NCBI GenBank assembly: GCA_016190985.1
Contig: JACPPI010000009.1
Coordinates: 1-64,000, forward strand
From: Opitutia bacterium
GTDB lineage: Bacteria > Verrucomicrobiota > Verrucomicrobiia > Opitutales > Opitutaceae
Reading direction: 5' to 3'
Length of the DNA: 64,000 bases
Below the pieces are notes generated by a model that ran no database searches, had not been told where the DNA came from, and worked only from the letters and a program-made list of their open reading frames with translations. This document shows, piece by piece, positions 1-64,000 of this stretch (positions are counted from its first letter, which is position 1; every line of letters begins with the position of its first letter). The position numbers and the translations under genes were made by a program.

Positions 1-701
1 TGGCCTGGCACGAGGCGAACGCCGACCGGCCGAAGTATTTGTTCAAACTGAAGCTGACCCGCGGCGTGCGCGCCGCCCTGCACGCGGTGCCGGTGGCGCA
101 TTGGCAGGGGCCCGCGCAAAAAGGCGCCTGGCAGGTGGCCGAGGGCACGCTCCAGTTGCACGGCTGGGCCCACCCGCGCCGGGTCGTCTTCACCCGCTGC
201 CTCCAGGGCGCGATGCCGGGGCCGGAGTGCGGCGAGTTTTGGGACCTGACCAAGCACGAGTTTGCCGTCTACGTCACCACCCTCGGCGCGGCCTACAACG
301 CCTGGCAGATCCAGCCGCTCTATCGCGACCGGGCTGACACCGAGAACGTCTTCGACGAACTCAAGAGCCAGTGGGGCTTTTCGGGCTTTTGCGCGAAGAA
401 GCGCGCCACCACCGAACTGGCCGCCCGGCTGCTGCTGCTCGTTTCCAACCTCTGGGTTCTGTTCGTGCGCTTCATCGTGCCGCACAAACATACCGAGGCC
501 AAACGCGGCCGCCGGTGGTTTCTGCTCATCGCCGCCCGGCTCGTCCAGTCCGGCCGCCAGAAGGAGGTGCAGATCTCCGTCCGCGGCGGCTGGGCCGAGC
601 AACTGCGCGACGGTTACGTGCGGCTCCACGAATGGATCCGCACAACTGCGCCGCAGTTGAAAACCACCGCCCCACTGGAAAGCGATTCAGCCACCGCCTG
701 A
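1..701 (+). CDS. IS1380/IS4-like DDE transposase, C-terminal part (5' end outside window)
   Basis: The reading frame is already open at the window edge (from base 3), so this is the 3' portion of a longer gene and no start is visible. The translation has the tyrosine-arginine-acidic signature of DDE transposases (YRDRADTENVFDEL, about residues 94-107 of the visible part), whose glutamates would supply the last catalytic residue, then a hydrophobic helical stretch and a basic C-terminus. It catalyses cut-and-paste movement of its own element. The family assignment rests on this signature alone. The element's right end probably lies in the 702-750 stretch, but I could not identify a terminal inverted repeat without the left end. 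The remaining bases to 900 hold no gene. Confidence 0.8.
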   Translation, partial: AWHEANADRPKYLFKLKLTRGVRAALHAVPVAHWQGPAQKGAWQVAEGTLQLHGWAHPRRVVFTRCLQGAMPGPECGEFWDLTKHEFAVYVTTLGAAYNAWQIQPLYRDRADTENVFDELKSQWGFSGFCAKKRATTELAARLLLLVSNLWVLFVRFIVPHKHTEAKRGRRWFLLIAARLVQSGRQKEVQISVRGGWAEQLRDGYVRLHEWIRTTAPQLKTTAPLESDSATA

Positions 702-900
702 AATCTTCATCAAACCTCTGCCTCAACTGCGGAATTTAGGATCAACCCGGTTTCCCGAGAAAGAGCGTTTCTCTCAAACGAGCTGGCTGAGTCATTCCTT
801 GCTTAGCCGCGCAGTGTTGATCTCCGCGTGCTGATGGGCTTGATAGATGACGGAGCCGGGGGGCCTTCTACCCTGAGGCAGAAGGCGGAAGCACATGCCT

Positions 901-3900
901 TTAGGGGATGCGCAGCTCGGTGCCGACGCGGAGCACGCCGTTGGGCCCGAGCAGCGTGGCGTTGGCGCTGTAGATTTCCTGCCAGCGGCCCGGGGTGCCG
1001 TAATAGCGCTGGCTGAGGCGCGAGAGGGAATCGCCGGCAGCGACCACATGGGTGCGAACTGCCGGGGCAGCCGTCGGCGCGGCCACGGGGGCGGTCGGCG
1101 CGGGACCGCCGGTGGTGCGCGCGAGCATGGTCTTCAGCTGGTAGTTCTCCCCGGCGAGCACGGCGTTGGCGCCCTGCAACTGCTGGGCGAGGGCGCGCGC
1201 GGCGGCGGTCTCGCGGGTGGATTGGGCCGACGTGCGCTGGAGGGTGGCGACCGCCTCGCTGAGGCGGGCCAGCTCGGCCTGCGTGCTGCCGCTGCTGCTT
1301 TGGGCGCTGGCGCGGAGCTGCTCGACCTGGCCGCTCAGGCTGGCGACCCGGTCGGCGAGCGCATCGCGCTCGGCGGCGACCGCGGCGGCGGACTTGGCGG
1401 CGTTTTCCGCGAGGGTGTCGCGTTCGCGCTGGAGGGTGGCGTAACCGCGCAGGGCGGTGGCGAGCCGGCTCTCGGTGTCGGCGAGCTTCTGCTCGAGGCC
1501 GCTGGTGTCAGCCGTGGCGGTCGCGGGAGCGGCGAGCTGCGCCTCGAGTTCGCGCACGCGGCCCGAGAGATCCGCCTTCGCCGAGCCTGCGGCGGACAGT
1601 TCGGTCTGGGTGCGAGCGAGCTGGCTTTCCAATTCACCCACCCGGTTGGTCAGGTCGGGGTAGGCGGGAGCGCCGGCCTGGATGGGCCGGGCGTTCGCAA
1701 GCTCGGCCTTCTCTCGCTCGAGGCGGGCGATGGTGTCGCGCAATTCGTTCTGGGCGTTGCGGGCGTCCTCCTTCGCTTGAGTCAGCGCCGCCACTTCCTG
1801 CTTGGCGCGGCTTGCTTCGGAGCCCAAGGCGGCGAGCTGCGTTTCGAGTTCCTTGACGCGGGCGGAATCCGCCGAGGTGTCGCGCATCTGGCGGCCGGCC
1901 TCGGCGAGCATCTTCACCATGCGCTCGCGGTCGGTGCGGAGCTGGGCGACCTCGCCGGCGAGGTCGGTGGCCTTGCCGGACAATTCATCGCGTTCGCGGC
2001 GGAGCTGGGCGGCTTCGCCGCCGCTCCTGGCGGCGTTTTGCGCCACGGTGGCGGCCGCGGCGAGCTGCTGCCGCAGGGCGGTCTGGGCGGCTTCCGCCTT
2101 CGCCAAGGCTACGGCGGACAAGTCGGCGGCTTTGGCGAGTTGCGACTCCAATTCGCTCACGCGGCCGGAGAGATCGGGGTAAGCGGGCGCGGTTTTGGCC
2201 TGGGCGAGGGCGGCTTCGAGTTCGCGCAGGCGTTCGAGATAACCCGGCGGGGCGACCGGGCGGCTGCGGTTCGCGGCGGCGGCCTCCTCCTTCGCTTTGG
2301 TCAACGCAACCACGTCCCGCTTGGCGCGGGCCGCTTCGGAGGACATGTCGGCCAGCTGCCGGCCGCTGTCGGCGAGCAGTTTTTGCATGCGCTCGCGGTC
2401 GGTGCGGAGCTGGGCGACCTCGCCGGTGAGTTCGGCCACCTTGCCCGACAGGTCCGGATAAGCCGGAGCCGCGGCCCTTGCCGCCGCGGCTTCAGCGGAC
2501 ACGCCGGCGAGTTTGGTTTCCAGCTCGGCGACCTTGGCGGCGAGGTTCGGATAGGCCGGGGCGGCGTTGCGCGCCGCCGCGAGCGCGGTTTCGAGTTCGC
2601 TGACGCGACCCGAGAGGTCGGGGTAAGCGGGCGCAGCCGGCTTGGCGGCGAGGGTGGCTTCAAGTTCAGCCACGCGGGCCGACAAATCCGGATAGCGGGG
2701 GGCCGCGGGCTTGGCGGCGAGCTGTTGTTTCGCCGTGGCGAGCGCCGACTCCAATTCGCTCACACGCCCGGAAAGATCAGGGTAGGAAGGCGCGGCTGGT
2801 TGGGCGGCCAGGGCGGATTCCACGGCAGATTTCGCCTGTTGGAGGGAGGCGATCTGTTGCTGGGCGGCGGAAGTCGAGGCCGCCAGCCTGGCCTCCAACT
2901 CGCCGACCTGGCCGCGCAGATCGGGATAGGCGGGCGCGGCGTTGCGCGCGGCGGCCAGGGCGGCTTCCAATCCCGCCACGCGACCGGAGAGGTCCGCCTT
3001 CGCCGGGCCTGCGGCGGACAGTTCGGCGTTGGCGCGGGTGAGTTGGTTTTCCAATTCGCGCACCCGGTTGGCCAGATCGGGATAGGCCGGGGCCGCGGGC
3101 TTGGGCGCGGCGGCCTGGGCCTTGAGGGTGGCGACCTGGGTGCGGAGCTGGTTCGACTCGCCGGTGGCGGCCTCCACCTGGCGGCGGAGCGCGGCCTTGT
3201 CGGACTCCAGCATCTTCAGGTTGGAGAGCAGCGTGGTGCGCTCGCGCTGGGCCGCGGCGGTGGCGCTCTTGTAGTCGTCAAACTGCCGCGTGACCTCGGC
3301 GCGGGCCTGCTCGGCCGCGCCGAACTTCTGGATCGAAGTCGCGGCGGCGGCCTCCAACTCGGCGACGCGGGCGGAGAGGTCGGGATAGGCGGGTGCGCCC
3401 GGCCTGGCGGCGAGCTGCTTTTCCAAATCCGCGACCCGGCCGGAAAGATCCGGATAGGCGGGCGCGGGGGACTTGGCGGCGAGGGCTTTTTCCGCGGCGT
3501 CCTTCGCCTGCGTGAGGGCCGCCACATCCTGCCGGGCGCGGGCGGCTTCGGCGGAGGCGGCGCTCAAATTGGATTCAAGACGCTCGACCTGGTTGCGCAA
3601 ATCAGGCCAGGCCGGCTTGGCAGCCAAGGCCTGTTGGGCTTCCTCCTTCGCCTTGGTGAGTGCGGTGATCTCCTGCTTCGCGCGGGTGTTTTCAGAGGAC
3701 AGGGAGGCCAGCTGGCTCTCCAGCGCCGCGACATTGGCGCGCAGATCCGGGTAGGCGGGCGCGGCGTTGCGCGCCGCGGTGAGCGCGGCCTCGGCGGCGG
3801 AGTTGGCCTGCTGCAAGGAGGCGATCTGCTGCTGCGCGGCCTCGGCGGCGGAGTTGGCGACGGCGAGCCGGCCCTCCAATTCGCCGACCTGGGCGCGAAG

Positions 3901-5160
3901 GTCGGGATAGGCGGGGGCGGCCGGCTTGGCCGCGAGGGCCTGTTTCGCGGTCGCGAGCTGGGACTCCAGGGCGGCGACATTGGCGCGCAGATCCGGGTAG
4001 GCGGGCGCGGCGTTGCGCGCGGCCTCCTTCGCTTCCGTTAACGCGGCTATTTCCTGTTTGGCGCGCGTGGCTTCGGAGCCCAAGGAGGCGAGGGCGGACT
4101 CGAGTTCCGCGACGCGGCCGGTGAGATCGGGATACTTTGGCGCGGCGGGTGTGGCGGCGAGCGCCTGTTCGGCGGCGGCCCTGGCCCGGGTGACGGCGGC
4201 GAGCTGTTGTTCGAGCGCCGCCTTCTGGTCGTTGACCTTGTTGAGCGTGGCCTCGACCTGCTGGCCGAACTGGCGCGCGGCCTCAAGTTCGGCGGCGGCG
4301 TTGGCGGCGACGCGGGCGCGGTCGTCGTTGACCTTGTTCAGGGTGTCCTCGACCTGGCGGCCGAACTGGCGGGCGGCCTCGAGTTCGGTCAGCGCGGCGG
4401 CGAGTTCGCGGGTCCTGGCCTCCAGCGCCGTGTTGTCCGGGGCGGGCTTGGGCGCGTTCGCCAGCGCGGCGCGTTCCTGTTGGGCGCGTTCCAGCTCGGA
4501 TTTCAGCGCGGCGGCGCTGCTTTCCAGCGCGGCGGTCCGGGCAGTGGCGGCGCGAAGCTGCTCCTGCAGGCCGAGGGTGGCGGCCTGGGCGTTTTTTTGG
4601 ATTTCCGCGGCCTGGTCGGCGAGGCGATCGCGATCGGTGCGGACGGCGAACAAATCGGCCGCGATTTCGCCGACCCGGGCGGAGTAGGTGTCGCGCTCCC
4701 GGCGCAGGCGGGCGACCGCCGGATCCTCGGCGCCGTCGGTGGGGGCCGCCGCCGCACCGGGCGCGGCGGGCTTGCTGTCCGCGAGGGCGGCCGGTGCCGG
4801 TGCGGCGGTCCTGACAGCGGCAGGAACGGCGGGAGTCATGCCGAGCGCGACCTTGCGTTCCGCGATGCGCTGGCGCGCGGTCTCCCTGGCGGCCTTGTCG
4901 AGCGCGGCCGCGACATTGTCGAGAGCGCGGCCGCGGGCGCCGTTTTCCCGGGCGAGGGAGAGCCAGACAAACGCCTCGATCGGATCCCGGGCGACGCCCT
5001 TGCCGTCCACGTAGGCCAGGCCGAGGTTGTATTGGGCGATGCCGTTGCCTTTCTCAGCCTTGGCGCGGAGCGAGGCGATTTCGCTGCTCTCCTGGGCGGG
5101 GGCGAGATGAACGAGGGCGGCGGCGAACAAAAGGGCGGCGAGCGAGCGGAAAGTTTTCAT
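901..5160 (-). CDS. exported SEL1-like / long coiled-coil / LysM protein with 16 YPDL repeats
   Basis: About 1419 aa. I start at the ATG at 5160 because it opens a clean signal peptide (MKTFRSLAALLFAAALVHL); the frame runs 31 codons further upstream without such character. Order: signal peptide; a SEL1-like repeat (about residues 29-72, AQYNLGLAYVDGKGVARDP); Ala-rich linker; a very long alanine/glutamate coiled coil; C-terminal LysM (last ~50 residues, VVAAGDSLSRLSQRYYG) that should bind peptidoglycan. Within the coiled coil the unit A-A-P-x-Y-P-D-L-x-x-x-V-x-x-L-E recurs 16 times (about residues 340-1170), one copy W and one N variant. A periplasmic scaffold or spacer tethered to the wall is a reasonable inference; no catalytic domain is visible. 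Monocistronic. A 7-bp hairpin (863-869/880-886) lies just past the stop but lacks a T tract. Confidence 0.85.
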   Translation of the reverse strand: MKTFRSLAALLFAAALVHLAPAQESSEIASLRAKAEKGNGIAQYNLGLAYVDGKGVARDPIEAFVWLSLARENGARGRALDNVAAALDKAARETARQRIAERKVALGMTPAVPAAVRTAAPAPAALADSKPAAPGAAAAPTDGAEDPAVARLRRERDTYSARVGEIAADLFAVRTDRDRLADQAAEIQKNAQAATLGLQEQLRAATARTAALESSAAALKSELERAQQERAALANAPKPAPDNTALEARTRELAAALTELEAARQFGRQVEDTLNKVNDDRARVAANAAAELEAARQFGQQVEATLNKVNDQKAALEQQLAAVTRARAAAEQALAATPAAPKYPDLTGRVAELESALASLGSEATRAKQEIAALTEAKEAARNAAPAYPDLRANVAALESQLATAKQALAAKPAAPAYPDLRAQVGELEGRLAVANSAAEAAQQQIASLQQANSAAEAALTAARNAAPAYPDLRANVAALESQLASLSSENTRAKQEITALTKAKEEAQQALAAKPAWPDLRNQVERLESNLSAASAEAARARQDVAALTQAKDAAEKALAAKSPAPAYPDLSGRVADLEKQLAARPGAPAYPDLSARVAELEAAAATSIQKFGAAEQARAEVTRQFDDYKSATAAAQRERTTLLSNLKMLESDKAALRRQVEAATGESNQLRTQVATLKAQAAAPKPAAPAYPDLANRVRELENQLTRANAELSAAGPAKADLSGRVAGLEAALAAARNAAPAYPDLRGQVGELEARLAASTSAAQQQIASLQQAKSAVESALAAQPAAPSYPDLSGRVSELESALATAKQQLAAKPAAPRYPDLSARVAELEATLAAKPAAPAYPDLSGRVSELETALAAARNAAPAYPNLAAKVAELETKLAGVSAEAAAARAAAPAYPDLSGKVAELTGEVAQLRTDRERMQKLLADSGRQLADMSSEAARAKRDVVALTKAKEEAAAANRSRPVAPPGYLERLRELEAALAQAKTAPAYPDLSGRVSELESQLAKAADLSAVALAKAEAAQTALRQQLAAAATVAQNAARSGGEAAQLRRERDELSGKATDLAGEVAQLRTDRERMVKMLAEAGRQMRDTSADSARVKELETQLAALGSEASRAKQEVAALTQAKEDARNAQNELRDTIARLEREKAELANARPIQAGAPAYPDLTNRVGELESQLARTQTELSAAGSAKADLSGRVRELEAQLAAPATATADTSGLEQKLADTESRLATALRGYATLQRERDTLAENAAKSAAAVAAERDALADRVASLSGQVEQLRASAQSSSGSTQAELARLSEAVATLQRTSAQSTRETAAARALAQQLQGANAVLAGENYQLKTMLARTTGGPAPTAPVAAPTAAPAVRTHVVAAGDSLSRLSQRYYGTPGRWQEIYSANATLLGPNGVLRVGTELRIP

Positions 5161-5249
5161 GCGGCAGGCGGGTGGGTGGACGGATACTTTTGTCCGGCTG
5201 ACGGCCCGGCTGCAAGCCCGCCCGCAGGTCGCAGGAAAAAAATATCCGG

Positions 5250-6773
5250 TCAAACCGGGCTTTGCCCGGCAGCCGGCGGGTGTGGGCGGCCGGCGGGCGA
5301 CGGCAGGTGTCGCGCGGCCAGGGCGTGAAACGCCGCCACCTGCCGGGCTTGCCAGGCGCCGTCATGGCCGAGCAGCGGGGCGATGAACGCCGCGACCCGC
5401 GGGGCCGCCGTCATCGCGGTCCGCGCATCCTCGTGAAGCGCGCGGGTGCGGCGCGCGAGCACGTCCTCCACGGTGCGGGCCATGGTGATCCGCACGGCGG
5501 CGGCCAGCAGCGCGTCGTCGCACGCGGCGCCGGCGCCGCGCGGCGGCAGCGGATCCGGCACCGGCAGCGCCGCCGTGCGACAGGGGCGGGCCGGCAGCCC
5601 CGCGAGAGTGGCTGCGCGGGTTACCACGTCCTCGGCCATCCGGCGCGCGGTCGTCCATTTGCCGCCGGCGATCGTCACGAGGCCGGAGGGCGACACGGTG
5701 ATGACGTGGTCGCGCGACAATGCGCTGGTGGGGCCGCCACCGCCCTTCATGAGCGGGCGCAGGCCGGCGAAGGCGCTGAGCACGTCGGCGTGGACTGGCG
5801 CGCGGGCAAGGTAGCGCGCGGCGTGCCGGAGGAGGTAGTCCACCTCCGTCGCGCCGGGGGTGGGTTCGCGCGCGATCTCCTTCACCTCCGTGTCCGTGGT
5901 GCCGAGCAGCACCCGCCCGTGCCACGGGATGGCGAAGAGCACCCGCCCGTCGCTGGTCCGGGGGATGAGCAACGCCGTGTCGCCCGGCAGGAACTCGCGC
6001 GGCAGCACGAGGTGCGCGCCCTGGCTGGGCGCGAGGCGCGGCGCGGCGGCGGCCTCGTCCAGCCGGCGCAGTTCGTCGGAGAACACGCCGGTGGCGTTGA
6101 TGACGGCGCGCGCCCCGGCCTCGAACGTCTCGCCGGTCTCCTCGTCGCGGAGCACCGCGCCGGCGATCCGCCCGCCGGCCTTGAGCAGGGAGGTGACGGG
6201 CGCGTAGTTGAGCAGGGGGCCGCCACCGCCCTTCATGAGCGGGCGCAGGCCGGCGAAGGCGCTGAGCACGTCGGCGTGGACTGGCGCGCGGGCAAGGTAG
6301 CGCGCGGCGTGCCGGAGGAGATAGTCCACCTCCGTCGCGCCGGGGGTGGGTTCGCGCGCGATCTCCTTCACCTCCGTGTCCGTGGTGCCGAGCAACACCC
6401 GCCCGTGCCACGGGATGGCGAAGAGCACCCGCCCGTCGCTGGTCCGGGGGATGAGCAACGCCGTGTCGCCCGGCAGGAACTCGCGCGGATGGACGAGGCC
6501 GGGCGCGTTGCGCAACAGCCGGGTGCGCTCGAGCAGCGCGGAGCGGACGAGCCCGAGCCGGCCCTGGCGCAGGTAGCGCACGCCGCCGTGGATGAGCTTC
6601 GTGCTGCGGCTCGAGGTGCCCGAGGCGAAATCGCCGCGTTCCACCAGCAGCGTCCGGTAGCCGCGGCTGGCGGCATCGAGCGCGGCCGCGAGTCCGGTGG
6701 CCCCGCCGCCGATGATCAGCACGTCCCATCTCCGTCCCTCGCGCAACCGGCCGATGGCTTCGCCGCGGTTCAT
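5250..6773 (-). CDS. glpD: glycerol-3-phosphate dehydrogenase, FAD-dependent, internally rearranged
   Basis: 507 aa. The N-terminus has the FAD-binding Rossmann motif ([20 protein letters not shown]) and the [15 protein letters not shown] stretch typical of GlpD, and the C-terminal half has [20 protein letters not shown]. It should oxidise glycerol-3-phosphate to dihydroxyacetone phosphate at the membrane. The start ATG (6773) overlaps the glpK stop by four bases (ATGA), so the two are translationally coupled. Oddity: residues ~96-186 are a near-exact copy of residues ~258-348. The copy sits where GlpD proteins normally carry a different sequence between the 'LVHP' and 'LLNYAPVT' stretches, while overall length stays normal. 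Part of the FAD/substrate domain is therefore missing and activity is doubtful, unless this is an assembly error. Confidence 0.85.
5730..6488. repeat. 273-bp direct repeat inside glpD (5730-6002 and 6216-6488)
   Basis: Two copies 486 bp apart, same orientation. By eye I find only two mismatches in 273 positions, both synonymous. The unit is exactly 91 codons, so the frame is kept. Its edges are sharp: the bases differ immediately outside on both sides. The copy at 5730-6002 is in the position expected for the family; the one at 6216-6488 is the displaced copy. Confidence 0.95.
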
Positions 6774-8281
6774 GGAGTCAGGCCAAGGCCCGGCCTGGGC
6801 CGGGCCGGGCCTCGCGCGCGCTCCACGGCGCGGTGCCACCCGGCGAGCTGGCGGCGGGTGGTGGCGGCGGCGGCCGTCGCCCGGAAGGTGCGGTCGGCGG
6901 ACCAGAGTTGGGCGATCTCCGCGCGGTCCTTCCAGAAGCCGGTGGCGAGGCCCGCGAGGCAGGCCGCGCCGAGCGCCGTCGTCTCGCTGGTGCGCGGGCG
7001 CACGACGGGCACACGGAGCAGGTCGGCCTGGAACTGCATGAGCGCGTCGTTTCCGACCGCGCCGCCGTCCACCCGCAGCTCGCGGAGCCGGCGGCCGGCG
7101 TCGGCCTCCATGGCGCGGAGCAGGTCGGCGCTCTGGTAGGCGATGCTCTCGAGCGCGGCGCGGGCGAGGTGGCCGGCGTTGCTGCCGCGCGTGAGGCCGG
7201 TGATGAGGCCGCGCGCGCCGGCGTCCCAATGCGGCGCGCCGAGCCCGGCAAAGGCCGGCACGAGGTAGACCCCGCCGTTGTCGGGCACGCGGGCGGCGAG
7301 CTTCTCCACGTCGACGGACTTTGCGATGAGGCCGAGGCCGTCGCGGAGCCATTGCACGACGGCGCCGCCGATGAACACGCTGCCTTCGAGGGCGTATTCG
7401 GTCCGGCCGCCGATGCGCCAGGCGATGGTGGTGAGCAGATGGTTTTTCGAAACGACGGGCTTCGCGCCCGTGTGCATGAGCAGGAAACAACCGGTGCCGT
7501 AGGTGTTTTTCGCCATGCCGGGCGACCAGCACGCCTGGCCGAAGAGCGCGGCCTGCTGGTCGCCGGCGATGCCGCTGATCGGCACGCCGCGCAGGGCGGG
7601 GATCGTGCTGACCTCGCCGAAGACGCCGCTGCTGGCCCGGACCTCGGGCAAGGCCTCGCGCGGGATGCGGAGGATTTTGAGAAGTTCGCTATCCCAGTCG
7701 CCGGTGCGGAGATTGAGCAGGAGGGTGCGCGAGGCGTTGGAGGCATCGGTGGCGTGGACGCGGCCGCCGGTGAGCTGCCAGAGCAGCCAGGTGTCGACGG
7801 TGCCGAAGGCGAGTTCGCCGCGCTCGGCGCGGCGGCGCGCGCCGGGCACGTGGTCAAGCAGCCAGGCGAGTTTCGTGCCGGAAAAATACGGATCGAGCAG
7901 CAAGCCGGTCTTTTGCCGGAAAAGCGGCTCGAGGCCGCGGCGCTTGAGCTGCGTGCAATGGGCGGCCGTGCGCCGGTCCTGCCACACGATGGCGCGGTGG
8001 AGGGGCCGGCCGGTGCGGCGGTCCCAGAGCAGGGTGGTCTCGCGCTGGTTGGTGAGGCCGAGGGCGGCGATGTTCCTCGCGCCGACGCGGGCGACCGCGC
8101 GGGTGGCGCACTGCCGGATGGTCGCCCACAGGTCGCGCGGGTCGTGCTCGACCCAACCCGGTTGAGGGAAGTGTTGTGCGAACTCGCGTTGCGCCACCAC
8201 CCGCGCGCGCCCGCGGCGGTCGAACGCGAGGGCGCGGGACGACGTGGTGCCTTGGTCGAGGGCGAGGACGCAGCGGGGCAT
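6770..8281 (-). CDS. glpK: glycerol kinase
   Basis: 503 aa FGGY-family kinase that phosphorylates glycerol with ATP. The ATG at 8281 is chosen because the protein then begins [19 protein letters not shown], the canonical N-terminal phosphate-binding loop; the frame upstream of it has no GlpK character. Other family signatures: the [17 protein letters not shown] region near residue 80, [16 protein letters not shown] in the middle, and the [18 protein letters not shown] nucleotide-binding region about residue 400. It is the middle gene of a small operon: a 51-aa membrane peptide ends four bases upstream and glpD overlaps its stop. No Shine-Dalgarno is evident before the ATG, which fits translational coupling to the upstream peptide. 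Confidence 0.95.
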
Positions 8282-8285
8282 GGCG

Positions 8286-8441
8286 TCAGGGTTTGGCGGG
8301 CGTGAGCGGTTGCCCGGCGGACGGCTTCGCATCCGCCGGCAAACGGTTTTTCGCGCGGCGGTCGACGACATACCAGGAGACGCCGGCGAGCATCAACAGG
8401 AGCAGGGCGAGCAGAACCAGGATTTCCTTGGGCAGGCGCAC
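8286..8441 (-). CDS. small single-span membrane peptide upstream of glpK
   Basis: 51 aa, GTG start at 8441, with an in-frame stop four codons upstream (TAA), so the start choice is nearly forced. The peptide reads [20 protein letters not shown], one strong hydrophobic helix, followed by a positively charged DRRAKN and a Pro/Ala-rich tail, suggesting an N-out or N-in single-span protein with a short soluble end. Its stop lies four bases before the glpK ATG. I do not recognise a family. Support is the hydrophobic helix, the charge pattern after it, and the tight spacing with glpK. A role in glycerol uptake or in localising the kinase is only a guess. Confidence 0.65.
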
Positions 8442-8535
8442 GACGGGAAATTATTCCGCCAGCGTCGCAGCGCCAGCGCAATCAGGCCGCAGACCGTGAT
8501 TGCGGTTGGGGGGGACAGCTGACACGCTCCCGGCC

Positions 8536-8859
8536 ATGAAGACACGCCTCCGGCTCGTTGGTTTTGCCCTGATGGCGCTGGTCGCGACACTGGCGCGCGG
8601 CGAAAAACCGGCCGCGGCCGAGGTCCAGCTCATGGGCACACTTGAGCAACGTGTGGCCATCGGCGGCGAGACGACCGGCTGGGTGCTGCGTTACGACAAG
8701 GACCAGCGCGTCGACCTGTTGCTGCCCATCGCCGCCTTCACGTGGATCCGCGACGGTCTGGTCGTGGCCGTGAAGGGCCGGTTTGAGACGCGGCGTTACC
8801 CCGAACGCGGCGAGGTGCGGGTGTTCGTCGTGCGCGAGATCGGCCAGGTCGTCACCTAG
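8536..8859 (+). CDS. small exported protein of unknown function
   Basis: 107 aa. The start is the ATG at 8536, which gives a typical signal peptide (MKTRLRLVGFALMALVATLA, cleavage likely after ARG/EKPA). The mature part of about 85 aa is beta-rich, with no cysteines and no motif I recognise; alternating hydrophobic residues (VQLMGTLEQRVAIGGE, VVAVKGRFETRRYPERGEV) suggest a small OB-like or beta-barrel fold. It is divergent from the glp operon and stands alone, followed by a palindromic repeat element. The function is unknown; the periplasmic location is inferred from the signal peptide. Confidence 0.7.
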   Translation: MKTRLRLVGFALMALVATLARGEKPAAAEVQLMGTLEQRVAIGGETTGWVLRYDKDQRVDLLLPIAAFTWIRDGLVVAVKGRFETRRYPERGEVRVFVVREIGQVVT

Positions 8860-8908
8860 CATCGCTTTGTTGGATTGATCACAGGAGAGCACCCTGTTTT
8901 TCAGAGGG

Positions 8909-9047
8909 AATGCCACCTGTCATACCAGTTGCGGTTCGGTTTGGCTCTATTGCAGGGACGTGGCTGGTCCACGCGCCCTCGCGGGCGGACACAAGGTCCG
9001 CCCCTACAGTGTCAATTCACAACGCAATTGGTATAACAGGTGACATT
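8909..9047. repeat. MITE-like inverted-repeat element, 139 bp
   Basis: Terminal arms at 8909-8933 and 9023-9047 are inverted repeats, 25 bp each with three mismatches (all C/T or G/A). The interior holds two hairpins: CGTGG/CCACG, and a perfect 8-bp stem GGGCGGAC/GTCCGCCC with a 5-base loop. No coding capacity. It lies between the small exported protein and the HD-GYP gene, and is the only notable content of the 221-bp gap. I saw no convincing target-site duplication. Confidence 0.7.
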
Positions 9048-9080
9048 GCGGCAAGCCGAACGGCGTCAGGCAGATTGCGA

Positions 9081-10718
9081 TCAATCGCCGGAGTAGCCGG
9101 GGATTTTTGAGACATCGACCGCGTCCACCTGGGCGGGTTCGAGGTAGTCCTTGGCATACCGCTCGTAGACGCGGGAGCGGATGAAGATGTCGAACAGGTC
9201 GGGGTCGATGTGGCCGTCGAGGCGCATCTTGCCGAGGAGGTGGAGCGACTCGGTGAGGGTCTTGCCCGGCTTGTAGGGCCGGTCGCGCGCGGTGAGGGCC
9301 TCGAAGATGTCGGCGATGCCCATGATGCGGGCCTGGACCGACATCTGGTCGCGGGTCAGGCCGCGCGGGTAACCCTTGCCGTCCATCCGCTCGTGGTGGC
9401 CGCCGGCGTATTCGGGGACATTCTTCAGGTGCCGCGGCCAGGGCAGCGCCTCCAGCATCTGGATGGTGACCTCGATGTGGTGGTTGATGATCTGCCGCTC
9501 GGCGGCGGTGAGCGTGCCGGCGCGGATGGTGAGGTTCTCGACCTCATCCGCCGTGAGAAAATCGACCTCCGCGCCCGCCGGGTTGCGCCAGCGGTATTTC
9601 TTCGCGATGGCGTGGACGCGCTCCTGGTCCCCGGGCGCCATGGTCTCGCCGCCGATGTTGCAGAGGCGGAGAAACTCGCGGTCTTCCTGGATTTCCCAGA
9701 GGCGCGCGCGGCAGGCCTGGTCCACGGCCTTGGCGTCGGCCCCGGGGACTGCGCCGGCGCGGAGCGCGGCCAGCTCGGCGTCGCGCCTGAGGATTTCAAA
9801 GCGGGTGTCGACGAGGTGGATGCGGTCGAAGAGCGTCTGGAGCTTGCGGGCCTTGTCCACGACATGGACCGGCGTGGTGACCTTGCCGCAGTCGTGGAGC
9901 AGCGCGGCGATCTTGAGCTCGTAGCGGTCCGTGTCGGTCAGGCGCCACTCCGCCAGCGGGCCGGACTTCGCCTCGTGGGCGGCCTCCGCCAGCAGCATGG
10001 TGAGGATGGGGACGCGGTGGCAGTGGCCGCCGGTGTAGGCGGACTTCTCGTCGATGGCCTTGTTGAGCAGGCCGACGAAGGACTCGAAGAGGTTTTCGAG
10101 CTGGAGGATGAGCAGCCGGTTGGTGAGCGCGACGGCGGCCTGCGAGGCGAGCGACTCGGCCAGGCGCTGGTCGGTCTCGCTGAACGGGACGATCTCCCCG
10201 GTGGCGCGGCTCCGGGCGTTGATGAGCTGGAGGACGCCGATGATTTCGTCGGCGTGGTTTTTCATCGGCACCGTCAGGAAGGACTGGGAACGATAACCGG
10301 TGTGGCGGTCGAAGGCCTTGGTGCCGGCAAAGTCGAAACCCTGTTCCTGGTAGGCGTCGGCAATGGCGACGGTGCGGCCTTTCAGCACGGAATAGGCCAC
10401 GACCGTCGAGTTGTTCTCGCGGCCCTGGGCATCGCGCAGCGCGATGGGCGCGTAGGGTATCTTTACGCCCGTGGTGCCGCCCATCGCTATGCGGAGCGAG
10501 TCGGTGCGGATGATGGCGAAGGTCAGGGTGTTCTTGCCGGGCTGGTGCCGGTAGAGCGTGCCGCCGTCGGCGTTGGTGATGTTTTTCACCGCGAGCAGGA
10601 TGGTCTCGAGCAGCCGGTCGAGGTTCTTTTCCTGCGACAACGCCACGCCGATCTGGTTGAGCTCCGCCAGACGCCGGATCGGGTCGTCGGGGGGCTCGGC
10701 TCTGGACGTTTTGACCAT
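9081..10718 (-). CDS. GAF / HD-GYP domain protein, probable cyclic-di-GMP phosphodiesterase
   Basis: 545 aa, soluble, no signal peptide. An N-terminal GAF domain (about residues 15-205) senses an unknown ligand. The HD-GYP domain begins about residue 210, with the HD pair in ALLHDCGKVTTP (~275) and the signature HHERMDGKGYPRGL (~446), both intact, so it should hydrolyse c-di-GMP. The HD and GYP motifs are about 170 residues apart, roughly 100 more than in the compact form of the domain. The extra stretch is charged and helical (LQTLFDRIHLVDTRFEILRR), as in one known HD-GYP subgroup. It stands alone, with the glycosyltransferase gene upstream on the same strand direction but 43 bases away. Confidence 0.9.
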   Translation of the reverse strand: MVKTSRAEPPDDPIRRLAELNQIGVALSQEKNLDRLLETILLAVKNITNADGGTLYRHQPGKNTLTFAIIRTDSLRIAMGGTTGVKIPYAPIALRDAQGRENNSTVVAYSVLKGRTVAIADAYQEQGFDFAGTKAFDRHTGYRSQSFLTVPMKNHADEIIGVLQLINARSRATGEIVPFSETDQRLAESLASQAAVALTNRLLILQLENLFESFVGLLNKAIDEKSAYTGGHCHRVPILTMLLAEAAHEAKSGPLAEWRLTDTDRYELKIAALLHDCGKVTTPVHVVDKARKLQTLFDRIHLVDTRFEILRRDAELAALRAGAVPGADAKAVDQACRARLWEIQEDREFLRLCNIGGETMAPGDQERVHAIAKKYRWRNPAGAEVDFLTADEVENLTIRAGTLTAAERQIINHHIEVTIQMLEALPWPRHLKNVPEYAGGHHERMDGKGYPRGLTRDQMSVQARIMGIADIFEALTARDRPYKPGKTLTESLHLLGKMRLDGHIDPDLFDIFIRSRVYERYAKDYLEPAQVDAVDVSKIPGYSGD

Positions 10719-10761
10719 GCCCGCAGTCTAGACCGGCTTCGGCGGCCGGTTCAACTCCCGC

Positions 10762-11910
10762 TTACACCCGGTTACGCTTCAGTTCCCGCAGCCGGTAAAA
10801 GGTGCCGCGCCAGGTGACGCCCCCGGTCCAGTGCGTGACGGCCATCGAGCGGAGCAGGATGTAGCTGAACACCGCCAGGCCGAGCGGCAGGAACAGCCCG
10901 TGCCACCAGCGGCCGCCGGCGAAACGCGGCTGGTCGCAACCCACCGCGAGCATGAATGCGACCGCCCCGGCGTAGCACCACCAGACCGGCCCGGTCGCGA
11001 CAAACAGCGCCATCACCGGCCAGAGGCAAAGGAGCAGCACCGCGAGCACCCCCAGCGGCGGCACCCAGAAACGATAATCGGCGCCGGCGTAGGCGTTCTT
11101 CGTCAATCCGCGGATCATTTCGCCCAGCGTGGCATACCAGGAGACCGAGATCGCCCCGGCCCCGAGCACAAACTCGCTGAATCCGCCCGCCTTCATAAGC
11201 TTGCCGAGCTTGATGTCGTCGTCCGGCCGGAGGCGCAACGGCTCGTGGCCGCCCATTTTCCGATAAGTGGAGGCGCGGACGAGATTGAAGGCGCCCACCC
11301 CGCCGTGGGCCGGGCTGCGCGGATCGGGAATCCGCCACGGGCGGAGGCCGACCGTGAAGGCCACGCTGAAGGCGTTCACGCAAATCCCGAGCCAGTGCCC
11401 GTGCTCGCTGAGCCGGGGCACGGCGGCGAGATGATCCAGCGACTGGGCGCGGGCGTGGGCCACGGCCCGTCGCAGCACCTCCGGCTGGAAATGGACGTCG
11501 GCATCGGTGAAGAGGATCCACTCGCCGGTGGCGCGGGCCGCGCCGAGGTGCAACGCATGGTTCTTGCCGATCCAGCCGTCGGGCAGCGTGCGGACATGCT
11601 CCACCTGCAACCGCGGGTTGGCCGCGGCCAGCCGGTCGAGCTGGGCCCCGGTGTCGTCCTCCGAGCGGTCGTTGACCGCGATGACCTCCAGGTCGGGGTA
11701 GTCGAGGGCCAGGATGGTCGGCACGGCGGCCCCGATGGCCTCGGTTTCATTGCGGGCGGCCAAAACCACGGAGACGCGCGGCCAGGCCGTGGGATTGGGC
11801 GCGGCGAGGGTGGCCAGCCGTTTCAGCCGGCGGTTGCCGCGCATGACCTCCTGCGCGATTAGCAGCCAGAAGAGCAGGATGAGCGCAGCAGCGGCGAGAG
11901 AGGGACTCAT
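10762..11910 (-). CDS. membrane-associated family 2 glycosyltransferase
   Basis: 382 aa, start ATG at 11910 giving an N-terminal membrane helix (SLAAAALILLFWLLIAQEV). The GT-A catalytic domain follows: SVVLAARNETEAI (nucleotide-sugar site), VIAVNDRSEDDT, LPDGWIGKNHALHLGA, the DXD-type motif in ILFTDADVHF (~residue 145), and RPDDDIKLGKLMKAGG near the acceptor site. Two or three C-terminal membrane helices (LGVLAVLLLCLWPVMALFV and others) follow. This organisation resembles the glycosyltransferases of carotenoid or hopanoid modification, but the sequence does not identify the acceptor. It should work at the cytoplasmic face of the inner membrane. No neighbour suggests the pathway. Confidence 0.85.
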   Translation of the reverse strand: MSPSLAAAALILLFWLLIAQEVMRGNRRLKRLATLAAPNPTAWPRVSVVLAARNETEAIGAAVPTILALDYPDLEVIAVNDRSEDDTGAQLDRLAAANPRLQVEHVRTLPDGWIGKNHALHLGAARATGEWILFTDADVHFQPEVLRRAVAHARAQSLDHLAAVPRLSEHGHWLGICVNAFSVAFTVGLRPWRIPDPRSPAHGGVGAFNLVRASTYRKMGGHEPLRLRPDDDIKLGKLMKAGGFSEFVLGAGAISVSWYATLGEMIRGLTKNAYAGADYRFWVPPLGVLAVLLLCLWPVMALFVATGPVWWCYAGAVAFMLAVGCDQPRFAGGRWWHGLFLPLGLAVFSYILLRSMAVTHWTGGVTWRGTFYRLRELKRNRV

Positions 11911-11967
11911 GGGTTGACCCCGGACAATTGCTGCGAAGCGCGTTGAGGTCAACGCGCTCCACCAACC

Positions 11968-13299
11968 TCACATCGGCGGGTTGGTGCCGCCGGGGACGAG
12001 ACGCTCGATCTTCACCCGGCGGGCGCGCTCGGCGTTGGCCTCGGTGACATGCAGGCGGTATTCGCCGACCGTGATTTTGTCGTCGCGCTTGGGCACATGG
12101 CCGAGGTGGCGCTGGGTCCAGGTGGCGACGGTTTCGCGGGGCGTCCACTCGAGCGGCCAGCCGGTCTCGGCCTGCAACTCGCGCATAGTGAGCGAGCCGC
12201 TGACCGTGATGGCGTTCGCCGTGCGCTCGTAGATGGGGCCGCTTTCGATGTCGGTCTCGTCCCGGATGTCGCCGACGATCTCCTCCAGCACGTCCTCCAG
12301 CGTGACGAGCCCGGCGAGCGCCTTCTTCTCATCGAGCACAACGGCCAGGTGGCTGCGCGCGGTGCGGAAGCGCTCGATCATGGTGTGGATGGGCGTGGTG
12401 AGCCCGAACGCCAGCGCCGGGCGCAGGAGCGGCTCGAACGAGGCCTCGGGCCCGAGGGCCTGGATCTGCCAGAGCCATTCGCGCACAAGGAGCAGGCCGA
12501 CAACCCGGTCGAGCGAGCCGGTGCAGACCGGGTAGCGGCTGTGGCCGTTGATCTGGGCGGTGCGCAGGTTCTCGGCCTGCGGCCGGTCCAGCCACAGCGC
12601 CACGACCTGGTCGCGCGGGCGCATGATTTGCTGCGCCGTGGTCTGCCGGACGCGCAGCGACTGCACCATGAGTTTGTTGATCAAGGCGTCGCCGGGATGG
12701 CTGTGCCGGGCGTGGGAAAACACATATTCCAGCTCCTCTGGCCCGAGCACGTGGTCGCTCGCACCGGCCGGATCCACGCCGAGCGCGCGCAACAGCACGT
12801 TGGCGCTGAGGTTCAACAGACGGATGAAGGGATAGAAGCAGTAATAGAAGCCCACGAGCGGAGCGGACACCCACAGCGACACCTTGGGCGCCCGCTGGAT
12901 GGCGATCGCCTTCGGGCCCAGCTCGCCAAAGACGATATGCACAAAGGTGATCATCGTGAACGCCACCGCGAAGGAGATGGACGACACCATGGCCGGATCC
13001 AGCACCCCGAGCCGGGCCAGGTAGGGGGCCAGGCGCTCCGCGAGGATGGGTTCGCCGACCCACCCCAGCCCGAGGCTGGCCAGAGTGATCCCCAGTTGCG
13101 TCGCCGAGATCATGGCCCCGAGGTGTCCGTTGGCCCACAACGCCCATTTCACCCGCCAACCACCCGTTTTCAGCATGGGTCGGAGCTGGCTGGTGCGGAC
13201 CTTCACCAAGGCGAACTCGGCGGCCACGAAGAAGCCGTTGGCGAGGACGATCGCAAAGATGAGGAGGGCCTCAAGGGTGATGCCGAAGAGGGCGTGCAT
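11968..13299 (-). CDS. CNNM / CorC-HlyC family transporter-associated protein (DUF21-CBS-CorC_HlyC)
   Basis: 443 aa. Layout: N-terminal DUF21 membrane domain with about four helices (residues ~1-190; ALLIFAIVLANGFFVAAEFA), a CBS pair (~205-325; MRPRDQVVALWLD, then ALAGLVTLEDVLEEIVGDI), and a C-terminal CorC_HlyC domain (~345-430) ending in ERARRVKIERLVP. Members of this family bind nucleotide at the CBS pair and are implicated in Mg2+/Co2+ efflux; the older 'hemolysin' label is historical. The two conserved acidic residues of the CBS hinge (EDVLEEIVGDIRDE) are present. Monocistronic here, between a glycosyltransferase and a symporter that read the same way. Confidence 0.9.
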   Translation of the reverse strand: MHALFGITLEALLIFAIVLANGFFVAAEFALVKVRTSQLRPMLKTGGWRVKWALWANGHLGAMISATQLGITLASLGLGWVGEPILAERLAPYLARLGVLDPAMVSSISFAVAFTMITFVHIVFGELGPKAIAIQRAPKVSLWVSAPLVGFYYCFYPFIRLLNLSANVLLRALGVDPAGASDHVLGPEELEYVFSHARHSHPGDALINKLMVQSLRVRQTTAQQIMRPRDQVVALWLDRPQAENLRTAQINGHSRYPVCTGSLDRVVGLLLVREWLWQIQALGPEASFEPLLRPALAFGLTTPIHTMIERFRTARSHLAVVLDEKKALAGLVTLEDVLEEIVGDIRDETDIESGPIYERTANAITVSGSLTMRELQAETGWPLEWTPRETVATWTQRHLGHVPKRDDKITVGEYRLHVTEANAERARRVKIERLVPGGTNPPM

Positions 13300-13396
13300 G
13301 GCGTGACGGTCCGCGAACCTACGGCCCCGCGCCTGCCGGGCAAATCATTTGGCCCCGCCCGAGATTAACCCATAACGGCCCAACTGCTTAGGCCGA

Positions 13397-14707
13397 TCAC
13401 GCCTTCGGGCCGGTGTCGGCGAGGAACGCGGCGGCCTTTTTGTCGTCGAACTCCCCTTCCCACCGGGCCACGACCACGCTGGCGAGGCAGTTGCCGAGCA
13501 CGTTCACCGAGGTGCGCGCCATGTCGAGCAAGGCGTCGACCCCGAGGATGAGGAAGGCGCCGGCCAGTGGCAGCTTGAAGGATTCCAATGCCGCCACCAG
13601 CACGACGAACGACGCGCGCGGCACGGCGGCGACGCCCTTCGAGGTCAGCATGAGCACCAGCATCATGGTGATCTGCTCGCCGAGGCCGAAATGGATGCCG
13701 GTGGTGGTCTCGGCGGCCTGCGCCACGAACACCGACGCCACCGCGAGATGCAGCGTGGAGCCGTCGAGGTTGAAGGAATAGCCGAACGGCAGCACGAAGC
13801 CGACGATGCCGCGCGGCACGCCGACCTTTTCCATGTTCTCAAAGGCCTTGGGCAGCGCGGCCTCGCTGTTGGCGGTGGCGAAGGCCAGCGTGAACGGCTC
13901 GCGCACGGCCTTGACGAAGGGCTTGAGCGGCACCCGCGCGATCCAGATCACCAGGCCGAAGACGAGGACCACGAAGATCACCAGCGCGCTGTAAAGGGTG
14001 AGGATCAGCTTGCCCAGCGCGACCAGCGAACCGAGCCCCTGATGCCCGACCGTGACGGCGATCGCCGCGCCGACGCCGAAGGGCGCGAACTTCATGATGA
14101 GGCCGGCGAACTTGAACATGACCTGCGTGAGGCTGCCGCAGAAATCAAAGACCGGCTTGCCGGCCTCGCCGGCCGCGATTACCGCCATCGCGAAGATCAC
14201 CGCGAAGATCACGACCTGCAGCACGTCGTTGCGCGCCATCGAGTCCATGATGCTCACGGGGAACATGTGCAGGATGATCTCCGTCAGGGTCTGGGGCTTG
14301 GCCAGGCCGGCCGTGGACTGGGCGCTGTCGGTGACCAGTTTCACTCCCGCGCCCGGCTGGGCGACGTTGACGGCCAGCAGCCCGAAGAAGAGCGCCAGGG
14401 TCGTGACGATCTCGAAGTAAAGCAGCGCCTTGCCGCCGATGCGGAGCGATTTCTTCATGTCCCCCGCCCCGGCGAAGCCCTGCACCACGCTCGCGAAGAT
14501 CAGCGGCGCGATCATCACCTTGATCAGGTGGAGGAAGACGTCGCGGACCAGCGTCATCCACTTGTCCCAGCCGGCGCGGGCCTCGGGTGACAGATCGCTC
14601 ATCCACCAGCCGAGGGCGACGCCCACGACGAGGCCGAGCATGATCTGTTGCGTGAGGGAGAACTGATACCACTGGCGCGGCGTGGCGGCCTCGGCGGGAG
14701 CGGACAT
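13397..14707 (-). CDS. dicarboxylate/amino acid:cation symporter (DAACS family)
   Basis: 436 aa, multi-spanning inner membrane protein of the GltP/DctA superfamily that couples Na+ or H+ to uptake of acidic amino acids or C4-dicarboxylates. Family hallmarks: the serine-rich re-entrant region (FATANSEAALPKAFENME), then GFVLPFGYSFNLDGSTLH with the conserved NxDG cation/substrate site, and MLTSKGVAAVPRASFVVL as the second hairpin. The last helix carries DMARTSVNVLGN, whose Asp and Asn bind substrate and cation in relatives. Length is normal. Substrate cannot be chosen from these motifs alone: there is an R two positions after the D, as in aspartate/glutamate or C4-dicarboxylate members. It is divergent from the CPBP protease gene. 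Confidence 0.9.
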   Translation of the reverse strand: MSAPAEAATPRQWYQFSLTQQIMLGLVVGVALGWWMSDLSPEARAGWDKWMTLVRDVFLHLIKVMIAPLIFASVVQGFAGAGDMKKSLRIGGKALLYFEIVTTLALFFGLLAVNVAQPGAGVKLVTDSAQSTAGLAKPQTLTEIILHMFPVSIMDSMARNDVLQVVIFAVIFAMAVIAAGEAGKPVFDFCGSLTQVMFKFAGLIMKFAPFGVGAAIAVTVGHQGLGSLVALGKLILTLYSALVIFVVLVFGLVIWIARVPLKPFVKAVREPFTLAFATANSEAALPKAFENMEKVGVPRGIVGFVLPFGYSFNLDGSTLHLAVASVFVAQAAETTTGIHFGLGEQITMMLVLMLTSKGVAAVPRASFVVLVAALESFKLPLAGAFLILGVDALLDMARTSVNVLGNCLASVVVARWEGEFDDKKAAAFLADTGPKA

Positions 14708-14826
14708 GTTGGGTGCCGGGAATCTACCGGCTGGAATGCAGCTGGCGAGTGAAAGTTGCGGGGCCGCGATCTGCCGGTCAGTTTGCGAGTTGTCCGGACC
14801 CAGCCCGCAGTCCAGGCTGGACCTTG

Positions 14827-15609
14827 ATGAACAAGGCCGATTGGCGATTACTGGGCGTGTTGGTGGCCGGCGGCCTGCTGGGCGTGCTGGGCAGCGCGCC
14901 CTTCATGCTGCCGTTGTTGCGCGCCGCCGTGGAAAAAATTCCCGGCCCCCTGCCCTTGCCCCTGCCGCTGCTTTTCGCCCTGGGCCTGCTCCAACAAGCC
15001 GTGCTGGTTGCCGTGCTCACCGGCCTGGGGCTCATGCTGGCCCGGAAAATCGGCCTCGGTGCGCCGCTGCTGGAAGGCTGGTTGACCGGCCACCGTCCGG
15101 GCCCGGCCCGGGGGCCCACGCTCCGGCTGTCCGCCTTGCTGGGCGCCGCGGTCGGCATCGTTCTCTCCCTCCTCCTCTATTTTTGGTTGCTGCCCCGGCT
15201 CCCGCAGCTGCCGCTGGCGACCGCGGCGGGGCTGCCCGTGTGGCAACGGATCGGGGCGTGCTTCGGCGGCATGGTGGAGGAACTCCTGCTGCGGCTGTTC
15301 CTGATGTCTCTGCTGGCCTGGCTGCTCGGCAAGGTCTGGCGCGGGACAGACGGACGGCCAGGATCGCCGGCGATGTGGCTGGCCAACGTGGTTGCGGCGG
15401 TGCTCTTCGGCCTGGGCCACCTGCCCAGTGCCTCCCTCTTCCTGCCCATCACCCCGCTGGTGGTCATCGCCGCCCTGCTGCTGAACGGCCTGGCCGGCCT
15501 CGTCTTCGGCTGGCTCTGCTGGCGGCGGGGGATCGAGGCCGCCATGGCGGCCCATTTCAGCTGCGGTGTTTTTGTCTGGGTCATCACGCCGGCGTTTGTT
15601 TCCGTGTGA
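14827..15609 (+). CDS. CPBP family intramembrane metalloprotease
   Basis: 260 aa with about seven hydrophobic segments. Start ATG 14827 (MNKADWRLLGVLVAGG) is chosen because it begins at the first helix; the frame continues upstream without membrane character. The three conserved motifs of CAAX-protease/bacteriocin-processing (Abi) proteins are present: EELLLR (E-E-x-x-x-R, ~residue 155), FGLGHLP (F-x-x-x-H, ~198) and AHFSCGV with the last conserved His (~245). The glutamates and histidines would bind zinc within the membrane. Substrate unknown; the family includes prenyl-protein proteases and self-immunity proteins. It is followed by the tRNA gene on the opposite strand. Confidence 0.85.
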   Translation: MNKADWRLLGVLVAGGLLGVLGSAPFMLPLLRAAVEKIPGPLPLPLPLLFALGLLQQAVLVAVLTGLGLMLARKIGLGAPLLEGWLTGHRPGPARGPTLRLSALLGAAVGIVLSLLLYFWLLPRLPQLPLATAAGLPVWQRIGACFGGMVEELLLRLFLMSLLAWLLGKVWRGTDGRPGSPAMWLANVVAAVLFGLGHLPSASLFLPITPLVVIAALLLNGLAGLVFGWLCWRRGIEAAMAAHFSCGVFVWVITPAFVSV

Positions 15610-15651
15610 CTGGAGTCGGCCTGCCATCCGCAGCTCCGCAGGAGCGAAGGA

Positions 15652-15727
<76 letters not shown>

Positions 15728-15854
15728 GTGGGCGCGACTTTGTCGCGAACAAGGGAAAGGTGACAAGTGACAAGTGGCCGGACCGATCCCGGGCCCCTGT
15801 CGGCCACGCGGCGCTCGCCGCGCTGGCCCGGTCACGGGCCGGCGCGCGGCCGGA

Positions 15855-16175
15855 TCAGTAGATCGCTTTCTTGCTGCGGGCCGATTGGTCCGGGCCGAGG
15901 CCCTCGTAATTGTGGACGCTGCCCGCGCTGTCGGCCCACAGCGGCAGGTTGTCCTTGCGGGCCAGCTTCATGTTCAGCACGCCGGCCTTCATGGTCTCGT
16001 AGTCGGTGAACATCTTCTTGCACTCGGGGCCGCACTGCTCGGTGAAGCTGCCGAGGCGCAGCATGTAGAGGTTGACGGCGGCGTAGACCAGATCCTCGGG
16101 CTGGCAGCCGAAGGCCGCGGCGGCGCGCTCGATCGGCGCGTATTCCGCGTGATCCAGATGTAGTTTGATGGTCAT
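15855..16175 (-). CDS. conserved-looking small cytoplasmic protein, unknown function
   Basis: 106 aa. The ATG at 16175 is chosen because a strong GGGGAGGA Shine-Dalgarno lies about eight bases upstream; the longer frame has no such signal. The protein is mixed alpha/beta, without membrane helices. The first 45 residues (MTIKLHLDHAEYAPIERAAA, then a Cys-containing helix and VYAAVNLYMLRLG) resemble a short strand followed by two helices, as in ribbon-helix-helix DNA-binding proteins, but the match is too weak to call. Three cysteines (about 22, 48 and 52: FGCQPED, EQCGPECKKM) could bind metal. Genomic context (tRNA on one side, 460 bp without a clear gene on the other) gives no clue. Confidence 0.7.
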   Translation of the reverse strand: MTIKLHLDHAEYAPIERAAAAFGCQPEDLVYAAVNLYMLRLGSFTEQCGPECKKMFTDYETMKAGVLNMKLARKDNLPLWADSAGSVHNYEGLGPDQSARSKKAIY

Positions 16176-16639
16176 GGTTCGGTCCTCCCCGGGTTGGCGG
16201 GCGTTCACCCACGGGCGGCGGGATTTGATGGCTTCATTATGCACCCGCGGCACCCGGCGCACTGGGCATAATTTGGCGAATGGTGGGCACCGGTTGCGGG
16301 GTGCTCCGGCCAAAAGCCAGGGCGAAAGCCCGACGGTGGCGCGCCCGGGCAACAAAACCCGTCTCTGGCGGACCGACTGGCGCCGGGCGCGGGAAATCGG
16401 GCCGCTTCCAAGCGCGAGACCAGACCGGAGCGCGGATTATTCGAGCGCTGCGCCGGACCCCGAACCCATCAGCCCGGACCGGACACCGGGTGTCATGCAC
16501 GATCCTCCTCGCGCCTACCTGGAAATCGTCGCCGATTATTCCCGCCAGCCCCCGCCGGCCGATTGGGACGGCGCTTTCGTGATGAAGGAAAAGTGAGCGG
16601 GCCGCGCCGGCCAGAATCCGGAGGCGCGGACCCCTCTCC
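16176..16639. other. 464-bp stretch without a convincing gene
   Basis: Contains the promoter side of the 106-aa gene and otherwise only overlapping open frames on both strands, as expected in high-GC sequence. The best candidate is a 33-codon plus-strand frame at 16495-16596 (ATG, MHDPPRAYLEIVADYSRQPP..., ending in FVMKEK), which reads like protein but has no ribosome binding site and no family match. I do not annotate it as a gene. Confidence 0.4.
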
Positions 16640-17524
16640 TTAAAACTCCTTCTGGAGCATCACCCCTTGGGCGTGGCCGCCAAAGAACGGGGCCAGCGCG
16701 AGCGCACCGGGCTTGGCCCGGTCGTGGCGATGCACGATGGCCCGCCCGACCACCGTGCCGATGATCGCGCCGGCCACCACATCGCTCGTGAAGTGCGCGT
16801 TCTGCTCTATGCGCGAGTAGCCGACCACGCCCGCGAGGCCGTAGGCCACCCCCTGCACCCACCACTGGTCATAGTGGGCCGCGATGACGGACGCGACGGC
16901 GAAGGCCTGGGTCGTGTGGCCCGAGGGAAACGAGTCGTTGCCGCTGAACGATCGGAACTCAAAGGTGTTGGTCGCGGTGCTCGGCCGCACGCGGCCCACG
17001 GTGAACTTGAGCACTGGCGCGATGATGCCGCTGGCGATGATGCTCGCGGTCACTCCGTCCATCGCCACGGCCTTCGCTTTGTCATCTTTGGCCCAATAGC
17101 CATAGGCCTCGAACCCGCCCAGCACCAGGAACGAATAGGTCGAGCCGAACCGTTGCGCCTGCTTCGTGAACTGGTCGAGTTCCGGGGTGCGCTCTTCCTG
17201 CGCCTCTGTCTTGGTGTTGCCGTCGAGGACCGACACCCCGGCGACCAGACCGGTCAGGCCGCCGGCCAGCAGCCATTCCTGCCGCTCCCAACGGAGCGGA
17301 GACGTGAGGATACCCTGCGTGTCGTCTGCCAGCAGATGCAGGTAATCGCGGGAGAACAGACTGTCCGGCCGCCGAGCAGGGGACGATCCGCCACTGCCGG
17401 CGAGGAGATCATTAACCGCCCATGCGTGCTGCGTTTGAGCCGCCAGCGGCAAGACCGTGGCCAAAAAAAGCGCAACCCAAGGCCGCCTGCCCGGAAGCCG
17501 CCGGGCCGGAGCATGTGTTTGCAT
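16640..17524 (-). CDS. exported PAP2 family phosphatase
   Basis: 294 aa with a basic, hydrophobic N-terminus that looks like a signal peptide (VALFLATVLPLAAQ). The three phosphatidic-acid-phosphatase motifs are intact: KFTVGRVRP (motif 1, ~185), SFPSGHTTQAF (motif 2, ~215; the His is the acid/base) and SRIEQNAHFTSDVVAG (motif 3, ~255; the His is the phosphate nucleophile). It should dephosphorylate a lipid phosphate, probably undecaprenyl or phosphatidyl phosphate, at the outer face of the inner membrane or in the periplasm. The ~150 residues before motif 1 are longer than in minimal PAP2 enzymes and contain two hydrophobic stretches. It follows the PFP gene and its terminator, so it is probably transcribed separately. 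Confidence 0.9.
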   Translation of the reverse strand: MQTHAPARRLPGRRPWVALFLATVLPLAAQTQHAWAVNDLLAGSGGSSPARRPDSLFSRDYLHLLADDTQGILTSPLRWERQEWLLAGGLTGLVAGVSVLDGNTKTEAQEERTPELDQFTKQAQRFGSTYSFLVLGGFEAYGYWAKDDKAKAVAMDGVTASIIASGIIAPVLKFTVGRVRPSTATNTFEFRSFSGNDSFPSGHTTQAFAVASVIAAHYDQWWVQGVAYGLAGVVGYSRIEQNAHFTSDVVAGAIIGTVVGRAIVHRHDRAKPGALALAPFFGGHAQGVMLQKEF

Positions 17525-17600
17525 CCCGGCATGGACTTGGCCCGCCCGAGGTTGTTCCCGCAGCTGGCATCTTTTTCCGGAAAACGCGCGGGGGGTGCAT

Positions 17601-17627
17601 AAAAAAGCCGGCCCTCGCGGACCGGCT
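17601..17627 (-). terminator. rho-independent terminator downstream of the PFP gene
   Basis: Read on the minus strand: a 9-bp stem AGCCGGTCC/GGGCCGGCT (one G-U pair) closed by a GCGA tetraloop, followed directly by six T residues (complement of the A run at 17601-17606). It lies about 100 bases after the PFP stop, beyond a dispersed repeat that sits between them. It is the clearest intrinsic terminator in the window. Confidence 0.85.
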
Positions 17628-17640
17628 CTTGGAATTGTTT

Positions 17641-17717
17641 GTCATCGCAAGGCGGGCCGGCCGTGGCGGCCGGCCGGTCCATCTGGACTGCTTCGTCGCC
17701 GCGCTTCTCGCAATGAC
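17641..17717. repeat. dispersed 77-bp palindromic repeat, GTCATTGCGAG family
   Basis: Inverted ends GTCATCGCAAG and CTTCTCGCAATGAC (the right end is the better preserved), with a GC-rich self-complementary centre (GGCCGGCC...GGCCGGCC). The right half GCTTCGTCGCCGCGCTTCTC matches the second copy at 51663-51740. It lies between the PFP stop codon and its terminator, so it is transcribed as 3' UTR. Confidence 0.8.
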
Positions 17718-17726
17718 GTTGGGCGT

Positions 17727-18986
17727 TCAGCCCTCGTAGGCGGGCAGGGTCTTGTTGACCGGCTCCTTGCCGAGCTTCGCGTAGGCGGGCAGGCCGTTGT
17801 CGTAGGGGACCGCGACCTCGCCCTGGATGAGCGGGGTGGCGTAGCGGAAGAACTGGAAGTTCAGGCTCACGCCGTCCTCGTTGATCCATTCCTTGGGCAG
17901 GCGCTTCGGGTTGCCGATGACGTCGCCCAGCGCGGAGAGGCCGGTCTCGCAGGTGTAGATGTCGCCGTCGCCGCGCACGAGCGTGACGAGCTTGTCGGAC
18001 TCGCCGGCGATGGCGGCCTTCACCGCGGCCTGGCCCACGAGAAACGCCTCGTCGGCGTCGGTCTTGGAGCAGAGGTGGGCGGCGGCGCGCTGCGTGATGC
18101 CGAGGCGGGCGACGCGGCACTTGGCGCCGATCTGCGACTCGACAAGGTCCTTCAGGAACTCGCCGACGCCGCCGAGCTGCGTGTGGCCGGCCGCGTCGGT
18201 CGAGCTGGTCTCGACGGACACGTAGTTGCCGTCCTTGTCCACGAGGCCCTCGCCGACGACGACCACGGCGTGCTTCTCGCGCTTGAGGACGCGGCGGACA
18301 TCGTCGAGGAGCTTCTCGTTGGTGAAGGGGACCTCGGGGAGGTAGACGAGGTGGGGCGGGTCGTTCGGGTGGTCGCGGCGCTTGGCCAGCGAGGCGCCGG
18401 CGGCGAGCCAGCCGGAATTGCGGCCCATGACCTCGACAAGGGTGACGAGGTCGCCCTGGCCCATGGCCTCGGCGTCGAGCGCGAGCTCCTTGACGGTGGC
18501 GCCGATGTATTTGAGCGCGCTGCCGTAGCCGGGGCAGTGGTCGGTCGCCGGCATGTCGTTCTCGATCGTCTTCGGGATGCCGATGACGCGGAGGGCGTAG
18601 GCCTGCGCCTTGGCCAGCTCGGAGAGCTTCACGGCGGTCTCCTGGGAGTCGCCGTCGCCGATGTGGAAATAGTAGCGGATATTGTGCGCCCTGAACACCT
18701 CGAGCGCGCGCTCGAACTCGGCGGGCTGCTTCAGCTTGCTGCGGCAGGTGCCGAGCGCGGCGCCGGGCGTGTGGCGCAGGCCGCGGATGGCCTGTTGTGA
18801 CTCGGCCGCCAGATCGACCAGGTCCTCGCCCAGGAGGCCGAGCACGCCGTTCAGCGCGCCGTAGACTTCCTCGATGGCGGCATGGTTCAGCGCCTCGGCG
18901 ACCACGCCCGCGACGCTGGCGTTGATGACGGCCGTGGGGCCGCCGGACTGGGCGATCAGACAATTACCGGTCAATTCTTCTGCCAT
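17727..18986 (-). CDS. 6-phosphofructokinase, probably pyrophosphate-dependent
   Basis: 419 aa of the PFK family. The N-terminus (LIAQSGGPTAVINASVAGV) is the phosphate-donor loop. Instead of the ATP-type GGDGS motif it has IGDGDSQET, aligned to the GGNDS/GGDDS type whose second acidic residue marks PPi-dependent enzymes, so PPi is the likely phosphoryl donor and the step is reversible. Other family signatures: IGIPKTIENDMPATDHCPGYGSALK, EVMGRNSGWLAAGASLA, LPEVPF and VVVVGEGL. Oddity: the catalytic-base aspartate of the usual T-I-D-N-D is a glutamate here (TIEND, GAG codon). A dedicated terminator and a dispersed repeat follow. It stands alone, with about 200 bases between it and purB. Confidence 0.9.
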   Translation of the reverse strand: MAEELTGNCLIAQSGGPTAVINASVAGVVAEALNHAAIEEVYGALNGVLGLLGEDLVDLAAESQQAIRGLRHTPGAALGTCRSKLKQPAEFERALEVFRAHNIRYYFHIGDGDSQETAVKLSELAKAQAYALRVIGIPKTIENDMPATDHCPGYGSALKYIGATVKELALDAEAMGQGDLVTLVEVMGRNSGWLAAGASLAKRRDHPNDPPHLVYLPEVPFTNEKLLDDVRRVLKREKHAVVVVGEGLVDKDGNYVSVETSSTDAAGHTQLGGVGEFLKDLVESQIGAKCRVARLGITQRAAAHLCSKTDADEAFLVGQAAVKAAIAGESDKLVTLVRGDGDIYTCETGLSALGDVIGNPKRLPKEWINEDGVSLNFQFFRYATPLIQGEVAVPYDNGLPAYAKLGKEPVNKTLPAYEG

Positions 18987-19106
18987 GGTGTGTGTATGGT
19001 TTTAAGTTGGGAAAGAAACGAAAAGAGGGTTCAAAAAAGGCCGCGCCGGAGGCGGATGCAAACTAAATCTCCCTCGTGGTGAAAATCGGGAATTTCACTC
19101 TTTTTT

Positions 19107-19179
19107 GGAGGCGGGACCATCAGTCCCGCGGGGCGTGAGTGCTCGGCCCGTGAATCGCGGGACTGATGGTCCCGCCTCC
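19107..19179. repeat. perfect 24-bp inverted repeat, 73-bp element
   Basis: Arms 19107-19130 and 19156-19179 are exact reverse complements, separated by 25 bases. Each arm is itself a hairpin (GCGGGAC/GTCCCGC around CATCA or TGATG). Six T residues precede the left arm on the plus strand, but reading from purB (minus) the hairpin is followed by A residues, so it is not a standard terminator for purB. It is 10 bp past the purB stop. Confidence 0.85.
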
Positions 19180-19189
19180 CAGAGACAAA

Positions 19190-20629
19190 CTACAGCAGCT
19201 TGCCGGGGTGGTAGTCCGCCGCGCCCTTGTGCTTCTTCGCGAGCGGGGCGATGGCGGCGACCACCGCGTCCACCTGGTGCGGCGCGGCGCCCACGAAGCG
19301 CTCGCTCTCCGCCAGTATCTGCTGGAGTTTCTTTTTCCCCAGACCCACGCGCCTGTCGCCCGCGATCCGGCCGAGCAGGTCGGCGGCGCCGCCGGAACGC
19401 AGCGCCTTGGCGGCCGCCAGCGCGTGTTCCTTGATGGCCTCGTGCGCGGTCTCGCGGCCTGCGCCGCCTTTCACCGCCTCCATCAAAATCGTCGTGGTGG
19501 CGAGGAACGGCAGGTTGCGCTCGTTCTCCGCCGCGATGGCCGCCGGGAAAATCTCCATCTGCCGCAGCACGGTCAGGAAAGTTTCCAGCAGGCCGTCGAT
19601 CGCGTAGAACGCGTCGGGCAGCGCCACCCGGCGCACGACCGAGCACGACACGTCGCCCTCGTTCCACTGGTGGCCGGCGAGGCCCGCCGTCATCGTGACG
19701 TGGCCGGAGAGGACCGTGGAGAAACCGCAGACGCGCTCGCAGTTCCGGGCGTTGACCTTGTGGGGCATGGCGGAGGAGCCCACCTGCCCTTCCTGGAAAC
19801 CTTCGGTCAACAACCCGGCGCCGGCCATCAGCCGCAGCGTCACGGCGCAACTCGCCGCGGCCGCGCCGGCCTGGTGCAACGCGCTGACGACGTCGAAGTC
19901 GAGCGAACGCGGGTAGACCTGGCCGACCGCCGTGAGCGACGACTTGAAACCGAGGTGCTTCAGGATGCGGGCCTCGAGCTGGTCCACCTTGGCGGTGTCG
20001 CCGCCGAGCAGCGTGAGCTGGTCGAGCTGCGTGCCGACGGCACCCTTGAGCCCGCGCACGGGATAGCGGGCGACGAGGTCGTCGAGCCGCGCCGAGGCGA
20101 TGAGCAGCTCCTGCGCGAACATCGCGAGGCGCTTGCCGAAGGTCGTGGGCTGGGCCGGCACGTTGTGCGTGCGGCCGGTGATCATCACGTCGCGGTGCTG
20201 CGCGGCGCGCTTCGCCAGCGCCAGCAACGTGGCGGCAACCTTGAACTGCACCAGTTGCAGCGCGCGCGCCGCCTGCAGCTGCTCGACGTTCTCCGTCAGG
20301 TCGCGGCTGGTCAGGCCGAGGTGGATGAACTGGCGCTTGGCCAGGTCGGAAAATTCCTCGAGGCGCGCCTTCACATCGTGGAGGGTGACGCGTTCGCGTT
20401 CCTGGATGCGCCCGAGGTTCACGTCGCCGCGGACGCGCTCGTAGTCCCTGATGGCCTCGGCCGGGATGGCGACGCCGAGGTCCTTCTGCGCCTTCATCAC
20501 CGCGATCCAGAAATCGCGCTCCAGCAGGATGCGGCCGGTCGCCGACCAGGTCTCCTTCATCGCCGGCGAGGCGTAGCGCTCGGCGAGCACGTTGGGGATG
20601 GTTTCGGCGGGAAGGGCGGGTTGCTTCAC
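19190..20629 (-). CDS. purB: adenylosuccinate lyase
   Basis: 479 aa from GTG at 20629 (VKQPALPAETIPNVLAERYA), preferred over an upstream TTG because PurB proteins begin near the P-N-V-L-A-x-R-Y-A-S stretch. Fumarase/aspartase superfamily: TSRDLTENVEQLQ (~residue 107), TGRTHNVPAQPTTFG with the substrate His, and the signature SSAMPHKVNARNCE (~residue 285; flexible loop containing the catalytic Ser). It catalyses two steps of purine synthesis (SAICAR to AICAR, and adenylosuccinate to AMP) in the cytoplasm. The length fits the longer PurB subgroup found in several Gram-negative phyla. It is divergent from the methyltransferase gene. Confidence 0.95.
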   Translation of the reverse strand: MKQPALPAETIPNVLAERYASPAMKETWSATGRILLERDFWIAVMKAQKDLGVAIPAEAIRDYERVRGDVNLGRIQERERVTLHDVKARLEEFSDLAKRQFIHLGLTSRDLTENVEQLQAARALQLVQFKVAATLLALAKRAAQHRDVMITGRTHNVPAQPTTFGKRLAMFAQELLIASARLDDLVARYPVRGLKGAVGTQLDQLTLLGGDTAKVDQLEARILKHLGFKSSLTAVGQVYPRSLDFDVVSALHQAGAAAASCAVTLRLMAGAGLLTEGFQEGQVGSSAMPHKVNARNCERVCGFSTVLSGHVTMTAGLAGHQWNEGDVSCSVVRRVALPDAFYAIDGLLETFLTVLRQMEIFPAAIAAENERNLPFLATTTILMEAVKGGAGRETAHEAIKEHALAAAKALRSGGAADLLGRIAGDRRVGLGKKKLQQILAESERFVGAAPHQVDAVVAAIAPLAKKHKGAADYHPGKLL

Positions 20630-20744
20630 GAGGTGGCTACGGTTAGCCCACGGCCGGGGTGTTGCCAATGGAAAACACTGTCATTGTGCCGCCCCGCTGC
20701 CGTTTCGGACTTCCAACTTTTCCCCGCGGGCGATCAACTCCCCC

Positions 20745-21431
20745 ATGGCCCACTCCGTCGAAGGACACCTCAAGCTCAACGTCGCCGACTATGACAAGCT
20801 CATCCGCCAGCTCGTGCCGGGCTACGCGGCGATGCGCACGGCGCACATGGCCTTGCTCAAGAAACTGCTGCCCGCCGACCGGCGCAGCGTGGTGCTCGAC
20901 CTGGGCGGCGGCACCGGCGCGTTGGCCGAGGCCGTGGCCGAGACGCTGCCGCTGGCCGAGGTGGAGATCTGGGACACCGATCCGGCGATGCTCGCGGTGG
21001 CGAGGGAGCGGTGCGCGCGCTTCGGCGGGCGCATCCGCTATCTGGAGCGCTCCTTCGCGAATCCCCTGACGCCGTGCGACGCGGTCGTCGCCTGCATCGC
21101 GCTGCACCACGTGAAGGACCTGGCGGCGAAAGGATCCATCTACCGCAACATTTTCGCCGCGCTGCGGCCGGGCGGCGTTTTCCTCAACGCGGACACCGCG
21201 ATCGCCGCCGGCGGCGCGCTTCGCGAGTTTTCCTACCAGGAGTGGGTCAACGCCATGGCGCCCCACGGCCTCACCGAGGCGCAGGCCCGGGCGCACTTCG
21301 CCAGCTGGGCGCACGAGGATTATTACCCGCCGCTCGCGACCGAGCTGCGGCTGGTCGGCGAGGCCGGCTTCGCCGACCCCGAGTGCTTCTGGCGCGAGAT
21401 CCCGTTCCTGATCCTCGGCGGGATAAAGTGA
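20745..21431 (+). CDS. class I SAM-dependent methyltransferase
   Basis: 228 aa, ATG at 20745 (MAHSVEGHLKLNVADYDKLI). Rossmann-like fold: motif I VVLDLGGGTGALAEAV (~50), an acidic residue closing strand 2 (EIWDTDPAM), motif IV CDAVVACIALHHVKD and a post-motif AALRPGGVFLNADT. These put it in the Methyltransf_11/25 group. No substrate-specific motif is visible, and the neighbours (purB divergent, holA convergent) do not suggest one; the C-terminal ~60 residues (HGLTEAQARAHFASW) are helical and may bind the acceptor. Small-molecule methylation is the most common role in this group. Confidence 0.85.
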   Translation: MAHSVEGHLKLNVADYDKLIRQLVPGYAAMRTAHMALLKKLLPADRRSVVLDLGGGTGALAEAVAETLPLAEVEIWDTDPAMLAVARERCARFGGRIRYLERSFANPLTPCDAVVACIALHHVKDLAAKGSIYRNIFAALRPGGVFLNADTAIAAGGALREFSYQEWVNAMAPHGLTEAQARAHFASWAHEDYYPPLATELRLVGEAGFADPECFWREIPFLILGGIK

Positions 21432-21524
21432 TCCGCCTCAATCGTTCTCTTTCTCATAATCCTACTCATTCTCTTTCTGCCGGAAATTTACGGGAACGAG
21501 AAAGATTACGGTCAAGAGAATGAT

Positions 21525-22646
21525 TCAGATCGCCCCCGGCGCGAGGCAGCGCACGGCCATGTCGCGCAGCACCGCCTCCTGCTCGTTCGGCCGGCGGACG
21601 ATCTCCTCGAACGCGCGGATGAACTCCTGCTGGTTGTCGATCAGCCGGCGCAGGCCCGGCAGCTTGCCGCTGCCGACGAGTTTGCCGACATACCACTGGT
21701 TCTGGGTGAAGAGGTGGTAGGCGCTCTTCTCGGTGTCGCCGCCGAAGTGCCTCGCGTAGGCCTCCTGGGCGCGGGCCCACGCCGCCTTGTCGAAGCCGTA
21801 GGGGCCGGGCGCGCGCAGCTCGCCGGTGTCGAGCAGCACGCGCACCTGGATGAGGATGCGGTTGCGGTTCTGCAGCGCGCTGAGCACGGGGCGCGCGTCG
21901 TTGCCGTTGAAGAAATGCTGCGCCAGCGCCGCCAGCGTGCCCGGCAGGTCGCCGGCAAAGAACCGCTCGGCCGACGCGAAGAAATCCCCCTCGGCGAAAT
22001 TGGGCGTAAGCTCGTCGATCTGCCCGTCGCCGATGACTCCGCCCTCGCCCACGAAGGTCGCGAGCTTGCGCACCTCCTCGGTCAGCAGCCGCGTGCTGGC
22101 CCCGACCTTTTGGAGCAGCAGCTCGACCGCCCCGGGGCCGAAGCTCACGCCGCTGTCGCGCGCCTCGGCCAGCGCCACGCCCGCGAGGGCCTCGCCGGCC
22201 GATTCGCCGTCGCCGCCCGCGAGCGTGAAATCGGAGTTCGCCTCGCACCATTTGGGAAACGAGCGGCGGCGGTCCACCGGCGCGGCGGTGAGCACGATCG
22301 CGACCTCGTCGGCGTTCACCTTCTCCAGCAGTTCCTGCAGGGCCTCGACCTGCTTGAGCGTGCCCTCGGCGCGGCCGGTCACGGTGTCGGCGAGGAAATT
22401 CACGTCCTTGAACCACACGACGCGCTTGCCGCCGAACATCGGCACGGTCTGCACGGCGTCGCGGAAACGGTTCACGGCGGTCTCGACCTCGTCGACGTTG
22501 TTGGCGAAACCGCTGATGACCTCGCGGGAGAAATCATCCGCGTTCGCCTCGGTGGCCAGCGCCTCGAAGCGCTCCTTGCCCAGCCGGTTGACGATGAAGT
22601 CGTCGGGCCCGCAGAAGAAGGCGAAGGCTTTGGTGGTCGCGGGCAT
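21525..22646 (-). CDS. holA: DNA polymerase III subunit delta
   Basis: 373 aa, ATG at 22646. The N-terminal domain reads AFAFFCGPDDFIVNRLGKER, a degenerate Walker-like start typical of the delta 'wrench' of the clamp loader, then a AAA+-like fold without an intact P-loop. FGGKRVVWFKDVNFLAD and VAIVLTAAPVDRRRSFPKW match delta. The C-terminal part (RNRILIQVRVLLDTGE; FTQNQWYVGKLV) is the collar domain. It opens the sliding clamp during loading, with delta' and gamma/tau. The gene is separated from cinA by a dispersed repeat (22703-22747). The last residues (VRCLAPGAI) end just before the convergent methyltransferase gene. Confidence 0.85.
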   Translation of the reverse strand: MPATTKAFAFFCGPDDFIVNRLGKERFEALATEANADDFSREVISGFANNVDEVETAVNRFRDAVQTVPMFGGKRVVWFKDVNFLADTVTGRAEGTLKQVEALQELLEKVNADEVAIVLTAAPVDRRRSFPKWCEANSDFTLAGGDGESAGEALAGVALAEARDSGVSFGPGAVELLLQKVGASTRLLTEEVRKLATFVGEGGVIGDGQIDELTPNFAEGDFFASAERFFAGDLPGTLAALAQHFFNGNDARPVLSALQNRNRILIQVRVLLDTGELRAPGPYGFDKAAWARAQEAYARHFGGDTEKSAYHLFTQNQWYVGKLVGSGKLPGLRRLIDNQQEFIRAFEEIVRRPNEQEAVLRDMAVRCLAPGAI

Positions 22647-22702
22647 GGGCGGGGATTTGCCCACGAAACACGCGAAAGCGCACGCAGATTTTTTGGGCGG
22701 GC

Positions 22703-22747
22703 GGGAGCGTGCTTGCACGCGACCGTCGCGACCAAGGTCGCTCCCAC
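22703..22747. repeat. dispersed hairpin repeat, GGGAGCGTGCTTGCACGCGAC family
   Basis: Arms at 22703-22723 and 22725-22745 are imperfect inverted repeats, so the stem forms one long hairpin. The same family recurs at 49202-49271 with a longer spacer. It lies between cinA and holA. Confidence 0.75.
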
Positions 22748-22768
22748 AGGCCGCGCCCTGCCACCCGT

Positions 22769-24079
22769 TCAGTTCGCCAGCGGGGCGGCGACGCGGAGCG
22801 ACTCCTTCACCGCCTCGCGGCGGAGCCAGTCGATGGCGGCGGTGACGGCGCGCTCCTTCACGGCGCAGCGCGGGCCGGGCCAGGTGAGCTTCTTGGACCA
22901 GTCGCCGCCGGGCGCGTGCAGGCCGACGTAGATCGTGCCGATGGGATTGTCGCCCGCGCCGCCGGTCGGGCCGGCAAAACCCGTGATGGCCACGCCGTAG
23001 TCGGCCCCGAGCTGCTCGGCCACGCCGGTCGCCATGGCGACGGCGCACTCGGCGCTGACCGCGCCGTGCTGCGAGAGCAGGCACTCGGGGCAGTCGAGCA
23101 GCAGCATCTTCGCGTCGTTGCTGTAGGAGACGATGCCGCCCTGGAAAAACTTCGAGGCGCCGCAGACATCGGTGAACGAGTTGGCCAGCAGCCCGCCCGT
23201 GCAGGACTCGGCGACCGCCAGCGTGCGGCCCTGGGCGCGGAGCTGGTCGGCGACCACCTTCACCATGCTGTCGTGGCCGAAGCACACAAAATCATCCCCG
23301 AGCAGCGCGGCGCACTCGTCGGCCAGCGCCCGCAGCGCCGGCATGGGGTATTTTCCGTCCGGCGAGCTGATGCGGCAGTCCGCCTGGCCGAGGTGCGCGC
23401 AGAACGCGATGCCGAGCCCGGGGTGCTGGTTGAAGAGCGGCTGAAATTTCGTCTCCAGCGCGGATTCGCCGACGCCGGCGGTGCGGATCTGGATGTAGGC
23501 CTCGCCTTCGGCCAGCAGGCCGCGCGCGGCGAGCCGCGGGATCACCTGCTCGGTGAACAGCGGGCGCATCTCGTTGGGCGGGCCGGGCAGCATGATCAGC
23601 AGCTTGCCGTCCTGCTCGACCCAGAGTCCGGGCGCCGTGCCGTTGGCGTTGGGCAGCACCTCGCCGCGTTCGAACCGGTAGGCCTGCTTGAGATTGTTGG
23701 CGGTCGGCACCCGGCCGAACTTCGCGAAGCGCTCCGTGATCGCCCGCTCGCTCGCCGGATCGAACACCAGTTGCTGCCCGAGCTCCTGCGCCAGCACCTC
23801 GCGCGTGCGGTCGTCGCAGGTCGGCCCGAGCCCGCCGGTGGTGATGATCACGTCGGCCTTGGCCCAGCTTTCGCGGAACTGTTCCGCGATGGCGTCGGCC
23901 TCGTCGGTGATGGTGACGTTGCGCGCCAGCAGCACACCCCTGCGCCCCAGCTCGGCCCCGATCCACGTCAGGTGGCCGTTGGCCGTCAGCCCGAGCAGCA
24001 GCTCGTCGCCCAGCGTGAGCAATTCATAGCGGGGCGCGACGCGCGGGGCGCCCGGTTTTGACGATTCCGTAGTGGCCAT
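22769..24079 (-). CDS. cinA: CinA: molybdopterin-binding-like domain plus NMN amidohydrolase domain
   Basis: 436 aa, ATG at 24079. The N-terminal MoCF-like domain (about 1-190) has LTLGDELLLG, IITTGGLGPTCDDRTREVL and MLPGPPNEMRPLF, all standard for CinA, which carries ADP-ribose pyrophosphatase activity. The C-terminal domain (~270-430) has TLAVAESCTGGLLANSFTD and the GIVSYSNDAK and AITGFAGPTGG motifs of nicotinamide-nucleotide amidohydrolase. Together the enzyme recycles NMN and damaged nucleotides in NAD metabolism; the competence link is historical. The ATG is divergent from uvrC, with only 39 bases between their starts, so they share a control region. Confidence 0.95.
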   Translation of the reverse strand: MATTESSKPGAPRVAPRYELLTLGDELLLGLTANGHLTWIGAELGRRGVLLARNVTITDEADAIAEQFRESWAKADVIITTGGLGPTCDDRTREVLAQELGQQLVFDPASERAITERFAKFGRVPTANNLKQAYRFERGEVLPNANGTAPGLWVEQDGKLLIMLPGPPNEMRPLFTEQVIPRLAARGLLAEGEAYIQIRTAGVGESALETKFQPLFNQHPGLGIAFCAHLGQADCRISSPDGKYPMPALRALADECAALLGDDFVCFGHDSMVKVVADQLRAQGRTLAVAESCTGGLLANSFTDVCGASKFFQGGIVSYSNDAKMLLLDCPECLLSQHGAVSAECAVAMATGVAEQLGADYGVAITGFAGPTGGAGDNPIGTIYVGLHAPGGDWSKKLTWPGPRCAVKERAVTAAIDWLRREAVKESLRVAAPLAN

Positions 24080-24118
24080 GCAGTGTGTGGACGCGCAACC
24101 TACCCCGTTTTCCGCAAA

Positions 24119-25606
24119 ATGCCAGCCGCCAGCCGCAGTGATTTTCTGAAGGAAAAGATCCGGACCCTGCCCGACGGCCCCGGCGTTTACCTGATGAAGG
24201 ACCGGTTGGGCCGCATCATCTACGTCGGCAAGGCCAAGAGCCTGAAGAAACGCGTGTCCTCCTACTTCCAGCCGGGCCGCGCCCGCGCGCTGCGCCACCA
24301 GCCGAAGATCCGCACGCTGATCGAGATGATCACGGACTTCGACCTCATCGAGGTCCGGTCCGAGACCGAGGCCCTGCTGCTCGAGGGCAAGCTGATCAAA
24401 CAGTGGCGGCCGAAATACAACACCGACTTCACCGACGACAAGCGCTTCCTGCTCGTGCGGCTCGACCTCGACGCGCCGCTGCCGCGCTTTGCGCTCACGC
24501 GTTTCCGCAAGGACACCCGCTCGCGCTACTTCGGGCCCTTCGCCCATTCCGGCCTGTTGCGCAAGACCCTCGCCTCGATGCGCCAGCAGTTCGGCATCCT
24601 TCTCGCCGACACCACGCCGACCAAAATCACCGCCGACACCTGGCAGCTTTACGACGACGTGCGGGCCGACCTCTCCCCCTGGCCCAACGTGGTGACCGCC
24701 GCGGAATACCGCGGCCGCGTCCTCGCAGCGGCCGACTTCCTCGACGGCAAGAGCCGCGAGTGGCTGGCCGCGCTGCGCGCGGAGATGAAGGCCCGCGCCG
24801 CGAAGCAGGATTTCGAGAAAGCCGCCGAGCTGCGCGATGTCGTGCTGGCGCTCGAGCAGACGCTGGCCCGCACCCGGAAGTTCACCCGCGACCTCACCCA
24901 CAGCCGGCCCGACGAGGTGGCGCTCAGAAAGCTGCAGGAGGCGCTCGGGCTGGAGCATCCGCCGGCGCACATGGAGTGCTTCGACATCTCGCACATCTCC
25001 GGCACCTTTGTCGTCGCCTCGATGGTGCGTTTCACCGACGGCCGGCCCGACAAGGACCAGTATCGGCGCTTTTCCATCAAGAGCTTCATCGGCAATGACG
25101 ACTTTCGCGCCATGGAGGAGGTCGTCAGTCGCCGCTACCGCCGGCTCATCGCGGAGCAGAAACAGTTTCCCGATCTCGTCGTGATCGACGGCGGCCGCGG
25201 GCAGGTCGGCGCCGCCCTCAAGGCCTTTGTCGGGCTCGAGTGCCCGCCGCCCGCCATGATCGGCCTCGCGAAGAAACAGGAGACCATCGTTTTTCCCGAC
25301 GCCCGCGCGCCGCTCAACCTGCCGCCCGGCCATCCGGGTCTCCACCTGCTCCAGCGCCTGCGCGACGAGGCGCATCGCTTCGCCCACACCTACAACGCCG
25401 ACCTCCAGTCGCGGAAGATCAAGGAGAGCATCCTCGACGACTTCCCCGGCCTCGGCCCCAAGCGCAAAGCCGCCCTCCTCGCCCACTTCGGCTCGCTCGA
25501 CAAACTCCGCGCGGCCACCGCCGCGCAGATCGCCGAGGCCCCCGGCTTCGGAGCGAGCATTGCCGGGAGACTGCACCAGTTCCTCTCCGTCCCGTCCCAG
25601 CTTTAG
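24119..25606 (+). CDS. uvrC: excinuclease UvrC, short form
   Basis: 495 aa, ATG at 24119. GIY-YIG nuclease at the N-terminus (GVYLMKDRLGRIIYVGKAKS), UVR motif in the middle (KQDFEKAAELRD), RNase H-like nuclease with its acidic residues (MECFDISHISG, VVIDGGRGQ, RDEAHRFAH) and a C-terminal helix-hairpin-helix pair (FPGLGPKRKAALLAHFGS). It makes both incisions around a DNA lesion with UvrB. It is about 110 residues shorter than E. coli UvrC. The Cys-rich stretch that normally lies between GIY-YIG and UVR (P-C-L-x-Y-x-I-x-R-C-x-x-P-C) is replaced by a Cys-free sequence (ADTTPTKITADTWQLYD...). Both nuclease sites look intact. Confidence 0.95.
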   Translation: MPAASRSDFLKEKIRTLPDGPGVYLMKDRLGRIIYVGKAKSLKKRVSSYFQPGRARALRHQPKIRTLIEMITDFDLIEVRSETEALLLEGKLIKQWRPKYNTDFTDDKRFLLVRLDLDAPLPRFALTRFRKDTRSRYFGPFAHSGLLRKTLASMRQQFGILLADTTPTKITADTWQLYDDVRADLSPWPNVVTAAEYRGRVLAAADFLDGKSREWLAALRAEMKARAAKQDFEKAAELRDVVLALEQTLARTRKFTRDLTHSRPDEVALRKLQEALGLEHPPAHMECFDISHISGTFVVASMVRFTDGRPDKDQYRRFSIKSFIGNDDFRAMEEVVSRRYRRLIAEQKQFPDLVVIDGGRGQVGAALKAFVGLECPPPAMIGLAKKQETIVFPDARAPLNLPPGHPGLHLLQRLRDEAHRFAHTYNADLQSRKIKESILDDFPGLGPKRKAALLAHFGSLDKLRAATAAQIAEAPGFGASIAGRLHQFLSVPSQL

Positions 25607-25716
25607 TCTTGAGAAGGCCGGGGAGTCCTGCGATACATCGCCACGGTCACTATCCGTTCCCAAACCCGCCCGGGATTCCCTGTGAATTCCCGGCTCACCA
25701 AGAAAGGAGTGCCGTC

Positions 25717-26202
25717 ATGAGTTCCCTGCCCGTGCCACCTGACCGCCGACATGCGATCAAGCAAATCGGTGTTACTGTCCTCGGATTTTTTGGCCTGCGT
25801 TCCCTGCTCAAGGCCCGCGACCCGGCGGAAGGCGTCTTTGCCACCTCCCTGCTGCGGGACACCCCGCGCATCCATTTTCAGGAGGGCTATTACGACCAGC
25901 GCACCCAGCTCTACCATGACCGAAAAACCGGCCGGCCCATGTTCGCCGCTGAAAAGGAGGCGGCGGAAAAAGCCGAGCCCAAGAAAAGGCTTTCCGACCA
26001 GGAGCTGGCCGACCTGCTGGACCGGGGTCGTTTCATCGACTCCCGCCCGTTGGAAAAATTCTACGCCTCCGGCCTGCGCAACACCTGGAGCCGCGTGGTC
26101 ACGCTGTCCACCTCGCAGTGCTGCCCGATCATCACCGATACGGAACGCGACACCACGGCCGATGACAACGGCACGGAGGAAGCCGACCCCCACAAGATCT
26201 GA
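25717..26202 (+). CDS. candidate graspetide (omega-ester/amide RiPP) precursor, unusual long leader
   Basis: 161 aa, ATG at 25717 with AGAAAGGAG eight bases upstream. The N-terminus has a twin-arginine followed by a hydrophobic helix (DRRHAIKQIGVTVLGFFGL), like a Tat or membrane signal. The middle is charged and repetitive. The last ~30 residues are dense in Thr, Asp and Glu (PIITDTERDTTADDNGTEEA) after a CC pair, the residue mix that ATP-grasp ligases of the MvdC/MvdD group join as side-chain esters or amides. The gene lies 80 bases upstream of exactly such a ligase. No family is recognised for the leader. Calling the tail the core peptide is inference from composition and position. Confidence 0.6.
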   Translation: MSSLPVPPDRRHAIKQIGVTVLGFFGLRSLLKARDPAEGVFATSLLRDTPRIHFQEGYYDQRTQLYHDRKTGRPMFAAEKEAAEKAEPKKRLSDQELADLLDRGRFIDSRPLEKFYASGLRNTWSRVVTLSTSQCCPIITDTERDTTADDNGTEEADPHKI

Positions 26203-26282
26203 GGCTTCCGTTTCCGGCCACGCGTTTCCGATCTTTTCCCCGGCCCCCGCCGCAAAGACCGCCGCCCTGGATTCATCGCGCG

Positions 26283-27251
26283 ATTAATTCGAAGATATTA
26301 ATCATCACCCAGGAGTTCGATCCCCATGCCGACTACATGGTGACCTTGCTGCGGCACCACGGCATCGGCTGCCTGCGTTGGGCCACGAACCACTTCCCGC
26401 TCCGCTCTTCCCTCTGCCTGGAATCGCACGGCGCGGAGCGGCACGGCTGGGTCAATCTGGGCGAAGCGCCGACCGATCTGAACGAAATCCGCAGCGTCTG
26501 GTATCGGCACCCGGCGCCCTTCGCCCTCGCCCCCAATCTCACCGCTGATGAAAAGCGGTTTGCCTCCGGCGAAGTGCGCGCGGCCTTTTATGGCCTGTTG
26601 CGCACACTGGATTGTTTCTGGATCAACCACCCGGATCGGGTGCAGATCGCCGAGTCGAAAATGCTTCAGCTGAAGGTGGCGCAAATGATCGGCTTCGAAA
26701 TCCCCCGCAGCCTGGTCACGAACGATCCCGCGGCCGTCCGCGCGTTTTTCGACGCCTGCGACCGGCGCATCGTCTACAAAGCCTTTCGCTCGGGCTTTTT
26801 TGCCGAGACGGACCGGGCCGTTTATACGACCCCTCTCACCGAGGAACACCTGGAGCGCATCCAGCAGATCCGCAACACGCCGGGTATTTTCCAGGCCCAT
26901 GTCGAAAAGCGGGCCGATCTGCGGGTGACCGTCATCGGGCGCAAGGTCTTCGCCGTGGAAATCCACTCCCAGGGGCTGGCGCAGGCCCGCGATGATTGGC
27001 GGTCGGTCGATGTCGAACAATTGCCCCACCACCCGCATCAGTTGCCCGAGCGCGTCGAGCAGCAGTGCCACCGGCTGCTGCAATATTTCGGCTTGGTGTA
27101 TGGGGCCATTGATCTGATCCTGACCCCCGACGGCCGGTATGTTTTTCTCGAAAACAACCCGAGCGGCCAGTTCGGCTGGGTCGAAGGCCGGACGGGCCTG
27201 CAATTGACCGAGTCCCTCGCCGAACTCCTCGTCGCCGGCCGCGTGTTGTAA
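26283..27251 (+). CDS. MvdC/MvdD-like ATP-grasp ligase (graspetide peptide macrocyclase), non-ATG start
   Basis: The homologous N-terminus (ILIITQEFDPHADYM) begins 14 codons before the first ATG (26337), and no ATG, GTG or TTG exists in frame between the upstream stop (26163) and that point. The start is therefore probably ATT at 26283 (322 aa) or another rare codon. Features: VWYRHPAPFAL (pre-ATP-grasp domain), KAFRSGFFAE (ATP lysine), VFAVEIHSQ, and YVFLENNPSGQFGWVEG (C-terminal acidic/Asn metal site; close to the MvdD consensus). It should form ester or amide bonds between side chains of a precursor peptide, using ATP. It is adjacent to the candidate precursor. No acetyltransferase or protease accompanies it. 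Confidence 0.85.
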   Translation: MNSKILIITQEFDPHADYMVTLLRHHGIGCLRWATNHFPLRSSLCLESHGAERHGWVNLGEAPTDLNEIRSVWYRHPAPFALAPNLTADEKRFASGEVRAAFYGLLRTLDCFWINHPDRVQIAESKMLQLKVAQMIGFEIPRSLVTNDPAAVRAFFDACDRRIVYKAFRSGFFAETDRAVYTTPLTEEHLERIQQIRNTPGIFQAHVEKRADLRVTVIGRKVFAVEIHSQGLAQARDDWRSVDVEQLPHHPHQLPERVEQQCHRLLQYFGLVYGAIDLILTPDGRYVFLENNPSGQFGWVEGRTGLQLTESLAELLVAGRVL

Positions 27252-27258
27252 CGCCGCG

Positions 27259-27366
27259 TCATATGGTCCGCTTCCGCAGGCGCACAATGAACACCAGCGC
27301 CGCGTCGGGCAGGAGCCATTTTAGGACAGGAAGAACTTCGCGTGGAAGGGCCGCTGTAGCACGGCG
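27259..27366 (-). pseudogene. 3' remnant of a short-chain dehydrogenase gene
   Basis: The minus-strand translation contains LKWLLPDAALVFIVRLRKR, matching the C-terminus of the intact SDR at 28392-29234 (FLKWLLPAAALSFITRLRK), and before a single-base frame break the upstream part (GPFHAKFF-like) continues in another frame. DNA alignment to 28392-28490 is obvious by eye with a one-base deletion. It is a broken leftover of a duplicated SDR 3' end, about 1.1 kb away in the same orientation. Confidence 0.75.
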
Positions 27367-27418
27367 CGGACGGCGTTTCCCCCGTTGACGGATTGGGCCG
27401 ACCACGTATGGTGCCCGC

Positions 27419-27631
27419 ATGAGTGTTGCCGAACTCCAGAAGCGGATCACCCGGTTGAGCCCCATCAAGCGCAAGTCGGTGGCCAAGTTTGTTTCGTATA
27501 TCGAAAAGGTGGACGCGCCGGCCCGGAAAAAACGGTTGGCCCGCATCATGCGGGACATGGATGCCGGCCTGAAATACTCCCAGGCGCAGGTTGACGCCAT
27601 CCTGGCCCGCCACCCCCCGACCAGAGAATGA
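27419..27631 (+). CDS. putative antitoxin of a type II toxin-antitoxin pair
   Basis: 70 aa (MSVAELQKRITRLSPIKRKS), small, highly charged and predicted helical, with a K/R-rich middle and no hydrophobic segment. Its stop overlaps the start of the next gene (ATGA, 27628-27631), as in many antitoxin-toxin operons where the antitoxin comes first. It has no canonical AbrB, RHH or Xre motif that I can identify, so the antitoxin role rests on the partner and the arrangement. The start ATG is followed by a run of codons (AELQKRITRLSP) typical of the helical dimerisation end of such proteins. Confidence 0.6.
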   Translation: MSVAELQKRITRLSPIKRKSVAKFVSYIEKVDAPARKKRLARIMRDMDAGLKYSQAQVDAILARHPPTRE

Positions 27632-27882
27632 GGGCGTTTTCGCCGGCTTACTCGCAAGAGGCCCTCGATGCCTTGGTGGCGGCCTCGGGCTCTGCCCGCC
27701 GGCACGCCCGGGCCGTCATCGCCCAACTGTGCCGCTACCCTGATCGCATGGGGGATGCTCAACTGCCGCAGGCCGATCAACGCGACTTGCGCATCCGGAC
27801 TGACGATCATCTGGTGGTCTCCTATTGGGTGGACGATGCCGTGCGCGAGGTGCGGATCGTGACCATCGAGTGGACGGGCTGA
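27628..27882 (+). CDS. RelE/ParE-like toxin
   Basis: 84 aa, the usual length of the RelE fold. N-terminal strand and helix (FSPAYSQEALDALVAASG), a basic helix (RRHARAVIAQLCRYPD), then the strand pair around DLRIRTDDHLVVSYWV and VREVRIVTIEW, matching the beta-sheet order of ParE/RelE toxins. Members cleave mRNA at the ribosome (RelE) or act on gyrase (ParE); the sequence does not decide between them, as the catalytic basic residues of RelE are not obvious. Overlaps the antitoxin by four bases. A RelE-like assignment is from residue pattern, not from a search. Confidence 0.6.
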   Translation: MRAFSPAYSQEALDALVAASGSARRHARAVIAQLCRYPDRMGDAQLPQADQRDLRIRTDDHLVVSYWVDDAVREVRIVTIEWTG

Positions 27883-27910
27883 TCTGCGCCGACCTCCGGT
27901 TTCGTCGCCG

Positions 27911-28387
27911 CTAGTTGAGCCGCACGATGGTGGTGTTGAGCGCGGTGGCGAAGCTGACCCAGAGCACATAGGGCAGCCAGAGCGCACCGGCAATCCGGTC
28001 CACCCGCCACAGACCCTGCAGGAGCCAGACGAGCAGCAGCCAGAGCACCACGATGTCGGCCAGCGCCCCCGCCGGTTGCTTCAGGCCAAAAAAGAGCACG
28101 GACCAGAGCGCGTTGAAAAACAATTGGACGAAGTAGCCGCGCACGAGGCTTGTCGCGGCCGGGCCCCCGCCACGCCACACCCGCCAGATCGCGACCCCCA
28201 TGAAAACGCAGAGCGTGATCCAGACGGGGCCGAAGATCCAGTTGGGCGGGTTCCACGACGGTTTGTTGAGCGCGGGATACCAAGTCCGGACATTTTCAAA
28301 GGTCGCCCAGGAACCGATGGCGCCCGCGAGGAAGGCGGCGCCGACAAAGCCCAGCAACGGCAGCCAAGTCTTAAGGCGGGAGTTCAT
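27911..28387 (-). CDS. TspO/MBR family membrane protein
   Basis: 158 aa with five hydrophobic helices, the full length of the TspO family. The signature loop after helix 1 reads WYPALNKPSWNPPNWIFGPVW, identical in type to TspO/PBR proteins, and FFNALWSVLFFGL and ALLNT-like ends follow. TspO binds porphyrins and is involved in tetrapyrrole degradation or stress signalling at the cytoplasmic or outer membrane, depending on the species. It is the second gene of a two-gene unit: the SDR upstream ends four bases before its ATG. The role here is unknown beyond the family. Confidence 0.9.
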   Translation of the reverse strand: MNSRLKTWLPLLGFVGAAFLAGAIGSWATFENVRTWYPALNKPSWNPPNWIFGPVWITLCVFMGVAIWRVWRGGGPAATSLVRGYFVQLFFNALWSVLFFGLKQPAGALADIVVLWLLLVWLLQGLWRVDRIAGALWLPYVLWVSFATALNTTIVRLN

Positions 28388-28391
28388 GGGT

Positions 28392-29234
28392 TCATTTGCG
28401 CAGCCGGGTGATGAAGCTGAGCGCGGCGGCGGGCAGGAGCCATTTCAGGAACAGGAAAAATTTCGCGTGGAACGGCCCGTTGTAGCGCGCCGCCGGGCTG
28501 TCCGCCATCAGGGCGCGCTCGACGAGCCGCGCGATGTCGTCGGGCTGGCCGGCGAAGGTGCGGAGCCGCTGCGTGCCCGCGTGATAGTCCTTGTAGAACG
28601 GCGCGTAGGGTCCGGCCTGGTCGACGATCTCCTTCGAGACCGCGTTGGCCGCATCCACGAACTCCGTGAGGATGAAACCGGGCCGGATGAGCGTCACGCG
28701 CACGCCAAAGGGTTTCAGCTCGCCGCGCAGGCCGTCGGTGATGGCCTCGAGCGCGTGCTTGGTGGAGTCGTAGACGGTCGACAGCGGCCGCGCGATCTTC
28801 CCGGCCACGGAGCCGATGTTGACGATGCAGCCGTCGCCGCGTTCGCGCATCTCGGGCACCACGAGCTGGGTGAGCGCGATGAGGGAAAACAAGTTGGTCT
28901 CGAAATTTTTCCGGATGGTCTCGACCGGCACGATCTCGACCGGACCGCGCGTGCCGTAGCCGGCGTTGTTCACGAGGCCGTCGATGCGGCCGAATTTCGC
29001 GCGCGCGGCCGCGACGAGCTTGCGGCGGTCGGCGTCGCTCGTGATGTCGCCCGCGACCGCCAGCACGTTGGCGCCCGAGGGATCCAGTTCGCGGGCGAGC
29101 GCCTCCAGCCGGTCCGGCCGACGCGCGGTGATGACGACCCTCGCCCCGCCGCGCGCGAGCCGCCGCGCCGTCGCCTCGCCGATGCCGGCCGAGGCGCCCG
29201 TGATGATGATGACCTGGCCGGTGAGAGCGCGCAT
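28392..29234 (-). CDS. short-chain dehydrogenase/reductase
   Basis: 280 aa, ATG at 29234 (MRALTGQVIIITGASAGIGE). Rossmann motif TGASAGIG for NAD(P), NNAGYGTR, the catalytic triad with YDSTK (Tyr, Lys) and the upstream Ser in INIGSVAG. An arginine after the Gly motif region (TARRPDRLEAL) favours NADP(H). The C-terminal ~45 residues (FHAKFFLFLKWLLPAAALSF) are hydrophobic and may anchor it to the membrane. Substrate not predictable. It is the first gene of a unit with tspO. A decayed copy of its 3' end lies downstream at 27259-27366. Confidence 0.9.
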   Translation of the reverse strand: MRALTGQVIIITGASAGIGEATARRLARGGARVVITARRPDRLEALARELDPSGANVLAVAGDITSDADRRKLVAAARAKFGRIDGLVNNAGYGTRGPVEIVPVETIRKNFETNLFSLIALTQLVVPEMRERGDGCIVNIGSVAGKIARPLSTVYDSTKHALEAITDGLRGELKPFGVRVTLIRPGFILTEFVDAANAVSKEIVDQAGPYAPFYKDYHAGTQRLRTFAGQPDDIARLVERALMADSPAARYNGPFHAKFFLFLKWLLPAAALSFITRLRK

Positions 29235-29364
29235 GAGTCTGAGATAGACGGAAACGCGCAAATTAACAGAATTTTGGTTCGGTCAGGCGGCCAATTGTGC
29301 CTACAGTGCCCTAAGATTCTCCCGCCCGCCGCGTATTACTCCCATCATCCATTCTATCAATCCC

Positions 29365-31071
29365 ATGAAAACATCCCGCCTCCTTCTGGCCGCCCTCTGT
29401 CTTCTGCCGCGCCTCGCCGTAGCCATAGGCGTAGGCGGGGCCTCTGCCCTCTGCCTCCGCGCCGCGCCGGTCAGCTCCACCATCTCGGCCGTCACGGTCT
29501 ACACCGACCGCGCCGTCGTCACCCGCACCGCCACGGTCGAGCTGGCCGGCGGCACCACCGAGCTGGTCTTCGCCAGCCTGCCGCAGGCGCTCAACGAGCG
29601 TTCGCTCCAGGTCAGCGGCCGGGGCACGGCCCAGGCGCTCATCCTCGATGTCAGCGCGAAGCAGACCTACGTCGACTACACGCCCAACGCCCGCGTCAAG
29701 GAACTCGAGGACCAGCTCAAGGCCCTCGGCAAGCAGGTGCGCGGCCTCGACGACCGCGCCAATCTGCTCAACGCCTCGCAGGCCACGCTCGACCGCATGG
29801 AGGCCGCCCTCTTCGCCCCGCCGGCCAAGGATGTGCCCCGGCCCGACCTCAACCAGTTCACCAGCTCGCTCAACTACCTGACCGAGCAGAAGGCCAAACT
29901 CACCACGGAGCGCGCGACACTCGACGAATCGCGCGAGGACCTGCAGAACAAGATCAACACCGTGCAGAACCAGCTCAACGAACTGCGCGGCGCCGGCGGC
30001 CGGGGCTTCAAGACTGTCACGGTGCGTGTGTCGGCCCCGCAGGCCGGCTCGCTCGATGTGGCGCTGTCCTACACCGTGCCCGGCGCCAGCTGGTCGCCGA
30101 GCTACGACGCCCGCGTGCTCAGCGGCGAGCGCGCCGTGGCCCTCGGCTACTTCGGCATCGTCCACCAGAGCACCGGCGAGGACTGGAAGGATGTCGCCCT
30201 CACCCTCTCCACTGCCCGCCCCGGCCTCGGCGGCGCCGCCCCCGTGCTCAGCGTGTGGAATGTGGACGTTTTCAATCCCGTCGTGTTGCGCGAGGCCCAA
30301 ATGCGGGACGAGCGCCGCATGGACAAAATGAAGGCCATGCGGGAAAATGCCCCGGCAATGGCCGGCGCGGTCAATATGCAATCGTTGACGACCAATGCCG
30401 AGGCCGTGGAGATGAAGGACGCCGAGATGGCCTCCGCCACGATCGAGGCCGGCGCCACGAGCGCCTCGTTCAGGATCGCCGTCAGCTCCTCCGTGCCGAG
30501 CGACAATTCGCCGCAGAAGGTGCCGATCACCTCGGTGAAGCTCGCCGCCAACCCCGAATACCTGACGGTGCCGAAACGCCTCGCGACCGCCTACCTGACC
30601 GCGAAGGTCGTCAACAGCTCCGAGTTCCCGCTGCTCGCGGGCGCGATGAACGTGTTCCTCGACGGCACCTTCGTCGCCACCAGCGCTCTGCGCACCGTGA
30701 TGGCGGGCGAGAAGTTCGACCTCGCGCTCGGCGCCGACGAGGGCATCAGCGTGAAGCACAAGCGCGTGAACAAGTTCACCGAGGACACCGGCCTGACCAA
30801 CTCCGGCAAGCGCATCACCTACGAATACCTCATCACGATCCAGAACAACCGGCGCACCGCCGAGCGCGTGATCGTGGCCGACCAGGTGCCGCTCTCCCGC
30901 AACGAGAAGGTCGTCGTCAGGCAGCTCGCGCCCGACGCCAAGGACGTGAAGCCCACCGACGAGGGCACGCTCAAGTGGACGCTCGACCTCAAGCCCGGCG
31001 AGAAGCACGAGATCACGGTGAAGTTCGCCATCGAGTTCGACAACGGCGTGAACGTCACCGGCCTCGACTGA
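29365..31071 (+). CDS. exported DUF4139 (mucoidy-inhibitor-like) protein
   Basis: 568 aa. Signal peptide (MKTSRLLLAALCLLPRLAVA, then an odd Gly-rich segment), an N-terminal DUF4140-type domain (ISAVTVYTDRAVVTRTATVEL), a coiled-coil of about 110 residues (VKELEDQLKALGKQVRGLDD ... TLDESREDLQNKINTVQNQL), and the C-terminal beta-rich DUF4139 (YTVPGASWSPSYDARV; TGEDWKDVALTLST; the GVNVTGLD end). Family members are widespread envelope proteins of unknown mechanism. The signal peptide is followed by DNA resembling the dispersed CGCCGTAGCC repeat, so the length of the leader is unusual. It is six bases upstream of the CbiX-like gene. Confidence 0.85.
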   Translation: MKTSRLLLAALCLLPRLAVAIGVGGASALCLRAAPVSSTISAVTVYTDRAVVTRTATVELAGGTTELVFASLPQALNERSLQVSGRGTAQALILDVSAKQTYVDYTPNARVKELEDQLKALGKQVRGLDDRANLLNASQATLDRMEAALFAPPAKDVPRPDLNQFTSSLNYLTEQKAKLTTERATLDESREDLQNKINTVQNQLNELRGAGGRGFKTVTVRVSAPQAGSLDVALSYTVPGASWSPSYDARVLSGERAVALGYFGIVHQSTGEDWKDVALTLSTARPGLGGAAPVLSVWNVDVFNPVVLREAQMRDERRMDKMKAMRENAPAMAGAVNMQSLTTNAEAVEMKDAEMASATIEAGATSASFRIAVSSSVPSDNSPQKVPITSVKLAANPEYLTVPKRLATAYLTAKVVNSSEFPLLAGAMNVFLDGTFVATSALRTVMAGEKFDLALGADEGISVKHKRVNKFTEDTGLTNSGKRITYEYLITIQNNRRTAERVIVADQVPLSRNEKVVVRQLAPDAKDVKPTDEGTLKWTLDLKPGEKHEITVKFAIEFDNGVNVTGLD

Positions 31072-31077
31072 GCGCGG

Positions 31078-31923
31078 ATGCCCGACGCGACCACCCTGCT
31101 CGTTGACAACGGCTCGCTTGAGCCCGCCGCCACGCTCACCTTGCGCGAGCTGGCGGCAAAACTCAGTGCCCGACTCGGCTTTGTGGCAGACCCAGTGTCG
31201 TTGCTGCACTCCGCGGGCATCGATCCCGTGTTTCTCGGCGGGCGACCCGCGGAAATCCTGTTCCCCGCGCTTGAACGCCGGCGGGCGGGCGGACAGAATG
31301 AATTTGTCCTCGTGCCGCTGTTCTTCGGCCCGAGCGCGGCGCTGACGGACTGCATCCCGGAAAACGTGGCCCGGTTGCGCCAGAAATTCCCCGGACTCCG
31401 CGTGGCGCTCGCGCCGCCGCTGCACGCCGCCGGCGACGGCCGGCTCGCGCAGATTCTGGCCGACAACGTGCAGGCGGAACTCACGGTGCTGTCGCGAGCA
31501 AGCCCGCTCCCGCAAAATACCGTGCGCGTTGCCCTCGTCGACCACGGCAGCCCGGTGGCGGCGGTCACGGCGGTGCGTGACGATCTTGCCCGGCAAGTGG
31601 CCGGCCTGCTCGGGCCGCGCGTGACGGCCGTGGCGCCGTGCAGCATGGAGCGCCGGCCGGAGCCGGCCTATGATTTCTGCGCGCCCTTGCTGGCGGGTCT
31701 GCTGTCTGCCCCGCCGTGGAATGCGGGCCACGTGGTCGTGGCCATGCAATTTCTCCTGCCGGGCCGTCACGCCGGGCCCGACGGCGATGTGGCCGCAATC
31801 TGTCGCGCGGCCGAAGCAGCGCAGCCGGCGCTGAAGACCCGGATGACCGCGTTGGCCGGCGCTCACCCGCTGCTGGTGGAAATACTGGCGGATCGCTGGC
31901 GCGCGGCGGTGCCGCTGTCCTGA
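31078..31923 (+). CDS. CbiX/SirB-like sirohydrochlorin chelatase family protein
   Basis: 281 aa containing two CbiX-like halves. The first starts with TLLVDNGSLEPAATLTL, where other CbiX proteins have the metal-binding GHGSR; the His of that motif is replaced by Asn here. The second half has VRVALVDHGSPVAAV with an intact His. In relatives these sites insert Fe2+ into sirohydrochlorin or Co2+ into precorrins. Position next to SumT and CysI suggests siroheme completion. A dispersed GTCGCGAGCAAGC-type repeat is read in frame about residue 140 (VLSRASPLPQ). Start ATG is six bases after the DUF4139 stop. An alternative role as a related uncharacterised chelatase is possible because one His is lost. 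Confidence 0.75.
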   Translation: MPDATTLLVDNGSLEPAATLTLRELAAKLSARLGFVADPVSLLHSAGIDPVFLGGRPAEILFPALERRRAGGQNEFVLVPLFFGPSAALTDCIPENVARLRQKFPGLRVALAPPLHAAGDGRLAQILADNVQAELTVLSRASPLPQNTVRVALVDHGSPVAAVTAVRDDLARQVAGLLGPRVTAVAPCSMERRPEPAYDFCAPLLAGLLSAPPWNAGHVVVAMQFLLPGRHAGPDGDVAAICRAAEAAQPALKTRMTALAGAHPLLVEILADRWRAAVPLS

Positions 31924-32081
31924 ACGGCCTGGTGCGGAAGACGGGCCTCTGGTCGCACGAAGACCGAGGCGGGAAACTCCGGCGCAAAGGCCGGGCGGGC
32001 GGCGGGCTCGCCCGCGACGAGTTCCGCCCATTGGTGGCGGAAGTTGGCGCGGAACTTGGCGCGGAGATCAGCGAAGGACAT
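31863..32081 (-). CDS. possible small protein downstream of sumT
   Basis: 72 aa, ATG at 32081, overlapping the 3' end of the SumT gene by 14 bp and running antisense over the end of the CbiX-like gene. It begins MSFADLRAKFRANFRHQWAE, an amphipathic helix that reads like real protein, and then becomes Ala/Pro-rich. Translational coupling to sumT is plausible. The C-terminal third is antisense to a real gene, so that part may simply be an open shadow. No family known to me. Confidence 0.35.
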   Translation of the reverse strand: MSFADLRAKFRANFRHQWAELVAGEPAARPAFAPEFPASVFVRPEARLPHQAVQDSGTAARQRSASISTSSG

Positions 32082-32868
32082 GGACGGAGGGGTTGGCCCG
32101 GGCCCGAAGGGCCGGGACGGTGGCGGCAAAAGAGGCAAGGCGGACGACCTCACCCACGACGACCAGGGCGGGCTGGCCGATAAGGCCGGCGGAAAGTTTC
32201 TCGGCATCGCGCAGCGTGCCGGTCAGGATTTGCTGCGCGGGGCGCGCGGCTTCGCTGATGACCGCGAGCGGCATGTCGGCCGCCATGCCGTGGGCGGTGA
32301 GATTGGCCGCGATCTCCGGCAGGCGGCGGACCCCCATGTAGAAGCAAAGGGTGGCGCGGAGCCGGGCCAGCGCGCTCCAGTCGGTGGCCGCGGTGCTGGC
32401 CGCGCATTGGTGGCCGGTGACGAAGACGACGGCCGAGGAATGTTCGCGATGCGTCAGCGGCAGGCCGGCCGCGGCCGCCGCCGCTGTCGCGGCGGTGACA
32501 CCCGGCACGATCTCATAGGGAATGCCCGCTTCGCGCAGCGCCTGCATCTCCTCCCCGGCCCGGCCGAAGACAAGCGGGTCGCCGCCCTTCAGGCGCACGA
32601 CCTTCTGGCCCGCGCTCGCCCGCGCCACCAGCAGGGCGTTGATCTGGGACTGGCTTGCGCTGTGGCAGCCCGCGCGTTTGCCGACGAAGTGCCGCTCGCA
32701 GGCCGCCGGGCAATTTTGCAACAGCCCGGGATCGACCAGATCGTCGCAGACCACGGCCTCGGCCGCCTGCAACAGGCGGAGACCGCGCACCGTGATCAGG
32801 TCGGTCGCGCCCGGTCCGGCCCCCACGAGCCAGACAAAACCGGGAAAGGATTGAGCATCGCCATACAT
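32068..32868 (-). CDS. cobA: uroporphyrinogen-III C-methyltransferase
   Basis: 266 aa, ATG at 32868 preferred over an upstream TTG. Tetrapyrrole methylase fold: FVWLVGAGPGATDLITVRG (SAM site start), VVCDDLVDPGLL, the long QINALLVARASAGQKVVRLKGGDP with GGDP motif, GIPYEIVPGVTAATAAAAAAG and VVFVTGHQC. It transfers two methyl groups to uroporphyrinogen III, giving precorrin-2, the first step to siroheme (and B12). It stands alone without the dehydrogenase half of CysG, so oxidation and iron insertion must come from other genes; the CbiX-like protein next door is a candidate for the last. It is divergent from cysI, 71 bases apart. Confidence 0.95.
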   Translation of the reverse strand: MYGDAQSFPGFVWLVGAGPGATDLITVRGLRLLQAAEAVVCDDLVDPGLLQNCPAACERHFVGKRAGCHSASQSQINALLVARASAGQKVVRLKGGDPLVFGRAGEEMQALREAGIPYEIVPGVTAATAAAAAAGLPLTHREHSSAVVFVTGHQCAASTAATDWSALARLRATLCFYMGVRRLPEIAANLTAHGMAADMPLAVISEAARPAQQILTGTLRDAEKLSAGLIGQPALVVVGEVVRLASFAATVPALRARANPSVHVLR

Positions 32869-32939
32869 GAGTTCTTCAGTCAATATGACATCTTTGGAAC
32901 TTTACCCCGTTATCCCGGGAAGCAAGCCTTCAGTTCTTT

Positions 32940-34664
32940 ATGTCAGGCAATCCTCCCGCACCGCTCAGCAAAAACGAGCTTCTCAAGCAGAACGACCCCA
33001 CCCTCGGGGGCGCCTTGGCCGAGACCCTGGCCAACCCGGCGCTGGCCTGCTTTCCGGCGGACGACGAGCAGTTCCTGAAATTCCACGGCATCTACCAGCA
33101 GGACGACCGCGACAAGCGGAAGACCGGCAGGCAATACATCATGATGATCCGCGCCCGCATCCCGGGCGGCATCATTCCGCCGGACCAGTATCTGGCCTTT
33201 GACGATCTCTCGGAGCGCTACGGCAACCAAACCCTGCGCATCACCTCGCGCCAGTCGTTCCAGTGGCACGGCGTGGTGAAAGAAAAGCTCGGCCCGCTGC
33301 TGAAGGGCCTCAACGACGCGCTCTGCACCACGGTCGCGGCCTGCGGCGACGTGAACCGCAACGTCATGGCTCCCGCCACGCCCGCCGCCAGCGCGCTCGC
33401 CGAGCGCGTGCTGGCGGACGCGCGCCGGGTTGACGCCGCGCTCCTGCCGCAAACCGCCGCCTACCACGCCATCTGGATCGACGGCGAACCGCTCAAGCTC
33501 CCGCCCGAGGAGAAAAAGCAATTCGCGGACCCGCTCTACGGCAAGACCTACCTCCCCCGCAAATTCAAGATCGCCTTCGCCCTCCCGCCGCTGAACGACA
33601 CCGATGTCTTCACCAACTGCCTCGGCTTCGTCGCGATCCCCGACCCCGCCGAGCCGGCGCGCGTGCTCGGCTACAATCTGCTCTGCGGCGGCGGCCTCGG
33701 CATGAGCCACGGCAACCCGGATACTTATCCGCGCACCGCCGACGTGCTGGGTTTCTTCGCGCCTGAGGAAATCGTCAACGTCGCCCAAGCCGTGCTCACC
33801 GCCTACCGCGATTCCGGCGACCGCACCAACCGCAAGCACGCCCGTCTCAAATATGTGCTGGAGGAGCGTGGCGCCGACTGGTTCCGCGGCGAGGTGGAGT
33901 CGCGCGCCGGCCTCAAGCTCGCGCCGGCCCGCCCGATGAACTTCACGAGCCAGGGCGACCTGTTCGGCTGGCGCCAACAGAGCGAGGGGAGGTGGTTCCT
34001 CGGCCTCTACGTCGAGACCGGCCGCATCAAGGACACGCCGCAGCGCCAGCTGAAAACCGCGCTCCGCCGCATCGTCGCCAAGTTCCGGCCCGAGGTCCGC
34101 CTGACCCCCTCGCAGAACCTGCTGCTCGCCGGGGTGCACGCCGGCCAGAAGGACGGCATCACCGCGCTGCTCGCCGAGCACGGCATCCCGGTCGAGAACC
34201 AGGCCGGCGCCATCCGCCGCGCGTCGATGGCCTGCCCGTCGCTGCCGACCTGCGGCCTCGGCCTCGCCGAGAGCGAGCGCTACCTGCCCGCCCTGCTTGA
34301 GCAGCTCGAGGGCCTGCTCGCCGAGCTCGGCCTCAGCGACGAGGAAATCATCATCCGCATGACCGGCTGCCCCAACGGTTGCGCCCGCCCCTACATGGCC
34401 GAGATCGGCTTCGTCGGGAAGGCGCCGGGCAAATACAACCTCTACCTCGGCGGCAACGCCGGCACCACGCGCCTGAACCGCGAATACCGCGCGAGCGTCA
34501 AGGCCGACGACATCCTCAACGAGCTGCGCCCGCCGCTGGCCCGCTGGAAAAACGAACGGCGGCCGGGCGAGCGCTTTGGCGACTTTTGCGCGCGGGCGGT
34601 GCTGCCCGGGCAAATCACACAGGGAGCGGCCGGGGATGCCGCCCCCGCCTCTCTCTCCACATGA
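32940..34664 (+). CDS. cysI: assimilatory sulfite reductase hemoprotein (NADPH-type)
   Basis: 574 aa, two ferredoxin-like/NiR-SiR repeats. First half: FHGIYQQDDRDKRKTGRQY, LRITSRQSFQWHG, AACGDVNRNVMAP. The 4Fe-4S/siroheme cysteines are in ACPSLPTCGLGLAES (~430-440) and MTGCPNGCARPYMAEI (~478-482). It reduces sulfite to sulfide with six electrons. Its flavoprotein partner CysJ is not in the window, so the electron donor must be encoded elsewhere or be ferredoxin. First gene of the cysI-cysH-cysD-cysN set; it overlaps cysH by four bases. Confidence 0.95.
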   Translation: MSGNPPAPLSKNELLKQNDPTLGGALAETLANPALACFPADDEQFLKFHGIYQQDDRDKRKTGRQYIMMIRARIPGGIIPPDQYLAFDDLSERYGNQTLRITSRQSFQWHGVVKEKLGPLLKGLNDALCTTVAACGDVNRNVMAPATPAASALAERVLADARRVDAALLPQTAAYHAIWIDGEPLKLPPEEKKQFADPLYGKTYLPRKFKIAFALPPLNDTDVFTNCLGFVAIPDPAEPARVLGYNLLCGGGLGMSHGNPDTYPRTADVLGFFAPEEIVNVAQAVLTAYRDSGDRTNRKHARLKYVLEERGADWFRGEVESRAGLKLAPARPMNFTSQGDLFGWRQQSEGRWFLGLYVETGRIKDTPQRQLKTALRRIVAKFRPEVRLTPSQNLLLAGVHAGQKDGITALLAEHGIPVENQAGAIRRASMACPSLPTCGLGLAESERYLPALLEQLEGLLAELGLSDEEIIIRMTGCPNGCARPYMAEIGFVGKAPGKYNLYLGGNAGTTRLNREYRASVKADDILNELRPPLARWKNERRPGERFGDFCARAVLPGQITQGAAGDAAPASLST

Positions 34665-35320
34665 ACTCTCCCGCCGTCCTCATCCGCTGGAACACGGAGC
34701 TGCGCGCCCGGGCGCCGCTGGAGATCGTCCGCTGGGCCGTCGCCCGGGCGGGCGGCCGCGCGATCGTCTCCACCAACTTCCGCCCCTACGAGGCCGCCGT
34801 CCTGCACGCCGCGACCGCGGTGCAGCCCGACATTCCGGTGCTCTGGGTGGACCACGGCTACAACCGCCCGGCGACCTACCGGCACGCCGAGGCCCTGCGC
34901 GCGCAGCTCGGCCTCAACCTGAAACCTTACCTCCCGCGCCTGACGCCCGCGCACCGCGACGCCGTCCACGGACCGATCCCGACCACGGCGGACGAGGCCG
35001 GCCTGAGAGAGTTCAGCGCGCGGATGAAACTGGAGCCCTTCCGGCGCGGCATGCGCGAGCTGGCCCCGACCGTCTGGCTCACCGCGCTCCGGCACGCGCA
35101 GAACCCGGACCGCGCCGGTCTCGACCTCGTGTCGTTCGACGAGAATTTCGGCACACTCAAGGTCAGCCCCTTCCTCTACGCCACCGATGCCGATCTTGAG
35201 GCCTATCTCGCGCAACACAGCCTCCCCAACGAGCGGGATTATTTCGATCCCGCCAAGGCCGGCGAAAAGCGCGAATGCGGCCTGCACGCGGCCTGGGGCA
35301 GACACGCGGTCAACGCCTGA
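34661..35320 (+). CDS. cysH: phosphoadenylyl-sulfate (or APS) reductase
   Basis: 219 aa, ATG overlapping the cysI stop (ATGA). CysH family of the PP-loop fold: AIVSTNFRPYEAAVLHAA (modified PP-loop), LWVDHGYNRPATYRHAE, WLTALRHAQNPDR and the catalytic C-terminal KRECGLHAAW. The only cysteine is in that ECGLH motif. The two CC pairs that hold the 4Fe-4S cluster in APS reductases are missing, so it is the PAPS type by this test. It reduces (P)APS to sulfite using thioredoxin. No APS kinase (cysC) is in this cluster, so it must lie elsewhere if PAPS is the substrate. Confidence 0.9.
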   Translation: MNSPAVLIRWNTELRARAPLEIVRWAVARAGGRAIVSTNFRPYEAAVLHAATAVQPDIPVLWVDHGYNRPATYRHAEALRAQLGLNLKPYLPRLTPAHRDAVHGPIPTTADEAGLREFSARMKLEPFRRGMRELAPTVWLTALRHAQNPDRAGLDLVSFDENFGTLKVSPFLYATDADLEAYLAQHSLPNERDYFDPAKAGEKRECGLHAAWGRHAVNA

Positions 35321-35374
35321 TCCACCTTCGCCGCCGATCCACTCCGCGCCCCGCCGGGCGCCGACCACCCGTTC

Positions 35375-36277
35375 ATGACCAGCTACCACCTCGACCACCT
35401 CCAGCACCTCGAGACCGAGGCGATCCACATCATGCGCGAGGTCGCGGGCGAATTCGAGCGCCCCGCCCTGCTCTTCTCCGGCGGCAAGGATTCCATCTGC
35501 CTCCTGCGCCTCGCCGAGAAGGCCTTCCGGCCCTCGGAGCTGCCGCTGCCGCTGCTCAACGTCGACACCGGCCACCATTTTCCCGAGTTGAACGAGTTCC
35601 GCGACCGCCGCGCGCAGCAGCTCGGCGCGAAGCTCATCGTGCGCCGGGTCGAGGACGCCATCGCCAGCGGCGCCGCCCTGCCGGCCCCCGGCGAGGTCAG
35701 CCGCAACCGCCTGCAGATCCCCGTCCTGCTCGCCGCCATCGAGGAATACCGCTTCGACGCCTGCATCGGCGGCGCCCGCCGCGACGAGGAGAGGGCCCGC
35801 GCCAAGGAGCGCTTCTTCAGCTTCCGCGACAGCTTCGGCCAGTGGGACCCGAAGAACCAGCGCCCCGAGATCTGGAACCTCTACAACGGCCGCCTCAATC
35901 CCGGCGACAACATGCGCGTGTTCCCGCTGAACAACTGGACCGAGACGGATGTGTGGGAATACATCCGCCAGGAGGAGCTGGAGGTCCCCAGCATCTATTT
36001 CAGCCACCGCCGGCCCTGCGTGCGGCGCGGCGGCCAGTGGCTCCCGGTCAACGCCATCCTCCCGCCCAGGCCCGCCGAGACCGTGCGCGACCTCGTCGTG
36101 CGCGTCCGCACCATCGGCGACATCATCAGCACCGGCCTGGTCGAGTCGCCCGCCGCCACGGTGGACGACATCATCGCCGAGATCGCCGCCGCGCGCGTCA
36201 CCGAGCGCGGCTCGCGCGCCGACGACCGCGCCTCCGAGGCCGCCATGGAGGACCGCAAAAAGGCGGGCTATTTCTAG
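35375..36277 (+). CDS. cysD: sulfate adenylyltransferase small subunit
   Basis: 300 aa of the CysD family. PP-loop pyrophosphatase motif LLFSGGKDSICLLRLAE at ~33, LNVDTGHHFPELNEFRD, the GGARRDEERARAKERFFS signature and VFPLNNWTETDVWEYI. It makes APS from ATP and sulfate, with energy from GTP hydrolysis by CysN. The C-terminus ends in RKKAGYF, the usual CysD ending. A 54-base gap follows cysH; cysN starts immediately after the stop. Confidence 0.97.
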   Translation: MTSYHLDHLQHLETEAIHIMREVAGEFERPALLFSGGKDSICLLRLAEKAFRPSELPLPLLNVDTGHHFPELNEFRDRRAQQLGAKLIVRRVEDAIASGAALPAPGEVSRNRLQIPVLLAAIEEYRFDACIGGARRDEERARAKERFFSFRDSFGQWDPKNQRPEIWNLYNGRLNPGDNMRVFPLNNWTETDVWEYIRQEELEVPSIYFSHRRPCVRRGGQWLPVNAILPPRPAETVRDLVVRVRTIGDIISTGLVESPAATVDDIIAEIAAARVTERGSRADDRASEAAMEDRKKAGYF

Positions 36278-37618
36278 ATGTTCACCGAAGAAATCCTCGC
36301 CGCCCCGCCCGTGCACGTGCCCGTCGGCATCCTCCGCTTCAACACCTGCGGCAGCGTCGACGACGGCAAGTCCACGCTCATCGGCCGCCTGCTCTACGAT
36401 TCCAAGTCCCTCCTGGAGGACCAGCTCGAGGCGCTGGAGCGTTCGGCCGACCTCACCGGCGGCGGCGCGATCAACCTCGCCAACCTCACCGACGGCCTCC
36501 GCGCCGAGCGCGAGCAGGGCATCACGATCGACGTCGCCTACCGCTACTTCGCCACGCCGCGCCGCAAGTTCATCATCGCCGACACCCCGGGCCACGTCCA
36601 ATACACCCGCAACATGGTGACCGGCGCGAGCCACGCCAACCTCTCCATCGTCCTCGTCGACGCCCGCCTCGGCGTGATCGAGCAGAGCCGCCGCCACACC
36701 GCCATCGCGTCGCTGCTGCGCATCCCGCACCTCGTCGTCGCCATCAACAAGATGGACCTCGTCGGCTGGAGCGAGGCGCGTTTCCACGAGATCCGCGGGC
36801 AGTTCGAGGCCTTCCTGCCGCGCCTCGATCTCCAGGATGTGAAATTCATCCCGATCAGCGCGCTCCACGGCGACAACGTCGTCACGCCCTCGGTCCGCGC
36901 GCCCTGGCATCCCGGCCCGACCCTGCTCGGCCACCTCGAGGGCGTGCACATCGGCAGCGACTGGAACCTGAACGGCTTCCGCCTGCCCGTGCAATGGGTC
37001 AACCGCCCGAACCACCCGACCGACGCGCGACTCCACGACTTCCGCGGCTACAGCGGCCAGATCGCCGGCGGCATCGTGCGCCCCGGCCAGCGCGTGCTCG
37101 TGCTGCCCGCCGGCCTCGTAACGACCGTGAAGGAAATCTGGACCTACGACGGCAGCGTGCCCGAGGCCTTCTGCCCCCAGTCAATCACCCTCGTGCTGGC
37201 GGACGACCTCGACGCCGGCCGCGGCAGCATGATCATCGGCCTCGACCACCACACCGGCACCGGCACGGACCTGCAGGCCAAGGTCTGCTGGATGCACTCC
37301 CGCCCGCTGGAGCGCGGCAAGAAATATTTCCTCAAGCACACGACCAGCACCGTGCAGGCCGTCGTCACGGAACTCACGCACCGGCTCAACATCGAGACGC
37401 TCGAGCCCGAGCCCGCCCCCGCCGCGCTCGCCATGAACGACCTCGGCGAGATCCGCCTGCGTGTCGCGCAACCCCTGTATTACGACAGCTACGCCGTGAA
37501 CCGGCTCACCGGCTCTTTCATCCTCATCGAGCCCGGCGCCAACGCCACGGTCGCCGCCGGCATGTTGCTGCCGGCGCGGGCGGCCGTGAAACCCGAGATG
37601 GGCGACTTCATCATATGA
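36278..37618 (+). CDS. cysN: sulfate adenylyltransferase large subunit (GTPase)
   Basis: 446 aa, translation-factor GTPase. G1 CGSVDDGKSTLIGRLLYD, G3 ADTPGHVQYTRNM, G4 NKMDLVGW, and the EREQGITIDVAYRYF switch. Two beta-barrel domains follow. It has no C-terminal APS kinase domain (CysC), unlike the fused NodQ-type. Start ATG directly follows the cysD stop, and its own stop overlaps the next gene by four bases. It works with CysD as a heterodimer in the cytoplasm to activate sulfate. Confidence 0.97.
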   Translation: MFTEEILAAPPVHVPVGILRFNTCGSVDDGKSTLIGRLLYDSKSLLEDQLEALERSADLTGGGAINLANLTDGLRAEREQGITIDVAYRYFATPRRKFIIADTPGHVQYTRNMVTGASHANLSIVLVDARLGVIEQSRRHTAIASLLRIPHLVVAINKMDLVGWSEARFHEIRGQFEAFLPRLDLQDVKFIPISALHGDNVVTPSVRAPWHPGPTLLGHLEGVHIGSDWNLNGFRLPVQWVNRPNHPTDARLHDFRGYSGQIAGGIVRPGQRVLVLPAGLVTTVKEIWTYDGSVPEAFCPQSITLVLADDLDAGRGSMIIGLDHHTGTGTDLQAKVCWMHSRPLERGKKYFLKHTTSTVQAVVTELTHRLNIETLEPEPAPAALAMNDLGEIRLRVAQPLYYDSYAVNRLTGSFILIEPGANATVAAGMLLPARAAVKPEMGDFII

Positions 37619-37863
37619 GCACTTCCACCGCCACCGCCCGGGCGCGCGACCCGCACTGGCGCAGTTTCGCCAAGGCCGTGAGCTGGCGCTGCGTCGGCAC
37701 CCTGGACACCTTCGTGGTGAGCTTTGTGGTGCTCACCCTCACCGGCGCGACGGGCGGCAGCAAGGGCCTGGCGCTGCACATTTCCGGTGGCATCGCCTCG
37801 GCGGAGGTCGTGACGAAGATCATCCTCTATTACCTGCACGAGCGTGCCTGGGCCCGCTTCTGA
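37615..37863 (+). CDS. DUF2061 membrane protein of the sulfate-assimilation operon
   Basis: 82 aa, ATG overlapping the cysN stop (ATGA). A short basic N-terminus (RDPHWRSFAKAVSWRCVGTL) leads to two helices: DTFVVSFVVLTLTGATG and a second at ALHISGGIASAEVVTKIILYYL, ending in YLHERAWARF. This is the DUF2061 pattern. The family is often found in operons with cysDN genes in proteobacteria and others, and its role is not known. Tight coupling here supports a function in sulfate uptake or activation. Confidence 0.9.
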   Translation: MSTSTATARARDPHWRSFAKAVSWRCVGTLDTFVVSFVVLTLTGATGGSKGLALHISGGIASAEVVTKIILYYLHERAWARF

Positions 37864-37880
37864 CCTGCTCCGCCGCCAAA

Positions 37881-37912
37881 AAGGTTGCCCGGTCCGGCCG
37901 CGCGGCTACCTT
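37881..37912. promoter_or_regulatory. possible operator of the Rrf2 gene
   Basis: An imperfect inverted repeat, AAGGTTGCC (37881-37889) and GGCTACCTT (37904-37912), 8 of 9 matching, with a 14-base spacer, about ten bases before the Rrf2 start. Rrf2 regulators bind dyads and commonly repress their own promoters. This site fits that, but no second copy was seen before cysI. Confidence 0.3.
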
Positions 37913-37921
37913 GGCCGCCTG

Positions 37922-38335
37922 TTGAAAATCTCCGTCAAAGTGGATTATGCGTGCCGCGTCATGGCGGAGCTGGCGCGCCTGCACGGCTCGGGCCGGCTGG
38001 CGCAGATCGAGCACCTCGCGCAGACGGAGGCGGTGCCCGCCAACTTTCTCGCGCAGATCCTCGGCAAGCTCCGCACGCACCGGCTCATCACCAGCCGCCG
38101 CGGCAACCTCGGCGGCTACCTCCTGGCCCGGCCGCCCGAGGAAATCTCCCTCCACGACATCCTGCTGGCCGTCGAGGGCGGCTGCCTGCACCTCAGCGGC
38201 AACTTTCATGGCCGCAGCGGCCGCCGCCTCAAGAAAGTCTGGGACGAGATCGGCGAGACCCTGGCGGAGAAAACCAAGAGCTACACCCTCGACCGGCTCG
38301 CCACGAAGAATCCGGCCGAGATGTATTATATCTGA
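37922..38335 (+). CDS. Rrf2 family transcriptional regulator, probable sulfur-assimilation regulator
   Basis: 137 aa from TTG at 37922 (LKISVKVDYACRVMAELARL), the usual Rrf2 start; the frame upstream has no homology-like character. Winged helix: helix-turn-helix in LAQTEAVPANFLAQILGKLR and the wing RRGNLGGYLLARPPEEISLHDI. Length is normal. The three-Cys cluster of IscR/NsrR is missing; only YAC and GGCLHL have cysteines. It therefore resembles CymR-type regulators of cysteine metabolism rather than an iron-sulfur sensor. It lies 58 bases past DUF2061, at the end of the cys genes, and is inferred to control them. Confidence 0.85.
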   Translation: MKISVKVDYACRVMAELARLHGSGRLAQIEHLAQTEAVPANFLAQILGKLRTHRLITSRRGNLGGYLLARPPEEISLHDILLAVEGGCLHLSGNFHGRSGRRLKKVWDEIGETLAEKTKSYTLDRLATKNPAEMYYI

Positions 38336-38344
38336 GCGCCGCGC

Positions 38345-39925
38345 TCACGCCGGCACGAGCCGCCCCGCGACGGGCGGCTCGATCGTTTTCCGCTCGCGGA
38401 TATAGTCGCTCAGCACATCGCTCAAGACCTTGCCCCGCGCCACGACGCGGCCTTGGAGGAACGCGGCATAGCCGTCGCCGCCCTCGGCGAGGAAGCTGTT
38501 CGTGGCGATGCGGTAGGTCTTGGCCTCCGCCACGGGCTGGCCCGAGACTTCGAGCGATACGAGGCGCGCCCCGACAGGGCGCTTCAAGTCGTAGGTCGCG
38601 CGCAGGCCGGAGACCTGGCACATGCCGGCCTGAAGCGAGAGCCCGTGCTCGACCACGCCGCGCAGCGCGGCCCCGGGCAGCTCGACGACGACGTTGTCGT
38701 TGAGAAACGGAAACGCATCGAGCACGCGCCCGTGGTCGATCGGACCCTCCGGAATGTCGGCGCGCAGGCCGCCGGCGTTGGTCAGCGCGGCGTCGGCGCC
38801 GCCGCTCCGGCGCATGGCGTCGGCGATGAGGTCGCCGAGCGGGGACTCGCGGTTGTATTTGCGGATGATCCGCGCGGTGGCGCGGCCGAAGGGCGCGCCG
38901 ATCTGCGGCGCAATGACCCCGCGGTAGTGCTCCACGCGGGCGGCGACGACGGGATCGGGCGCGAGATCGTCGCTCCAGACCTTGAGCAGCTCGACGTCGT
39001 GCGCGACGACCTTGCGGTCCTTCACCTTGAGGCGGATGCGGCCGAGGCGGGTGCCGTAGCCGTAGGTCTGCGTGATGATGGTGCCGGTGTCGGGCTGGAT
39101 GATCGGCTGGTCGAGGCCGTGGTGCGAATGCGCCGCGATATAGACGTCGATGTTCGGCACCGCGCCGCAGAACCCGATGTCCTCGTCGAGCGGGCGCTGC
39201 ACCTCGGGGTCGTTCTCGGCGTCGGTCTGCATCGCCCCCGGCAGGCCCATGTGGCCGAGCACGACGAGCACGTCCACCGTGTCGCGCAGCTCGGCGACGC
39301 AGGCCCTGGTCTCCGCGACGGGGTCGGTGAACTCCAGCTCGGCGACCTTGGAGGGCATGATGGTGTTGTGCGCGGCCATGAGACCCATGACGCCGATGAT
39401 GCCGACGCGCGCGCCGTTGCGCTCGAGGATGGCGTAGGGCCGGGTGAAGCGGATGCCCGTGCCCTTGTGGCGGATGTTGCAGCAGAGGATCGGAAACGGC
39501 ACGCGCTGCATCGCGTGGTCGAAAATCCTCCAGCCGTAGTCGAACTCGTGGTTGCCCGCGCTCATGGCGTCGTAGCGCATCAGCGTCATCATCTCCATCA
39601 GCGCCTCGCCGTGGGTGAGGTGCGACATCGTGCCGGTGAACATGTCGCCCGAGTCGAGCAGGAACGAGGTCCGGGCGGCGGCGCGCTCGCGCCCGACCAG
39701 CGCGGCGAGGTGGGCCGCGCCGCCGAGCTTGGGCGCGCCGTGCAGCCAGTAGGCGGGGATGGGCTCGAAGGCGCTGTGAAAGTCATTCGTGTAGAGCAGC
39801 GTCAGCTCGTGCGCGCCGCCGCCGAGCTTGCCGATGTCGGCGCGGGCGCGGTTGGCCAGCTGGTGCAGCACCAGCGGGGAGAGGGCGGCGATCTTGGTGA
39901 ACTGGCGGCGGGTGAACAGGTGCAT
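38345..39925 (-). CDS. Tat-exported 5'-nucleotidase / UDP-sugar hydrolase (UshA-like)
   Basis: 526 aa, ATG at 39925. The N-terminus (MHLFTRRQFTKIAALSPLV) is a Tat-type signal with a twin arginine. Metallophosphatase domain: LLYTNDFHSAF, LLDSGDMFTGT, SAGNHEFDYGW, VVLGHMGLPG and YIAAHSHHG with metal ligands. The C-terminal 5_nucleotid_C domain (ALTNAGGLRADIP; the FLNDNVVVELPG stretch) binds the nucleotide. It should hydrolyse nucleotides or UDP-sugars outside the cytoplasm. It is 11 bases downstream of the sulfatase gene on the same strand, probably co-transcribed. Confidence 0.9.
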   Translation of the reverse strand: MHLFTRRQFTKIAALSPLVLHQLANRARADIGKLGGGAHELTLLYTNDFHSAFEPIPAYWLHGAPKLGGAAHLAALVGRERAAARTSFLLDSGDMFTGTMSHLTHGEALMEMMTLMRYDAMSAGNHEFDYGWRIFDHAMQRVPFPILCCNIRHKGTGIRFTRPYAILERNGARVGIIGVMGLMAAHNTIMPSKVAELEFTDPVAETRACVAELRDTVDVLVVLGHMGLPGAMQTDAENDPEVQRPLDEDIGFCGAVPNIDVYIAAHSHHGLDQPIIQPDTGTIITQTYGYGTRLGRIRLKVKDRKVVAHDVELLKVWSDDLAPDPVVAARVEHYRGVIAPQIGAPFGRATARIIRKYNRESPLGDLIADAMRRSGGADAALTNAGGLRADIPEGPIDHGRVLDAFPFLNDNVVVELPGAALRGVVEHGLSLQAGMCQVSGLRATYDLKRPVGARLVSLEVSGQPVAEAKTYRIATNSFLAEGGDGYAAFLQGRVVARGKVLSDVLSDYIRERKTIEPPVAGRLVPA

Positions 39926-39936
39926 GGCGGATGGGT

Positions 39937-42198
39937 TCAGCGCGGCGCGGCTTCGAGGGTCACCTTCCGCAGCGCGCCGGTAAACGCGGCGGGCGAGGCG
40001 TAGTCCGCGCTCACCGGCGTGTAGAGGTCGCAGCCGAGGTCGAGGGTTTCGTGGGTGATGTTGTGCAGGCGGCGCGGCACGTGGCCGCGGCCGGCCTCGC
40101 GGCCGTCGACCGAGAGGAAGACGTCGGCGCCGCCGTCCGGCGTGAGCGTGAAACTCGCGCCCAGTTGCCGCGCGGCCGTCGGCACCGGATCGGCCGTGGC
40201 GACGGTGGTGCGCTCCTCGCCGGCGTAGTTGTAGTGGAACTTGAGCCGGCCCTCGTGCACGTAGAGCGCATAGCCGGCGAAGCGCCCGCCGAAGGCCAGG
40301 AGCACGCCGGCGCGCGCCGCGTCGCCGGGCGCGATGTCGGCCGTCATGCTCCACGAGCGGCCGCGCAGGTCGGGCGCGACGCCCTTGTGGATGCCGCTGA
40401 CCGGCGGGAAGAACTCGAAGCGCGCGCCCTGCTGCGGCGAGCCCGGCGGCAGCAGCATCTCGCGCGCGGCGCGGCGGTCGTCGAGCGGGTAGACCCCGTT
40501 GGCCTGCGCCTCGCGCTCCCACGCCGCCAGCAGCGCGGCGAGCCTGTCGGGCCGCGCGGCGGCGAGGTCGTGCCGCTCGTTGAAATCATTGGCCAGGTCG
40601 TAGAGCTCCCACTTGTCCTGTTCAAACGGCGCGTCGGGCGGGTGGAAGGTGACGGCCTTCCAGCCCTCGTGGTAGATGGCGCGGTGCCCGTAGATCTCGA
40701 CATACTGCGTGGCGCGGCGCGAGGGCGCGGCCGCATCCTTCCACGTGTAGGCCATGCTCGTGCCGTGCAGCGGCAGCAGCGCGGGCCCGGCGGCCGCGGG
40801 TTTCACGCCCGTGGCCTCGAGGACGGTGGGCAGCACGTCGACGACGTCGTGGAATTGCGGCCGCACCTCGCCGGTGGCGGGGATGTGCCCCGGCCAGCGC
40901 ATGATGAGCGGCACGCGCACGCCGCCCTCGTGCGTCGTGCCCTTGGCGCGGCGGAACGGCGTGTTGCCCGCCTGCGTCCAGCCGGTCGGATAGGTCGGAT
41001 AGGTCAGCGCGTTGCCGAGATCGTCGAGGTGCTTCGCGCCGCCTTCCAGCGTGCCGTTGGTGCCGGTGGTGAAGAGCCGGATCTCGTTCCACTGGCCGTC
41101 GGGCCCGCCCTCGGGGCTGGCGCCGTTGTCGGAGGCGAGGATGATGAGCGTGTGGTCCTTCAGGCCCGCGTGTTCCAGGTAATCCAGCAGCCGGCCCATC
41201 TCATGGTCGGTGTGCTCGACGAAGGCGGCGAAGGTCTCGTAGTAGCGTGCATAGACGCGCTGCTGCTCCGGCGTCAGTTCCGCCCAGGGCTTGATGCCGG
41301 GATTCGCCGGCGGCAGCGCGGCGTCCGCCGGCACGAGGCCAAGGGCCTTCTGGCGCGCCAGCGTGGTTGCGCGCAGCGCGTCCCAGCCGGCGTCGAACTT
41401 GCCGCGCCATTTCGCGAGGTATTCGGGCGGCGCGTGGTGCGGCGCGTGTCCGGCGCTGTAGGCGAGGTAGAGAAAGAACGGCTTGTCGGGCTGGTTGGCG
41501 CGGTGTTCGGCGATGTAGCCGATGGCGTGGTCGGTCAGGTCGGTCTCGGAGTGGTAGGGCCGGCCGTGGAGCTGCGCCGGGACATTTTTCAAGCGCTCGC
41601 GATCCTGATAAAGCTCCGGGTTCCACGGGTTGGTCTCACCACTGCTGAACCCGTAGAAGTGGTCGAAGCCGCGGCCGGTCGGCCAGTAGGCAGAGGACGC
41701 CGCGGGATTGAGCTCGGTCATGGGCGTGAGATGCCACTTGCCGACGGCGAAGGTGCTGTAGCCGCCGGCCCGCAGGTATTCCGCCATCGTGCCCGCATCA
41801 GGCCGGATGCCGCCGGTGCTGTTGGCCTGGGCGCTGGCGTATTCGGCGATGCAGGCCACGCCGACGCTGTGCGGGTTGCGGCCGGTGAGCAGCGCGGCGC
41901 GCGTGGGCGAGCAGACGGGCGCGACGTGGAAATTGCTGTAGCGCACGCCGGCCGCGGCGAGCCGGTCGACATTGGGCGTGGCGATCGGCGAGCCGTAGCA
42001 GCCGAACTGGGCGAAGCCGATGTCGTCCCAGAGGATGACCACGACATGGGGCGCGCCCGCGGGCGGCCGCACCGGCGCCGGCCAGTTGACCGCCGCCGCG
42101 CGGTAGTCGTGCGCGAAGGCCGGCGGGTTCGCCGCCGGCGCGGACAACGCGCCGACCAAGCCAAGCGCGGCGAGCCGCAGAAGGTTGAAGCCGGTCAT
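39937..42198 (-). CDS. exported arylsulfatase (formylglycine type)
   Basis: 753 aa, ATG at 42198 giving a signal peptide (MTGFNLLRLAALGLVGALSA). Alkaline-phosphatase superfamily S1 sulfatase: VVVILWDDIGFAQFGCYG (metal ligands D-D), the formylglycine motif CSPTRAALLTGR (C-x-P-x-R, ~residue 92), GKWHLTP, and LASDNGASPEGG. The Cys is converted by a formylglycine-generating enzyme not seen here. The last ~160 residues form a beta-rich domain (WSMTADIAPGDAARAGVLL, SFTLTPDGGADVFLSVDG), common in large arylsulfatases of choline-sulfatase-like groups. Substrate probably a sulfated polysaccharide or ester. First of two genes with the 5'-nucleotidase. Confidence 0.95.
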   Translation of the reverse strand: MTGFNLLRLAALGLVGALSAPAANPPAFAHDYRAAAVNWPAPVRPPAGAPHVVVILWDDIGFAQFGCYGSPIATPNVDRLAAAGVRYSNFHVAPVCSPTRAALLTGRNPHSVGVACIAEYASAQANSTGGIRPDAGTMAEYLRAGGYSTFAVGKWHLTPMTELNPAASSAYWPTGRGFDHFYGFSSGETNPWNPELYQDRERLKNVPAQLHGRPYHSETDLTDHAIGYIAEHRANQPDKPFFLYLAYSAGHAPHHAPPEYLAKWRGKFDAGWDALRATTLARQKALGLVPADAALPPANPGIKPWAELTPEQQRVYARYYETFAAFVEHTDHEMGRLLDYLEHAGLKDHTLIILASDNGASPEGGPDGQWNEIRLFTTGTNGTLEGGAKHLDDLGNALTYPTYPTGWTQAGNTPFRRAKGTTHEGGVRVPLIMRWPGHIPATGEVRPQFHDVVDVLPTVLEATGVKPAAAGPALLPLHGTSMAYTWKDAAAPSRRATQYVEIYGHRAIYHEGWKAVTFHPPDAPFEQDKWELYDLANDFNERHDLAAARPDRLAALLAAWEREAQANGVYPLDDRRAAREMLLPPGSPQQGARFEFFPPVSGIHKGVAPDLRGRSWSMTADIAPGDAARAGVLLAFGGRFAGYALYVHEGRLKFHYNYAGEERTTVATADPVPTAARQLGASFTLTPDGGADVFLSVDGREAGRGHVPRRLHNITHETLDLGCDLYTPVSADYASPAAFTGALRKVTLEAAPR

Positions 42199-42401
42199 GG
42201 GGTATGAGGGGGCCGGCCAGAGAAATCCTCCCGGCCGCAAGCATTGTCAACCCAACGGAGCCGTCATCTCGCGCGACCATTCTGCCATGTCTCGCCGCGC
42301 CGCCTTTATCTTGATCGCGCCGGGCGCCGCCGCCACGGTTCCGGCCAGCATGTCGCCCTGTTTCCTTTCACCACACGCCGGAAATACGCCGCCCGCACTC
42401 C

Positions 42402-43142
42402 ATGCCTGAGGACCTGCTGTATTTTTTCGTGGCGGGTTTCCTCGCGCAGCTGGTCGACGGCGCGCTGGGCATGGCCTATGGCGTCACCGCCTCCAGCCTG
42501 CTGATGAGCGCCGGGGTGCCGCCCGCCGCCGCGAGCGCCACCGTGCATGCCGCCGAATGCTTCACCACCGGAGCCTCGGCGCTCTCCCACCGGGCCTTTG
42601 GCAACATCAGCAAGACCCTGTTCCGCCGCCTGCTCCTGCCCGGGGTCTTGGGCGCGATCCTCGGCGCCTATCTGCTCACGGCCATTCCGGGCGAGGCCAT
42701 CAAGCCCTGGGTCGCCGGCTATCTTCTGCTGCTCGGCGTCTACATCATCGCCAAGGCCTTCCTGCGGTTTGAGCCAAAGGAGGTCGTCACGCACCTGACG
42801 CCGCTGGCGTTCTTCGGCGCGCTGCTGGACTCCATCGGCGGCGGGGGCTGGGGCGCGATCGTGACCTCCAACCTGCTCGCCCGCGGCAACGCCGTGCGCG
42901 AGGCCGTCGGCAGCGTCAACGCGGTCGAGTTCTTTGTCACGCTGGCTTCCTCCGCCGTGTTCCTCGCCACGCTCGGCCTGGGGCACTGGAAGATCATCGC
43001 CGCGCTCGCCCTCGGCGGGCTGCTGGCCGCGCCCCTCGGCGCCTGGCTCTGTGGCCGCGCCCCGCGCCGGCCGATGATGATCCTGGTCGGCCTGCTGGTG
43101 ATGGCCCTGAGCGCGCGCACGCTCTGGCGCACGCTGGGGTGA
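42402..43142 (+). CDS. TauE/SafE family sulfite/anion exporter-like permease
   Basis: 246 aa, seven to eight hydrophobic segments. The N-terminus LLYFFVAGFLAQLVDGALGM and the repeated pattern ALLDSIGGGGWGAIVTSNLL are the two characteristic DG and GGG motifs of TauE/SafE. Members export sulfite, sulfonates or related anions across the inner membrane. Here it might vent sulfite, but the neighbouring sulfatase and esterase give no proof. Start ATG 42402. It stands alone and convergent to the esterase. Confidence 0.85.
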   Translation: MPEDLLYFFVAGFLAQLVDGALGMAYGVTASSLLMSAGVPPAAASATVHAAECFTTGASALSHRAFGNISKTLFRRLLLPGVLGAILGAYLLTAIPGEAIKPWVAGYLLLLGVYIIAKAFLRFEPKEVVTHLTPLAFFGALLDSIGGGGWGAIVTSNLLARGNAVREAVGSVNAVEFFVTLASSAVFLATLGLGHWKIIAALALGGLLAAPLGAWLCGRAPRRPMMILVGLLVMALSARTLWRTLG

Positions 43143-43148
43143 GGTCGT

Positions 43149-43985
43149 TCAGCCGGCGGATCGCGGCCGCAGCGGCAGCAGCCATGCCAGCACGTCGCCG
43201 ATGCGCGCGGCCCAGGCGTGCTCGGTGTGCTCCGCGCCGGGCACCTCGCGGCAGGCGAGGTCGCCGCCCTCGCGCCAGCCCTTGCCGACGAGCGTGTCGC
43301 GGAACAGCCGCACCGCCTCCCCGCCGGGCTCGGCCGTGCCCATGTCGAGCCAGAGGCGCGTGTCGGGTTTCTTGCGGAGCTTGGCGAAATCCTGGAACAC
43401 GACGCGGTTGTCCCACCACAGCGACGGCGACAGCGCCGCCACGTGGCCGAACACGCGCGGGTGCCACAGTGCGAAATACAGCGACACCAGCCCGCCCATG
43501 GACGAGCCGACGACGGCGGTGTCGCGCGGGCCGGGCCGGGTGAGGTAGTGCGCGTCGATGAACGGCTTCACCTCCTGCACGAGGAACTTCGCGTAGCGCT
43601 TCGCATCGCCGGTGCTCCGGCACTTCTCGCCGTCCCAGCCGGAAAACTCGGACGGCGTCGGCGCATATTCGTTCATCCGGTTGAAGCCCGTGTTGTAGAC
43701 GCCGACCATGACCGGCGCGACGATCCGGTGCGCGCGGATGAGGTCGGTCGCGCGGTCGCCGGCATGCCAGGCGTTGCCGAGGAACGCCGTCCGCGGGTCG
43801 AAGATGTTCTGCCCGTCCTGGAAATACACGACCGGGTGCCGGCGCCCGCGGATCAGGCCGTAGCCCGGCGGCAGCCACACGACGAGGTCGCGGCTGTTGC
43901 GCAGCCCGTGCGAGCGGAAACGGCGGTGGAGGCGGAGCGGGGACTCGGTTTTGCGGGGGCGCGGCATGCGGTGTTGGCCCGCCAT
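43149..43985 (-). CDS. alpha/beta-hydrolase of the enterochelin-esterase/antigen-85 type
   Basis: 278 aa from ATG 43985 (an alternative ATG is at 43967). LVVWLPPGYGL, HPVVYFQDGQNIFDPRTAF, the nucleophile elbow VVGSSMGGLVSL (Ser ~157), LWLDMGTAEPGG with the acid and GAEHTEHAW with the catalytic His. It is a serine esterase, mostly of the Fes/IroE family, with a YbbA-like arrangement. No secretion signal is visible. The substrate could be an acylated sugar or siderophore-like ester. It is convergent to the TauE gene, whose stop is only six bases away. Confidence 0.85.
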   Translation of the reverse strand: MAGQHRMPRPRKTESPLRLHRRFRSHGLRNSRDLVVWLPPGYGLIRGRRHPVVYFQDGQNIFDPRTAFLGNAWHAGDRATDLIRAHRIVAPVMVGVYNTGFNRMNEYAPTPSEFSGWDGEKCRSTGDAKRYAKFLVQEVKPFIDAHYLTRPGPRDTAVVGSSMGGLVSLYFALWHPRVFGHVAALSPSLWWDNRVVFQDFAKLRKKPDTRLWLDMGTAEPGGEAVRLFRDTLVGKGWREGGDLACREVPGAEHTEHAWAARIGDVLAWLLPLRPRSAG

Positions 43986-44108
43986 GCCAGCGGCGGGGCC
44001 GGATGATGCCAAGCGGTTTATGCGGCCGGGGCGGCGCCGGGCCGGATTTTTCCCCGGCCGGGCATTATTCGGCTCCACTTTTCCCCCGGCCGGCGCACAC
44101 TGCCCCCC

Positions 44109-45077
44109 ATGAAAAAGATCGGCATCCTGCACGGCAAGGAGCGCAGCTTCCCCACGGCGCTCATCGAACGCATCAACGCGATGAAAGAGCCCGGCGTCAC
44201 CGCCGAGGAAGCGCTCATCAGCCAGGTCCTCCAGGGCGAGCCCACGCCCTACGCCGTCATCCTCGACCGCATCTCGCAGGACGTCCCCTTCTACCGCGCC
44301 TACCTCAAGAACGCCGTGCTCAACGGCACCGCCGTCGTCAACAACCCGTTCTGGTGGTCGGCCGACGAAAAATTCTTCAACAACTGCCTCGCGACCAAGC
44401 TCGGCGTCGCCGTGCCCAAGACCGTCCTCCTCCCGTCCAAGGAGCTGCCCGCCGACTGCTCCAGCGAGTCGTTCTCCAACCTCGCCTATCCGCTGGATTG
44501 GGACGGCATCTTCGCCCACATCGGCTGGCCCGCCTATTTCAAGCCCCACTCCGGCGGCGGCTGGAAGAACGTCTACAAGGTCCGCAACCGCGAGGAGTTC
44601 TTCAAGGCCTACGACGAGACCGGCCAGCTCGTCATGCTCCTCCAGTCCGAGGTCGTGTTCGAGGACTACTACCGCTGCTACTGCATCGGCGGCACCGACG
44701 TCCGCATCATGCCCTACGAACCGCGCAACCCGCACCACCTGCGCTACGTCGTGGACCGCCCGCCCGGCTCGCCCGGGCTGCTCGCCCGCATCGAGCGCGA
44801 CGTGCTCACGCTCAACCACGCCCTCGGCTACGAGTTCAACACCGTGGAGTTCGGCGTCAGCGGCGGCGTGCCCTACGCCATCGACTTCTGCAACCCCGCG
44901 CCCGACGCCGACCGCAAGTCCGTCGGCGAGGAGAATTTCGCCTGGGCGGTCGACGCCGCCGCGCGGATGCTCGTCCGCAAGGCCCAGGCGCACAACCCGG
45001 CGCAGAACAACACCACCTGGGGCGGCTACGTCCAGGGCGCGGTCAAGACCGGCGCGCCGGCGACCCGGAAGAAATGA
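44109..45077 (+). CDS. ATP-grasp amidoligase, first of the peptide-ligase cluster
   Basis: 322 aa (MKKIGILHGKERSFPTALIE), ATG at 44109. The N-terminal third is a pre-ATP-grasp domain. ATP-grasp core: IGWPAYFKPHSGGGWKNVYKV (Lys and Gly-rich ATP loop, ~150), LLQSEVVFEDYYRCYCIGGTD and the C-terminal acid/Asn metal motif FNTVEFGVSGG ... YAIDFCNPAPD (~265). It should ligate a carboxylate to an amine using ATP, with an acyl-phosphate intermediate. Three other predicted ligase/peptidase genes follow on the same strand. No product known. Cysteines around 200 are spaced as C-x-C but look structural. Confidence 0.8.
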   Translation: MKKIGILHGKERSFPTALIERINAMKEPGVTAEEALISQVLQGEPTPYAVILDRISQDVPFYRAYLKNAVLNGTAVVNNPFWWSADEKFFNNCLATKLGVAVPKTVLLPSKELPADCSSESFSNLAYPLDWDGIFAHIGWPAYFKPHSGGGWKNVYKVRNREEFFKAYDETGQLVMLLQSEVVFEDYYRCYCIGGTDVRIMPYEPRNPHHLRYVVDRPPGSPGLLARIERDVLTLNHALGYEFNTVEFGVSGGVPYAIDFCNPAPDADRKSVGEENFAWAVDAAARMLVRKAQAHNPAQNNTTWGGYVQGAVKTGAPATRKK

Positions 45078-45103
45078 CAGACTTCCCGCCATACCCGCAA
45101 CCG

Positions 45104-45186
45104 GTCGTTCTGATCCCGCGGTCGCGTGAGAAGAATCCAGATAGATCCGCGTCTGTAACTGAATCCTTCGCGTTGCTCAGGATGAC
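45104..45186. repeat. dispersed 83-bp palindromic repeat, GTCATTCTGAGC family
   Basis: The right arm (GAATCCTTCGCGTTGCTCAG GATGAC) is well kept; the left arm (GTCGTTCTGATC ... GAGAAGAATCC) is interrupted by about seven extra bases. It belongs to the same family as the copy inside yidD at 53412-53493. It occupies most of the 174-bp gap between the first ATP-grasp and GCS2 genes. Confidence 0.65.
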
Positions 45187-45209
45187 ACGCCTCGGTAATA
45201 ATCCCTCGC

Positions 45210-45240
45210 CTGTCTTCTGTCCTCTGTCATCTGCCACCTG
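45210..45240 (+). repeat. tandem heptamers (CTGTCTT/CTGTCCT/CTGTCAT) before the GCS2 gene
   Basis: Three close copies of a pyrimidine-rich 7-mer plus a degenerate fourth (CTGCCAC), ending 11 bases before the GCS2 ATG. The same unit precedes the next gene (46391-46425). It leaves no room for a purine-rich ribosome binding site. Confidence 0.7.
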
Positions 45241-45251
45241 ATCTTCACCCC

Positions 45252-46373
45252 ATGGCCGCCCCGCGCAAAAAACACAGGTTCACCCTCGGCATCGAGGAGG
45301 AGTTCCAGATTGTCGACCCGGTCACGCGCGAGCTGAAGTCGCACATCGAGGAGATCATCGAGGGCGGCAAGGTCATCCTCAAGGAGCGCGTCCGGCCCGA
45401 GCTGCACCAGTCCGTCGTCGAGGTCGGCACCGACATCTGCGAGGACATCGCCGCCGCGCGCCGGTCCGTCACCGGCCTGCGCCGCGATCTCGCGGGCCTG
45501 GCCAAAAAATCGCACCTGCGCATCGCCGCCGCCGGCACGCACCCGTTCTCCCACTGGATCGACCAGAAGATCTCCAGCGGCGAGCGCTATCAGGGCGTGT
45601 TGAACGACATGCAGCAGATCGCCCGCGCCAACCTCATCTTCGGCCTCCACGTCCACGTCGGCATGCCCGACCGCGAGACCGCCATCCAGCTGCAGAACAC
45701 CGCGCGCTACTTCCTGCCGCACATCTTCGCGTTGTCGACCAACTCGCCGTTCTGGGTCGGGCGCAACACCGGCTACGCCTCCTACCGCCTGCAGGTCTTC
45801 CAGCGTTTCCCCCGCACCGGCATCCCCGACCTCTTTGACTCGGTCGAGGAGTTCGACGGCTACGTCAACCTGCTCATCAAGACCGGCTGCATCGACAACG
45901 CCAAGAAGATCTGGTGGGACATCCGCCTCCACCCGCTTTTCCACACCCTCGAGTTCCGCGTCTGCGACATCCCGATGCGGGTCGACGAGACCATCTGCCT
46001 CGCCGCCCTCATGCAGGCCGTGATCGCCAAGCTCCACAAGCTGCACCGGAAAAACCTCGGCTTCCGCACCTACCGCGCCCGCCTCATCAACGAGAACCGC
46101 TGGCGCGCCTCCCGCTACGGCATCAACGGCAAGATGATCGACTTCGGCAAATCCGAGGAGGTCCCCACCCGCGACCTCATCAACGAGCTGCTTGAATTCA
46201 TCGACGACGTGGTGGACGAGCTCGGCTCCCGCGCCGAGGTCAACTACGTGCAGGAAATCCTGGCCAAAGGCACGGGCGCCGACCGGCAGGTTGAGGTTTA
46301 CGACCGCACGAAAGATCTCAAGGCCGTGGTCGATTACATCATCTCCGAAACCCACCACGGCCTCGAGGCCTGA
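45252..46373 (+). CDS. GCS2/YbdK-type carboxylate-amine ligase
   Basis: 373 aa of the glutamate-cysteine ligase 2 (COG2170) family. The N-terminal FTLGIEEEFQIVDPVTRELK is the family signature; HQSVVEVGTDICEDIAAARR, FGLHVHVGMPDRETAI and LEFRVCDIPMRVDE carry the metal/ATP ligands of the glutamine-synthetase-like fold. It should form a gamma-glutamyl or other amide bond with ATP, as does YbdK. Start ATG 45252. It belongs to the peptide-ligase cluster. The presence of a GCS2-type enzyme beside two ATP-grasp ligases is unusual and suggests a modified dipeptide or tripeptide product. Confidence 0.9.
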   Translation: MAAPRKKHRFTLGIEEEFQIVDPVTRELKSHIEEIIEGGKVILKERVRPELHQSVVEVGTDICEDIAAARRSVTGLRRDLAGLAKKSHLRIAAAGTHPFSHWIDQKISSGERYQGVLNDMQQIARANLIFGLHVHVGMPDRETAIQLQNTARYFLPHIFALSTNSPFWVGRNTGYASYRLQVFQRFPRTGIPDLFDSVEEFDGYVNLLIKTGCIDNAKKIWWDIRLHPLFHTLEFRVCDIPMRVDETICLAALMQAVIAKLHKLHRKNLGFRTYRARLINENRWRASRYGINGKMIDFGKSEEVPTRDLINELLEFIDDVVDELGSRAEVNYVQEILAKGTGADRQVEVYDRTKDLKAVVDYIISETHHGLEA

Positions 46374-46390
46374 CCCGCTTTGTTCCGTCA

Positions 46391-46425
46391 CTGTCATCTG
46401 TCCTCTGTCCTCTGTCCTCTGTCCT
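46391..46425 (+). repeat. five tandem heptamers CTGTC(A/C)T before the M29-like gene
   Basis: 35 bases, ending one base before the ATG at 46427. The first copy is CTGTCAT, the rest CTGTCCT. There is no Shine-Dalgarno, so translation of the next gene must start by another route (coupling to GCS2 18 bases upstream, or S1-mediated binding to the pyrimidine run). Confidence 0.85.
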
Positions 46426-46426
46426 C

Positions 46427-47449
46427 ATGCCTCACGCCGCCTCGTTGCCCACCACTTTTGATCCCGCCCTGACGGCCGGAGCCCACAACGCCATCCACGT
46501 CTGCCTCAAGCTCCAGCGTGACGAACGCCTGACGCTCATCACCGACCGGGCCAGCGCCGAGATCGCCGCCGCCCTCGTGGCCGAGATCGAGAAGACGGGC
46601 GCGGCCTACAACGTCCTCGTCCTCGAGGAATACGGCCCCCGCCCCCACCGCGACATGCCCGCCGCCGTGCTCGCGGACCTCGCCCAGTCCCAGGTCTCGA
46701 TCTACGCCTGCATCACCCACACCGGCGAGCTCCGCACCCGCATGCAGATGATGGACGTCATCAACCCGCGCCACATCCGCCACGGGCACATGGTGAACAT
46801 CAACAGGCAGATCATGGTCGAGGGCATGCGCGCCGATTTCATCGAGGTCGACCGGCTCTCCCAGAAGCTCATCGAGAAATGCCGCCGCACCAAGCGCGTC
46901 ACCTGCAAGACCGCCGCCGGCACCGACTACGTCGCCGAACTCTCGCCCAAGCTGAACTGGGTCAAGACCGCCGGGCTCATTACGCCGCAGAAGTGGGGCA
47001 ACCTGCCCGGCGGCGAGATCTTCACCTCGCCCTATAATTCGAACGGCCGCTTCGTCGTCGACGGCGTGGTCGGCGACTACCTCTGCCAGAAATACGGCGA
47101 CATCGGGAAAACGCCGCTGACGATCGACATCAAGGACAACCGCATTGCCAAGCTCGCCTGCGCGAACAAGGAGCTGCTCGCCGAGTTCGACAAATATTGC
47201 CACACGGACGAGAACTCGAACCGCGTCGGCGAGTTCGCCATCGGCACGAATCTCGCCTGCACGCACATCATCGGCCACATCCTGCAGGACGAGAAGCTGC
47301 CCGGCATCCACATCGCCTTCGGCCACCCCTATTCCGAGCACACCGGCCAGAACTGGAAGAGCACGACCCACATCGACTGCGTCGGCCGTTTCTTTGACAT
47401 CTGGCTCGACGACGAACAGGTCATGGCGAAGGGGAAGTTTTTGATCTAG
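46427..47449 (+). CDS. M29 (AmpS-like) metallo-aminopeptidase family protein
   Basis: 340 aa. The N-terminal half (VCLKLQRDERLTLITDRASA) is the alpha/beta domain of M29 aminopeptidases. The C-terminal half has the metal-site sequences NLPGGEIFTSP, RVGEFAIGTN, HIAFGHPYSEHTG and THIDCVGRFFD, with the Glu, Glu, His, His and Asp positions of the two-metal site visible. It should remove N-terminal residues from peptides. It is about 60-70 residues shorter than thermophilic M29 enzymes. Being inside a ligase cluster, it may process the product or recycle it. Pyrimidine heptamers replace a ribosome binding site. Confidence 0.8.
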   Translation: MPHAASLPTTFDPALTAGAHNAIHVCLKLQRDERLTLITDRASAEIAAALVAEIEKTGAAYNVLVLEEYGPRPHRDMPAAVLADLAQSQVSIYACITHTGELRTRMQMMDVINPRHIRHGHMVNINRQIMVEGMRADFIEVDRLSQKLIEKCRRTKRVTCKTAAGTDYVAELSPKLNWVKTAGLITPQKWGNLPGGEIFTSPYNSNGRFVVDGVVGDYLCQKYGDIGKTPLTIDIKDNRIAKLACANKELLAEFDKYCHTDENSNRVGEFAIGTNLACTHIIGHILQDEKLPGIHIAFGHPYSEHTGQNWKSTTHIDCVGRFFDIWLDDEQVMAKGKFLI

Positions 47450-47487
47450 TCGGCGAATGAGTGGTTTATTGGCCACGGATTTCACGG

Positions 47488-47865
47488 ATGAACACGGATA
47501 AACTGATTCATCCGGAGATCAGTGAAGTGATCATCGGATCAGCGATGAAGGTGCTGAATACCTTAAAGCCAGGTTTGGATGAGAAAGCTTATGAAAATGC
47601 TTTGGTCATCGAGCTGCGTAAACGTGGCCACAAAACAGACCGGCAGAAGAGATTCGAGGTTCGCTATGAGGGTGAGCTCGTGGATATTCTCGTCCCGGAT
47701 ATAGTGGTGGATGATCTCGTCATCGCCGACCCAAAGGTGGTCGAAGCGTTTACCACGACGCACATCGCCCAAATGCAAGGCTATCTGACCATCACCCAGC
47801 TCCGGCTCGCCCTCCTCCTCAATTTCAAATTCGCCGACCTGCGCTGGAAACGGGTCATCCGATAA
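47488..47865 (+). CDS. GxxExxY family protein, low-GC insertion
   Basis: 125 aa. The N-terminal HPEISEVIIGSAMKVLNTLKPG leads to the GLDEKAYENAL block (the 'G-x-x-E-x-x-Y' motif), then KTDRQKRFEVRYEGELVDIL and VVDDLVIADPKVVEAFTTTH. This family has a PD-(D/E)XK-like fold pattern, but no nuclease activity is established as far as I know. The gene is visibly lower in G+C than its neighbours, and bears the flanking words CACGGATTTCACGGATGAAC and CCATCCGTGCAATCAG. It separates the M29-like gene from the second ATP-grasp gene in the cluster. It is most likely an acquired cassette. Start ATG 47488. Confidence 0.85.
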   Translation: MNTDKLIHPEISEVIIGSAMKVLNTLKPGLDEKAYENALVIELRKRGHKTDRQKRFEVRYEGELVDILVPDIVVDDLVIADPKVVEAFTTTHIAQMQGYLTITQLRLALLLNFKFADLRWKRVIR

Positions 47866-47920
47866 ATCCGTTTCCATCCGTGCAATCAGTGGTTAAATAA
47901 AGCACCCAAACACCAATCAC

Positions 47921-49135
47921 ATGATCCCCGCCGTCCGCCAGCGCTACAATGCCGCGTTCACCGAGCAACGCTACGCGGCGTTCACGGCGGAACTGAACAA
48001 GGCGATGTATTGGCCGGTGGATTTCCGCGTGGCGGAGTCGCCGCTGTTCCTCGACGAGACTACGACCCGCACGCTCATCCGCGCCGCCGATGACATCGTC
48101 GGCCAGCTGGCCAAGCCGGAATTCCGGCAACATGCCAAGACGGCGATTCCCGCCGGCCAGACCGTGCCGAAGGAAACGGAGTGGCCGCACTTTCTCGCGG
48201 TGGATTTCGCGCTCTGCCACGACGCCTCCGGCCAGATTCTCCCGCAGTTGATCGAGCTACAGGGCTTCCCCACCGTCGCCTGCTGGCAGGCGCTGCTGGC
48301 CGGCTCCTACAAGAAGCATTTCCCGGAAATCCCGGCGGAGTTCACGCCCTACTTTGGCGGGCTGGACGAGGAAGGTTATCTCAACGACCTGCGCCACGCC
48401 ATGACCGGCGACTGCCTGCCGGAGAACACCGTGTTGTTGGAGATCACACCCGACCAGCAGAAGACGCGCATCGATTTCGCCTGCACCCACGCCATGCTCG
48501 GCATCAAGCCGCTGTGCGTCACCAAGGTCCTCAAGCGCGGCCGGCAGCTCTTCTACCCGTCGGGCGGACGCGAGGTGCGCATCGAGCGCATCTTCAACCG
48601 CGTCATCTTCGACGAACTGCTGCGCAAGAACCCGCCGATGAAGTTCAGCTTCTTCGACGACCTCGACGTGCAGTGGGCCGGCCACCCCAACTGGTATTTC
48701 CGCATCAGCAAGCACACGCTGCCCTACCTCAAGAGCGTCTACGTGCCCGACTGCCGCTTTCTTTCCGACTTCGTTGTGGGAGGGGCTTTACGCCCCGACT
48801 CCCTCCCGATCGACCTCGATAATTACGTTTGCAAGCCGCTCTACTCCTTCGCCGGGCTCGGCGTGGACATCGCGCCGACGCGGGAAAAGATCGCCGCCGT
48901 GGAAAAGCCCGCCGAGTGGCTGCTCCAGCGCAAGGTCGCCTACGCGCCGGTGATGGCGACGCCCGACGGTCCGGCCAAGGCTGAGATCCGCCTCATCTTC
49001 GCCGGCGACGGCACCGGCATGCCGAAGCTCGTCAACCAGCTCGTGCGCCTGACGAAAGGCGCGATGCACGGCGTGGATTTCAACAAAGGCCGCACCTGGG
49101 TCGGCGCCAGCTGCGCCTTCCACCCGCCGGTGTGA
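47921..49135 (+). CDS. unusual ATP-grasp-like ligase, last of the peptide-ligase cluster, with in-frame repeat insertion
   Basis: 404 aa, ATG at 47921. I read an ATP-grasp C-terminal half: DLDNYVCKPLYSFAGLGVDI (Lys-Pro and Gly-x-Gly ATP loop, ~300), WLLQRKVAYAPVMATPDG, KAEIRLIFAGDG (metal acid and Arg) and LVRLTKGAMHGVDFNKG. The N-terminal half (EWPHFLAVDFALCHDASGQI, LPQLIELQGFPTVACWQALL) is a substrate-binding fold resembling glutathione- or glutathionylspermidine-synthase-like proteins. Immediately before the ATP loop the dispersed repeat at 48775-48799 is read as VVGGALRPDS. Ligase specificity unknown; context with GCS2 and another ATP-grasp suggests a shared multi-step peptide product. 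Confidence 0.75.
   Translation: MIPAVRQRYNAAFTEQRYAAFTAELNKAMYWPVDFRVAESPLFLDETTTRTLIRAADDIVGQLAKPEFRQHAKTAIPAGQTVPKETEWPHFLAVDFALCHDASGQILPQLIELQGFPTVACWQALLAGSYKKHFPEIPAEFTPYFGGLDEEGYLNDLRHAMTGDCLPENTVLLEITPDQQKTRIDFACTHAMLGIKPLCVTKVLKRGRQLFYPSGGREVRIERIFNRVIFDELLRKNPPMKFSFFDDLDVQWAGHPNWYFRISKHTLPYLKSVYVPDCRFLSDFVVGGALRPDSLPIDLDNYVCKPLYSFAGLGVDIAPTREKIAAVEKPAEWLLQRKVAYAPVMATPDGPAKAEIRLIFAGDGTGMPKLVNQLVRLTKGAMHGVDFNKGRTWVGASCAFHPPV
48775..48799. repeat. dispersed hairpin repeat inside the ATP-grasp-like gene
   Basis: TGTGGGAGGGGCTTTACGCCCCGAC type, with a GGGGC/GCCCC hairpin. It is part of the open frame and adds VVGGALRPDS before the ATP-binding strand. Wider family: see 49202-49271 and 22703-22747 for related elements in this window. 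Confidence 0.7.
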
Positions 49136-49201
49136 GCGGATTTTTCGCCACGAAAAGTCCCAATAAAACCCTACAAGCTGTCCGAAACCCGGGCTTCTGT
49201 G

Positions 49202-49271
49202 GTGGGGCAGCGTGCTGGCACGCGCCCGTTGCTCTCCGGGGCGCGACCGTCGCGTGCAAGCACGCTCCCAC
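49202..49271. repeat. dispersed hairpin repeat, 70 bp
   Basis: Left arm GGTGGGGCAGCGTGCTGGCA region and right arm GTCGCGTGCAAGCACGCTCC are inverted repeats around a GC-rich spacer. It is in the same family as the copy at 22703-22747. It lies between the ATP-grasp-like gene and the convergent beta-barrel gene. Confidence 0.75.
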
Positions 49272-49290
49272 AATTGCAATCAAGCGGCGT

Positions 49291-49893
49291 TCAGAACGCC
49301 CAGGCGAAGCCGGCACCAAGGCCCTTGCCGTCGTTGGTGAAGGAGAAGTTCACGCGGATGCTCCAGCGGTCGTCGAGCCAGAGGTTGGTGCGGAGCACGC
49401 CGTAGAAGTCGCCGCCGCCGTCGTAGGCGGTCGCGTCGGCATAGCCGACCAGCGGCGCGAGCGAGAACTTGTCCGTGAGCTGCAGCTCCACCCCGGTGGC
49501 GAGGGCATAGGTGAACGAGTTGTCCCGCGCCGCGCCGTATTTCCACCAGTTGTAGCCGAGGGTGGCCTCCGCGAAGGGCCGGCCCCAGCCGGTCGTGGTG
49601 TGCCAGCGCACGCCGGCGTCGAAATCGCGCGAGTCGGCCCGCGCGCCGGCCACGCGCTGCGAGCGCGTAAAGCCCGTCGTCGCGATCAGGTCGAAGCTGG
49701 GATGGAAGCTCTTGTTCAGCCGGAAGCCGACGCCGCTGTAGTCGAGCGTGTCGCCATTGGAATACAGGTAGGTCGGGCTGAGGTAGTCGGTGCCGTTGAG
49801 GCCGCGGCCCGTGGTGAGCCGGGTGCCTTGCGCGAAAGCGGCCGGGGCGCACAGCGCCAGCCCGACCGCGGAGAGCAGGAGTTTGGTTTTCAT
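49291..49893 (-). CDS. outer-membrane beta-barrel protein
   Basis: 200 aa, ATG at 49893 with signal peptide MKTKLLLSAVGLALCAPAAFA. The mature part alternates polar and hydrophobic residues, with many aromatic girdle residues: YLSPTYLYSNGDTLDYSGVG, GWGRPFAEATLGYNWWKYG, WSIRVNFSFTNDGKGLGAGF and a C-terminal phenylalanine (AWAF), as in OmpA-like or opacity-type porins. No loop or plug motif. A paralogue with the same layout is next at 50273-50920, in the same orientation, 379 bp away. Function in the outer membrane unknown. Confidence 0.85.
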   Translation of the reverse strand: MKTKLLLSAVGLALCAPAAFAQGTRLTTGRGLNGTDYLSPTYLYSNGDTLDYSGVGFRLNKSFHPSFDLIATTGFTRSQRVAGARADSRDFDAGVRWHTTTGWGRPFAEATLGYNWWKYGAARDNSFTYALATGVELQLTDKFSLAPLVGYADATAYDGGGDFYGVLRTNLWLDDRWSIRVNFSFTNDGKGLGAGFAWAF

Positions 49894-50272
49894 GGGGGTG
49901 TTGGGTTCAGCCGTCAGACCGGCGGCCGGTGCCCCAGGTTCCTGCCAGAATGCAGGGGCGGCGCAATCCCGATGCGGCCAAGGCCCACGGCGGCGCGGCC
50001 TCCGGCCATTTTCCGGTGGTGGCCGGAGCCCGCCGCCAACCAGATCCTGCGGGACATATAAAGATCCCCGGGTCAAACCCCGAGGGGTTTGACCTGCTGG
50101 CATCCTCACCGCGTATTGCAGGAGCCGCGATCCGCTCAACCATCGCGGCCCAAAGCCGCTCCTGCATCCAACCAAACCGAAGCAAGCTTCGGTGCATCGG
50201 ACCGACAGTGAAGCCGCGGCGCACCCCGGCGCCGCGGCTCTTGTGCGCACACTGTCTTGCGGCAGAAGCCGG
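49894..50272. other. 379-bp gap rich in palindromes, no gene
   Basis: Holds three hairpins: a near-perfect 24-base palindrome GGTCAAACCCC-GA-GGGGTTTGACC (50071-50094); a 50-bp dispersed repeat with ends TGCAGGAGC and GCTCCTGCA (50117-50166); and a 16-base palindrome CCGAAGCAAGCTTCGG (50177-50192). None is followed by a T tract. I see no gene and no clear promoter. It lies between two paralogous barrel genes transcribed in the same direction. Confidence 0.6.
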
Positions 50273-50920
50273 TCAGAAGCGGAAGTTCGTGCCGATCGTG
50301 AACGAGGTGTTCTGGTCGTCGTCGCGGTCGAGGCCCGCCGTGACCGCCCACTGGCCGTCCACCCAGTAGTTGGCCTTCACGCCGTAGGTCCAGGCGCCGC
50401 TGCCCGCGAGATCCGGCGCGTCGGCATACTCGACGAACGGCGTCACGGTGACGGCCCTCGCCACCTGCAACTCGGCGCCGGCGGCGACGCCCCAGAGGAT
50501 GGAGCGGTCTTGCCCGCCGAAACCGCGCTGCCAGGCATAGCCGAGACCGGCCTCGACGTAGGGTTTGCCCCACGCAAAGTTGTTGCTGAAGGCGCGCACG
50601 CCGCCGGTGAGGCTCTGCACATTCAGCCGGCTGCCGGCAAACAGGCGCGTCTGCGACCAGTCGTAGGCGAACACCGCGTCGAACCCGGGGTTCAGCGGCT
50701 CGTTGAAGGCGAACCGGTAGCTGTCGGCGTTGACCGGGCTGTCCGCAAGGTGGGCGTAGCTGTAGCTCAGCGTGGCGTAGCGCTCGCCGAGCAGGCCCGA
50801 CCGGGCGGGAGCCGCGGGGGCCGGGGCGCTGGGCGGGGTGTCGGCCCGGGCCAGCGCCGCGAGACCGAGGACCGCCGCGGCGGAAATCGAGAGGTGTTTC
50901 AGGAGGATGTTCTGTTTCAT
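50273..50920 (-). CDS. outer-membrane beta-barrel protein, paralogue of the previous
   Basis: 215 aa, ATG at 50920. Signal peptide (QNILLKHLSISAAAVLGLAALARA) then a short Pro/Ala linker and about eight predicted strands (RYATLSYSYAHLADSPVNAD, GKPYVEAGLGYAW, SILWGVAAGAELQVARAV, WTYGVKANYWVDGQWAVTAGL), ending in phenylalanine (NFRF). It has the same strand count and order as the 49291 protein (EATLGYNWW / EAGLGYAWQ; ALATGVELQL / GVAAGAELQV), so the two arose by duplication. No function can be read from the sequence. Confidence 0.85.
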   Translation of the reverse strand: MKQNILLKHLSISAAAVLGLAALARADTPPSAPAPAAPARSGLLGERYATLSYSYAHLADSPVNADSYRFAFNEPLNPGFDAVFAYDWSQTRLFAGSRLNVQSLTGGVRAFSNNFAWGKPYVEAGLGYAWQRGFGGQDRSILWGVAAGAELQVARAVTVTPFVEYADAPDLAGSGAWTYGVKANYWVDGQWAVTAGLDRDDDQNTSFTIGTNFRF

Positions 50921-51126
50921 GTTGGTTTGTTTTTGGCGTCGCCGCGCACCAGGCGCATTGACGACCACAATGAACGCATACGGCGGGCGGTGTTCCCTGC
51001 CGGAAAGTTTTTAAGGCGATATACAATTTTTTCAGGAACCGGCCGGTGGTCGCGTTGTCGGCCGCGCGTTTCCGGGCGCTTTCCCCTGCTTGCCATCGGG
51101 CGCAACCGGGGTAGGCTGTGCTTCCG

Positions 51127-51651
51127 ATGAAAGCCACCCGCACCCTCCTGCTCCTCCTCCTCCCCGCCATGCTCTTCTTCTCCCCTGCCGCCGCCGAACC
51201 CCTCAAGGTCGGCGATGCCGCCCCCGCCGTGTCCGCGCTTACGGACAAAGGCGCCACACTCGATCTTGGCGATATGTATAATAAACACGACTACGTTGTT
51301 GTCTGGTTCTATCCCAAGGCTCTCACCGGTGGCTGCACCAAGCAGGGCTGCTCACTACGCGATGCCAACGAAGAACTCTGGGGCAAATACCGCGCGGCGG
51401 TGGTCGGAGTCAGCACCGACACCGTCGAGAAGCAGAAAGAGTTCAAAGAGACGAATAACTTCCCGTTCCCGCTGCTCGCCGACACCGACAAGAAGGTCCT
51501 GAAGGCCTTTGGCCAGACCGCCCTGATGTTCGCCTCGCGCGAGTGCTACGTCATCAAAGGCGGCAAGATCGTCTACAAGGACACCGGCGTAACCGACAAG
51601 CAGGCCGAAAACGTCCTCGCCTTTCTGGCCAGCGACAAGAAAAGCGGCTGA
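51127..51651 (+). CDS. exported Bcp-type peroxiredoxin
   Basis: 174 aa, ATG at 51127 with signal peptide (MKATRTLLLLLLPAMLFF). Thioredoxin fold of the BCP/PrxQ group: DYVVVWFYPKALTGGCTKQG contains the active site C-x4-C (peroxidatic Cys followed by the resolving Cys; relatives have TPGCTKEAC). VGVSTDTVEKQKEFKE and FPFPLLADTDKKVLKAFG follow. It should reduce peroxides in the periplasm, with a thiol donor unknown. Downstream, a 78-bp dispersed repeat lies between this gene and the convergent kinase-like gene. Lower codon bias than its neighbours is not evident. Confidence 0.9.
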   Translation: MKATRTLLLLLLPAMLFFSPAAAEPLKVGDAAPAVSALTDKGATLDLGDMYNKHDYVVVWFYPKALTGGCTKQGCSLRDANEELWGKYRAAVVGVSTDTVEKQKEFKETNNFPFPLLADTDKKVLKAFGQTALMFASRECYVIKGGKIVYKDTGVTDKQAENVLAFLASDKKSG

Positions 51652-51662
51652 ACCAGCAATTT

Positions 51663-51740
51663 GTCAGCGCGAGCCCGGCCCAGCTGGGCGTGGCGATCCA
51701 TCCGCCTGGATTGCTTCGTCGCTTCGCTTCTCGCAATGAC
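51663..51740. repeat. dispersed 78-bp palindromic repeat, GTCATTGCGAG family
   Basis: Ends GTCAGCGCGAG and CTTCTCGCAATGAC; the right half GATTGCTTCGTCGCTTCGCT matches the element at 17641-17717 closely. It lies between the stops of two convergent genes and ends four bases before the 51744 stop. Confidence 0.8.
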
Positions 51741-51743
51741 CAA

Positions 51744-52676
51744 TCACAACTCCGCGTCATCCACCGCCGCCAGCGCCTCGGCGCGCGGATCGCGGCGGGC
51801 CCGCTCGATCCAGTCGGCAAACAGGCGCAGCCGCCCGAGCCATTCCGGCGGCAACGGCGCCGCCACGAGGTCGATGACGCGCCACACTCCGGTCTCGTCG
51901 GCAACGACGTTGCGGTCGTGCGTGTCGGCCACGAGCCACGGCACGCCGTCGAGAAACGCCAGGCGCGGGTGGTCGCGGTCGGTGCGCAGGAAGCGCGACG
52001 GGATCGGGATGAGCCGCGCCGGGTCGAGGCCGGAGACGTCGGTCTTTTCCGGCAGCATGCGCCCGAAGGCCTGCTTCGCGATCAGGATGCCCTCGGGCGT
52101 GAGGCCGATGATCTCCGTCGGCATGCCAAACACGTGGGTCAGCCGGAGCTTCTCGAACAGCCGCCGGTAGCTGCCCGGCACGGCGGTCGCCTCGAGCAGG
52201 TCGCTCTCGCCGCGGCGGAAGGCAAAGGTCGCGCCGACCTCGCCGCCCTCGCGGAAGAGGAAGAATTTGTAGACCGAGTGCTCCGCGTCCGCGAAGGCCA
52301 GCGCCTCCACGCCGCCGCCGATGCGGGTCAGCCGGGCGGTGTTGGCCTCAAAGGGGTCGTCGACCTCCGCGCTGAAGCCGAAGTCCTCCAGGCGCACGAG
52401 CGGCAGGGTCGCGCGGAAGGCGCGGATGGCCGCGCCGAGGGCGGCCCATTCGCCGCCCGTCAGCTCCAGCAGGCCTACTTCGTCTTCTTCGGCGAGGACG
52501 AGAGTGCGGTCCTTATCTGTTGCGATAGCGCATTGGGCTGCCGCCGCGCCCAGCTGATCGAGCGCCCAAAGTCGTTGCCGGTGACCGTCCAGAACAGCGG
52601 CCCATCCTTCCGGGCCGGGGAGGCGGGGGCCGGCGAGGTAGGTCTCGCGTCCGGTGAAGGGGTCTGGTTGCGGCAT
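51744..52676 (-). CDS. protein-kinase-like fold protein, unknown function
   Basis: 310 aa, ATG at 52676. No close family recognised. LVADTHDRNVVADETGVWRVIDL near residue 270 resembles a kinase catalytic loop (H-D-x-x-N followed by an I-D), and VEALAFADAEHSVYKFFLF with GILIAKQAFG may hold the ATP lysine. This layout resembles polyvalent-protein kinase domains carried by phages and mobile elements. The N-terminus (PQPDPFTGRETYLAGPRLPG) is proline-rich. The stop lies beside a dispersed repeat. The kinase idea is from the short motif only; it could equally be a transferase of unknown type. Confidence 0.55.
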   Translation of the reverse strand: MPQPDPFTGRETYLAGPRLPGPEGWAAVLDGHRQRLWALDQLGAAAAQCAIATDKDRTLVLAEEDEVGLLELTGGEWAALGAAIRAFRATLPLVRLEDFGFSAEVDDPFEANTARLTRIGGGVEALAFADAEHSVYKFFLFREGGEVGATFAFRRGESDLLEATAVPGSYRRLFEKLRLTHVFGMPTEIIGLTPEGILIAKQAFGRMLPEKTDVSGLDPARLIPIPSRFLRTDRDHPRLAFLDGVPWLVADTHDRNVVADETGVWRVIDLVAAPLPPEWLGRLRLFADWIERARRDPRAEALAAVDDAEL

Positions 52677-52872
52677 GAATCGGGCACGCGCCCAGGGTCG
52701 CGGCGGCCGCGCCCGAACGCAAAAACTAATTGTGCGCAGGCTGTTCACAGCGGAAACCCATGGCGAGAATGTAAGCGGCGCGGGCTTGCCGCCGGGCGGA
52801 TTTGGCGGAAACCTCTCGCTTGACACCCCCCGCCCCGCCCCGCGAACCTGACCCTCTTTTTCCCATCAAACC

Positions 52873-53010
52873 ATGAAGCCTACATTCCGCCCGCACCGCA
52901 AGAAACGCGCCCGCAAGATCGGTTTCCGCGCCCGCAAGGCCACCCGCGGTGGCCGCAAGGTCCTCGCCGCCCGCCGCCGCAAGGGCCGCAAGCGCCTGAC
53001 CGTCGTCTGA
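52873..53010 (+). CDS. rpmH: ribosomal protein L34
   Basis: 45 aa, ATG at 52873: [20 protein letters not shown], then the [14 protein letters not shown] core and a [10 protein letters not shown] end. It is the highly basic L34 signature (R-K-R-x-R-x-x-G-F-x-x-R), a protein of the large subunit. The first gene of the conserved rpmH-rnpA-yidD-yidC block; only two bases separate it from rnpA. A TTGACA sits about 48 bases upstream (52820), but no good -10 box is at the right spacing. Confidence 0.97.
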
Positions 53011-53012
53011 GG

Positions 53013-53375
53013 ATGAACCTGCGCGCCGGGCAGCGCCTGCGGCGCAACGCCGATTTCCTCGCCGTGCGCGAAACGGGCCGCCGCCTCGATTGCGGGGCTT
53101 TCCTCCTCACCTGGGCTCCGCGCCCGGGCTCGGTCCCGCCGGCCCCCGCCCGCGTCGGGGTCGTCGCCTCCCGGGCCGCCGTGGGCGACGCCGTCCACCG
53201 CAACCGCGCCAAACGCCGCCTCCGCGCCATCTACCGCAAACACCAGGCCCTCGTGCCGCCCGGCCTCGACCTCATCCTCACCGCCCGCGCCGCCCTGCTC
53301 CGGCTGGAATTCGCCGAGGTGGAGAAAAAATTCGCCGACATCTGCCACAAACTCGCCCGCCCGCCCGTCGAATAA
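53013..53375 (+). CDS. rnpA: ribonuclease P protein component
   Basis: 120 aa. Short RnpA with the RNA-binding arginine motif NRAKRRLRAIYRKH (the conserved R-N-R-x-K-R-x-x-R) and the N-terminal LRRNADFLAVRETGRRLDCG that contacts pre-tRNA. It helps the catalytic RNA process 5' ends of pre-tRNA. It is in its canonical place after rpmH, and its TAA stop overlaps the yidD ATG by one base. Confidence 0.97.
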   Translation: MNLRAGQRLRRNADFLAVRETGRRLDCGAFLLTWAPRPGSVPPAPARVGVVASRAAVGDAVHRNRAKRRLRAIYRKHQALVPPGLDLILTARAALLRLEFAEVEKKFADICHKLARPPVE

Positions 53376-53779
53376 TGGCCCGCATGTTTTCCAAGCCAGA
53401 CCCTCTTGTTTGTCATTCTGAACGCAGTGAAGAATCCATCACGATGCCCGCGGGCGATCGTGCCGCTGGATCCTTCGTTGCGCTCAGGACGACCGTTGCG
53501 TGGATTGGCCGCCTGCCGGTGCGCGCCGCGAGCGGGCTGGTCTGGGTCTATCAGAAAACAGCCTCGCCCGCGCTCGTGGTGCTCGATCCGACCGGCGGCT
53601 GCCGCTTCGCGCCGACCTGCTCGCATTACGCCCGCGGGGCGCTGGCCGAGCACGGCCTCATTGCCGGCGCCGGCCTCACGTTGCGCCGGCTCGCCAAGTG
53701 CGGCCCGTGGCACCCGGGCGGCGAGGATCCGGTTCCGCCGCGCGCCCGGCCCGTCTGCAACAAAGTTTCCGCCGCCTAA
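53375..53779 (+). CDS. yidD: membrane protein insertion efficiency factor YidD, with repeat-derived N-terminus
   Basis: 134 aa if started at ATG 53375, which overlaps the rnpA stop (TAATG). The YidD core begins about residue 45: VYQKTASPALVVLDPTGGC, RFAPTCSHYARGALAEHG, RLAKCGPWHPGGEDPVP, with the three conserved cysteines. Ordinary YidD proteins are about 70-90 aa. The first ~40 residues contain CHSERSEESI, the translation of the dispersed GTCATTCTGAGC-type repeat at 53412-53493. The real start may be within or after it (GTG at PVRAAS, or ATG at TMPAGD), or the extension is tolerated. YidD aids membrane protein insertion beside YidC. Confidence 0.9.
   Translation: MARMFSKPDPLVCHSERSEESITMPAGDRAAGSFVALRTTVAWIGRLPVRAASGLVWVYQKTASPALVVLDPTGGCRFAPTCSHYARGALAEHGLIAGAGLTLRRLAKCGPWHPGGEDPVPPRARPVCNKVSAA
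53412..53493. repeat. dispersed 82-bp palindromic repeat, GTCATTCTGAGC family, inside yidD
   Basis: Inverted arms 53412-53437 and 53468-53493 (26 bp each, about five mismatches). The same family appears at 45104-45186. It interrupts the N-terminal part of the yidD frame without a stop. Confidence 0.85.
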
Positions 53780-53791
53780 TTCCAAATTTTC

Positions 53792-55612
53792 ATGGACAAA
53801 AAGAACACAGCCATCGGGGTCCTGCTCCTCGCCGCCGCCCTGGCGAGCTTCTACTTCAGCGCGCGCTATGCGCCCCAGCAGCCGGTCCGCCCGCCCGCCG
53901 CCACCGCCACCAGCGGCAGCCCGCTGGCCACGAACCAGGCGCCCGTCGCCGGCCCGGCCAGCTCCCCGAGCGACGCCACGCTGACGGCCTCGGCCCCTTC
54001 CAGCCTGGCGCCGGCCGAGTTTGTCACGCTCGCCAACGAGTTCATCGCGGTGAAGTTCACCAATCACGGCGGCGCGATCGATTCCATCGCCCTGCTCAAG
54101 AAGCCCGCGCATCTCGAGGCCAAGGGCGAGCCCTCCGCCGACCGCTACACGCTCAACGCCAGACAGGCCGCGCCCGCGCTGAGCCTCGCCGATTTCCCCG
54201 GCGCCGACCGCAACGTGGCCTACACCCTCGTGTCGCGGACCGCCACCGAGGTCGTCTACCGCGCCGTCGCCCACAACCTCGAGGTCACCCGCCGCTACTC
54301 GCTGGCCAAGGCCCCCGGCCTCGACGACTACCAGCTGCGCCACGAGACCACCTTCCGCAACCTGGCGGACGCGCCGCTGGCGCTGCCGCGCGCCGCCTTC
54401 AACCTCGGCACCGCCGCCCCGTTGAGCGAGAGCGACACCGGCATCTACCTCAACGCCGGCTACTACAACGGCGCCAGCGCCGAGTTCGTCCAGCGCGACG
54501 CGCTGGCCAGCGGCGGCTTCTTCAGCTCCGCGCCGCCCCCCGCCTTCCTCGACAAGCCCGCCGCCATCCAGTGGGCCTCGGTCAAGAACCAGTTCTTTGC
54601 GATGATCCTCACGCCCGACCAGCCCGGCGCCGGCGTGCGCATCGAGCGCGTGAAGATCAACCCGCTGCTGCCCGCCGAGGACCGCGGCGCCTACGGCGTC
54701 ACCGCCTACGCCCAGTTCGACCTGAAGCCGCTCGCGCCCGGCGCCAGCGCGACCTTCGGCGCGAGCTACTTCGCCGGCCCCAAGGAATACAGGCGCCTGG
54801 CCAACGCCGAGGTCTTCAGGCACGGCGAGGACAAGGTCATGCAGTTCAGCAGCGGCTTCGGGAAAATCTTTTTCTCCGGCTTCTTCGCCCCGCTCCTGCT
54901 GACCATCATGACCTGGGTGCATTCGATCGTGCCGAGCTGGGGCTGGGCCATCGTCATCACCACCCTGCTGCTCAAGGTCGTCTTCCTGCCGCTGACGCTG
55001 GCCGCCTCGCGCTCCGCCAAGCGCATGGCCAAGCTCCAGCCGCACATGCAGGCCATGCGCGAGAAATACAAGGACAACCCCCAGAAGATGCAGTCGGAGA
55101 CGCTCCGCCTCTTCAAGGAGAACCAGGTCAACCCCGTCGGCGGCTGCATCCCGATCCTCATCACCATCCCGTTTTTCATCGGCTTCTTCACCATGCTGCA
55201 AAGCGCGTCGGAGCTGCGCTTCGCCTCGTTCCTCTGGGCGCATGACCTCTCCGCGCCGGACACGGTCTACTCCTTCGGCGCCGTCACCCTGCCGCTGCTC
55301 GGCCTGACCCACCTCAACGTCAACATCATGCCGCTCCTCATGGGCGCGACGATGATCTACCAGATGAAACTCACGCCGACGCCGACCACCGACCCGGCGC
55401 AGCAGATGATGTTCAAGGTCATGCCCTGGATGTTCACGCTTTTCTGCTACAACTTCGCCTCCGGCCTGGCGCTCTACTCGACCATCAACGGCCTGTTCAC
55501 CATCGGCCAGCAGATGGTCATCAACCGCATGCCCGAGCCGCAGCTGCCGATCAACACCGGCGCCGCGCCCGGCGCGGTGAAGAACGTCACGCCCCCGAAG
55601 AAGAAAAGATGA
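53792..55612 (+). CDS. yidC: membrane protein insertase YidC
   Basis: 606 aa. N-terminal helix (TAIGVLLLAAALASFYFSA), a large periplasmic P1 domain (~50-360), then the Oxa1/60KD_IMP core: TIMTWVHSIVPSWGWAIVIT, AKRMAKLQPHMQAMREKYKD, GCIPILITIPFFIGFFTML and MPLLMGATMIYQMKLTPTPT. It inserts proteins into the inner membrane with or without Sec. Last of the rpmH block, 12 bases after yidD. It ends in KKKR. Convergent to the arsR gene; a 7-bp hairpin lies between them. Confidence 0.97.
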   Translation: MDKKNTAIGVLLLAAALASFYFSARYAPQQPVRPPAATATSGSPLATNQAPVAGPASSPSDATLTASAPSSLAPAEFVTLANEFIAVKFTNHGGAIDSIALLKKPAHLEAKGEPSADRYTLNARQAAPALSLADFPGADRNVAYTLVSRTATEVVYRAVAHNLEVTRRYSLAKAPGLDDYQLRHETTFRNLADAPLALPRAAFNLGTAAPLSESDTGIYLNAGYYNGASAEFVQRDALASGGFFSSAPPPAFLDKPAAIQWASVKNQFFAMILTPDQPGAGVRIERVKINPLLPAEDRGAYGVTAYAQFDLKPLAPGASATFGASYFAGPKEYRRLANAEVFRHGEDKVMQFSSGFGKIFFSGFFAPLLLTIMTWVHSIVPSWGWAIVITTLLLKVVFLPLTLAASRSAKRMAKLQPHMQAMREKYKDNPQKMQSETLRLFKENQVNPVGGCIPILITIPFFIGFFTMLQSASELRFASFLWAHDLSAPDTVYSFGAVTLPLLGLTHLNVNIMPLLMGATMIYQMKLTPTPTTDPAQQMMFKVMPWMFTLFCYNFASGLALYSTINGLFTIGQQMVINRMPEPQLPINTGAAPGAVKNVTPPKKKR

Positions 55613-55616
55613 TGTT

Positions 55617-55635
55617 CGCGCCCCCGCCGGGCGCG
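55617..55635. terminator. weak bidirectional hairpin between yidC and arsR
   Basis: CGCGCCC/GGGCGCG, 7-bp stem, 5-base loop, between two convergent stops. No T tract on either side, so a classical terminator is doubtful. Confidence 0.35.
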
Positions 55636-55642
55636 GTGGCGT

Positions 55643-55981
55643 TCACCGGCTGGGGTTCAGGTGCCCGGCCTGCTTCTTCAGCGACTTCTCCAGGCTCCCG
55701 CACACCAGCTCGCACAGCTTGGGAATCGTCGGGTCGCTGATCCGGTAGAACACCTGCAGCCCGTCCTTGCGTCGCGCGAGGATGTGCGCCGCGATCAGCG
55801 TCTGGAGGTGCCGCGAGATGTTGGCCTGCGTGCCCCCGGTCAGGACGGTGAGTTCGGTCACGTTCTTCTCGCCGTCGAACAGCGCCTGGATCAGCCGCAG
55901 CCGCATGGGCTCGGCGAGCACCGCGAAACGGCGGGCGACAATCTCGAGGGCCTGGTCATTCAGCGGCTGCGAACGGGGCAT
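55643..55981 (-). CDS. ArsR/SmtB family repressor
   Basis: 112 aa from ATG 55981 (MPRSQPLNDQALEIVARRFA); a start at 56035 would overrun the operator, so the shorter form is preferred. Winged helix: VLAEPMRLRLIQALFDGEKN, TQANISRHLQTLIAAHILAR (recognition helix) and DGLQVFYRISDP (wing). Cysteines in the C-terminal helix (IPKLCELVCGSL, C-x3-C) could sense a metal, metalloid or sulfane sulfur. No metal-site motif of SmtB or CadC is present. It is divergent from the DUF2892-RND-rhodanese operon with the operator between. Confidence 0.9.
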   Translation of the reverse strand: MPRSQPLNDQALEIVARRFAVLAEPMRLRLIQALFDGEKNVTELTVLTGGTQANISRHLQTLIAAHILARRKDGLQVFYRISDPTIPKLCELVCGSLEKSLKKQAGHLNPSR

Positions 55982-56014
55982 GCCGGCAGCAAATCCCGGC
56001 TTGACATAATTACA

Positions 56015-56040
56015 AGTATATACGCATTTGCTCATATATT
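56015..56040. promoter_or_regulatory. 12-2-12 imperfect palindrome, ArsR operator
   Basis: AGTATATACGCA (56015-56026), two bases, TGCTCATATATT (56029-56040): 9 of 12 positions pair. The AT-rich 12-2-12 dyad is the standard site of ArsR/SmtB repressors. It sits between the arsR start and the DUF2892 start. A TTGACA at 56001-56006 is a possible -35 for the plus-strand operon, but no good -10 is at the right spacing. Confidence 0.7.
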
Positions 56041-56043
56041 AAC

Positions 56044-56268
56044 ATGACCACCCACAATCTCGTCCGTGTGCTCGCCGGCTCCGTCGTGCTGCTCGGCGTC
56101 GCCCTCACCCACTGGGTCAGCCCCTGGTGGCTGCTGCTCCCGGTCTTCGTCGGCCTGAACCTCATCCAGTCGGCCTTCACCGGCTTCTGCCCGCCCACCC
56201 TCATCCTGCGCAAGCTCGGCTGGGTGGATGAGCGCGACGTCATCCACTGGGGCGGGCGCCAACCCTGA
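56044..56268 (+). CDS. DUF2892 inner membrane protein
   Basis: 74 aa, ATG 56044, two helices: VRVLAGSVVLLGVALTHWVS and WWLLLPVFVGLNLIQSAFTG, then FCPPTLILRKLGWVDE. This is the DUF2892 pattern (as in the membrane half of YgaP), where G-x-C-P precedes an ending. YgaP couples this to a rhodanese domain; here the rhodanese is a separate, exported protein three genes on. First gene of the operon controlled by ArsR. Confidence 0.85.
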   Translation: MTTHNLVRVLAGSVVLLGVALTHWVSPWWLLLPVFVGLNLIQSAFTGFCPPTLILRKLGWVDERDVIHWGGRQP

Positions 56269-56279
56269 GCCCCCGCCCC

Positions 56280-57287
56280 ATGCGCCTTTCCCTCGCCGCC
56301 CTCGTCCTGTTGCTCGCCGCCTGCGGCCGGCCGCCCCCGCCCCCGCTTGGCGGGGCCGGGCCGGTTCTGCCGGTTCGCGCCGCCGTGGTGGTCGCCGAGT
56401 TGTTGCCCGTGGTGCTTGAGGTGCCGGCCAGCGTCCGGCCGGCGGAGCGCGCCAGCCTTGCCGCCAAACTGGCGGGCACCGTTGCCTCTTTCCCGCTTGG
56501 ACTGGGTTCGGCCGTGGCCGCGGGCGACGTGCTCGTCACGCTCCACGCCCCCGAGACCGAGGCCCGGCTGCGGCAAAGTCAGGCGCAGCTGGCCGAGGCC
56601 GAGCGCACCGCGGTCCGCCAGCGGACGCTCGTGGCCACGGGTGTCAACCCGGTGGAGGCCCTGCGCGACGCCGAGGACCGCCTGCGTTTCGCCCAGGCCG
56701 CCGTGACCGAAGCCGAGGCCCTGCTCGCCTACGCCACCGTCCGCGCGCCTTTTGCCGGGGTCATCACCGAAAAGCACGTTTTGCCCGGCGATCTGGCCAC
56801 GCCGGGCCGCCCGCTGCTTGCGCTTGAGTCCACGCAGCGCTTGCGGGCGGAGGGGGCCGTGCCCGAACATGCCGCCGCCTCACTCAAGATCGGCCGGCCC
56901 GTGGGCGTCGTGCTGGACGAGAATGCCATTCCCCTTCTGGGCGATCTCGAGGAAATATCCGGCGCCGCCGATGCGGTCAGCCGCTCCATCCTGGTCAAGG
57001 TCGCTCTTCCACCCGGCGCCGCCCGCTCCGGCCAGTTTGCCCGCCTGCGTGTCGCCAGCGGCGAGACCGCCGCGCTGCTGGCGCCCGGCGCGGCGCTCAC
57101 CCGTTTTGGCCAGATGGAGCGCGTCTTTGTCGTCGAGGCCGGCCACGCCGTCCTCCGGCTGGTGAAAACCGGCCGTGTGATCGATGAACGGGTCGAAATC
57201 CTTTCCGGCCTCAACGCCGGTGAAACGGTCATCCTCGCTCCGCCCGCCGCCCTGCGCGACGGCCAGCCGGTCGCCATCCAGCCATGA
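56280..57287 (+). CDS. RND efflux periplasmic adaptor lipoprotein
   Basis: 335 aa, ATG 56280. Lipoprotein signal [18 protein letters not shown] with lipobox LAAC. A short barrel-sandwich ([34 protein letters not shown]), a coiled-coil hairpin of about 60 residues ([20 protein letters not shown] ... [14 protein letters not shown]), the lipoyl return [20 protein letters not shown] and a beta-barrel plus membrane-proximal domain. It connects the inner membrane pump to an outer membrane channel not seen here. Its stop overlaps the RND gene by four bases. Confidence 0.95.
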
Positions 57288-60200
57288 GCGGGCCCGGTGC
57301 GAATCCCGCGCACGGCTTCGCCGGCCGGCTGGCCGCGCTGTTCACCGATTCGCGGATCACCCCGCTGCTCGTCAGCGCCTCGCTGCTGCTCGGGGTCTTC
57401 GCCGTGGTCATGCTGCCCCGCGAGGAGGAGCCGCAGATCAGGGTCCCGATGGTCGATGTCCTGGTCGCCATGCCCGGCGCCACCGCCCACGAGGTGGAGA
57501 ACCGCGTCACCCGCCCGATGGAAAAACTCCTCTGGGAGATTCCGGGCGTCGAATACCTCTATGCCACCTCCAGCCCGGGCCGTTCGCTGGTCATCGTCCG
57601 CTTCCTCGTCGGCTCCGACCTCGAACAGAGCCTCGTGCGCCTCAACCAGAAACTCCAGGCGAACCACGACCGCATCCCGCCGGGAGTCAGCGCGCCGCTC
57701 ATCAAGCCGCGCACGATCGACGACGTGCCGGTCGCCGCGCTCACCCTGCACAGCCGCACGCAGGACCACCTGACCCTCCGCCGCCTGGCCGCCCAGCTCG
57801 ATGACGCCGTGAAGGCCCTCCCCGATGTCGCCGAGACCACGCTCATCGGCGGGGTGCGCCGCCAGCTCCGCGTGCAGGTCGATCCGGTGAAGCTCGCCTC
57901 GCGCGCGCTCACCCTCGACGACCTCTCCGCGGCCCTCCGCGCCGCCAACGCCCGCAGCCAGGACGGCGCGCTGGCCACCGCCAACCGCGACTGGCTTATC
58001 GAGACGGGCGCCTACTTCCGCGACGCGGCCGACGCCGCCAGCCTCGTGCTCGGCACCTGGCAGTCGCGGCCCATCTACCTCCGCGACGTCGCCCTCGTCC
58101 TCGACGGCCCCGCCGAACCGGCGGACTATGTGCTCTTCGGCCGGCCCGGCGGCGAGGCCGAGGAGGCCGCCGTCACCCTCACCGTCGCCAAGCGGCCGGG
58201 GGCCAACGCCGTCCGGGTCGTGCAGGGCCTGCGGGACACCGTCGCCCGCCTGCGCGGCGTGCTGCTGCCGGCGGATGTCGAGGTGACCTTCACCCGCGAC
58301 TACGGCGCCACCGCCAGCGAGAAGTCCAACGAGCTGCTGCTGCACATGGGCCTCGCCGTCTTCGGCGTCGCCCTGCTCATCCTGTTTTTCCTCGGCTGGC
58401 GCGAGTCGCTCGTCGTGCTGCTGGCGATCCCCGTCACCCTCGGCCTCACGCTGCTGGTTTTCTACCTTTACGGCTACACGCTGAACCGCATCACGCTCTT
58501 CGCGCTGATCTTCTCGATCGGCATCCTCGTCGACGACGCCATCGTGGTCGTCGAGAACATCGTCCGCCACCAGCGCCTGCCCGCCAACCGCGGCCGCCCC
58601 CTGCGCGAGGTCGCCGTCGGGGCCGTGGGCGAGGTCGGCAATCCGACGGTGCTCGCCACCTGGGCCGTCATCGCCGCCGTGCTGCCGATGGCCTTTGTCG
58701 GCGGCCTCATGGGCCCCTACATGCGCCCGATCCCGATCGGGGCGACCGCCGCCATGCTCTTTTCCCTCGTCGTGGCCTTCACGGCCACGCCCTGGGCCGC
58801 GCTCCGTGTGCTGCGGCGGCACGCCCCGCGCCTGTCGCCCGCCCACGAGGCGGAATTGCACGACGCGGAGCCGAAGGACTTTTTCACCCGCGTCTATCAC
58901 CGGGTCATGGACCCGCTGATCGCGCAGCCGCGCTGGCGCTGGGGGTTTCTCGGCGGGGTCGCCGCCCTGCTGCTGGGCGCGGGGTCGCTGGTCGGCCTGG
59001 GTTTCGTGCAGGTGAAGATGCTGCCCTTCGACAACAAATCGGAGTTCCAGGTCATCCTCGACCTGCCCGAGGGCGCGACCCTCGAGGAAACCGCCCGCGT
59101 CGCCCGCGAGCTCGCGGCCGCCATCCGCACCGAGCCCGAGGTGCGCGACTACCAAGTCTATGCGGGCACGGCCGCGCCCTTCAATTTCAACGGCCTGGTC
59201 CGCCATTATTTCCAGCGCCGTGGCGCCAACGTCGCCGATCTTCAGGTCAACCTCCGGCCCAAGGACGAGCGGCGCGCCCAGAGCCACGACATCGCCGTCC
59301 GGGTGCGCCCGCGCCTCGCCGCCATCGCGGCGAAATACGGCGCCGCGCTCGCCGTGGCCGAGGTCCCGCCCGGGCCGCCCGTGCTCCAGACGCTCGTCGC
59401 CGAGGTCTACGGCCCGACCGAGGGGAACCGGCTCGCGTTGGCCGGCAAAGTGAAGCGGATTTTTGAGCAGACCGACGGCGTCGTGGACATCGACTGGTAT
59501 GTCGAGGAGCTGCAACCGACCGTCCACCTGCGGATCGACCGCACCAAGGCCGCCCTGCACGGCATCAGTGCCGACACCATCGCGCGCACCATCCGCACCG
59601 CGGTCGCCGGCGCGCGGATCGACCTGCTCCATCAGCCGCTCGACCGCGAGGATGTGAATATCGTTCTTGAACTGCCCCGAGCGCTCCGGAGCCGGCCCGA
59701 GGATCTCCTCGCCCTGCAACTGCGCTCCGACCACGACGCCATCATCCGCGCCGACGAGCGCCCCATGGTCCCCCTCGGCGAACTCGTCACCCTCGAGCGC
59801 ACCACCGGCGAAAGAAACCTCTACCGCAAAAACCTGCGCCCCGTCGTCTATGTCACCGGCGACGTGGCCGGCGCGGTCGCCAGCCCGGCCTATGCGCTCT
59901 TCGCGATGAACCGCGCGCTGGCGAAGCTCGACGGCCGGGACTTCGGCGGCGCGCAGCCCGTCGTCGCCGTCTACCACGCGAACCAGCCCGGCAGTGAACT
60001 TGCGCCCGCGATCAAGTGGGATGGCGAATGGCACGTGACGCTCGAGGTCTTTCGCGACCTGGGCCTGGCCTTCGCCGCCGTGTGCCTCCTCATCTACATG
60101 CTCATGGTCGGCTGGTTTAAGAGCTACGTCACCCCCTTCGTCATCATGGTCGTGATCCCGCTTTCGCTCATCGGCATCCTCCCGGCCCACGCGCTGATGG

Positions 60201-60562
60201 GCGCGTTCTTCACCGCCACCTCCATGATCGGCTTCATGGCCGGCGCCGGCATCATCGTCCGCAATTCCATCATCCTGGTGGATTTCATCGAGCTGCGCCG
60301 GGCCCAGGGCCGGCCCCTGGCGGAAGCGGTGGTCGAGGCCGGGGCCGTGCGCTTCCGCCCGATGCTGCTCACCGCGCTCGCCGTCATCGTCGGCGCCTCG
60401 GTCATCCTGGCCGACCCGATCTTCCAGGGCCTGGCCCTGTCGCTCATGGCCGGCGAACTGGCCTCGTTGCTCATCAGCCGATTTGCGGTTCCCGTGCTTT
60501 ACTACATGTTCAACCTGCGCTCCGGCGCCTCCGTTCCCGTCGGCTCAACCCCAACCCCCTGA
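57284..60562 (+). CDS. RND efflux pump, HAE1/AcrB-like
   Basis: 1092 aa, ATG overlapping the adaptor stop. Twelve membrane helices with two large periplasmic loops. [20 protein letters not shown] is the pore-domain start; [20 protein letters not shown] has the paired aspartates of the proton relay in TM4; AVFLGW-like helices follow ([40 protein letters not shown]). Pumps of this group expel toxic compounds or metals from the periplasm. Regulation by ArsR and the rhodanese neighbour hint at a sulfur- or metalloid-related substrate. The substrate cannot be read from the sequence. Confidence 0.95.
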
Positions 60563-60566
60563 CTCC

Positions 60567-60974
60567 ATGCGCTCCTCGCTCGCCCTGCTCGCCATCCTGG
60601 CCTTCGGATTTTCCTCCGGCCTCGCCACCGAAGTCGCCAGGATCACCCCGTCCGAGGCCGCCAAGCGCGTCGCCGCCGGCCAGGCCGTGCTCGTGGATGT
60701 GCGCGAGCCCGGCGAGTGGGCCGAGACCGGCGTCGCCGCGCCCGCCGTGCTCCTCGCGAAAAGCGATTTCGACGGCGCGCAAAAGGACTGGAAGCCGTTC
60801 CTTGAGAAAAACGCCGGCCCGGAGATCATCCTCTACTGCCGCAGCGGCAACCGCTCCGGCAAAGTCGCCGCCGCGCTGGCCGCGCAAGGCCGCCGGGTCG
60901 CCAACGCCGGCGGTTTCAAGGACTGGCAGGCCGCCGGCCTGCCCACGCGCCCCGTCCCGGCGGCAAAACCCTGA
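60567..60974 (+). CDS. exported rhodanese-domain protein
   Basis: 135 aa, ATG 60567. Signal peptide (MRSSLALLAILAFGFSSGLA) then one rhodanese domain: EAAKRVAAGQAVLVDVREPG, the active-site loop ILYCRSGNRSGKVAAAL (Cys ~90), NAGGFKDWQAAGLP. It transfers sulfane sulfur via a Cys persulfide. Last gene of the ArsR operon, four bases after the RND stop. Periplasmic location and single domain point to handling of thiosulfate, polysulfide or persulfide outside the cytoplasm; no partner is evident besides the efflux pump. Confidence 0.9.
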   Translation: MRSSLALLAILAFGFSSGLATEVARITPSEAAKRVAAGQAVLVDVREPGEWAETGVAAPAVLLAKSDFDGAQKDWKPFLEKNAGPEIILYCRSGNRSGKVAAALAAQGRRVANAGGFKDWQAAGLPTRPVPAAKP

Positions 60975-61121
60975 GCCTGGCCGCCAGACCGCCGGATGTC
61001 CGCCCCGGGCCCGGGCCACCGGCTGATGTCAACTGTTGGTTGCCCTCAACGCGTGCGGCGAAACCCCTGAAGCGACGGGCGGCCGGCCCAGCGCCGGCGG
61101 CGCCCACTGCACGGCGCGCGC

Positions 61122-62321
61122 TCAGTCCATCTTCGCGCCGGCCTTCACCCAGGCGGCCAGCACGGCGCGCTCCTGGTCGGTCATCTTCGTGAGGTTGCCG
61201 AGCGGCATGATCCGCGTGACGACCGCCTGCTGGTAAAGCCGCGGGGCGTTCTGCACGAGATCGGCCGGCGTGTGCAGCAGCACTCCCGCCTGCGGCTGGG
61301 TGTAGCCCGGGAAAGTCGGCTGGGGCGAGTGGCACTGGATGCAGTGCTGGCCGACGATGGCGCGCACGCGGTTGAACGACACCGCGCCCTCGACCGGCGG
61401 CAGCGGCACGACGCGCGGCTGCGTCCACCACGCCACCACCGCCAGCAGCCCGGCGCCAAGCGCGGGATACTGCCACGCGTGGACGCCCTTGTGCTTGCGG
61501 TTGAAGAAATGCCGGATGGCCACACCCGCCGCCATCATCAGCACGAGTATCGCCCAATTGTGCGGGTGCGCGTAGGTCGAGGCGTAGTGGTTGCTGATCA
61601 TGATGAACAGCACCGGCAGCGTGAAGTAGTTGTTGTGCACGCTGCGCTGCTTGGCGCGCCGGCCGTCCGCCGGATCGGGCGCCGCCCCGGCGCGCATCGC
61701 CGCCACCATCCGCTTCTGGCCGGGGATGATGATGAAAAACACATTGGCCGCCATGATCGTGCCGATGGCGGAGCCGACATGGATGAACATCGCCCGGCCG
61801 CCGAGCGTGCGCGCCAAGCCCCAGGCCAGCGCGCCGAGCAGGACAAACACCACCGCGCCGAGCCAGCCCTCGCGCCGGCCCAGCGGCGAGCGGCAGAGCA
61901 GGTCATAGGCGATCCACGAGCCGACCATGCTCGCCGCGCCGAGGCCCACGGCCTGAAGCGGCGTGAGCGCCCTGACGTTGCCGTCGATCATCATCGTCCC
62001 GGCCTTGAGCCAGTAGACCAGCACCAGCAGCGCCGTGCCCGAGAGCCAGGTCGTGTAGGCCTCCCACTTGAACCAGTGCAGCTTCTCCGGCAGCGCCGCG
62101 GGCGCGACGAGGTATTTCTGCGGGTTGTAGAACCCGCCGCCGTGCACGGCCCAGAGCTCGCCGCCCACGCCTTTTTTAGCGGCGTCGGAGCCGGGCGGCG
62201 GCGCGTCGAGGCTGTTGTCGAGCCAGATGAAATAGAACGACGACCCGATCCACGCCACGCCGGCGATGATGTGCAGCCACCGCGCCAGCATGCTCAGGAA
62301 TTCCAGGTAATGCGCGTCCAT
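61122..62321 (-). CDS. puuD: urate hydroxylase PuuD with C-terminal cytochrome c
   Basis: 399 aa, ATG at 62321 (MDAHYLEFLSMLARWLHIIA). Eight membrane helices in the N-terminal DUF989-like part (IIAGVAWIGSSFYFIWLDNS, FNRKHKGVHAW, QRSVHNNYFTLPVLFIMISN with conserved His residues) and a C-terminal cytochrome c domain with CIQCH (~310) and an axial-type Met in IMPLGNLTKMT. PuuD oxidises urate to 5-hydroxyisourate in the membrane, feeding electrons to the respiratory chain. No other purine-catabolic gene is nearby; the rhodanese operon and a Cys-rich peptide flank it. Confidence 0.9.
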   Translation of the reverse strand: MDAHYLEFLSMLARWLHIIAGVAWIGSSFYFIWLDNSLDAPPPGSDAAKKGVGGELWAVHGGGFYNPQKYLVAPAALPEKLHWFKWEAYTTWLSGTALLVLVYWLKAGTMMIDGNVRALTPLQAVGLGAASMVGSWIAYDLLCRSPLGRREGWLGAVVFVLLGALAWGLARTLGGRAMFIHVGSAIGTIMAANVFFIIIPGQKRMVAAMRAGAAPDPADGRRAKQRSVHNNYFTLPVLFIMISNHYASTYAHPHNWAILVLMMAAGVAIRHFFNRKHKGVHAWQYPALGAGLLAVVAWWTQPRVVPLPPVEGAVSFNRVRAIVGQHCIQCHSPQPTFPGYTQPQAGVLLHTPADLVQNAPRLYQQAVVTRIMPLGNLTKMTDQERAVLAAWVKAGAKMD

Positions 62322-62613
62322 GTCGGGTGCGCGCCATGCAAACAGCGCCCGCGCCGGAGGCAACGCCGATCAGCCGCTGCCACCGGCGCGCTTTTTCCGG
62401 CAACGGCTGCGCAGCCGTCGCCCTCCCGGCATGTTAACCTGCCTTCATGCCAACGTCCCCGGAAGAGCGCAGGGTCAATCGGTCCGCGACCGCCAGGGCG
62501 GCGGCGGACGGGCTGGATGCGCCGTGGCTCGGAGCCGCTCGGCGGGGCGGTTCGCTCCGACAGAGCCCGGATATCACAGGGCGCCGGTCCCACCCGTGCC
62601 GATACTATCCCAG

Positions 62614-62838
62614 ATGAGCATCACCGGATTTGCCGACGCGCCCCCCGATCCGATCAGGATCCTCCAGCCCTGCTCCGGCGGCTGCACCTGCTTTCGCGCG
62701 CTGCCCGACGGCCACTCGCCGGACTTCGGGCTGTGCCTGAACCCCCTTTCTCCCTTGCACGGCTATCCGACCCGCGTTGATCAAGACTGCCCGTATTACC
62801 AACCGAGCCAGTTGCCGGACAAACCTCATGCCGGCTGA
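62614..62838 (+). CDS. small cysteine-rich protein
   Basis: 74 aa, ATG 62614. Cysteines at C-S-G-G-C-T-C and further at GLCLNP and DQDCPYY: five in about 40 residues, which suggests metal or cluster binding. The sequence (ITGFADAPPDPIRILQPCSG) reads like protein and the frame is open on a strand with no other gene. The preceding ~290 bases hold nothing convincing. No family identified. It could be a chance frame. Confidence 0.45.
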   Translation: MSITGFADAPPDPIRILQPCSGGCTCFRALPDGHSPDFGLCLNPLSPLHGYPTRVDQDCPYYQPSQLPDKPHAG

Positions 62839-62845
62839 CCGCCGG

Positions 62846-63796
62846 CTATCCGCGCCAGTTGATCAGCCGCGCCGCCTGCACGAGGCACACGCAGTCCTCG
62901 CCGTCCTCCGTGTGCAGCCAGTGCAGGTCGAGTCCGGGAAACGCCCGGTCCATCGCCGCGCGCAGGCCGCCCACCTCGAGCACCACGAGGCCGTGCGGCT
63001 GCAGCCGGTCGCGCGCCTGGCACAGGAGCTTGCGGATGATGTCGAGGCCGTCGCGGCCGCCGTCGAGCGCCATCGCCGGCTCCTGCTTGAATTCCGCCGG
63101 CAAATCGCGCAGCTCGCGCGTCGGCACATAGGGCGGATTGCTGAGGATGAGGTCGTATTTCACCGCCGGCACCGCGTCGAACACGTCCGAATGAAACAGC
63201 TTCACGCGCTTCGCGAGGCGGTGCGTGGCGACGTTGAACCGGGCCACCGCCAGGGCGTCGGGCGACAGCTCGCTGGCGTCGACCTTGGCCTCCGGGAACT
63301 GGTGCGCCAGCAAAATGGCGAGGCAGCCCGAGCCGGTGCAGACGTCCACCGCGCGCCTCACGGGCTTGTTCGCCGGCAGCCACTGCGGGATCTGCTCCGG
63401 CAGCAGTTCCAGGAAATACGAGCGCGGGATGATGACGCGCTCGTCGACGTGGAACCGGTGCTCGCCGAGGAAGGCTTCACGGGTCAGGTAGGCGGCCGGC
63501 ACATGCCCCGCAGTGCGGCGGCGGAACACCTCGGCCACGCGCGCCTGCTCTTCCGCCGTCAGCTTGCGCCTCAGCACCGCCGGCTTGCTGTCGAGCGGCA
63601 GGCCGAGCGTGCGGAGCAGCAGGTAGAGCGCCTCGTCGTGCGCGTTGGTCGCCACCTGCCCGAGCGCGACGCGGTGCTTCGCATAAAGTTTCTCCGCCTG
63701 GATGAGCCAGTCGCCGGGCGTCGCCAGTTTGCCGGGCCGAAGCCTGGGCGAAGGCCGGTCGCCCAAGGTCGCAGAGGCTGGGGCCCGCGCGGTCAT
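62846..63796 (-). CDS. prmB: 50S ribosomal protein L3 glutamine methyltransferase
   Basis: 316 aa. HemK/PrmC-type methyltransferase: motif I RAVDVCTGSGCLAILLAH, VDASELSPDALAVARFN, and the NPPY active site (LILSNPPYVPTRELRDLP). The N-terminal domain (IQAEKLYAKHRVALGQVATN, DEALYLLLRTLGLPLDS) and the short EFLGHRF-type substrate loop (AFLGEHRFHVDERVIIPRSY) fit PrmB, which methylates the glutamine of L3, rather than release-factor-specific PrmC. The call between PrmB and PrmC is by that N-terminal resemblance. A Cys-rich C-terminus (EDCVCLVQAA) is an oddity. Confidence 0.85.
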   Translation of the reverse strand: MTARAPASATLGDRPSPRLRPGKLATPGDWLIQAEKLYAKHRVALGQVATNAHDEALYLLLRTLGLPLDSKPAVLRRKLTAEEQARVAEVFRRRTAGHVPAAYLTREAFLGEHRFHVDERVIIPRSYFLELLPEQIPQWLPANKPVRRAVDVCTGSGCLAILLAHQFPEAKVDASELSPDALAVARFNVATHRLAKRVKLFHSDVFDAVPAVKYDLILSNPPYVPTRELRDLPAEFKQEPAMALDGGRDGLDIIRKLLCQARDRLQPHGLVVLEVGGLRAAMDRAFPGLDLHWLHTEDGEDCVCLVQAARLINWRG

Positions 63797-63799
63797 GGG

Positions 63800-64000
63800 T
63801 TATTTTTTATCCCCGGCCTTCGCGGCCGTGTGCACATGGTTGAAGAGGTGGTCGGCGCAATAGCACTCGTCGTTGCCGCACTTCGAGCAGTAGCGGAAAT
63901 CCATGTGCCGGTCGGTGAGGTCGGTCCTGCCGCAGACGGTGCAGCGGTGTCGCGGCTCGTTTTCATCCGCGCGGAAGGCGGCGCGGCGCACCTGCCGGTT
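63800..64000 (-). CDS. zinc-ribbon C-terminal fragment, 5' end outside window
   Basis: The open frame continues to the window edge, so the start is not visible. The visible 66 codons end RCTVCGRTDLTDRHMDFRYC, then CGNDECYCADHLFNHVHT: C-x2-C ... C-x2-C and H residues that form a zinc ribbon or a similar treble-clef. This tail type occurs at the C-terminus of some rhomboid-like membrane proteins, but with the rest missing I cannot say which. It stops four bases before the prmB start, so probably co-transcribed. Confidence 0.6.
   Translation of the reverse strand, partial: NRQVRRAAFRADENEPRHRCTVCGRTDLTDRHMDFRYCSKCGNDECYCADHLFNHVHTAAKAGDKK

Follow-up and report, generated by a model that had tools for sequence, protein, structure and literature searches.

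Fuscimiditide and the other graspimiditides (ThfA-ThfB, graspetide group 13) are the closest described counterparts of the locus analyzed here. They are made with a single ATP-grasp ligase, and their donor residues and acceptor residues are each spaced four apart around a loop of 10–12 residues. In the accessible part of PMC12291112, the esters of fuscimiditide are given as Thr3-Asp22 and Thr7-Asp18, the 10–12-residue range is given for the graspimiditide loops, and the native leader protease is called undetermined for all graspimiditides. The sequence RPFG is named as the key recognition element of the fuscimiditide precursor in the portion of PMC13003496 that is available, and the available portion of PMC8939145 describes leaders as tracking the ligase tree and containing a Phhx(1,2)h motif. 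Two further systems are relevant for comparison: TgmA/TgmB, represented by the protein families TIGR04186 (precursor) and TIGR04187 (ligase), and the microviridin ligases MdnB/MdnC and MvdC/MvdD.

Export signals are described as rare among RiPP precursors, and are shown for bufferins, in the part of PMC12452194 that could be accessed. Bufferins and DAG-RiPPs have N-terminal export signals of the Sec or lipoprotein kind and are modified by MNIO enzymes (PMC12452194 and the accessible part of PMC12636315); in bufferins the signal takes the place of the leader. The Tat pathway has been proposed for lanthipeptide display, with first attempts reported to have failed (PMC5686179, in part), and it has carried a modified peptide in engineered nisin phage display, but as a man-made fusion (PMC11048544, likewise in part). 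In the accessible parts of the sources on graspetides themselves, these peptides are cited among those exported by peptidase-ABC transporters, and the signal peptides that are discussed belong to neighboring lipoprotein-like proteins, not to precursors. We found no description of a graspetide precursor with an export-like front tag in the literature searched, which mostly comprised papers outside subscription, and an earlier notice is possible.

The window, a stretch of 64,000 nucleotides from the contig JACPPI010000009.1 of an Opitutia bacterium, contains what is very likely, judging from its sequence, a graspetide locus. Its two genes lie next to each other on the plus strand. The first (25717–26202) is preceded by a ribosome-binding-like AAGGAG at 25704–25709, opens with ATG, and remains open over its full length, so that the 161-residue protein that had been placed just upstream of the ligase is confirmed; the second (26283–27251) encodes the ligase. 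The reading that we consider likely is that of a two-gene graspetide cassette, probably acquired horizontally, which belongs to a small family in which a targeting-like segment stands ahead of an ordinary leader.

The ligase frame consists of 322 codons plus a stop, is open throughout, and includes both of the motifs, VFAVEIHSQ and FLENNPSGQF, on which the preliminary description had based an MvdC/MvdD-type assignment. That assignment agrees with an MvdD pre-ATP-grasp domain scoring above the Pfam cut-off and with the structural matches to MdnC and CdnC. In the profile search, the top-scoring family is TIGR04187 (TgmB-like peptide maturases) with 295.8 bits and an E-value of 3.5e-88, which falls short of the family cut-off of 350; the scores for MvdD (234.2) and MvdC (209) are both lower. 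The AlphaFold model has a pLDDT of 91.6 and finds its best PDB match in the MdnC-MdnA complex (TM 0.87), the top matches being MdnC with its precursor, CdnC, AMdnB, PruB, MdnB, and PsnB. Residues K126, K166, R214, D277, E290, and N292 correspond to columns that are invariant across 20 rows of the family and are kept in the window's row. The fold of the enzyme is MdnC-like, and its nearest family is TgmB. It has fold and family in common with the microviridin ligases MdnB/MdnC and MvdC/MvdD, but a microviridin locus was rejected, because the precursor has no PFFARFL and the genome (99.47% complete, 34 contigs) contains a single ligase match where two would be expected. A RimK- or glutathione-synthase-like ligase was rejected on account of far lower scores, and a phage gene because the phage family that it matches (phrog_2599, 83.7 bits) is a general one of S6-ligase-like proteins and the precursor has no match.

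Related ligases are thinly spread. At an E-value of 0.001 or better, matches were obtained in 13 of the 387 phylum genomes and in 9 of the 252 family genomes, counts that include the window's own genome and several weak or partial matches, and none was obtained in the 20 other members of the genus that were examined. The ligase of one genome of the same family (G503) is the same as that of L066, an uncultured Opitutae bacterium. A scan of genome contigs with the ligase alignment, of which the best 80 of 213 relatives were kept, was headed among these 80 by the ligases of a Deltaproteobacteria bacterium (L085; 59% identity over the best segment) and a Syntrophaceae bacterium (L052; 54%). The L085 ligase is short by about 41 residues and has a mid-gene frame change (4387–4392), owing to either an assembly error or a broken copy. 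In a tree of 54 hand-chosen rows (L052–L084, L085, 19 others, and the window), the ligases of the window, L052, and L085 form one clade with support of 100/99, nested in a clade of 15 rows (97/91) and one of 24 rows (97/94), the latter of which also includes TgmB proteins of Streptomyces plasmids.

The pairing of the two genes is conserved. Homologues of the 161-residue protein lie directly upstream of these two closest ligases (L052: 3382–3834; L085: 3492–3947; tblastn E-values of 5e-25 and 8e-27), and the window's protein aligns with them at about 40% identity. When the alignment of the three sequences was used as a query, it matched two of six chosen genomes, namely those of L052 and L085, one of the 23 genomes from the class of L052 (its own), and two of 198 sampled from the L085 phylum, again L052 and L085, whose genomes therefore share one phylum. 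Searched against 288 genomes of its own phylum, the window's precursor had matches in 72 at E-values up to 1, of which only its own copy is convincing, the next best having an E-value of 0.004 over 48 residues. No relatives were found in the viral contigs or plasmids searched. The family, as found, comprises three sequences, all of which adjoin a ligase, and no copy without one was found in any of the 288, 6, 23, and 198 genomes; the co-occurrence with MvdC/MvdD-type ligases that the preliminary description had proposed as a check is borne out, and the widespread occurrence without a ligase that would have spoken against it was not seen.

That the upstream protein is not a substrate at all, and instead an unrelated protein with an acidic tail by chance, is highly improbable. 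It is true that it has no Pfam or NCBIfam match above cut-off, and that, with 161 residues, it exceeds the annotated tgmA proteins of L032–L034 (72–98 residues); neither it nor its two relatives match TIGR04186, to which the tgmA protein of L032, used as a control, scores 47.7 bits. Against this, the pairing is kept in genomes of two phyla, every copy found is next to a ligase, and the leader gives a profile match. Family, fold, tree, conserved pairing, and leader together support a graspetide ligase with its precursor, of which the cross-linking would be the expected outcome.

The leader occupies residues 38–78 (25828–25950) and reads GVFA....DTP......GYYD...QLY, a pattern that spans residues 38–70 and is followed by PMFAA. 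In 12 precursors from the same ligase clade, a [PL][FW][AG] element likewise precedes a YDxxxQ-like one. When the leader parts of the three precursors were compared with these 12 TgmA-like leaders by hhalign, the score was 38.2 (probability 92), with a maximum of 18.9 in 200 column shuffles; the window's leader alone scored 21.1, compared with at most 15.4 in 200 shuffles, at a probability of only 16.8. The set of 12 was picked by eye and consists of L058 and 11 members of a list obtained with a regular expression in 15 of 112 loci, from which L005, L114, L117, L066 (whose ligase is that of L024), and one of the two L059 frames were left out. By this profile comparison, the window has an ordinary graspetide leader, contrary to the preliminary view that no typical leader motif is present. 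A GG-type leader was rejected, as the precursor has no Gly-Gly.

The leader pattern also follows the ligase tree. The original expression misses the GYYD form of the window, L052, L085, and L058, and it was repeated on the 53 other loci of the tree with Y allowed. An upstream frame with the Y-D-xxx-Q pattern was then found for 15 of the other 23 members of the 24-row clade and for none of the 30 remaining rows. The eight clade rows in which no such frame was found are L049, L057, L061, L063, L064, L065, L086, and L099, among which L061 has no upstream DNA in its record. A separate listing of open frames covered L052–L084, 33 of the 80 loci kept from the contig scan. TgmA/TgmB shares with the window the best-scoring ligase family and the [PL][FW][AG] then YDxxxQ leader, and differs in that the window's ligase is below the TIGR04187 cut-off and its precursor is without a TIGR04186 match. 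Six Chloroflexota loci (L053, L055, L056, L058, L059, and L060) and the Opitutae loci L024/L066 have the same leader and ligases of the same 24-row clade, but have other cores and, by eye, no Tat-like segment, and their precursors are mostly shorter, that of L058 being 166 residues long.

Between leader and core lies a linker (residues 79–122; 25951–26082) with a conserved LSxxxLxxLL, which is helical in the precursor model, a model of low confidence (pLDDT 53.6). The core region is assigned to residues 123–150 (26083–26166) and contains T/S129, T132, S/T133, CCPIITD at 135–141, D145, D149, and D150. As described earlier, the CC pair is followed by a tail dense in Thr, Asp, and Glu (TDTERDTTADDNGTEEA). 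The proposal that this acidic tail is the core holds in part: TDxxxDxxxDD is conserved across the three precursors, but the last 11 residues, NGTEEADPHKI (151–161; 26167–26199), are absent from both relatives, which end right after DD. The conserved core sets in ahead of the CC pair and has D150 as its last residue.

All three cores share the donors T/S129 and S/T133 and the acceptors D145 and D149 around an 11-residue loop with CCPIITD. When residues 126–150 were queried, in all three rows at once, for a spacing of four between donors and likewise between acceptors, with 10–12 residues in the loop, exactly one frame fitted (129, 133/145, 149, loop 11), and any such frame arose in 128 of 20000 column shuffles. 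Because the query was framed after the spacing of fuscimiditide was known, this is support rather than proof. The spacing of the window's core equals that of fuscimiditide within one residue. T132 could serve as an alternative inner donor to residue 133. Compared with fuscimiditide, the window differs in its Tat-like front segment, its conserved CC in the loop, and the linker between leader and core. Among the neighboring frames of the window, L052, and L085, no PIMT methyltransferase was recognized by eye.

Ahead of the leader, residues 1–37 (25717–25827) form a Tat-like or membrane-targeting segment, a role suggested by its sequence features. The twin arginine and hydrophobic helix that had been noticed at the N-terminus correspond to R10-R11 and a hydrophobic stretch with its best 15 residues at 17–31; R10, R11, and K15 are invariant, and the arrangement is kept in all three precursors and is therefore not noise. 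The segment reads NRRGFLK in L085 and ends in ANA right before the leader, DRRGVLK in L052 and ends in AEA at the same place, and DRRHAIK in the window, where it ends in PAE and has no AxA. By the features expected of a Tat substrate (an RRxFLK-like motif, a hydrophobic stretch, and an AxA end), the closest fit is thus found in L085 and L052, and the window's segment is degenerate. In place of the single odd leader of over 120 residues that was first proposed, the N-terminal part therefore resolves into three pieces: a targeting-like segment, then an ordinary leader, and finally a linker. Bufferin precursors, in which the signal replaces the leader, differ from the window's precursor in this respect, as the latter has both.

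It is possible, if on the doubtful side, that the product is an ordinary cytoplasmic graspetide, in which the N-terminal 37 residues simply begin a long leader and play no part in export. Length alone does not set this front part apart, because the leader pattern starts at residue 54 in the annotated TgmA proteins of L032 and L033 (about 53 residues before it), compared with about residue 58 in the window. The highest mean hydropathy over 19 residues is modest for a membrane anchor (1.34 in the window, 1.18 in L052, and 1.52 in L085), and the Tat model TIGR01409 matches only L085 of the three, at 11.6 with a cut-off of 16.7. Against this reading stand the invariant R10, R11, and K15, the retained hydrophobic stretch, and the AxA right before the leader in both relatives. 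Moreover, the pattern starts at residues 21–26 in 5 of the 12 frames of the leader set (L048, L055, L056, L059, and L060), so the front part is not needed. We regard a Tat-like front segment as a property of the precursor family at the level of sequence, and targeting as its putative function.

TatC is present in the genomes of both relatives. In the window's genome it was not found, the sole such case among 22 genomes tested, which include 12 congeners that all have TatC; TatA/B-type genes were present in all nine genomes tested for them, with two in the window's genome (both sets of genomes were chosen by hand). TatC has accordingly either been lost or lies in an assembly gap. From these sequence data, Tat export appears plausible in the two relatives, given their RRxFLK-like motif, AxA end, and TatC, and doubtful in the window's host. 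Downstream of the L052 ligase lies a gene for a 946-residue TPR/CHAT protein (5004–7844), and downstream of the L085 ligase one for a related TPR protein (42% identity over 527 aligned residues), the frame of which is cut off by the contig end ahead of any CHAT domain. Both proteins begin, by eye, with an apparent Sec signal. The L052 protein has a repeated VAPSDF motif near its N-terminus. No match to the TPR/CHAT protein was found within the window.

In the mechanism that we propose, the ligase would bind, in the cytoplasm, the GVFA...GYYDxxxQLY leader that the profile comparison identified. It would then join side chains of the core at the expense of ATP, most likely through two nested esters, S/T133-D145 as the inner and T/S129-D149 as the outer one. 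By analogy with the bonds of fuscimiditide, and given the frame in the three sequences, the resulting hairpin would display CCPIITD in its 11-residue loop. The front segment would subsequently send the cross-linked protein to or across the membrane, presumably by Tat in the two deltaproteobacterial relatives, and the neighboring TPR protein, with its CHAT protease domain in L052, may trim the exported product. In the window's host, the product would instead remain at the membrane, leave through Sec, or fail to be exported, because there is no AxA, TatC was not found, and the window has no TPR gene. The complete sequence of events, in which a graspetide receives its cross-links in the cytoplasm and, already folded by them, is exported by Tat, with an ordinary leader behind a cleavable signal, trimming by CHAT, and display of the Cys-Cys loop, is a tentative and rather speculative proposal. 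The combination of a Tat-like segment with a normal leader in genomes of two phyla, together with the TPR protein downstream in two of the three loci (CHAT seen in one), makes both the export route and the maturation protease directly testable. If Tat does carry the precursor, a natural RiPP would travel by a general pathway that exports folded proteins.

The start of the ligase gene deviates from expectation. The open frame at 26283–27251 stands as first described, but position 26283 is the beginning of an ATT, not of a usual start codon. No in-frame ATG, GTG, or TTG occurs from 26166 to 26334, and the first in-frame ATG is codon 19 (26337), initiation at which would remove β-strand 1 (residues 4–9 of the model). 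The ligases of L052 and L085 start with ATG shortly before KILIITQE; from this and from the position of β-strand 1, the ATT at 26283–26285 is the likeliest start. A ribosome-binding-like word ahead of 26283 was not found. AUU start codons occur in a few bacterial genes. The ATT may accordingly be such a rare AUU start, a sequence error, or a sign of decay.

The degenerate front segment, the failure to find TatC, and the missing usual ligase start raise the possibility that the copy in this genome is diverging or decaying. That the acquired cassette no longer works as a pair in this genome is nonetheless unlikely. Beyond the missing start codon and ribosome-binding-like word, the precursor continues for 11 codons beyond the point where its relatives stop and is without AxA, and TatC was not found in a nearly complete genome whose tested congeners all have it. 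Yet neither frame is interrupted, the ligase retains the columns that are invariant in its family, the third-position GC content is still above that of the other codon positions, and the two TatA/B-type genes mean that TatC may sit in an assembly gap.

The genomic setting of the cassette suggests a foreign origin. It lies on the plus strand, with uvrC before it and, after it, a small gene pair followed by the genes for TspO and the SDR protein. In 17 of 18 loci from congeners, the SDR gene was matched, wholly or in part, beyond the 3′ end of uvrC, within up to 1.5 kb, and TspO was also there in 10 of the 18; the cassette was found in none of them. Its third-position GC content is 0.78–0.80, compared with 0.90–0.95 in uvrC, cinA, the SDR gene, the DUF4139 gene, and a purB-like gene. 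As the value is also lowered in cbiX (0.82), cobA (0.84), and TspO (0.86), a foreign origin is likely rather than shown, and the cassette was probably gained by horizontal transfer.

The small pair at 27419–27882 is toxin-antitoxin-like, encodes proteins of 70 and 84 residues, and also has a low third-position GC content. Relatives of it (61% and 54%) lie after uvrC in L158, where the cassette is absent; the spot therefore takes up cargo, and the pair was rejected as a part of the cassette, for this reason and because it has no Pfam family above cut-off. Beside the cassette, 27265–27352 repeats a fragment from the 3′ end of the SDR gene (28392–29261) at 74–89% identity. Partial SDR matches are also present after uvrC in L151 and L155, and the repeat may mark repeated insertion at this spot.

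A few further ligase loci deserve mention in their own right. Three of them, L002 (833–2442), L003 (845–3413), and L025 (1033–3390), come from relatives of the window's genome. L003 and L025 contain repeat precursors with GTxTxTxxxAExxDSD-like units. A membrane-protein-like frame lies beside the ligase in all three, that of L003 being without a Pfam family above cut-off. Finally, upstream of a ligase on a Burkholderia stagnalis plasmid (L031; 1433–3001), a 522-residue protein combines an M43 peptidase domain with short Thr/Asp repeats at its C-terminus, which makes it a possible fusion of a graspetide core to a peptidase.
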